20,509 nucleotides of DNA from IMG/VR virus record IMGVR_UViG_3300025324_000038, positions 1 to 20,509 of that record. One strand, 5' to 3'. The notes under the pieces are model-generated. The model was not told the DNA's origin and ran no database searches. It worked only from the letters and a program-made list of their open reading frames with translations. Shown one piece after another: positions 1-20,509 of this stretch (positions within the stretch are counted from its first letter, which is position 1; each line of letters opens with the position of its first letter). Both the position numbers and the translations under genes were made by a program. The stretch comes from a virus.

Positions 1-224
1 GCTTTGTTAATCGCCCGTAGTCGCTGAGTTTCTTGCCAACCCTCGGTTAGCTCTCCGAGTTTACGCTCTAATGTGTTGGCGCGCGCTTTCAGTAAATCTA
101 TGTGCTGTAGGTTAGCGTAGATTTCGGAATGGATTTTGCGGATCAGATAGTTAAGACGGTCGATGCTGCAATCATCGTAGTGTGGTAGTCCACAGGTGGA
201 ACATGCTACACTATTGTTGGACAT
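1..224 (-). CDS. Small Cys-motif protein, partial (3' end outside window)
   Basis: The frame is open from an ATG at 224 leftward off the window edge, giving 74 visible codons; the C-terminus is missing. The SD AGAGGAAA lies a few bases upstream. Residues 8-19 carry C-x2-C-x7-C with a His between, a possible half zinc knuckle. The rest is charged and helical (Leu/Arg/Glu-rich, about residues 24-74) and looks coiled-coil-like. I do not recognise the family. A hairpin (235-259) abuts the SD and a sigma70-like promoter lies at 281-309, so this gene probably has its own transcription start and heads a leftward unit that continues outside the window. Being a gene is well supported; the function is unknown. 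Confidence 0.7.
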   Translation of the reverse strand, partial: MSNNSVACSTCGLPHYDDCSIDRLNYLIRKIHSEIYANLQHIDLLKARANTLERKLGELTEGWQETQRLRAINK

Positions 225-234
225 AAGACTTTCC

Positions 235-259
235 TCTAGGCGGGTCGTGTCGGCCTAGA
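235..259 (-). promoter_or_regulatory. 5'-leader hairpin abutting the SD of the 224 gene
   Basis: On the minus strand TCTAGGC (259-253) pairs with GCCTAGA (241-235) as a perfect 7-bp stem around an 11-nt loop. The stem ends inside the AGAGGAAA SD, so folding would hide part of it. It could stabilise the 5' end or modulate initiation. The structure is visible; the role is inferred. Confidence 0.4.
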
Positions 260-280
260 CGGTTCGGATCCATGAGGGTA

Positions 281-309
281 CTTGTACCACGTCTAGTCGG
301 ATTAGTCAA
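281..309 (-). promoter_or_regulatory. Leftward sigma70-like promoter
   Basis: On the minus strand TTGACT (309-304) and TACAAG (286-281) are 17 bp apart, with a TGG immediately before the -10 (extended -10). A 12-bp palindrome GGTACTTGTACC (277-288) overlaps the -10, and CTAGACG/CGTCTAG arms (255-261, 290-296) flank it, so a repressor site is possible. The expected start near 274 leads into the gene starting at 224. It shares its -35, spacing and TGG with the promoter at 1787-1815. Confidence 0.45.
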
Positions 310-377
310 GGCCGATTTTCTCCTGTCGCCATGCGGGTTTAGCCGGGGTGGCTAGTTTCTGACCAGGGGCGAGGGTG

Positions 378-542
378 TCATCGGCGGTTGGCTGGATAGG
401 TAATCATTAAATTAAATTTTCCTAGTGAAAAGCCACTAGCTCCATTACCATGCCAAAATCCACGGGGCCAATTAAACTTATCTGCAAGTGGATGACGTAC
501 CCAAATATGTATCCATAATTTATGTGAGAGTCTCATTTTCAT
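378..542 (-). CDS. Hypothetical 54-residue protein
   Basis: ATG at 542 follows AGGAG with 6-nt spacing; the stop is TGA at 380-378. An in-frame ATG two codons on is an alternative start. The product is basic and unusually rich in Trp, Phe and His (WIHIW, WPRGFWHGNG), with no evident membrane segment or known domain. It lies 12 bp after the zinc-knuckle gene 555-743 in the same leftward array. I do not recognise it; the strong SD, tight spacing and complete frame argue that it is real. Confidence 0.65.
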   Translation of the reverse strand: MKMRLSHKLWIHIWVRHPLADKFNWPRGFWHGNGASGFSLGKFNLMITYPANRR

Positions 543-554
543 GGGTTTCTCCTG

Positions 555-743
555 TTAGTTTATGCAAAACTTTACACAGGGACATTTACCACGGCGACAC
601 GCGCCGTATGAGTGATTGACATACTCATGACGAATACGCCAATGCCCACACGACTCGCATTCGTCTGTTTCGCGTTGGTGCTCCTCAGGAATATCTTCGC
701 GTTCTCGGTTGTCCGCGTCGCGGGCGAATTCGTTTTCTGCCAT
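555..743 (-). CDS. Cys-rich zinc-knuckle miniprotein (62 aa)
   Basis: ATG at 743 lies behind AGGAG and overlaps the stop of the 17-codon ORF upstream (TAATG). The first 27 residues are strongly acidic. The second half holds CESCGH (29-34), H39, H44, C49, then C54-P-C56 and C60. This CxxCGHxRxxH...GxC...CxCxxF arrangement is known from many small phage and actinobacterial proteins and is expected to bind one or two zinc ions. The target is unknown; small zinc proteins in phage early regions are often nucleic-acid or host-protein binders. The 62 residues appear full length. Confidence 0.8.
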   Translation of the reverse strand: MAENEFARDADNREREDIPEEHQRETDECESCGHWRIRHEYVNHSYGACRRGKCPCVKFCIN

Positions 744-796
744 TATTGGCTCCTATTCGGTAGGACGCGCCCACCACGTTCACAACGACGTATCAT
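743..796 (-). CDS. 17-residue mini-ORF coupled to the 62-aa zinc protein
   Basis: ATG at 796 follows an excellent SD (TAGGAGG, 7 nt away). The frame encodes only 17 basic residues (MIRRCERGG...) and its TAA shares bases with the next ATG (TAATG at 745-741). The SD of the downstream gene lies inside it. It may be a leader peptide that couples translation rather than a functional protein. The arrangement is visible; the role is inferred. Confidence 0.4.
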   Translation of the reverse strand: MIRRCERGGRVLPNRSQ

Positions 797-918
797 GTTA
801 TTCCTCCTACTAGGTTAATGATGCTACTATGTACGAAATCAAAGTGTAACCGAACGACTAACGCTAGGCGCACGCGAGCAAAGTTAATGGCCGTTTTTGA
901 ATGGAACGGCCAAACCAT
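793..918 (-). CDS. Possible 41-residue basic/hydrophobic protein
   Basis: ATG at 918 lies 12 nt after an AGGAG, a rather long spacing. The TGA overlaps the next start as ATGA (796-793). The product has basic residues alternating with a hydrophobic second half (LALVVRLHF, SSIINLVGGIT). The ATGA junction and filling of an otherwise empty gap favour a gene. Against it, the ORF carries the hairpin at 888-912 at its 5' end and has no recognisable family. Confidence 0.35.
   Translation of the reverse strand: MVWPFHSKTAINFARVRLALVVRLHFDFVHSSIINLVGGIT
888..912. terminator. Hairpin after the 206-aa gene (weak terminator or attenuator)
   Basis: TGGCCGTT (888-895) and AACGGCCA (905-912) form a perfect 8-bp GC-rich stem with a 9-nt loop, on the leftward transcript after the stop at 956. 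No clean T-run follows on either strand, so a classical intrinsic terminator is doubtful; an RNA processing or attenuation site is equally possible. Confidence 0.35.
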
Positions 919-920
919 TC

Positions 921-956
921 ACACTAGCTACTCCTGCAAAGCGGTTTCGCTAGTGT
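921..956. repeat. 8-bp inverted repeat at the stop of the 206-aa gene
   Basis: ACACTAGC (921-928) and GCTAGTGT (949-956) are perfect 8-bp arms with a 20-nt spacer. The right arm touches the TAA of the 206-residue gene, and the hairpin 888-912 follows. Two structures in tandem at a gene end suggest a transcription or mRNA-end signal. Confidence 0.4.
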
Positions 957-1576
957 TAGCCGATAACCTCCGTAGCCTTGGCAGTGGGCGAAACACCATC
1001 CACCAGCTTGTAAACGCCCTCATCCTCATTCCACGTCACTGCCTTTGCCTCGACCAGCTTACGCGCGGCAGTCTTCCATGGACCGAATCCGACGGACTTC
1101 TCAGCGCTCTTGCGCGCTTCCTCAGTGTCACCACCGGTACTTGCACGAAGATTGACGTTTGCGAGCATGCCATTGATTCCCTGCACCAACTTACGAAGTG
1201 GGAATCCGAGGACATCCACCTTTTCCTTACCGATGCTAATTTCGGTGGATTCAGCCGCGATCGACTCATACGCAGCAGCACGCAGCATCTTGTCGAGCGA
1301 ATTGTTGACGATGCGATGCAGAAGTGCTCGGTTGGTCTCCTCCTTGCCTGCCTTGGGCGCATCCTCGCCGATACCGAAAATGCTGGTGAACGTGTCTAGT
1401 GCAGGACTATCGTTCATGAGTCCGTTGACAAACGAGTCGATTACTGCCGCAGTCGGGCGCTTGTACTGAAGGATCTTTTTTGCATCCTTCTCTCCACCAC
1501 CCGCGGCCACTTCCACCTCGACCACTTCCATACCATTCTCGACACTGAGCACCTTCTCTACCTTTGCTCGCGGCAT
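956..1576 (-). CDS. Hypothetical protein, 206 aa, unknown function
   Basis: ATG at 1576 is preceded by CAGGAG with good spacing; the frame is complete (206 residues). It is the largest product of the leftward cluster. The N-terminus is Val/Glu-rich (about residues 1-25) with a Gly-Gly-Gly linker, the middle is helical and charged (30-130), and the C-terminal part (155-205) looks like a small winged or helical domain ending in a Tyr-Lys-Leu-Val strand. No signal peptide, membrane segment, Cys cluster or nucleotide-binding motif is visible. I do not recognise the family. It lies 28 bp after the mini zinc-ribbon gene at 1605-1718 and is probably co-transcribed with it from the promoter at 1787-1815. 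Confidence 0.8.
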   Translation of the reverse strand: MPRAKVEKVLSVENGMEVVEVEVAAGGGEKDAKKILQYKRPTAAVIDSFVNGLMNDSPALDTFTSIFGIGEDAPKAGKEETNRALLHRIVNNSLDKMLRAAAYESIAAESTEISIGKEKVDVLGFPLRKLVQGINGMLANVNLRASTGGDTEEARKSAEKSVGFGPWKTAARKLVEAKAVTWNEDEGVYKLVDGVSPTAKATEVIG

Positions 1577-1604
1577 TGCCTTTTCTCCTGTTTTGGGTTA
1601 TAAG

Positions 1605-1718
1605 TTAGAACAGTTTACGAAGCATCTGCCCCCACAGGATAGGACTACAGAATGCGCACACTGGCAGCGTAGCGCGATCAAGTAACCGACCGCATCGGTT
1701 GCACTTAGTGTAACGCAT
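1605..1718 (-). CDS. 37-residue zinc-ribbon miniprotein
   Basis: ATG at 1718 lies behind GGAG (spacing about 7). The 37 residues contain CNRCG (6-10) and CAFC (21-24), so two CxxC knuckles 12 residues apart make a classic four-Cys zinc ribbon; the C-terminus is hydrophobic/basic (PILWGQMLRKLF). It is the first gene after the best promoter of the leftward region. An overlapping longer frame (1598-1810, needing a TTG start) lacks an SD and is rejected in its favour. Zinc binding is inferred from the four cysteines; the biological role is unknown. Confidence 0.7.
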   Translation of the reverse strand: MRYTKCNRCGRLLDRATLPVCAFCSPILWGQMLRKLF

Positions 1719-1744
1719 TGTCTATCTCCTATCCTGTGGCTATC

Positions 1745-1768
1745 CCGCTGGCGCCTATTCGCTAGCGG
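1745..1768. promoter_or_regulatory. Leader hairpin upstream of the zinc-ribbon gene
   Basis: CCGCTGGCG (1745-1753) and CGCTAGCGG (1760-1768) form a 9-position stem with one mismatch and a 6-nt loop. It lies in the expected 5' leader between the promoter (1787-1815) and the ATG at 1718. A role as a 5' mRNA stabiliser is inferred. Confidence 0.35.
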
Positions 1769-1786
1769 TCCTTCCGACTCCCTTAC

Positions 1787-1815
1787 CTTATACCATGTCG
1801 GGAGACGCAAGTCAA
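1787..1815 (-). promoter_or_regulatory. Strong leftward sigma70-like promoter
   Basis: On the minus strand TTGACT (1815-1810) is followed after exactly 17 bp by TATAAG (1792-1787), preceded by TGG (extended -10). This is the closest match to sigma70 consensus that I found in the window. Transcription would start near 1780 and read the zinc-ribbon gene, the 206-aa gene and the small genes after it. Confidence 0.6.
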
Positions 1816-1989
1816 GTGAATTGATAGGGGCCGCGCTTCCTAGTCGGCTCGGATTAGCGAGGGTTTAGCTCGTGGCGCGGTGACGCTGCCAGACTAGCCG
1901 GTTAGGGCCCGAATCTGGGAGCGTGCCGACCCTCGTGAGCCAGCGCGACCCGGTATCACCTCCGATTTGTCCCATTTTGGTTATTGGGA
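1816..1989. other. Intergenic, no credible gene
   Basis: About 175 bp between the stop of the 54-aa gene and the promoter at 1787-1815. A 36-codon minus frame (1975-1865) has no SD before its ATG. An isolated GGAGGTGAT (minus strand, about 1963-1955) has no start codon at a proper distance. Nothing else is supported here. Confidence 0.5.
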
Positions 1990-2154
1990 CTAATCTAGAA
2001 CGTTAACCTCAAAGTCCTCGTAGTCCCATAGGTACATGGGATTTCGACGTCGCATCAGCAACATGGCTCGTTCGACTGATCGCTCACTGTCGAATACTGC
2101 AACCACTTTGTCGGACGCATCCGGATCTATACGGATTAGTACCCATACGCGCAT
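1990..2154 (-). CDS. Small phage protein, 54 aa (DUF7336-like pattern)
   Basis: ATG at 2154 follows AGGAG with 5-nt spacing; the stop is TAG at 1992-1990. The order is an N-terminal beta strand (VWVLIRID), an acidic turn, a second strand (KVVAVFDS), a helix with Glu/Arg (SERSVERAMLLMRRR), and an acidic C-terminal strand (YEDFEVNVLD). This strand-strand-helix-strand pattern with 'VVAVFDS' resembles small phage proteins of the DUF7336 type; that assignment is from memory of the pattern. It overlaps the end of the 2136-2327 frame by 19 bp. Its biochemical role is unknown. Confidence 0.75.
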   Translation of the reverse strand: MRVWVLIRIDPDASDKVVAVFDSERSVERAMLLMRRRNPMYLWDYEDFEVNVLD

Positions 2155-2327
2155 TTGCACTCCTGTCGACGTTCTAGCGTGTGATGCAGAACGTCAGCCG
2201 CAAACGACCGATGCGAAGGAACCAAATTCCACCATGCTTGCGCATATTGGCTATCACCTCCCCTTGTCCACAGGACATTGTACCATGACTGATAGTGTCC
2301 GTCGAGTGCTAGGTTAACTTCTAGCAT
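2136..2327 (-). CDS. Hypothetical 63-residue protein
   Basis: ATG at 2327 lies 8 nt after GGAG, just past the stop of the 69-aa gene (2332). The product is Trp/His-rich (QSWYNVLW, QAWWNL, VLHH) and ends with CKCAYGY. The frame fits the tight packing of the cluster and runs 19 bp into the next gene. No family is recognised. A 23-codon frame with a very strong SD is nested inside it at 2174-2245; one or both may be translated, which lowers certainty for each. Confidence 0.5.
   Translation of the reverse strand: MLEVNLALDGHYQSWYNVLWTRGGDSQYAQAWWNLVPSHRSFAADVLHHTLERRQECKCAYGY
2174..2245 (-). CDS. Nested 23-residue basic miniprotein
   Basis: ATG at 2245 is preceded by GGAGGTGAT, a 9-nt match to the 16S rRNA 3' end, 7 nt away. 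The 23 residues are basic and amphipathic (GGIWFLRIGRLRLTF), resembling the very short 'GGIWF.R.GR' peptides seen in some phage genomes (recollection only). It lies wholly inside the 2136-2327 frame in another register. Initiation here is well supported by the SD; whether the peptide is functional is unknown. Confidence 0.45.
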   Translation of the reverse strand: MRKHGGIWFLRIGRLRLTFCITR

Positions 2328-2331
2328 TTGA

Positions 2332-2541
2332 TTACTCCGAGGATGATAGCCACTCAGCAAAAATGTACTTTGCGAGATCTGAGCGCCTTGCGTAGCACGT
2401 TATCAGATAGTGATTGTACTCCACCTCCACCTGTACCATGACATAGAATTCACGCTCGGCCGCATCGTAGTAGTCATAGTGACTGTCCACCGTGCGAATG
2501 CTATCCATGTGTACGTACCGAATTGATTTACCAATTCTCAT
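2332..2541 (-). CDS. Hypothetical 69-residue protein
   Basis: ATG at 2541 overlaps the previous stop as ATGA and has GAGGAG upstream. The protein is rich in Tyr and acidic residues; alternating hydrophobic/charged segments (FYVMVQVEVEYNHYLITCYA, residues 32-51) suggest beta strands followed by a C-terminal helix. No Cys motif, signal peptide or membrane segment. Third gene of a three-gene coupled set (2812-2672, 2672-2538, 2541-2332). Function unknown. Confidence 0.75.
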   Translation of the reverse strand: MRIGKSIRYVHMDSIRTVDSHYDYYDAAEREFYVMVQVEVEYNHYLITCYARRSDLAKYIFAEWLSSSE

Positions 2542-2672
2542 TGTCTTGTCTCCTCAGCGTATTCGCACTCTGCATCGGTTGTGCATGTGGACCATTGGGC
2601 GCTATCACCGTAGAGGTAGACTACCATGGCCCAGAGCAGGATTGCAAGCAATGTTGTGATCAGGCGCGACAT
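2538..2672 (-). CDS. Small membrane or exported protein (44 aa)
   Basis: The start chosen is the ATG at 2672, which overlaps the upstream TGA (TGATG); a longer frame back to 2780 runs through the preceding gene and has no SD. Residues 4-21 form one hydrophobic segment (LITTLLAILLWAMVVYLY), then a short tail with C30 and C36 in 'CTTDAEC'. An N-terminal membrane anchor followed by a CxTDxxC tail is a recurring design in small phage proteins. Predicted single-pass inner-membrane protein with its Cys-containing tail outside; function unknown, possibly superinfection exclusion or membrane alteration (speculation). Confidence 0.7.
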   Translation of the reverse strand: MSRLITTLLAILLWAMVVYLYGDSAQWSTCTTDAECEYAEETRQ

Positions 2673-2812
2673 CAGATATAGCCTAGCACGATTAGCCATG
2701 ACTTGCAGCCATGTTTGCACGCTCCATCGGGCTCTACTCGACAGCCGTCGGTTGCACGTGCTACGCCGTCCATGATCCATCGCTTCATTGTATTGATGCT
2801 AGGCCGTTTCAT
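2672..2812 (-). CDS. Small conserved phage protein with 'VEPDG.C.HG..SWL' motif (46 aa)
   Basis: ATG at 2812 follows a strong AGGAGG (spacing about 8). After a basic N-terminus the protein contains DGCRVEPDGACKHGCKSWL (22-40) and ends in hydrophobic IVLGYI. This C...VEPDG.C.HG..SWL.VLG.I pattern recurs in very small proteins of unrelated phages and plasmids; I recognise the pattern, not a function. Three Cys and one His suggest zinc binding. It is the first gene leftward of the 1.1-kb control region; a TGACACTGTCA palindrome (2829-2839) lies just before the SD, so it is a likely repressor target. Confidence 0.8.
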   Translation of the reverse strand: MKRPSINTMKRWIMDGVARATDGCRVEPDGACKHGCKSWLIVLGYI

Positions 2813-3006
2813 TGTTCTATCCTCCTAGTGACACTGTCATGGTGCCGTCCGATGCGTAAGTAGCTAACTTCGCTCGCGTTTCAAGGCCCCCAATGTCGCC
2901 TGACACTGTCAACCCCGAAACGCTAGGGAAATCAATGACTTGCGAAGCACTACGCTCGCGGCCCCTGTGTGCGTGCGCGTGCGCTGGTTAGAAATCATCC
3001 AATAAG

Positions 3007-3083
3007 TCTTATTCTGGATTCTATAGTCGTATTCTTATCTTAGTATACTACTTCTATATACTACTAGACAACCTAGAATAAGA
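3007..3083. repeat. AT-rich block inside a 9-bp inverted repeat
   Basis: TCTTATTCT (3007-3015) and AGAATAAGA (3075-3083) are perfect inverted arms. Between them lie the palindrome TAGTATACTA (3041-3050) and the direct repeat TATACTACT (twice, separated by TCTA). The block is strongly AT-rich in a GC-richer neighbourhood, so it could be a DNA-unwinding element; it also contains the leftward promoter at 3042-3071. Confidence 0.55.
3042..3071 (-). promoter_or_regulatory. Leftward promoter for the small-gene cluster
   Basis: On the minus strand TTGTCT (3071-3066) and TATACT (3047-3042) are 18 bp apart. Transcription starting near 3035 would pass two TGACACTGTCA sites (2901, 2829) before the first gene at 2812. 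I found no better leftward promoter between 2813 and 3000; a TTGACA there lies within the 2901 palindrome and has no -10. Confidence 0.45.
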
Positions 3084-3209
3084 ACAATCTGGTAAGAAAA
3101 TGACCACCCACGCACACACAGTGGTCGAATCCCTGCTGTCTCCTAAGTGCTCGAAAACGTTGACCAAAGTGCTCTGACACTGTCAGGCAAGGTCAAGGGG
3201 TCAATGGGT

Positions 3210-3246
3210 GCGCGCTAAGCTCGCGTCAGCGTTAGCGAAAGCGCGC
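3210..3246. repeat. Nested GC-rich inverted repeat
   Basis: GCGCGCT (3210-3216) pairs with AGCGCGC (3240-3246), and TCGC (3221-3224) with GCGA (3235-3238) nests inside. It lies between the third and fourth TGACACTGTCA sites. Could be a hairpin in leader RNA or part of an origin; no T-run for a terminator. Confidence 0.4.
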
Positions 3247-3424
3247 TACCGTGTCATCCACAGTACCATGACACTGTCACGCGCGCTTACCTAAACACTT
3301 AGCGCAAGTCACGCGGGTCCAATCTGTAGTACGATCGGCGCTTAGCCAACGACTAACAACACGCTGACACAGAATGCGCCAAAACCCATCACGATTAGTT
3401 AGATAGTGTGTTACGTGCATACAC

Positions 3425-3437
3425 TAGCATAATGCTA
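3425..3437. repeat. 13-bp palindrome TAGCATAATGCTA
   Basis: Perfect TAGCAT/ATGCTA arms around a central A. Stand-alone operator-like site in the control region; partner protein unknown. Confidence 0.4.
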
Positions 3438-3462
3438 ATATGATACCATGATGCTGCCTGGA

Positions 3463-3487
3463 GCGCCCACAACCTGTTGTGGTGCGC
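3463..3487. repeat. Stable hairpin with 10-bp stem
   Basis: GCGC+CCACAA (3463-3472) pairs with TTGTGG+GCGC (3477-3482 and 3484-3487) around a CCTG tetraloop, with one bulged T (3483). A direct repeat GTGCGCGCCCA follows at 3482-3492 and 3510-3520. No T-run follows, so it is not an obvious terminator; it could be an origin or RNA structure. Confidence 0.45.
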
Positions 3488-3538
3488 GCCCATGCGACCA
3501 CTACCCATTGTGCGCGCCCAGGCACGCGCGCACACCAA

Positions 3539-3629
3539 TCGGGCACTATGCCCGAATGATCGGGCACTATGCCCGAACGCTAACCCATTGATATTGCGGT
3601 ACAATCCTGCTATCGGGCACAATGCCCGA
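3539..3629. repeat. Three copies of operator-like palindrome TCGGGCAC(T/A)ATGCCCGA
   Basis: Copies at 3539-3555, 3560-3576 and 3613-3629. Each has perfect 7-bp arms TCGGGCA/TGCCCGA around a 3-bp centre (CTA, CTA, CAA). Starts are 21 and 53 bp apart, close to whole helical turns (2 and 5), so bound dimers would sit on about the same DNA face. This is typical of cooperative repressor operators or iterons. The binding protein is not identified; the HTH-like product of 3952-4341 is one candidate by proximity only. Confidence 0.75.
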
Positions 3630-3639
3630 ATGCGCCCCA

Positions 3640-3653
3640 CCTGTCTAGACAGG
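3640..3653. repeat. Perfect 14-bp palindrome CCTGTCTAGACAGG
   Basis: Fully self-complementary, 11 bp after the third TCGGGCA palindrome and one base before the next palindrome (3655-3674). Operator-like; unrelated in sequence to the other families. Confidence 0.5.
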
Positions 3654-3654
3654 C

Positions 3655-3674
3655 ATATGCAAACATTTGCATAT
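3655..3674. repeat. 20-bp palindrome ATATGCAAA-CA-TTTGCATAT
   Basis: Nine-base perfect arms around CA. A second palindrome with the same CA centre, TTTTAAA-CA-TTTAAAA, lies at 3765-3780. AT-rich palindromes of this kind suit a dimeric DNA-binding protein or strand opening. Confidence 0.5.
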
Positions 3675-3764
3675 TTGAATAATCAAATTAATGCATTGCG
3701 TCAATGGGGGTGGGGGAGGGCTTTTCGACTACTTGGCATGAGAATTGCAGTCATTCTCCCCTAA

Positions 3765-3780
3765 TTTTAAACATTTAAAA
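3765..3780. repeat. 16-bp AT palindrome TTTTAAA-CA-TTTAAAA
   Basis: Perfect 7-bp arms with a CA centre, shared with 3655-3674. It lies about 75 bp upstream of the rightward promoter -35 and could be an activator site or UP-like element; inferred only from position. Confidence 0.35.
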
Positions 3781-3855
3781 CCTATCAGTTTTTAATATCC
3801 ATTCTCGCTTTACATCTAATGTTTCATGAAGCTGGCTGACTAGGCGTGATTTTTC

Positions 3856-3885
3856 TTGACACGTGCGCGTACGGGCTGATAGAGT
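3856..3885 (+). promoter_or_regulatory. Rightward promoter of the virion operon
   Basis: TTGACA (3856-3861, perfect -35) and TAGAGT (3880-3885) are 18 bp apart with a TGA just before the -10. The predicted start near 3892 would place GGAGGAGG (3895-3902) almost at the mRNA 5' end. It is the only convincing rightward sigma70-type promoter I found ahead of the long plus-strand gene series. Confidence 0.5.
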
Positions 3886-3913
3886 CACGCCAACGGAGGA
3901 GGTAGTCTAGGCA

Positions 3914-3934
3914 ATGGATGTCGCTTTGCGATAA
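3914..3934 (+). CDS. Six-residue leader ORF behind a very strong SD
   Basis: GGAGGAGG (3895-3902) is followed by ATG at 3914 and a TAA after MDVALR. A second tiny ORF, MDNDNG (3939-3959), then overlaps the start of the 3952 gene, which has no SD of its own. A leader that delivers ribosomes to 3952 by re-initiation is plausible. The strong SD is certain; translation of the peptide is inferred. Confidence 0.35.
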   Translation: MDVALR

Positions 3935-3951
3935 GTTAATGGACAACGATA

Positions 3952-4341
3952 ATGGCTGAAACAGACGATAAGTCGTTAGAACAGCTCTATACATTGGAAG
4001 TGGCAGCGGAGCTCATCCCCTTTCCTTCGTACGCAGCACTAGTTCTGTGGCTTGGACGACATAAGAGTGAGTTTCCTGGACGTTACCGATTTACACATAA
4101 GCCAGGACAACGACTAGGAAGCGTGCCTCAGCGCATGTTAACGCATAGTGAGTGTGTGCGCATTCGAAAAATGACTGTGGTCGAGTTGGATCTTAGTTAC
4201 AGGGGTCCGCGTCCAGGTGTGCAGCGGACAGGTAATCGTTACGAGTTCCACCGCGAATCTAGCCCCTATCGTGATAGACAGAAGACTACTGCCGCAGGAC
4301 CGCTAGCAAGCATAATGCGACGTGCGATGGTGACAAGGTGA
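3952..4341 (+). CDS. Putative helix-turn-helix DNA-binding protein, first gene of late operon (129 aa)
   Basis: ATG at 3952 is the only start after an upstream in-frame stop; it lacks an SD and is probably coupled to leader ORFs. Residues 10-45 (YTLEVAAELIPFPSYAALVLWL...) read as a 'tool-box' HTH of the kind that begins excisionase/MerR-like and some terminase-associated proteins. A basic segment with RMLTHSECVRIRKM (62-75) and a Gly/Arg-rich basic tail follow. It ends with GTGA overlap onto the next gene. It could be a packaging-site recognition protein or a regulator of the palindromes upstream. Both are inference from the HTH-like pattern and position. Confidence 0.65.
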   Translation: MAETDDKSLEQLYTLEVAAELIPFPSYAALVLWLGRHKSEFPGRYRFTHKPGQRLGSVPQRMLTHSECVRIRKMTVVELDLSYRGPRPGVQRTGNRYEFHRESSPYRDRQKTTAAGPLASIMRRAMVTR

Positions 4342-4877
4342 ATCCTGGACCAGTACCCAAAAGGCGAACGCGCGCTTTCGACGTTCGTGCAATTCGTAAT
4401 GCCGTTATCGAAAATGCAGTTGTTCCACCTGAACTCCTCCAGAAAGCATTCAAAACTCTAGACAAGCACATTAATGCTAAGAAGACTCTCTACTTTACAC
4501 ACCAAGGTAAAGTTGAAGAAACCGTTGACGTGGAAGATCATGAGACGCAACAACGCGCTATTGATAAAGTGTTTCGTATTGCAGACATATACAGTCATGA
4601 GCGTGATAGTGTTTCGAAGAATGCGGTAAGCGCAATTCGAATGACTATAGATCCCAAGACTGGCGTCATGTCATTAATTATCGGGGGCGAGGTTGACGAA
4701 GACCTCGACAGTGCGGGCAATCCTGAAGTTATTGACATTGACGCCAGTGTTTCTACTCCTGCTTTGGAAGCGCACATTCCAGAGTCCGATCCAGAGCCAG
4801 AAGTGGAAACAGTGAAAGTACATCGAATTAAAGGGCTTCCTGCTGACGTATATCGTACGCTTTACGAAGATCCATAA
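4338..4877 (+). CDS. Putative terminase small subunit (179 aa)
   Basis: The GTG start at 4338 overlaps the previous TGA (GTGA). A basic N-terminus (PKRRTR) precedes a helical region with 'NAKKTLYFTHQGKVEETVDVEDHETQQRAIDKVF' character (residues 47-82). That helix / FT.qGkv / ....He.q..AidKv pattern recurs in small-terminase-like proteins next to podoviral TerL genes. The C-terminal third (120-165) is very acidic (DEDLDSAGNPE, ESDPEPEVE), as in other TerS tails. The position two genes before TerL supports the role: recognition of concatemeric phage DNA and recruitment of TerL to the portal. Assignment rests on context and pattern, not a diagnostic motif. Confidence 0.55.
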   Translation: MNPGPVPKRRTRAFDVRAIRNAVIENAVVPPELLQKAFKTLDKHINAKKTLYFTHQGKVEETVDVEDHETQQRAIDKVFRIADIYSHERDSVSKNAVSAIRMTIDPKTGVMSLIIGGEVDEDLDSAGNPEVIDIDASVSTPALEAHIPESDPEPEVETVKVHRIKGLPADVYRTLYEDP

Positions 4878-5113
4878 TGGACATTCTACACAGCATCATA
4901 GCGCAAGCTGTTGCGAAGCGTGCAATGCTTCTAGAGGAATGGTTACAACTGCACGCTGCTCATGACGTTAAAATGATTATCCACAGTCATGATAATCTCA
5001 CACTGACAGGAAAGTGCGAATGCGGTTCGCAGTGCGAAGTTACGGTAGTCATTTCGACTATCAACAACATTACTGTCCAAAGAGCTATTAATGGGGCGGG
5101 TTTACGCCACTAG
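4877..5113 (+). CDS. Hypothetical 78-residue protein with CxCxxxC motif
   Basis: ATG at 4877 overlaps the previous TAA (TAATG). The N-terminal helix (ILHSIIAQAVAKRAMLLEEWLQLHAAH, 3-29) is followed by beta-type sequence with CECGSQC (47-53) and a Val/Ile-rich strand region (VTVVISTINNITVQ). Possible zinc site, but only three Cys plus nearby His. No family recognised. It is coupled on both sides (TAATG, TAGTG) in the packaging gene set. Confidence 0.7.
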   Translation: MDILHSIIAQAVAKRAMLLEEWLQLHAAHDVKMIIHSHDNLTLTGKCECGSQCEVTVVISTINNITVQRAINGAGLRH

Positions 5114-5373
5114 TGTGGTTCGATTGGTCTGTGACGCTAGGATCTTTGGTGAACGTTCTAGCAATTCTTAGCTTCCTGTTTACTGCACATCGTCATTATA
5201 AATCCTATATTGAGAAGATGGCAGCTATGGAAGAAAAGGTTTCCAGAATGCACAAGACATTAATGGGTGGTAACGGAAACATCGAAGACACATTAGTATG
5301 GCGTATATCGAAAATCGAAAATGAATTAAATAGTTTGGATTGTAGACGAATAGGACGCGATCGCGATGGCTGA
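5113..5373 (+). CDS. Small membrane protein with coiled-coil tail (86 aa)
   Basis: The GTG start at 5113 overlaps the upstream stop (TAGTG). One hydrophobic segment (about residues 7-25, VTLGSLVNVLAILSFLFTA) is followed by a heptad-like charged helix (YIEKMAAMEEKVSRMHKTL, 32-50) and a second helix (RISKIENEL). Single-pass membrane proteins with a coiled-coil tail include XhlA-type hemolysin/holin accessories and some inner-membrane spanins. A lysis-related role is possible, but the position next to TerL is also consistent with a packaging-associated factor. The 3' end overlaps TerL by 8 bp. Confidence 0.7.
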   Translation: MWFDWSVTLGSLVNVLAILSFLFTAHRHYKSYIEKMAAMEEKVSRMHKTLMGGNGNIEDTLVWRISKIENELNSLDCRRIGRDRDG

Positions 5374-6709
5374 GACAATTGACGTCTTTAGATTGCGAAG
5401 TTATCAAAGGCCGATGCGGGAAGCGCGTGCCAAGGGCTGTCGTCGGTTTATCAAATTATGGCACCGACGCTGTGGTAAGGACGCGGACTTCATGGCTTTT
5501 GTAATGGAAGAGTCAATGAAGCGCATCGGCACTTATTTTCATATCTTTCCAGCATTAAATCAAGGTCGTCGTGACGTATGGAACAACACAGTCCATTTCC
5601 GGTACGATGGTAAGGAACGCGCACTCAAGTTAATTGATATGTTCCCCGAGCAGGTAATTAAGCGTAAACTCGATGATGAGATGTTAGTTGAATTTAAATG
5701 GGGAAGCGTTTATCAGATAATGGGCGCCGACAGTCGAGAAGCTGTGGATCGCCTGCGTGGACCTAACCCTATCGGAGTGGGATTCTCCGAGTGGGGTCAT
5801 ATGCGTGAGGACGCATGGCTAACGCTAATCCCCGTGCTCGCTGAGAATGGTGGGTGGGCAGCGTTCCTTTATACACCCAATGGAATGAATCACGGCTATA
5901 CTCTATACCAAAATGCGCTCGCGGATCCGGAGAATTGGTGGGTTAGTAAACTCACAGTAGATGATACTTGTAGAGACGCGACCGGAGAAGATGGTTCCCA
6001 ATTAGTCACACTAGAGGAGATTAACGCACTCCGTAAGAACGGCGTACGTGAGGAATGGATTCGTCAAGAGTTCTATGTAGACTTCACTGGATTCGAACAT
6101 GGGACGATCTACGGCGATTGTATTGCGCGCGCCCGAGAAGAGTCGCGGATCGGTTCTATTCCCTATCTAGTGAACCATCCAGTAGGCGTACTATTCGACT
6201 TAGGCCATAGCGATGCAATCGCAATGTGGTTCTATCAAATCTACAATGGCGCGATTCGATTCATTGATTATCACGAGGAATGGCAAAAGGACATTAGATG
6301 GGCCGCGCGTTTCCTACGTGAGAACAGACAGTACATGTATGGCCGACTAGTCCTACCGTGGGATGGGCGCGATGCCGAGATTTACCTATCGTCAATCGGA
6401 TTTCGTAATGTCCATGTAGCAGACCGACCTGTTAGTCTACAAGCTGAGATTGAACGTGTTCGTCGTTACTTTCCCCAATTCTATTTTGACGCGCAAAAAT
6501 GTAGTGTAGGTCTAGATCATCTTTTGAAATATCATAGAAATTGGGATGAAGAAGCAAAAGTGTTTACAAAGCAACCTGTTCATGATCAGCATAGTCACGG
6601 AGCGGATAGTCTGCGTACTGGCGTAGCAGGTGGTTTTGAGCCACTGTTCTTCCCAAATGCTCAGTTAGCATCTGTGAAAGTGGTGACTGACTTTGAACCA
6701 TTACGATAG
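5366..6709 (+). CDS. terL: Terminase large subunit (ATPase/nuclease), 447 aa
   Basis: The packaging motor protein, which pumps phage DNA through the portal and cuts it. The N-terminal ATPase has a Walker A variant HRRCGKD (33-39), a Walker B-like strand IGVGFSEW (136-143, with SE in place of the usual DE) and the coupling motif YTPNG (169-173). The C-terminal RNase H-like nuclease has FDLGHSD (277-283), LPWDGRDAEIY (330-340) and HSHGADSLR (409-417), which supply the acidic metal-binding residues. Length is typical for short T7/podovirus-type TerL (about 430-600). It starts within the previous gene (8-bp overlap) and ends 17 bp inside the next. No break or missing motif; high confidence. Confidence 0.96.
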   Translation: MAETIDVFRLRSYQRPMREARAKGCRRFIKLWHRRCGKDADFMAFVMEESMKRIGTYFHIFPALNQGRRDVWNNTVHFRYDGKERALKLIDMFPEQVIKRKLDDEMLVEFKWGSVYQIMGADSREAVDRLRGPNPIGVGFSEWGHMREDAWLTLIPVLAENGGWAAFLYTPNGMNHGYTLYQNALADPENWWVSKLTVDDTCRDATGEDGSQLVTLEEINALRKNGVREEWIRQEFYVDFTGFEHGTIYGDCIARAREESRIGSIPYLVNHPVGVLFDLGHSDAIAMWFYQIYNGAIRFIDYHEEWQKDIRWAARFLRENRQYMYGRLVLPWDGRDAEIYLSSIGFRNVHVADRPVSLQAEIERVRRYFPQFYFDAQKCSVGLDHLLKYHRNWDEEAKVFTKQPVHDQHSHGADSLRTGVAGGFEPLFFPNAQLASVKVVTDFEPLR

Positions 6710-6932
6710 AAGTTGGGCGCGCACGGAGTGGTTCGAACAAAAGCGATGGTTTGGTGGTAGTCCTCCAAAGCCTGAACCTGCACAACCACGTCCAACTGTG
6801 AGTAGTCCAGAGGCGCAGCGTGCAGTACAGGAAGCGGCTGAGAGGCGTGCGCGCGGACGGGGTTATCGTGCTACAGTATTAGGAAGTATGGCAAGTGGTG
6901 GGAGTCAGCGTCAACCCACCTTTGGGGCTTAG
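6693..6932 (+). CDS. Small podoviral protein with C-terminal 'RGRGYRATVLG' motif (79 aa)
   Basis: A TTG start at 6693, inside the end of terL, is the only upstream start; the next ATG is near the C-terminus. The order is an aromatic N-terminus (WARTEWFEQKRWFGG), a Pro-rich linker (23-35), an Ala/Arg helix (39-54), then RGRGYRATVLGSMASGG. A short protein downstream of terminase with an 'RGRasTiLtG'-type tail is common in podoviruses and is usually called a minor virion or T7 gp7-like protein. I recognise the pattern; the function is not established. The weak start makes the N-terminus uncertain. Confidence 0.7.
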   Translation: MNHYDRSWARTEWFEQKRWFGGSPPKPEPAQPRPTVSSPEAQRAVQEAAERRARGRGYRATVLGSMASGGSQRQPTFGA

Positions 6933-6934
6933 CA

Positions 6935-7126
6935 ATGACAAAGAAGCGTGCTATGACAGCAGCACAAGAGGCTGTATTTGGAACGCCCTCTACCAAGAAA
7001 TACATAGCTCCATTGTCTACCAAGGCAAAGCTTAATAAATTTATGGATGAGTATAGCCTATCGTTGTTAGAAGCGCGCAGGCGTTCTGATGATTTATTCC
7101 GTCCATATAGTGAGATGAGCAATTAA
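6935..7126 (+). CDS. Hypothetical 63-residue basic protein
   Basis: ATG at 6935 lies 2 bp after the previous stop, without a strong SD; the TAA overlaps the portal ATG (TAATG). Lys/Arg-rich N-terminus (MTKKRAMTAAQEAVFG), Thr/Lys-rich middle, and a charged helix (LLEARRRSDDLF). No domain recognised. Placement between terminase and portal and coupling to portal suggest a small morphogenesis protein. Confidence 0.65.
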   Translation: MTKKRAMTAAQEAVFGTPSTKKYIAPLSTKAKLNKFMDEYSLSLLEARRRSDDLFRPYSEMSN

Positions 7127-8799
7127 TGCCTGTTAATGGTCGCGAAGTCATTAGCCGCTTCGATAAGTTAAATAACGAAGCGGGTAACCACAAAGAGCGT
7201 TGGGAGCGTATGGCACCCTATATTGCGCCATCGCGAGTGGGCATTACTACTAAGAACGCACCAGGCGTATCTCAGGTGCGCCATGTATATGATAGTACCA
7301 CGATGATGGCCGCTGAGTTAATGGCTATGTTCATCGCTGGCCATATTATTAATCCTAGCCAACGATGGTTCAATTTTACAACTGAGGATCAGGTTCCTCC
7401 TGAGATCGCTGATCCAATTAACGAATGGAACGAAGAGTGTCGTGACATTACACTAAAGCGTTTGAGCAAATCATTATTCTATGCTGAAGGTCCAGAATCA
7501 ATTATTGACTATGCTGGCTTTGGAACTGGTTTTCTTCTGTGTGAAGAGAATCCACAACCATCCAACCAGACACTACGTGGCTTTCGTGGATTCCATTTCA
7601 CTGCTGAAAAGACTGGACGATTTCTAATAGCCGAAGGCCCAGATGGATTAGTTGATACTGCATTTAACGAATTCGAGTTAAGTGCGCGTGTGATGGTAGA
7701 TCGTTGGGGCCGTGACAACGTATCAGAGGCAGTAAAGAAAGCGATCGACGAAGGTCATCAAGATCGAGCATTTCGAATTGTTCATGGAATCTATCCACGC
7801 CCGAAGGCAGAGCGAAGCTATGGTGCAAAGGGAATGCCTTGGGTGTCTTGTTGGGTAGAATACGAATCTAAGAATGTGTGCCATGAAAGTGGCTACAGAG
7901 TGTTCCCTGCTGCTGTGCCACGCTATCATCGTACACCAGGAGAAGTGTTCGGACGCGGTCGTGGAGATTTAGCATTCCCAGACACGTGGACACTTAACAA
8001 TGCTAAACGTCTTGGATTCGAAGATTGGGCATTAAAGATTCGCCCACCGATTCTACACGCGAGTGATAGCGTGATTGGTACATTGAATCTAACACCTGCG
8101 GGCACTATGCAGGTTAATACGCATGGGCGCCCGGTTAAAGACGTGCTAGCGCCATTTATGACAGGCTCGAGTCCAGAAGTTTCACAGATTAAAGAGGAAG
8201 AGTTGCGGGCGAGCATTCGTCAAATCTTCTACATTGATCACATTATTAAGTTGTTAGAGACGGAAAAGAGTGAAATGACCGCGTACGAATTTGCCAAGAA
8301 GATCGAGTTATTGTTCCGTCTAATGGGTCCCGTGTATGGACGACATGAGTTAGAGTACCTACACAAGATTGTAGATATAATGTGGGATCTCCAATTCTAT
8401 GCGAATGCGTTCCCACCGCCGCCTCCTGAGATATTCCAAACTTCTGGTAACATCTCGATCGAATTCCAGAATCCGATTGCGCGCGCACAGCGTTCGGGTG
8501 ATGCTGAAGCATTAATGCTAGTAATGAATGATAGTGCTCCGCTAATCCAAGTGTTCGGTCCAAGTGTAATGGATCGCCTTGATCCTGAATTAGCATTTGA
8601 AGGTTTGCTTAATACTCGTGGAGTGCCTGCACGTTGGCAGCGTTCTGACGAACAGATTAGTCGTCTACGCGCAGCGCGTGCAGAGCAGAATGCTAAGGAA
8701 GTACAATTAGCAGATATGGAGCAAATGGCTAGTGCAGCGGGCGCTGCCGCTCCAATGATGAAGGTGCTCCAATCCCAGAATGGGGTTAAGAGTGCTTAA
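7126..8799 (+). CDS. Head-to-tail connector / portal protein (T7 gp8 type), 557 aa
   Basis: Forms the dodecameric ring at the capsid vertex through which DNA enters and to which the short tail attaches. The N-terminus (RFDKLNNEAGNHKERWERMAPYIAPS) and the segment VYDSTTMMAAELMAMFIAGHIINPSQRWF (about 54-82) match the family 'Bacteriophage head to tail connecting protein'. The later region with PRYHRTPGEVFGRGRGDLAFPDTWTLN (about 265-291) and the helical EMTAYEFAKKIELLFRLMGPVYGRHELEYL also fit. The C-terminal 80 residues are helical and Ala/Gln-rich, like the portal barrel. Length is normal (about 500-560). It overlaps the Bbp19-like gene by 20 bp. Confidence 0.95.
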   Translation: MPVNGREVISRFDKLNNEAGNHKERWERMAPYIAPSRVGITTKNAPGVSQVRHVYDSTTMMAAELMAMFIAGHIINPSQRWFNFTTEDQVPPEIADPINEWNEECRDITLKRLSKSLFYAEGPESIIDYAGFGTGFLLCEENPQPSNQTLRGFRGFHFTAEKTGRFLIAEGPDGLVDTAFNEFELSARVMVDRWGRDNVSEAVKKAIDEGHQDRAFRIVHGIYPRPKAERSYGAKGMPWVSCWVEYESKNVCHESGYRVFPAAVPRYHRTPGEVFGRGRGDLAFPDTWTLNNAKRLGFEDWALKIRPPILHASDSVIGTLNLTPAGTMQVNTHGRPVKDVLAPFMTGSSPEVSQIKEEELRASIRQIFYIDHIIKLLETEKSEMTAYEFAKKIELLFRLMGPVYGRHELEYLHKIVDIMWDLQFYANAFPPPPPEIFQTSGNISIEFQNPIARAQRSGDAEALMLVMNDSAPLIQVFGPSVMDRLDPELAFEGLLNTRGVPARWQRSDEQISRLRAARAEQNAKEVQLADMEQMASAAGAAAPMMKVLQSQNGVKSA

Positions 8800-9076
8800 G
8801 AGCATTGCAGAGTGGATGGGTTATAAATGGCGGCGTAGCGATCAAGCCATGCTTCAACACTATCGAGCATGTTTCGCATCACAGAGTGGGCGTGTAGTGC
8901 TCCAACACCTAATGGATAATGTATACTGTGTCGTGGACCAGAGTGCTGATCCCATGCGCGCACTCGTGCATAACGCGCGCCGTTCAGTAGTTCATGAGAT
9001 TCTCATGAATATTGATATGGCGGAAAATCCTCAAAAACACCTAGCACCAGTGGAGACATCCAATGGCGTGGTTTGA
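8780..9076 (+). CDS. Bbp19-like phage protein (98 aa)
   Basis: ATG at 8780 lies inside the portal gene end; a weak AAGGTG is upstream, and the ATG at 8816 is an alternative start. The conserved core reads FASQSGRVVLQHL (33-45) ... RRSVVHEIL (67-75). This FaS..Gr.VL..L...C......p......GRRSv...Il pattern is typical of the Bbp19 family of Bordetella phage BPP-1 and many podoviruses. It sits between portal and scaffold, as in those phages. A structural or assembly role is likely, but the exact function is unknown. It overlaps the scaffold gene by 14 bp. Confidence 0.8.
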   Translation: MGLRVLKSIAEWMGYKWRRSDQAMLQHYRACFASQSGRVVLQHLMDNVYCVVDQSADPMRALVHNARRSVVHEILMNIDMAENPQKHLAPVETSNGVV

Positions 9077-9893
9077 CGAACTTCCTGAAACTATTACGTA
9101 TGACAATAACGGAGCGCCTGCGCCTCTCCGTGACCATCCATTCGTCAAGGAATCTCCCGATCTTGGACATTTCGTAAATAAGGCATTCCAGTCACACAGC
9201 GAAGTGGGTCGACGTATCCCACTTCGTATAACCAACGATGCTGAGAAGGAACAATGGCGTAAGGAGCACCTTCCGAAGTTGTGGGATAGTGGAGTTATTC
9301 CACGGCCACCGTCGGATCCCAAAGAGTACGGAATTGCAAAGCCTGAGAAATTTCCTGAAGGATTAAATTGGAACGAAGAGCGTGCCGGCAAGCTAGCTAC
9401 TACGCTTCATAAATATGGCGTGCCGAAAGAGGCTGCCGCTGAACTAATGCAGCTACACGAGGAAGCGGTCGTAGAGAGTCAAGAGTATTTCAAGACAAAT
9501 TATGATGACGCGATAGCGGCACTAAAGCGTGAGCATGGTGATAAGTATGATGAGCGCTACGAAGATGCATCTCGCCTTGTCAAGTCAATTTTCAAACCCG
9601 AGGAGCTTACACTTCTCGAGCAAACTGGTTTAGCTAATCATCCTGCATTCCTGTCACTACTTATGAAACTCGCTCCGTTGGCGAAGCAGGATTCTTCCGT
9701 GATTCCAGGAGCGAATAGAGGAGGTACTGGTAAAATGACTCCCGAGCAACTTCAGTCCGAGATCGCAGATATCATGTCTAATCCACAGAATCCACGGCAT
9801 AAGCTGTACATGCTTGGCGACAAAGCTACCATGGATTACATTGACGGGTTGTATCGTAGTGTGTATGGTGATGGAAAGGTTATTATTAGTTAG
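9063..9893 (+). CDS. Scaffolding protein (276 aa)
   Basis: ATG at 9063 follows a GGAG. The protein is hydrophilic and highly charged, with a Trp/Pro-rich N-terminus and IPRPPSDPKEYGIAKPEKFPEGLNW (79-103). A long helical section (107-200) rich in Glu/Lys/Ala follows, then a short C-terminal region that contains MTPEQLQSEIADIMSNPQNP, a motif frequent in phage scaffolds ('..a..ei..i..dp...y'). Position directly upstream of the capsid block fits the role: it guides procapsid assembly and leaves or is degraded before DNA packaging. No protease domain is seen. Confidence 0.85.
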   Translation: MAWFDELPETITYDNNGAPAPLRDHPFVKESPDLGHFVNKAFQSHSEVGRRIPLRITNDAEKEQWRKEHLPKLWDSGVIPRPPSDPKEYGIAKPEKFPEGLNWNEERAGKLATTLHKYGVPKEAAAELMQLHEEAVVESQEYFKTNYDDAIAALKREHGDKYDERYEDASRLVKSIFKPEELTLLEQTGLANHPAFLSLLMKLAPLAKQDSSVIPGANRGGTGKMTPEQLQSEIADIMSNPQNPRHKLYMLGDKATMDYIDGLYRSVYGDGKVIIS

Positions 9894-9905
9894 TGGGATG
9901 ATGTC

Positions 9906-10028
9906 ATGCCATTAACTAAAAAGGGCAAAACCGTGTTACAGGCCATGCAGAAGACGTATGGCACAAAGAAGGGAAAGAGTGTGCTATACGCAATGATAAA
10001 CTCGGGTAAATTAAAAGGAGCACACTAA
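9906..10028 (+). CDS. 40-residue basic protein ('KKGKSVLYA.IN.GKLKG')
   Basis: ATG at 9906, 13 bp after the scaffold stop; TAA shared with the next ATG (TAATG). Very Lys-rich: PLTKKGKTVLQAM, YGTKKGKSVLYAMINSGKLKGAH. The 'tkKGkkvl..m...YG.kKGksVfya.in.gkikG' pattern is a well-known tiny phage protein found near capsid genes. Its function is not established; a nucleic-acid or capsid-associated role is plausible from its charge. The SD of the next gene (AAAGGAG) lies within its last codons. Confidence 0.85.
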   Translation: MPLTKKGKTVLQAMQKTYGTKKGKSVLYAMINSGKLKGAH

Positions 10029-10204
10029 TGGCCGTTGGAAATCCGCGCGCGGCGAAAGCTAATGGGGTGGATGTGGACCATCCCACAATCCGTAAGTATA
10101 CTGAGAATCTTGCAAAGAAGGGAGTGAGTAAAGAGGAAGCGCAAAAGATTATTGGAATGCCGGGTGAGGTGATTGATCGGATTTATCGAGAAGTAAAGAA
10201 ATGA
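10028..10204 (+). CDS. 58-residue protein with HTH-like C-terminus
   Basis: ATG at 10028 overlaps the previous TAA and follows AAAGGAG; the TGA overlaps the next ATG (ATGA). Residues 19-52 (PTIRKYTENLAKKGVSKEEAQKIIGMPGEVIDRIYRE) read as helix - 'GVSKEEAQKIIGMP' - helix, the spacing of a sigma-4/HTH-type helix-turn-helix, as in small phage regulators. DNA binding is inferred only from this pattern; as part of the late operon it could also be a minor head protein. Confidence 0.75.
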   Translation: MAVGNPRAAKANGVDVDHPTIRKYTENLAKKGVSKEEAQKIIGMPGEVIDRIYREVKK

Positions 10205-10506
10205 AATGGCTTATTCCGTTGGTGCTAATTGGTACTACTGGATGTATGACATTTGGGATGGATGCGGAGCAATTGGCTGCTATGTCAAAGATTAAAGATG
10301 CGGCATGCACCAAAATAGTTGGATTGTACATGGGCGGGACCGTTACCATTATAACCGTTAGTGTAGATAAGGGAATTCCACCATACGGGGGCGCGGTCGT
10401 TATTAAGCCAGATTGTGAAACGATTATTAATGCAGAGCAAAAACCAGCGGAACCATTACGTCGTAGACTGCAACCATCATACGAACGATACGAACCAGGC
10501 CAGTGA
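10201..10506 (+). CDS. Predicted lipoprotein (101 aa)
   Basis: ATG at 10201 overlaps the upstream stop (ATGA). It starts with a short signal peptide, K2, hydrophobic 3-11 (WLIPLVLIG), and a lipobox-like TTGC with Cys15 as the likely lipidated residue. Two more Cys (36, 72) could form a disulphide. The mature part is about 87 residues with beta-type sequence (GGTVTIITVSV, GGAVVIKP) and a basic, proline-containing tail. Expected to be exported and anchored in the membrane of a Gram-negative host. Possible roles are outer-membrane spanin or superinfection exclusion; it lies away from any recognised lysis gene, so neither is favoured. Confidence 0.75.
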   Translation: MKWLIPLVLIGTTGCMTFGMDAEQLAAMSKIKDAACTKIVGLYMGGTVTIITVSVDKGIPPYGGAVVIKPDCETIINAEQKPAEPLRRRLQPSYERYEPGQ

Positions 10507-10511
10507 TCATA

Positions 10512-10622
10512 GTGCCGGCTATGACTGGTAATGGTGATCCGGACGCGTACACGCGCGTTAAACGTGAGGCGAGGTCCGCGTTGGGCGGTATCCTCACCGT
10601 TAGTCTTGCTTTCCACTTTTAG
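10512..10622 (+). CDS. Possible 36-residue ORF before the capsid gene
   Basis: GTG at 10512 (or ATG at 10521) opens a short frame ending in TAG at 10620-10622. The product has a charged helix (YTRVKREARSALGG) and a hydrophobic end (ILTVSLAFHF). No clear SD, and the stop falls inside the capsid-leader hairpin. It could be a chance frame in the 138-bp capsid leader. Confidence 0.25.
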   Translation: MPAMTGNGDPDAYTRVKREARSALGGILTVSLAFHF

Positions 10623-10629
10623 ACTAACG
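10598..10629 (+). promoter_or_regulatory. Hairpin directly upstream of the capsid gene SD
   Basis: CGTTAGTCT (10598-10606) and AGACTAACG (10621-10629) form a perfect 9-bp stem with a 14-nt loop, ending right at the GAGGAG SD of the capsid gene. No T-run, so not a terminator. Most likely an mRNA 5' stabiliser or RNase processing site raising capsid expression; inferred. Confidence 0.55.
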
Positions 10630-10644
10630 AGGAGTTAATCTAAG

Positions 10645-11586
10645 ATGTCGATTACAGTAGATCAGACGTGGGTTTATCGCTTCCACGATCAGCTTCTGTT
10701 GACCTATCAACAGAAAGGTTCTCTTCTCCAGAACAAGTTAGATCCTGGAATGGTCCATAAGGATGTTAATGCCCATGTGGACTTCCATGAGCGTCTTGGT
10801 CTGCTAATGGCCAATGACGTAGTTAATCCGTTCGGTCCGACTGTGATTTTGAATCCTGAGCACAGTCGGCGTGCGGTGCGCCTGATTTCATCCGATGCAG
10901 CAGTGTTAGTGTCGGATGAGCATTCGCTCCGTGCAATGGTCAATCCTCAGAATGGCTACACTAACACCATTGTGCATGCCATTGGACGACGCGTCGATAA
11001 GCACATCATTGATGCGTTAGTTGGTACGGCTGAGACTGCGGCTGTGGGTGAGGGTACGGGCACGATCACTTTCGGCACGCAGGCACTCCCGTCCGGAAAT
11101 ATCATCGGTGGCGCGTCCGCTTTCGATCTGGCGCGCACCATTAGCGCCAATGAGAAGCTGTCAAAGAATGGTGTGCCTACTGGTCCTGGACAGCGCAAGA
11201 TGCTGTACAGTGCTGGTCAGTTACGTGACCTTCTCGCAATCACGCAGGCATCTTCCTCAGACTTCACCAAGAATCAAATCCACGATCGCGGTACCATCGA
11301 TGGTATCGTGTGGGAAGGGTTTGAGTGGACTGAGATTCAGGATGTTGTTAATCCTGCTGGTACGGTAGTTCACAACATGCTACCACTCGTGTCGACCACG
11401 CGCTCGTGTATTGCGTTCGCAACATCCGCGATCGGCCTTAGCGTTGGCCGTCCGGCTGGTGCGCCGCAGATCAATCAACGACCTGACCTTCAGTCTAATC
11501 CGATCCAAGTGCGCCAGGCCATTATGATGGCTGCTGTGCGCGTTTGGGAAGCGGGTGTGATTAAGGTCAACGCGTTAGAGAACTAA
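10645..11586 (+). CDS. Major capsid protein (313 aa)
   Basis: ATG at 10645 follows a strong GAGGAG. The building block of the icosahedral shell, HK97-like fold expected. Features matching the 'Phage capsid protein' family of podovirus-like phages: N-terminal VYRFHDQLLLTYQQKGSLLQ (11-30); the segment SRRAVRLISSDAAVLVSDEHSLRAMVNPQNGYT (about 74-106); Gly-rich TAETAAVGEGTGTITFG (128-144); the helix ASAFDLARTISANEKL; and a C-terminal VRQAIMMAAVRVWEAGVIKVNALEN strand/helix, where 'V..i..i.aWea.V....al' is conserved. Codons are noticeably more C/G-ending than in neighbours, consistent with a highly expressed gene. Hairpins flank it on both sides. Confidence 0.92.
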   Translation: MSITVDQTWVYRFHDQLLLTYQQKGSLLQNKLDPGMVHKDVNAHVDFHERLGLLMANDVVNPFGPTVILNPEHSRRAVRLISSDAAVLVSDEHSLRAMVNPQNGYTNTIVHAIGRRVDKHIIDALVGTAETAAVGEGTGTITFGTQALPSGNIIGGASAFDLARTISANEKLSKNGVPTGPGQRKMLYSAGQLRDLLAITQASSSDFTKNQIHDRGTIDGIVWEGFEWTEIQDVVNPAGTVVHNMLPLVSTTRSCIAFATSAIGLSVGRPAGAPQINQRPDLQSNPIQVRQAIMMAAVRVWEAGVIKVNALEN

Positions 11587-11587
11587 G

Positions 11588-11606
11588 TCTAGTCTGATAG
11601 ACTAGA
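11588..11606 (+). promoter_or_regulatory. Hairpin between capsid and decoration genes
   Basis: TCTAGTCT (11588-11595) and AGACTAGA (11599-11606) form an 8-bp stem with a GAT triloop immediately before AAAGGAG of the next gene. It shares the core AGTCT/AGACT with the capsid-leader hairpin (10598-10629). No T-run; a processing or stabilising element is likely, with partial termination possible. Confidence 0.5.
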
Positions 11607-11622
11607 AAGGAGAACTGGAAAA

Positions 11623-12045
11623 GTGACAGAGCGCAATTCGGCATTATACACGAAGTTGCACGTCAACAAGTACCTGGCGAAGAACGAAGATAGCGCACGT
11701 GTGCAGGAACTCAAAATCCAGCACACGGTTCTTTCTGGTGAGGTTGCAGGTGATGTTATCAACCTCTGCGTAATCCCGGCTGGATACTCCGTTGTAGGGC
11801 TGTTCCTGACGCATCCTGCAATGGTGACTACTGCTGCGGTACTCGGCGATGCGGGCGACGATGATCGTTACCGTACGACGATGAACCTTTCAGCGGCTGG
11901 TTCCCTTGCTGGTGTAGTGGATGCTGGTATGCTCTACAAGCCTACGGCCGACACTATTGTACAGCTCAAGTTTGTGACAGGTAACCCAACTGTGGGTTCA
12001 GTCGTGAAGGGCGCGTTGCTGGTCGTTCCGGGAACGGGTAACTAG
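11623..12045 (+). CDS. Probable capsid decoration/minor head protein (140 aa)
   Basis: GTG at 11623 is chosen because AAAGGAG lies just upstream and no ATG suits better. The protein is mostly beta and hydrophobic/Gly/Val-rich with few charges: VLSGEVAGDVINLCVIPAGYSVVGLFL (36-62), AAVLGDAGDDDRYRTTM (71-87), then short strands ending GALLVVPGTGN. 'i.a..v.gDvi.l..iPag..v....l' followed by 'a...lG..gd.dry' is a pattern I associate with small beta-rich proteins encoded just after podoviral capsids. Position and codon bias support a shell-surface or cement role; not proven. Confidence 0.7.
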   Translation: MTERNSALYTKLHVNKYLAKNEDSARVQELKIQHTVLSGEVAGDVINLCVIPAGYSVVGLFLTHPAMVTTAAVLGDAGDDDRYRTTMNLSAAGSLAGVVDAGMLYKPTADTIVQLKFVTGNPTVGSVVKGALLVVPGTGN

Positions 12046-12046
12046 G

Positions 12047-12730
12047 ATGGCAATACGCCATGCAGCTTCTATGCCTCCGGTGGATGCTGCATGGCGTGTC
12101 GGCGGTTACAGCGGTATGGGCAATGTAGTGCCGTTAATCGGTACACTACAAGGCAAGACGGCTGTAATCGCCGGCAACGCGTTCACAGTATTCGATGAAT
12201 TAGATTTCGTCCTCTCACACGTTTCCGATGTCACGATATTCGCAGTAAATCACATTGGATGCTATCTTCCAAAGATCCATCATTGGGCTACGCTCCACGG
12301 TGACATGCTAGATGTATGGAAAGCGGCCAGGTTTATGGAGCCGCGTGACCACAATTTCGTAACTCATACGGATGTATCCCATGTTGAATCAACTTACGTG
12401 TGGGATCAGCTATCCCCAATCTTCGCACTGTCCGGTTACTTTGCAATGCAGATTGCTTGGATTATGGGTGCTGAGCAAATCATTCTTTGTGGATGTCCAG
12501 GTTCTTCAGTGCGCCGGTTCTTTGAAGGCACACCGCCTCACGACTTCGGTTGGGGCGGTGGACCTTCGATTGGTGATAAGGGAATTCGAGACCAATTGTT
12601 TGGAGAAATGAATCGTCTCCCAGAATTCAAGCAGCGTGTGCGCAGTATGTCTGGTTTGACTAAACAGTTCTTCGGACGATGGAATCCACAAAATCCAGTT
12701 AGAAAGCGCTCAGATGGGAGTATCCACTAA
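12047..12730 (+). CDS. MptE/DUF115-like Rossmann-fold protein (227 aa), putative moron
   Basis: Starts 1 bp after the previous stop and ends with TAATG. The order is KTAVIAGNA (37-45), a strand followed by a small-residue loop where MptE/DUF115 proteins have 'iVgsGPSl'; FAVNHIGCYLP (65-75); HHWATLHGDML (78-88); LSGYFAMQIAWIMGAEQIILCGCP (128-151); then an aromatic/Gly section, FGWGGGPS (167-174). This matches phage proteins distantly related to 6-hydroxymethylpterin diphosphokinase MptE and flagellin-modifying Maf/DUF115 proteins. A small-molecule, nucleotide or sugar-nucleotide-binding enzyme is inferred; substrate unknown. It is unusual inside a capsid module; it may modify a virion or host surface component. 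Confidence 0.65.
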   Translation: MAIRHAASMPPVDAAWRVGGYSGMGNVVPLIGTLQGKTAVIAGNAFTVFDELDFVLSHVSDVTIFAVNHIGCYLPKIHHWATLHGDMLDVWKAARFMEPRDHNFVTHTDVSHVESTYVWDQLSPIFALSGYFAMQIAWIMGAEQIILCGCPGSSVRRFFEGTPPHDFGWGGGPSIGDKGIRDQLFGEMNRLPEFKQRVRSMSGLTKQFFGRWNPQNPVRKRSDGSIH

Positions 12731-12924
12731 TGGCAAAGCATCGAAGTCCACTAAAAGCAGTTGAAGGTTATCGAACTTACATCTCCGCGTTTGTTTTAGT
12801 GATTTTATCTGGTTTATATATGCAAGGTTACATTGACGAGGATACTTATCGCGCGTTGGAAGGTATAGTCCTTGGTGGTGCGGTTACGTTTCTTCGTATG
12901 GGCATGAAGGGAGGAGGAAAGTAA
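12730..12924 (+). CDS. Holin-like small membrane protein (64 aa)
   Basis: TAATG overlaps on both sides. A basic N-terminus precedes GYRTYISAFVLVILSGLYMQGY (13-34), a membrane segment, then an acidic turn (IDEDTYRALE), a second hydrophobic stretch (GIVLGGAVTFLRMGM) and a GGGK tail. The 'GykTyi.a.l..l......gwid..t.......gla.lR.gi' layout matches small holin-like proteins in many phages. Two membrane passes are expected. A lysis role is inferred; no endolysin is visible in the window. Confidence 0.6.
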   Translation: MAKHRSPLKAVEGYRTYISAFVLVILSGLYMQGYIDEDTYRALEGIVLGGAVTFLRMGMKGGGK

Positions 12925-13115
12925 TGGCAGCGTTCGCAACTTTCGCAGCAGCTGAGACGCGTGCAAAAGCAAAGGTAGCTGATGGGACCTGGATTAATGC
13001 ACATGCTGCGCGTCAGGTTGATGGTACGCTGTGCGTGCGCGTACAGCGGAAGATGAGTCCTACGGCGGTGGACGCGGGCGCATGGGTGGAAATCACCGAC
13101 GACGCTACCGACTAA
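12924..13115 (+). CDS. Hypothetical 63-residue protein
   Basis: ATG at 12924 overlaps the previous TAA, with GGAGG just upstream. Ala-rich N-terminal helix (AAFATFAAAETRAKAKVADG), then beta-like sequence (GTLCVRVQRKMSP, AWVEITDDATD). Fourteen or so hydrophobic/charged alternations suggest a small beta domain. No family recognised; likely a minor virion or assembly protein because it sits directly before the large NHL protein. Confidence 0.7.
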   Translation: MAAFATFAAAETRAKAKVADGTWINAHAARQVDGTLCVRVQRKMSPTAVDAGAWVEITDDATD

Positions 13116-13116
13116 T

Positions 13117-15312
13117 ATGCTAGTATTCAATAAACCAATTCAGGAAGAAACAGACAGTTACAATAGACGTATTTCTCTCCCTGTAGTTAGTGGAATTATT
13201 GATGTTCAATGGACGCCAGGTGGCACAAGCACTCCAATGCGTCTTATGGTTAATGGGACGCCCGCGTCAAATTTCGTTACTGGTCCTTATCTAGTTAAAC
13301 TAGACACACGATTGCATCCAAATGGTTCTGCATTGCTGTGGGCCGAGACCGCATCTGGTGGTATTCAACTAGACGCCTCTTCGCAGGCGGTTCAAATTGA
13401 TAATACTACTGATCCATTAGATGGCCCGCAGCGCGTCTATTTAAGTATATCACGTTATGAACGTGGACAGATGGGCATCAACAGTGGCGGTGGTTCAGTT
13501 CCCTATCCTGCATTACCCCCGAGTGTGTATGTTAAGTCATCGCCTACTAAAAAGTGGATAGCTAAACCGCGTACGACGCTACCAGCATTCGCAAGTGATC
13601 TATTAGCTATCAATATTGGGCAGTGTGTCCAAGGATTCGTTCCTGAGTTCTGTTCAATGCCTAATGGCGGTATTGGCATTAACAGATGGGAGCAATACTA
13701 TCACACGTATCAGCGTGAGGGTGCGCGTGGACCACTCCGTGGTGGTGAGCGCCCATTGGCATTCCCTGGTTACGTGGGCGCTGTCCGAATGTCTTCTTGG
13801 TCTTACGGTTATTACGGAATCAGTGTGAACGGCAATGCATGGTGGATGAGCGAATCTGGGCGTTTAATCAAGATCGCTGGTACATGGCTCAAAGATGATG
13901 TGTTAACTCCGTACCACGGAGCGTACGACACTGCGCCGATTTGGTATAAGAGTCATTACGAAACATTAGGAAATTTCGTTAATCCTGGTCCGCGTAACTT
14001 TAATCAACCGTGGGATATCGTATTAACACCTACGCCTGGATTGCCAACGCACGCGGACATGTGGATTACCGACACCAATAACCATCGCATCGCATTCGTA
14101 TGTCATGTGCCAGCGCATAGCGGTGGACAATCAACAGTAGCGCATGTAGCTGGTGCTACAGATGGAACGCCGACACCAGAATGTAATGGTCCTTGGGGAG
14201 CAGATCGTGACAAGTTTGGAAATATTTGGTGGGTTAATTTCTTTGATGGTTCTATTGTTCGTGGTACTCCTAGCACTACTCCATTTGATCCGATGACCGA
14301 ATGGCCTACATTTAGTGAAGTTAAGGTTATGTGGAAATCGCGTAGGCCTGCGACTTGGGCAGAGATGCGACGTGCAGATCAGTTCTCACTTCCAGGCTTT
14401 GGTGGTAAGCCTAGTGAGATCCGCGCACGTTTAGCGGCTACTGGACCATTAACTGGTCCGGATGGTATTCTTGCATTTCCACAAGCTGCACGCTTCCGTG
14501 CTGATGGCACTACGCTTCAAATTGCTGAGCCATATACGACTCGCGTGGTAATCTTTGATACATTACATCCTGAGGATGGCATAAGTGCGTTCGTGACAGT
14601 GCCGGATGCTGAAACTCCTCGTGACGTGGCAATGGCTATCGACGTGGAAGGTACATTCGGCCCAAAGGGCGATACCTTTGTAACATTCTGGACCAATGGA
14701 TTTGATCGACGTTATAGTGCCACAGGCGCGCCACGCGCGTGGTCCGGTGGTGCTTCGCAATCATTCCTTACAGATGATGGTGGTGGAAAAGCAGCTTACG
14801 TAGATTACCCATCTGCGTTGGATGTGTGTCGTGGAGAAATGGTGATTTACGGAACTGGTAAGAATCATGACGCATTTCGTATCATAACGCGTACATCCGA
14901 CTTTGCGCCTCCATCATGGACAATAGCTTCGCGCGGTTTGACTATCTACAATACAATGCGGATGCGCCCGGACGCTGATCGGCTTTCTGGACCACTTGTT
15001 ATGTACTATGGTGTTAATGGAATTAACTTGCTTGGACTACCTCAGTTACGAGATATTGCGGCTTGGCCGCGTGCAGAACAAGAGGCGTGGGCACGTGGAT
15101 ATCTCACTGTGTCGGATGCACAGCTTAATGATCTACTAACTTATGTGGCACGAATTGGTTACTTACATGAGCCAGTTATTGTGGAACCTCCGCCTCCACC
15201 GCCACCTCCCCCTCCGCCACCACCACCGCCTGATCCAGAACCGGAGCCAGAACCGACAGTAGTATTAAGAATTAAAGTGGGAACTACGTATCGTGTAGAG
15301 GAGATCCCATGA
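13117..15312 (+). CDS. Large virion protein: Ig-like domain + NHL-type beta-propeller + polyproline/Pro-Glu linker (731 aa)
   Basis: ATG at 13117 lies 1 bp after the previous stop. Residues about 20-98 look like a bacterial Ig-like domain (SGIIDVQWTPGG...PMRLMVNGTPAS...TGPYLVKLDTRLHPNGSALLWAETAS). A long middle section has NHL-like blades: PWDIVLTPTPG...DMWITDTNNHRIAFVC (298-329), GPWGADRDKFGNIWWVNFFDGSIVR (358-382), FPQAARFRADGTTLQIAEPYTTRVVIFD (454-481) and PRDVAMAIDVEG...DTFVTFW (501-525). A helical region follows, then 15 consecutive prolines (691-705), DPEPEPEP (706-713) and a short beta tail to 731. Likely a tail or head appendage, perhaps receptor-binding or carbohydrate-binding. It ends with ATGA onto the coiled-coil gene. 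Confidence 0.8.
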   Translation: MLVFNKPIQEETDSYNRRISLPVVSGIIDVQWTPGGTSTPMRLMVNGTPASNFVTGPYLVKLDTRLHPNGSALLWAETASGGIQLDASSQAVQIDNTTDPLDGPQRVYLSISRYERGQMGINSGGGSVPYPALPPSVYVKSSPTKKWIAKPRTTLPAFASDLLAINIGQCVQGFVPEFCSMPNGGIGINRWEQYYHTYQREGARGPLRGGERPLAFPGYVGAVRMSSWSYGYYGISVNGNAWWMSESGRLIKIAGTWLKDDVLTPYHGAYDTAPIWYKSHYETLGNFVNPGPRNFNQPWDIVLTPTPGLPTHADMWITDTNNHRIAFVCHVPAHSGGQSTVAHVAGATDGTPTPECNGPWGADRDKFGNIWWVNFFDGSIVRGTPSTTPFDPMTEWPTFSEVKVMWKSRRPATWAEMRRADQFSLPGFGGKPSEIRARLAATGPLTGPDGILAFPQAARFRADGTTLQIAEPYTTRVVIFDTLHPEDGISAFVTVPDAETPRDVAMAIDVEGTFGPKGDTFVTFWTNGFDRRYSATGAPRAWSGGASQSFLTDDGGGKAAYVDYPSALDVCRGEMVIYGTGKNHDAFRIITRTSDFAPPSWTIASRGLTIYNTMRMRPDADRLSGPLVMYYGVNGINLLGLPQLRDIAAWPRAEQEAWARGYLTVSDAQLNDLLTYVARIGYLHEPVIVEPPPPPPPPPPPPPPPDPEPEPEPTVVLRIKVGTTYRVEEIP

Positions 15313-15785
15313 CAGAACAAGTAACGACCGCAATCCAAGCAATATCCATCTTAAAGAAGATGGAAGTCGAGCAGCGCACGCTGTCCGGGCTTTGGGGACA
15401 GTTTACAGTAGCTATCTCACAGCTATCAGAAGTTCTTACATTTTATGATGAGATTAATAAGGCTGTACCTATGTTAATTGAGCAGAAGAATTATGTAGAG
15501 CGTGAGATTGAAGGACTAACTAAGAAGTTGGAAAGTGCAAAGGTGCAGGCTACCACAGAGGAGGCAGAATTCCGTGCCAGTCTGGAAAAGGAGTTAGAGC
15601 CACTACGGAAGGCGGTCACTGAGGCTCGACAGCGTGCAGTGGATGCAGAGAATGATGCAGCTACAGCAGAAAAGAACGCCGCAGAGCGTAGAGCAACGCT
15701 GGAGAAGCAAATCAAAGGATATGAAGGGCGCTTAGAACAGGCACGCCAAGCATTGGCTGATTTTAAGAAGAAGCACGATCTGTAA
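15309..15785 (+). CDS. Coiled-coil virion/assembly protein (158 aa)
   Basis: ATG at 15309 overlaps the previous TGA (ATGA) and lies behind GAGGAGA. Residues 1-60 are amphipathic helix; from about 62 to the end it is an almost unbroken heptad-like, Glu/Lys/Ala-rich coiled coil (KKLESAKVQATTEEAEFRAS... to FKKKHDL) without prolines. Coupling to the NHL protein suggests they work together, for example as a stalk, chaperone or assembly partner. No known family; a coiled coil alone does not define function. Confidence 0.75.
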   Translation: MTEQVTTAIQAISILKKMEVEQRTLSGLWGQFTVAISQLSEVLTFYDEINKAVPMLIEQKNYVEREIEGLTKKLESAKVQATTEEAEFRASLEKELEPLRKAVTEARQRAVDAENDAATAEKNAAERRATLEKQIKGYEGRLEQARQALADFKKKHDL

Positions 15786-15797
15786 TAGGGGGAATGA

Positions 15798-16274
15798 ATG
15801 GCCGACTTTGTTTTTAACAGGGCGCTCGGGCGTGTAGCAGAATATTATCAACGTGTAGACGCTGCTGATCCTGTAAATTGTGCTTTAGTTATTGTTGCAC
15901 TTCTCGCAACTGGTATTGAATCGGATGCAGTTTTAAAAGATAAAGATACATTAGCAGATGTAGTAGCAGGTACGACTGATGAAGCTGCTAATGCGGGGTA
16001 CGCGCGCAAGGTGTTAGTGGGTGCTGATCTAGCTGCGCTTGCGCCAGACGATACTAATGATCGAATGGACCTAGATATCGCCGATCAGACTTGGACTTCT
16101 GTCGCTGCGGCTGGTGGAGCATGGGCAGCGTTGCTTATTTGTTTTGATCCCGATACTACTGGTGGTACGGATGCGGATATTATCCCACTTACCAAACATG
16201 ACTTCGCCGTTACACCTGATGGTAGCAATATTACTGCTCAGATCAACGCCGCAGGATTCTATCGCGCTTCTTAA
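15798..16274 (+). CDS. Conserved phage virion protein (158 aa)
   Basis: ATG at 15798 follows GGGGGAATGA. The protein reads MADFVFN.A.GRVAEYY.RV.A.DP.NcALV.V.L.....E.DA.L.D.DTLA... followed by YARKVL..ADLAAL.PDDTNDRMDLDIADQTW and ends with DPDTTGGTDADIIPLTKHDF.VTPDGS.. ..aaGFYRAS. I recognise this as a widespread phage protein often encoded among minor virion genes, of unestablished function. Mostly beta/Ala/Asp-rich, without signal peptide. Context (next to ConA-like and repeat proteins) supports a head- or tail-surface role. Confidence 0.8.
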   Translation: MADFVFNRALGRVAEYYQRVDAADPVNCALVIVALLATGIESDAVLKDKDTLADVVAGTTDEAANAGYARKVLVGADLAALAPDDTNDRMDLDIADQTWTSVAAAGGAWAALLICFDPDTTGGTDADIIPLTKHDFAVTPDGSNITAQINAAGFYRAS

Positions 16275-16276
16275 AA

Positions 16277-17467
16277 ATGTCGCGCCTATTCACGTGTGGA
16301 TTGGAAGAACAGGCCGTTGCGGCGTGGGCTGGAAGCGCCATGTGGTCTGGCTCCTCCGATGCTGCTGGCTTTTCTGTCGTAAACTCACCTGTCCGTTCTG
16401 GCATTCGCGCTATAGAAATTACTACACATTCTGCCAATGTGCGCGGTCCTTGGAAATCCTTATCTGCTGCAGTTAACACTGGTACATTCTTTACACGATT
16501 TGCGTTTCGTAAATCTACAAACCCAAACGCTCCAAATCGTATTTTTATTATGACAAATAATGGATTTACGACAGGATTAGTACGTGTTGATTTAGATAGT
16601 GCTGGCCAAATTGTAGTGACTCCCTTAGCTGGAGGTGGTACAATATCCAGTAGTGCATTGTCAAACAACACTTACTATGTTATTGAACTCAAAGTTTTAT
16701 TAAGTGCAACAGTAGGCACAGTAGAATTACGTATTGATGGGGTTAGTATTGGGTCGTTATCTTCTATAAACACATTAAATGGAACAACTCTTCAAGAATT
16801 TCGCTTTAGTGTGACCACGACCAGCGGAGTTTTTCCAACATATAACTACGATGATATTGCCATTAACGACGCTTCGGGATCTTTTCAGAATGATTGGCCT
16901 GGGCTCGGTCATATTATTATGTCTAAGCCTGGACTCGATGGCTCTATTACCTGGACGCCTAATGTTGGCTCCGATAATTTTGCTAATGTTGATGACCTTC
17001 CAGCAACTGCTGCTGATGATGATACTACATATAATAGCAGTGCCACTGCGAATGACGAGGATCGTTATGCGATAACGCCAATGCCGGCAGAAATTGGTAC
17101 TGATGACATTATTGTGTTAGTCCACGTGTGGACACGTATTCGTGGTGAAGGAACGACGGCAACCCGCCAGTGTCGTTCATTGCTTTGGGACGAATCATTA
17201 AGCCAAACTGTTGGCCCCACGACTAATCAGAATGATGGTACTGCGTATACTAACTGTGCTGTTACTGCTGGTGGGAGCCAAGCGCTCCTTTATGATGCTG
17301 CCGGTAAGACGAAGGCTAACCTAGATAACTTCTCGATTGGCGCCGAGCCGGTGACAAGCCATCCAACGCGATTAACAGCGATATGGGCCAATATCGAATG
17401 GATTGAAAAGCCTCCAGCTAGTTTAGTTTGGGCACCATCACCAATGCAAGCACTACTAGTACGATAG
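16277..17467 (+). CDS. Virion protein with ConA/LamG-like jelly-roll domain (396 aa)
   Basis: ATG at 16277, 2 bp after the previous stop. Residues about 1-205 have the strand pattern and phrases of concanavalin-like lectin/LamG domains in phages: ...FFTRFAFRKST... (70-80), GLVRVDLDSAGQIVV (99-113), TYYVIELKVLLS..GTVELRIDG (132-154), and YNYDDIAINDASGS (189-202; 'yyDDiaI.d..G' is typical). A second beta domain follows (about 210-380), with ITWTPNVGSDNFANVDD ... IPLVHVWTR-type strands. Function is likely virion surface or tail, with glycan binding possible. No enzymatic motif seen. Confidence 0.7.
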   Translation: MSRLFTCGLEEQAVAAWAGSAMWSGSSDAAGFSVVNSPVRSGIRAIEITTHSANVRGPWKSLSAAVNTGTFFTRFAFRKSTNPNAPNRIFIMTNNGFTTGLVRVDLDSAGQIVVTPLAGGGTISSSALSNNTYYVIELKVLLSATVGTVELRIDGVSIGSLSSINTLNGTTLQEFRFSVTTTSGVFPTYNYDDIAINDASGSFQNDWPGLGHIIMSKPGLDGSITWTPNVGSDNFANVDDLPATAADDDTTYNSSATANDEDRYAITPMPAEIGTDDIIVLVHVWTRIRGEGTTATRQCRSLLWDESLSQTVGPTTNQNDGTAYTNCAVTAGGSQALLYDAAGKTKANLDNFSIGAEPVTSHPTRLTAIWANIEWIEKPPASLVWAPSPMQALLVR

Positions 17468-17477
17468 GAGAATATAA

Positions 17478-17957
17478 ATGGGCCGTATGTACACTGTACC
17501 AATTCCGTTCACAGCACAAACGACACAAATTGATATTTTTGAATTAACGGCTGCTGCAGAGAAACCTTGTCGTATTCATGAAATTTACGTAGGACAGACT
17601 TCAGATGCAAAGGATGCAGAAGAACAGATGTTATCTTTTAAGTTAAAGCGTGCATTTGGATCTGTGACTTCTGGAAGCGGTGGAACTGCACCAACGCCTC
17701 AGAAAGAAGATCCAGATGATGCAGCCGCGGGCGCAACCATAGAAGTTAACAATACTACGAAGCTGGCAGTTGGCACTGGTACTATTGAAGATGAGCGTCT
17801 TTATAGCTGGAATATTCGTGTACCATTCCATATGATCTTCACACCCGAAACACGTCCTCGTGTTAAAGGTGGTGAGAAGAAAGTTCTCGAGTTGACTACT
17901 ACGCCTACAGGTAGCGTAACGATTGGTGGTTATATAGAGTTCTCAGAAGGCGACTAA
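17478..17957 (+). CDS. Conserved phage virion protein (159 aa)
   Basis: ATG at 17478 follows AGGAG. N-terminal MGRMYTVPIPFTAQTTQIDIFELTAA.EKPCRIHEIYVGQTSDAKDAEEQML.F.LKRA matches a phage protein often encoded just before tail-repeat proteins. The middle is disordered (GSGGTAPTPQKEDPDDAA), then strands around residues 100-150 ending GGYIEFSEGD. Mainly beta; function unknown. Its 3' end borders the repeat gene whose frame has no ordinary start (see 17962-18627), raising the option that the two are joined by +1 frameshifting. Confidence 0.75.
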   Translation: MGRMYTVPIPFTAQTTQIDIFELTAAAEKPCRIHEIYVGQTSDAKDAEEQMLSFKLKRAFGSVTSGSGGTAPTPQKEDPDDAAAGATIEVNNTTKLAVGTGTIEDERLYSWNIRVPFHMIFTPETRPRVKGGEKKVLELTTTPTGSVTIGGYIEFSEGD

Positions 17958-17961
17958 AGCT

Positions 17962-18627
17962 CTGCCTATTGGCGTATTTCGTCCAGCGTTCTTTCCAAGG
18001 TTACCCGTACTTTGGATTCCTACTGCGGGAGCGGCGGGTGGTCCTTGGACAATCGCTGTTGGACAAGCACTTGAGACTGATCTTGCTCAAGCGTTCGCGC
18101 ACACCAAAACCCTTGCAATTGGCCTTGTAACTGAGAGCGATATAGCGCAACCAATTAGTGTTCTTAAAACCTACGCAATAGGCCAAGCACTCGAAACGGA
18201 TCTTGCACAGAGCATTGCTTGGTTTAAGGTTAAGGAAATTGGATTAGCCACTGAAATTGACTTAGCCCAGACAATTACACCCGTTTCGGCGCAAACTATT
18301 GCTGTTGGTCTAGTAACCGAGGCTGATCTCGCACAGCCAATAGTGTGGGCGCCCAAGATTCGCATTCTTGGAATTGCAACTGAGACGGATATTGCACAGA
18401 GTATGACACCAGTATTAGGTAGTGGGCCAACTTTTGAATCATTTAATGGAATAGTTCCAATTCGTTACGTAGTTGGAGTTATTCCAAATGTAGTACCTGT
18501 CGAAACTGTGACAATTAATGCTATAGGTGTGGTCCCGTGTAGAGTAGAGGTGGGACCAGCGAATGTAGTACCGGTGCGCGAGACTAACACAGAAGTTCCA
18601 AGAGTTAAAATCATCCTATCAGTTTGA
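17962..18627 (+). CDS. Tandem 20-residue repeat protein; non-ATG start or frameshift extension (about 221 aa)
   Basis: From 17938 to 18627 one frame is open (stops TAG 17935-17937 and TGA 18625-18627), but the first ATG/GTG/TTG in it is a GTG at 18343, after most of the repeats. The repeat core G(Q/L/I)(A/V)(L/T)E(T/S/I/A)D(L/I)AQ occurs at codons beginning 18061, 18121, 18181, 18241, 18307 and 18370: six units of 20, 20, 20, 22 and 21 residues. The N-terminal part (LPIGVFRPAFFPRLPVLWIP) looks like a genuine start region just after the previous stop. A CTG at 17962 (SD-like AGAAGG 12 nt upstream) is my start; +1 frameshifting from 17478-17957 or a sequence indel are alternatives. Repeats of this IGxAxETDxAQ type are known from phage tail-region proteins. 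The C-terminal 70 residues are Val/Pro-rich. Confidence 0.7.
   Translation: MPIGVFRPAFFPRLPVLWIPTAGAAGGPWTIAVGQALETDLAQAFAHTKTLAIGLVTESDIAQPISVLKTYAIGQALETDLAQSIAWFKVKEIGLATEIDLAQTITPVSAQTIAVGLVTEADLAQPIVWAPKIRILGIATETDIAQSMTPVLGSGPTFESFNGIVPIRYVVGVIPNVVPVETVTINAIGVVPCRVEVGPANVVPVRETNTEVPRVKIILSV
18061..18405 (+). repeat. Six tandem ~60-bp coding repeats
   Basis: Unit starts 18061, 18121, 18181, 18241, 18307 and 18370. Conserved Gly, Glu, Asp and Ala-Gln at fixed positions in each unit; DNA sequences have diverged more than the protein, so the repeat is maintained at protein level. Spacing 60, 60, 60, 66, 63 bp. Confidence 0.75.
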
Positions 18628-18632
18628 GGTGA

Positions 18633-19238
18633 ATGATGAGTGCAGAGACTGATCTTCTAAATGACGCGTTGGGACAGATCGGGGCCGCGCGCATCAGTGG
18701 CATTGACGAGAATAGCGTGAACGCGCACTGGTGCAAAACGTTCTATCCCATGTTGCGACGCAACTCACTTCGTTTACATTTTTGGAACTTTGCCGAGGAA
18801 CGTGTCGAATTAGGTCAAGATGCGATTCCTCCGGTATTTGGGTGGACGTATGCCTATGGTCTACCAGGAGATTACCTTCGTCTGCGGGAGTTCAATGGAA
18901 CCAGTATAATTTACTATTCTGATCCTAACAATCTAATTAGATACGAGGAAGCGTACAAAATTGAAGGATCGCGATTACTAACTAATTCTGGGCGTGCGCT
19001 CATTGTATACACTAAGGATGTTACCAATCCCGCTGAATGGGATGCACTATTCTACGAATATATCAGCACTATGTTAGCCAGTAAGCTGGCTATGGCTATC
19101 GGAAAAGATGGTTCTAAATCTGCATTTCTTGCACAGCAAGCGCTACAAGTCAAATTACCATTCTCAATGGCGGTAGACGGACAAGAGTCGCCTACGACGC
19201 GTATGCGCAGCGATGAGTTAATTAAAGGTCGCTGGTAA
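18633..19238 (+). CDS. Tail tubular protein A (T7 gp11 type), 201 aa
   Basis: Forms the upper tail ring that binds the portal in short-tailed phages. SD-like GAGGTGA precedes ATGATG; the first ATG (18633) is used. Conserved family features: SAETDLLNDALGQIGAARISGIDENS (3-28), CKTFYPMLRRNSLRLHFWNFAEERVEL (34-60), FGWTYAYGLPGDYLRLREFNG (69-89), TNPAEWDALFYEYISTMLASKLAMAI (132-157). Length matches the family (about 190-210). TAATG couples it to the tail tubular B gene. Confidence 0.94.
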   Translation: MMSAETDLLNDALGQIGAARISGIDENSVNAHWCKTFYPMLRRNSLRLHFWNFAEERVELGQDAIPPVFGWTYAYGLPGDYLRLREFNGTSIIYYSDPNNLIRYEEAYKIEGSRLLTNSGRALIVYTKDVTNPAEWDALFYEYISTMLASKLAMAIGKDGSKSAFLAQQALQVKLPFSMAVDGQESPTTRMRSDELIKGRW

Positions 19239-20509
19239 TGGCGCTAACTAGACGAATACAGACCAACTTCTCAAAGGGGGAACTTACTCCACTACTCGAA
19301 GGCCGTCCAGATTTAGCAGCTTATTTTGAAGGCGCTAGCGAAATAACCAATTGGGTTATTTTACGCCAAGGAGGCGTGTCTCGACGAGTAGGAACAATCT
19401 TCGTTACTGAAGTTAAGAATCAAGCACAAGACACAATTCTACTTCCTATGATTCCTTCGGTAGATTTAGCCTATATTTTAGAGATTGGTCATCAGTATAT
19501 TCGATTTTTCTTCGATCGCGCACCAGTGCGCGTTAATCCTACTGATCCACCGTATGAAATAGTCTCTCCTTACACAGAATCTCAATTACGTGACATTCAT
19601 ATTACGCAAAGCGTTGATGTTATGTGGCTATTCCACGAAGCAGTACAACAACATCGCTTGTCCCACTTAGCACCTACTAACTGGTCATTACTCCCAATTA
19701 CATATGATCCGCCTGCTCTTCATGAGGAAGAGCCTACTTTCAATGCTACGCTCACATTAGCTGCTACTACCGGCTTAGGAATAGCATTTACACTATCCAA
19801 TAACGTACTACTGGCAGCAGATGTTGGACGTTACATAGTATATGGAGCGTCCAAAGCCGAAATTCGTACGATTACAGCGGGTGGTGGTGCAGGAACAGTT
19901 GATATATTGGATGCGTTCCCAGATACTAACCCAATTCCTGCAGGAGATTGGCGGCTTAAGCTATCTCCACAGTCTGAATTAAATCCTACGAACGCGCATC
20001 GTGGAATTATCTCATTAACTACCAATATTGATACATTTCGCTCTACAGATGTTGGTAAATACATCATAATCTATGGTGGATTAGTCAAAATCACGAAATT
20101 TATTAGTGCGCGATCTATCCAGGGTGATGTTTTATCAGAAATGTCTGGATATGACCCAGAAGATGCAAGTAGTCCCAATGATCCCAAGAAAGCATTCCCT
20201 GGGAATTGGGAATTAGCTGTTCCGTCGTGGTCTGCTATTCTTGGCTATCCGCGCACAGGAGAATTTTTCCAAGGGCGTTTAGGCCAAGCTGCTTCTCCTC
20301 AATTTCCTACAACATTTTGGTTATCGGAATCTGACAATTACGATTCCTATACACCAGGTGTTCTTGCGAGTAACGCAGTAGAGTATGCGATTGCTAGTAG
20401 ACAATTAAATCGCATCGAATGGCTCGCAGATAATGTAGATTTGTTTATTGGGACTAATGGTGATGAGCAGCGTGCGCGTGGTGGACGTGATGATGCTCCA
20501 ATTGGCGGG
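19238..20509 (+). CDS. Tail tubular protein B (T7 gp12 type), partial (3' end outside window)
   Basis: ATG at 19238 overlaps the TAA of tail tubular A; the frame is open to the window end with 424 codons visible. The N-terminus (RRIQTNFSKGELTPLLEGRPDLAAYFEGASEITNWVILRQGGVSRRVGT) is the classic tail tubular B/nozzle start: 'nF..GelsP.l.gR.Dl..Y..g......N..v...Gg..rRpGt'. Later features include FFFDRAPVRV, VDVMWLFHEAVQQHRLSH and AILGYPRTGEFFQGRLG.AASPQFPTTFWLS (about 330-360; 'P....ff..RL...g....P...w.S'). It forms the tail nozzle. The complete protein should run several hundred residues further. Confidence 0.95.
   Translation, partial: MALTRRIQTNFSKGELTPLLEGRPDLAAYFEGASEITNWVILRQGGVSRRVGTIFVTEVKNQAQDTILLPMIPSVDLAYILEIGHQYIRFFFDRAPVRVNPTDPPYEIVSPYTESQLRDIHITQSVDVMWLFHEAVQQHRLSHLAPTNWSLLPITYDPPALHEEEPTFNATLTLAATTGLGIAFTLSNNVLLAADVGRYIVYGASKAEIRTITAGGGAGTVDILDAFPDTNPIPAGDWRLKLSPQSELNPTNAHRGIISLTTNIDTFRSTDVGKYIIIYGGLVKITKFISARSIQGDVLSEMSGYDPEDASSPNDPKKAFPGNWELAVPSWSAILGYPRTGEFFQGRLGQAASPQFPTTFWLSESDNYDSYTPGVLASNAVEYAIASRQLNRIEWLADNVDLFIGTNGDEQRARGGRDDAPIGG

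Follow-up and report, generated by a model that had tools for sequence, protein, structure and literature searches.

An array of conserved palindromes upstream of a sigma-54-type promoter element in an uncultivated tailed phage, and its possible role as an enhancer

Why would a tailed phage carry three copies of one 17-bp palindrome ahead of its terminase genes? The window, by which we mean the whole 20,509-base virus record that we analysed, comes from an uncultivated tailed phage. All three copies lie in a gap of about 1.1 kb (2781-3951) between divergent genes, with small leftward genes from 2780 and rightward genes from 3952 (Table 1). With an arm of 7 and a spacer of at most 5, 9 short palindromes (some of them nested) lie in the gap, as compared with 0.5, and at most 4, in shuffled sequences, so the gap is a dense regulatory region. 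Rfam and tRNA scans were both empty. A search of isolated phages for close relatives of the window gave no DNA match, and the relatives of its portal and large terminase (TerL) proteins in isolated phages are all below 60% identity to the window. Portal relatives were confirmed in none of 190 pattern stretches from bacterial genomes, so prophages offer no route to the host.

Table 1. Features of the window, by position
Feature	Position	Strand	Sequence	Basis or remark
TGACACTGTCA family, the other operator-like family	2829..3279		TGACACTGTCA	four exact copies: 2829, 2901, 3175, 3269
AT-rich inverted repeat	3007..3083			26-nt arms
Palindrome 1	3539..3555	+	TCGGGCACTATGCCCGA	centre about -213 from the inferred sigma-54 start
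Palindrome 2	3560..3576	+	TCGGGCACTATGCCCGA	about -192 from the inferred sigma-54 start
Exact IHF consensus	3581..3593	-	WATCAANNNNTTR	sequence match; between palindromes 2 and 3
Palindrome 3	3613..3629	+	TCGGGCACAATGCCCGA	about -139 from the inferred sigma-54 start
Second palindrome type	3640..3653		CCTGTCTAGACAGG	10 bp after palindrome 3; also L054 3978, L040 4858, L043 1417
AT-rich palindrome	3655..3674		ATATGCAAACATTTGCATAT	window only
Motif shared with L009	3693..3707	+	GCATTGCGTCAATGG	identical in L009
G-run then T-run	3710..3725	+		read by eye
Sigma-54-type -24/-12 element	3734..3749	+	TGGCATG-AGAA-TTGCA	inferred start near 3760
Sigma-70-type promoter	3856..3885	+	TTGACA-N18-TAGAGT	between the -24/-12 element and gene 3952
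Predicted MerR-like winged-helix protein	3952..4341	+		129 aa; first gene of structural operon; HMM, model, structure comparison
Conserved protein, possible small terminase	4338..4877	+		179 aa; weak Foldseek match to SPP1-like TerS
Large terminase subunit (TerL)	5366..6709	+		phrog_2
Rightward genes further on		+		portal 7126, protease 9063, major head protein 10645, tail protein 19238

The sequence-only reading had described three 17-bp palindromes with 7-bp arms, and this description is accurate: the sites match TCGGGCA-CWA-TGCCCGA exactly, and their starts are 21 and 53 bp apart. When 3 mismatches or fewer are allowed, the window has 6 matches (the three sites on both strands), while 100 shuffles of the window gave a mean of 0.07 and at most 2. 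The whole record holds no copy beyond these three. The unit that they have in common is slightly longer than 17 bp (ATCGGGCACWATGCCCGAAYG), and the asymmetric centre, CWA, has the same orientation in all three.

The palindrome is not peculiar to this phage. Our portal alignment covers 50 viral loci, including repeat contigs (L054 is the L009 contig and L034 the L027 contig; L030 stands for L030/L031/L032/L037, and L043 for L043/L044/L073). A scan for tandem sites found three viral stretches, and both L009 and L027 belong to the portal family of the window. The tandem site in L028, which looks unrelated to the window and is possibly coding, was set aside. L009 has three palindromes upstream of its homologue of gene 3952. 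More broadly, with up to 2 mismatches allowed, a palindrome precedes the portal gene in the window, L009, the L030 group, L034, L039, L021/L045, and L036. In 14 regions that were chosen without using the palindrome, with borders drawn by hand as explained below, we found 5 sites as against 0.14 for permuted arms, and when spacers of 0 to 11 were compared in those regions, more than one site was found only with a spacer of 3. It had been proposed that the sites are in helical phase, with the spacing in relatives as a check. The arms and the 3-bp spacer are indeed kept, but the phasing is not: the intervals are 21 and 53 bp in the window, 66 and 22 bp in L009, 25 and 61 bp in L030, and 25 bp in L034. 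What recurs is a close pair, 21-25 bp apart. The three palindromes are real and conserved; judging from the sequence, we think that they are most likely regulatory, and that they are probably control sites. (In L034, a long (CT)n microsatellite, at about 5230-5283, lies between the palindromes and the next gene.)

Might the palindromes work as transcribed RNA hairpins instead, as processing or termination signals? This seems very improbable to us. The 111 nt around the palindromes do fold better than shuffled sequences (z -4.56), but that is a consequence of the palindromes themselves. Furthermore, both rightward promoters lie downstream of them, they are not followed by a terminator-like T-run, and what is conserved is the 3-bp spacer and the arm sequence, which goes beyond pairing alone.

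As the earlier reading had it, the palindromes differ from the other operator-like family, TGACACTGTCA. This family is real too, with four exact copies in the same regulatory gap. It fits TGACRNYGTCA, the core of the matS site of MatP. L009 has it only in 1-mismatch versions, and in the window a 2-mismatch variant (TGATAGAGTCA, at 3877-3887) covers the -10 of the sigma-70 promoter. From the two families, the sequence-only reading suggested a two-repressor switch, or else an origin with separate initiator and regulator sites. It overlooked a sigma-54-type promoter element that lies 105 bp downstream of the palindromes and that is kept in every relative where it could be sought. This element matches 12 of the 12 specified positions of TGGCAYG-N4-TTGCW and has the GG-N10-GC spacing (0.025 expected per shuffled window). 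At a threshold of at least 10 of 12 positions, it is single and unpaired on the forward strand of the window. For comparison, PMC8743547 gives TGGCACnnTTnTTGC as the sequence that the RpoN holoenzyme selects by itself.

The conservation of the element can be judged fairly if the regions are located by gene position alone. By HMM, 16 phages carry the family of gene 3952, and after excluding L053 and L067, which have less than 200 bp upstream, 14 phages remain, the window included. All 14 have a match at 12 or more of 13 positions within 700 bp (13 of 13 in 10 of them), and in all 14 the nearest site is oriented toward the 3952 gene. A TTGAC-type sigma-70 promoter lies between the element and the gene in 13 of the 14. 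Among 17 regulatory regions, whose borders we drew by hand after having seen the -24/-12 matches, TGGCA is followed by TTGC[AT] at the exact sigma-54 spacing in 27 of 82 cases, and at any other spacing in at most 4; in the rest of those loci, the sigma-54 spacing is found in 2 of 581 cases. The same hand-drawn borders apply to a profile of 75 sites, which has almost no information beyond the -24/-12 positions, as well as to the palindrome enrichment above and the count of pairs in relatives below. These features are what sigma-54 predicts: an N4 of variable sequence, either C or T at position 6, and near-empty flanks. Outside this family, the polarity of the 14 relatives does not hold generally: of 28 distinct loci unrelated to them, 8 have the solitary element closest to TerL pointing toward it, 4 have it pointing away, and 16 have none. 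One of eight isolates examined, MW202742, has a single 12/12 element 536 bp before TerL.

With a conserved sigma-54-type promoter downstream, enhancer function becomes likelier than a repressor switch. An IHF consensus lies among the palindromes as well. In 13 regulatory regions, the exact consensus has 6 matches, as compared with 0.5, and at most 3, in shuffled sequences, and in L009 it lies between palindromes 1 and 2. What the DNA gives directly (the palindromes and the -24/-12 element, each with its conservation, and the IHF consensus) has, taken together, the layout of an enhancer-dependent promoter. As in NtrC-type enhancer/sigma-54 promoters such as glnAp2, several copies are found about 140-210 bp upstream of a -24/-12 element, together with an IHF consensus. 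A bacterial sigma-54 system with three sites is NorR-norVW. The palindromes also have the 7-N3-7 inverted-repeat geometry (17 bp) of NtrC-family enhancer sites, and they share this geometry and a CA-N3-TG core with the NtrC site that is given as TGCACCAnnnTGGTGCA in PMC8743547, although their arms are TCGGGCA rather than the TGCACCA of NtrC itself. Unlike the bacterial NtrC-type systems, this one has another arm sequence and is found in a phage that lacks an activator gene, and its promoter element is more widely conserved than its enhancer-like sites. In the window and five relatives, the main -24/-12 element is preceded by palindromes (3 mismatches or fewer), which in the relatives stand at -112 to -327.

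As the likeliest single reading, though at somewhat less than even odds, we suggest that the palindromes serve the sigma-54-type promoter of the terminase/structural operon as an upstream activating (enhancer) array and that they are used by an activator of the host. Transcription would start near 3760, once a dimeric NtrC-family activator of the host, seated on the three 17-bp sites, had opened the host's sigma-54 RNA polymerase waiting at the -24/-12 element; IHF, placed between sites 2 and 3, would bend the DNA. The sigma-70 promoter would provide a second start, independent of the enhancer. We infer the binding of sigma-54, the binding of an activator to the palindromes, and the timing; we would attribute the activator to the host because we found no phage gene for one. 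PF00158 was over its cut-off in 0 of 26 relatives, and the L009 record, which ends in a 42-bp overlap and so looks complete, has no PF00158 activator either. A scan of 20 early-side proteins of L009 found no clear regulator. PMC4641369 says that sigma-54 promoters need enhancer-binding proteins without exception. As a general binder, we considered a stand-alone 65-aa Fis-type HTH_8 ORF on the L032 contig (L077, about 1465-1659), which resembles the DNA-binding part of NtrC-family activators but has no AAA+ part, and rejected it, as neither the window record nor L009 has it.

The missing activator gene is one of several reasons why we keep the probability of an enhancer below one half. Among 43 bacterial stretches with a tandem palindrome, 0 have a -24/-12 site within 500 bp, though the host species of the phage may be absent from that set. 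Several phages, such as L040, L048, L043, and L051, have the promoter element without the palindrome. And in L030 and L039, one palindrome directly follows a -24/-12 element, which is where a repressor would sit.

Could the protein that binds the palindromes be the phage's own? The product of gene 3952 had been called HTH-like, and its model bears this out, as it predicts a MerR-like winged helix (mean pLDDT 75.5, core above 90). The model has VIA matches to CadR, HiNmlR, and RacA with Z of 7.8 and rmsd of 1.8-2.5 over 57-61 residues, where a Z below 8 may mean merely a common arrangement. A single-sequence scan gave no relatives of it; these were found through the portal alignment and an HMM. 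A PDB profile search with the family found nothing convincing. The palindromes could be operators through which this MerR-like protein autoregulates the structural operon, or packaging sites, of the type of lambda cosB, at which it marks the DNA for the terminase, with IHF bending the DNA between sites. In lambda cosB, the order is R3-IHF-R2-R1. The window likewise has three sites that flank an IHF site, which lies between two of them, and a predicted winged-helix gene, nearest to the DNA-binding domains of the MerR family, at the head of the terminase operon. Also, the centre CWA has one and the same orientation throughout the six sites of the window and L009, and lower-ranked VIA matches of the model include the phage packaging proteins 7lw0 and 7lwr. 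(No lambda gpNu1 entry was recognised in the VIA match list, which is no evidence against a likeness to gpNu1.) On the other hand, the R sites of lambda are not palindromes, and the window has palindromes rather than R-type repeats, with two promoter-like elements between them and the gene. Distribution also counts against such a role: a palindrome with up to 2 mismatches is found in only six of the 14 phages of the 3952 family with upstream DNA (for four of the 14, the upstream sequence is short), and L034 has two palindromes yet no 3952 family member by HMM. Sites for the 3952 protein are the main rival to the enhancer reading, and we judge them rather unlikely.

An origin of replication, which the earlier reading had raised as an alternative, also has something in its favour. 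The palindromes would then be iteron-like sites that bind an initiator. The gap has AT-rich repeats, including the inverted repeat with 26-nt arms, and palindromes, and the cumulative GC skew of the window has its minimum at 3251-3750. Three exact DnaA boxes (TTATCCACA) cluster in L009 within some 40 bp (L054 4166-4204, about L009 6898-6936), downstream of the palindromes and ahead of the -24/-12 element, and L009 also has four TTGATT repeats at 10-bp spacing. But the gap of the window has no exact DnaA box, and L009 is the sole region of 13 with more than one. Furthermore, the switch in skew coincides with the change of gene direction, and no initiator gene was identified. We regard an origin as quite unlikely. 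Repeats of TTGATT/AATCAA with 10-bp phasing are also found near -24/-12 elements at L054 4080-4110, L040 4922-4942, L051 2247-2287, L048 1061-1081, and L043 1529-1539. In the phage of L009 (L256 9100-10854), we also saw one ORF that fuses uracil-DNA-glycosylase-like, 3'-5' exonuclease, and DNA polymerase A domains.

Other elements of the gap recur in relatives too. The CCTGTCTAGACAGG palindrome is found in 4 of 15 regions, with 0 background matches at up to 2 mismatches; in L009 it overlaps the end of palindrome 1. A G-run and a T-run precede the -24/-12 element in the 14 phages, and in six relatives (L030, L033, L035, L036, L039, and L051) an added C-run gives a terminator-like hairpin, CCCCC-GGGGG-TTTTT (both by eye).

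Many of the -24/-12 elements in relatives of the window are paired: 12 face-to-face pairs, 33-35 bp across, occur in 8 phages (L020, L030, L035, L043, L045, L048, L051, and L054). A scan of viral sequences for exact symmetric pairs (33-36 bp across) found 113 stretches, as compared with 9 for a control with the halves 10 bp further apart. In the 80 of these 113 that we examined (L126-L205), the most commonly shared protein family is TerL, which is present in 36; no TerL was recognised in 41 of the 80. Where a locus has a recognised TerL, 35 of its 43 pairs in all are 0.2-2.4 kb upstream of that gene, 2 are downstream, and 6 lie further away. If sigma-54 binds, such pairs would give diverging starts about 19 bp apart. 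This is close to the commonest start spacing of bidirectional sigma-70 promoters, 18 bp, in PMC12825309, but the phage pairs consist of sigma-54-type elements and often form tandem arrays. Arrays occur in L139, L143, L126, L159, and L168, some with 43-bp repeats, and they look unlike ordinary promoters, which counts against the enhancer reading as well. PF00158 was over its cut-off in 0 of 50 pair records (50 of the 80 loci were searched). Given the arrays of 43-bp repeats and the lack of activator genes in those records, the pairs may be something other than sigma-54 promoters. Face-to-face elements were found in 0 of 8 isolates (H31-H34, H36, H40, H42, and H43). They are also absent from all of 398 Pseudomonadota genomes, from which little follows, as few would be expected at the viral rate.

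Phages are known to rely on the sigma-70 of the host, on sigma factors that they encode themselves, or on polymerases of their own. In the open-licence papers that we searched, we found no report of sigma-54 late promoters in phages and no description of host sigma-54 being combined with a phage-borne enhancer for structural genes. It is conceivable, though we lean against it, that many unrelated tailed phages run their terminase and structural genes through host sigma-54, by means of solitary or face-to-face elements just upstream of the terminase operon, and that the phage family of the window adds an enhancer of its own for an activator of the host. The -24/-12 element is short, and the idea can be tested in E. 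coli with purified parts. If it is true, then the symmetric arrays would represent a type of cis-element not yet described, either a bidirectional promoter or a sink for sigma-54. Late expression would depend on the state that the host senses, and the outcome of infection would be wired to the host's nitrogen, stress, or motility signals.

Follow-up and report, generated by a model that had tools for sequence, protein, structure and literature searches.

CTG start codons are rare but established. A figure cited in PMC11983097 puts them at 20 genes among nearly 85,000 in model bacteria, and the same source, citing Hecht et al., gives the strength of CTG in a reporter as about 10-fold below that of TTG. 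In the FIB rep gene of F-like plasmids, which is commonly misannotated as beginning at a GTG 14 codons downstream, the CTG start has been demonstrated experimentally: its replacement by CTC abolishes function, and its use keeps expression of the replication protein low (PMC11983097). By analogy, the phage gene described here appears to be a similar case, with a proposed CTG start and a GTG further downstream, although the FIB rep protein itself is unrelated.

For the encoded protein, the closest described systems are found in phages. Gene 13 of the Streptomyces phages Hiyaa and Spocter (phrog_14065) encodes a protein of ~1,100 residues whose ~20-residue repeats match the same profile as those of our locus; it is a minor tail protein in Hiyaa and sits just before the head-to-tail adaptor in Spocter. 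The repeats studied here align with positions 678-842 of this 1152-position profile (E 4.6e-8), and the N-terminal part of gene 13 is homologous to another gene of the same DNA, starting at 16277. Both parts lie in one protein in Hiyaa and Spocter, whereas here they are separate genes with a third gene, of a family designated MGRMYT, between them. The local gene order is that of Podoviridae sp. ctVRi840 (MW202742.1), in which an MGRMYT gene precedes, and a tail tubular protein A-like gene follows, a second gene with the same N-terminus (MSTGVFRH) and a repeat body; the ctVRi840 gene differs in its GTG start and in having its own 22-residue repeat of a different sequence. A further point of comparison is L002 (IMG/VR contig 3300034021_000678), in which an MGRMYT relative of 48% identity is followed by an ATG-started gene reading MSNGVFRPRFF. 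The DNA of its motif, GGNGTATTTCGTCC, is identical to ours except for the wobble base, but the product, unlike that of our locus, has only 51 residues and no repeats.

The window, by which we mean the whole stretch of DNA that was analysed (20,509 nucleotides), is a 20.5-kb virus record from a podovirus-like phage, with genes for a terminase, a head-tail adaptor (portal) and a major head protein. The features of the locus are collected in Table 1; beyond them, past the tail tubular protein A-like gene, lies a further long open gene. Elsewhere in the window, positions 13117-15312 encode a protein of 731 residues, in which ~15 consecutive prolines and PEPEPEP occur towards the end and for which PHROGs gave no match and the sole similarity, to NHL, was sub-threshold.

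Table 1. Features of the repeat-protein locus and its neighbours in the window
Feature	Position	Strand	Evidence
Gene matching the N-terminal third of phrog_14065, a family that also holds the repeats	16277..17467	+	E 7.4e-14, profile positions 1-381
Upstream partner gene, MGRMYT family, 159 residues, predicted beta-sandwich	17478..17957	+	Relatives; AlphaFold pLDDT 90.6
AGAAGG, moderate ribosome-binding sequence in the end of the upstream gene	17945..17950	+	Sequence; predicted anti-SD pairing
Repeat-protein gene, 221 residues, proposed start CTG 17962, stop TGA 18625-18627	17962..18627	+	Open frame; start column aligned with nine relatives
Proposed CTG start codon, 4 bases past the upstream stop	17962..17964	+	Column of the L002 ATG and ctVRi840 GTG
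Conserved family N-terminal motif, GVFRPAF	17971..17991	+	Top score, 15.8 bits against 10.5 for the next
Six ~20-residue repeats, core GxxxExDxAQ	18055..18420	+	Also in L004, L017, L019, L020, L021 and others
C-terminal tail without repeat	18421..18624	+	Translation
Tail tubular protein A-like gene, directly downstream	18633..19238	+	phrog_394, E 1.3e-43; tail tubular A in Pelagibacter phages

An earlier note on this DNA had drawn attention to a frame of about 230 codons holding six repeats of ~20 residues, in which the first ordinary start, GTG 18343, would discard five of the six. This description is accurate. The frame runs along the + strand for 229 codons, from 17938, just after a TAG at 17935-17937, to its stop; copies of the unit xxGxxxExDxAQ begin at 18055, 18115, 18175, 18235, 18301 and 18364; and GTG 18343 is the earliest ATG, GTG or TTG, so that a start there would keep only the last copy. 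Self-identity at a lag of 20 residues amounts to 44 matches, against a maximum of 34 over all lags in 5,000 shuffles. In a scan of the window, this was the sole + strand frame of at least 120 codons with at least 60 codons ahead of its first ATG, GTG or TTG; the - strand held one such frame (8397-8795), within the portal gene.

Among copies 1-5, single-base codon differences are synonymous in 53 cases and non-synonymous in 19, where random expectation would be ~25% synonymous, and differences fall at third codon positions (102) more than at first (53) or second (49). This synonymous excess shows that the codons ahead of GTG 18343 are translated or were so until recently, as the earlier note had proposed. 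It also bears on the idea that the gene is decaying, having lost its start codon and yielding the short product from GTG 18343 or none at all. A gene of that kind would lack a common start and could retain the GTG 18343 piece, both of which are seen here. Nevertheless, synonymous changes prevail between the repeats, the 221 codons run without a stop or frameshift, the N-terminal motif discussed below is intact and GTG 18343 is almost devoid of a ribosome-binding sequence; we consider decay very unlikely.

The question of where translation begins can be addressed through relatives of the upstream gene. Apart from the window, there are 13 MGRMYT relatives in viral contigs (14 loci), near-duplicates being counted singly or nearly so, plus the annotated podovirus ctVRi840 with three near copies; a further search added no loci to those already found. 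In nine of these relatives (L002, L005, L006, L007, L009, L010, L011, L012 and L025, the last being ctVRi840), a second gene begins 0-20 bases past the MGRMYT stop, with ATG in six and GTG in three. Roughly eight of the nine can be taken as independent cases, because L009 and L010 resemble each other closely. The second genes share the N-terminal sequence [VI][FY]R[RP] a few residues in, usually followed by a later R-W, the most divergent N-terminus being that of L011 (MPFFLRSTW). From them we defined a group without a prior name, the "MGRMYT-linked anchor-plus-repeat genes".

The window pair shows the same pattern, since its repeat gene adjoins the MGRMYT gene, with a gap from TAA to CTG (4 bases) within the range of the relatives, and has [VI][FY]R only a few residues after the proposed start. 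Here the repeat frame reads CTG CCT ATT GGC GTA TTT CGT CCA, or LPIGVFRP, continuing as LPIGVFRPAFF. This peptide aligns without gaps, up to the motif, with MSNGVFRPRFF of L002 (ATG) and MSTGVFRHRYH of ctVRi840 (GTG), which places CTG 17962 in the start column. A seven-residue motif profile, built from the nine relatives with the window left out, ranked the site at 17971 first when all six frames were scored (29,495 peptides of seven residues). The earlier note had listed a CTG at 17962-17964 as one option and had suggested comparing the junction in related phages; that comparison supports the option, with the codon at 17962 falling in the ATG/GTG start column of homologous genes from nine relatives. 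Translation of a separate gene from CTG 17962 is, on this comparative evidence, a likely reading and the best supported one. In general terms, a gene that seems to be startless or frameshifted may be resolved by comparing start columns in relatives. Standard gene finders would miss the first 60% of the present gene, because its start would be a rare CTG; it would add a credible CTG start for a phage structural gene, a class invisible to ordinary gene finders.

The AGAAGG in the end of the upstream gene ends 11 bases before the CTG, and the predicted anti-SD pairing in the 22 bases before the CTG is -4.8 kcal/mol, compared with -2.0 kcal/mol for GTG 18343 and a median of -2.9 kcal/mol for random sites, among which the CTG site falls between the 10th and 25th percentile. 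This Shine-Dalgarno match is only moderate and, like the rarity and weakness of CTG starts and the lack of a CTG in the relatives examined, weighs against the CTG. RNA folding near the start revealed no unusual structure (z +1.2). We propose that ribosomes finishing the upstream gene at TAA 17955-17957 most likely help initiation at the CTG, most likely aided by the AGAAGG just ahead of it, and that the product would begin (f)MPIGVFRPAFFPR. Another rare start codon, ATT 17968, would yield M-G-V-F-R-P, with a start-to-motif distance within the range of the relatives, and L007 does have a single residue between M and V-Y-R. However, the two most similar N-termini, those of L002 and ctVRi840, put the start exactly at the CTG, and ATT 17968 lies 17 bases from AAGG; a start at this codon seems highly improbable.

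The main rival to a CTG start is an error in the base itself, that is, a correct start site at 17962 whose true first letter is A, G or T, read as C through a contig substitution error or as a minority variant. The nine relatives all have ATG or GTG in this column and none has CTG, and the window is a single virus contig. A search for another contig with the exact junction, allowing any base at 17962, found none, and the closest relatives by portal (53-62% identity; L043-L048, of which parts were examined and some contigs end early) contained no MGRMYT or repeat-protein match and so offered no junction. On the other hand, single substitutions are uncommon in consensus contigs, and the window shows no other sign of poor quality, the neighbouring genes being intact. 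We therefore regard a substitution as unlikely, though deserving of some weight. The one-base error raised by the earlier note thus survives in this form; an insertion or deletion is unneeded, because the repeat frame already holds the conserved N-terminal peptide in full.

The outcome that the earlier note had found most attractive was a +1 frameshift where the gene starting at 17478 ends, which would fuse the two products into an extended virion protein. The two frames do stand in the +1 relation that it described, and the repeat frame is open, with no common start codon, over the overlap (17938-17957). The relatives speak against such a fusion. Their second genes are separate, each with its own ATG or GTG; the relative frame of the two genes is 0 in six and +2 in three but +1 in none, so there is no conservation of a frameshift. 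Moreover, direct reading of the overlap codons (GAG TTC TCA GAA GGC GAC TAA) offers no cognate +1 P-site re-pairing, and the conserved N-terminal motif appears only past the CTG, the eight codons between 17938 and the CTG having no counterpart in the relatives. We give a frameshift almost no credence. Most likely, we are dealing with a phage surface-repeat gene of an ordinary type, and the puzzle has a plain answer without frameshifting.

In the separate gene thus proposed at 17962-18627, translated from the CTG, the short conserved N-terminal segment IGVFRPAFFPRLPVLWIP may serve as the point of attachment to the virion, and it would be followed by the six repeats, probably rich in beta structure, and the C-terminal tail. 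To judge from synteny and family names, the product is probably a repeat protein of the virion surface, of the minor-tail or fibre-like type, and would probably be produced together with the beta-sandwich protein of the MGRMYT gene; the surface assignment draws on the phrog_14065 matches, on gene 13 of Hiyaa and Spocter and on the tail-fibre match of L010 described below. For the repeat protein, a direct search of annotated phages gave no match, the repeat alignment, run against bacterial and archaeal genomes, gave no confirmed relative, Pfam gave nothing useful and the AlphaFold model was unreliable (pLDDT 37.6). The MGRMYT model matched many unnamed phage proteins (best E 2.7e-9); in the PDB, its matches (Z up to 8.5) reflect nothing beyond a common beta-sandwich arrangement, and none had a Foldseek E < 0.001. 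As these matches are either unnamed or generic, we assign no function to the MGRMYT protein.

Across the relatives, the N-terminus of the second gene is kept while the repeat body varies. The best repeat lag is 20 in the window, L006, L009 and L010 (in L009, 40 is equal), 21 to 22 in L005, L011 and ctVRi840, and 14 in L007 and L012, L002 having no repeat. The repeat sequences differ as well, examples being ETDxAQ (window), GSYxxxGTA (L011 and ctVRi840) and LEYLRG (L007). In L010, what follows the anchor and repeats matches a tail fibre family (phrog_33450, E 4.8e-10). Repeats of the ETDxA type also occur as standalone genes with ordinary ATG or GTG starts (L004, L017, L019 and L023), at the ends of longer proteins (L020 and L022) and in a protein cut by the contig end (L021). 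It is conceivable, and we put this forward tentatively as somewhat less than probable, that the MGRMYT gene makes up, with the gene after it, a two-gene virion module without a prior name, in which a kept anchor carries a fast-changing stalk, the repeat body being replaced wholesale by unrelated repeats of 14, 20 or 22 residues, sometimes with a tail-fibre end. The window copy would add to this module the case of a structural gene that relies on a CTG start. The exchange of repeat bodies on a kept anchor could merit a proper survey.

Several smaller observations were made on the relatives. The second genes of L009 (3474-5030) and L010 (3474-5123) encode ~520-550 residues, with the same anchor, few repeats and a long C-terminal part. 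In L002, the gene at 3492-3647 consists of the anchor only and is followed by an unrelated alanine/glutamate-rich repeat gene. The protein of L023 (2944-3846), past its ETDxA repeats, ends in a different repeat, YEHxSLA. In L005, L006, L007, L011, L012 and L025, both genes share a frame, with the stop codon and 0-15 bases between them, that is, in six of nine, where a third would be expected by chance. Finally, in L025 (MW202742.1) the gene lies at 4481-5215 and its annotated CDS, UOF81327.1, begins inside it, at ATG 4625. Upstream of that codon the frame stays open as far as GTG 4481, from which the conserved MSTGVFRH is read, and the public start of UOF81327.1 is therefore ~48 codons too late; the comparison thus exposes a wrong start in the public ctVRi840 record.
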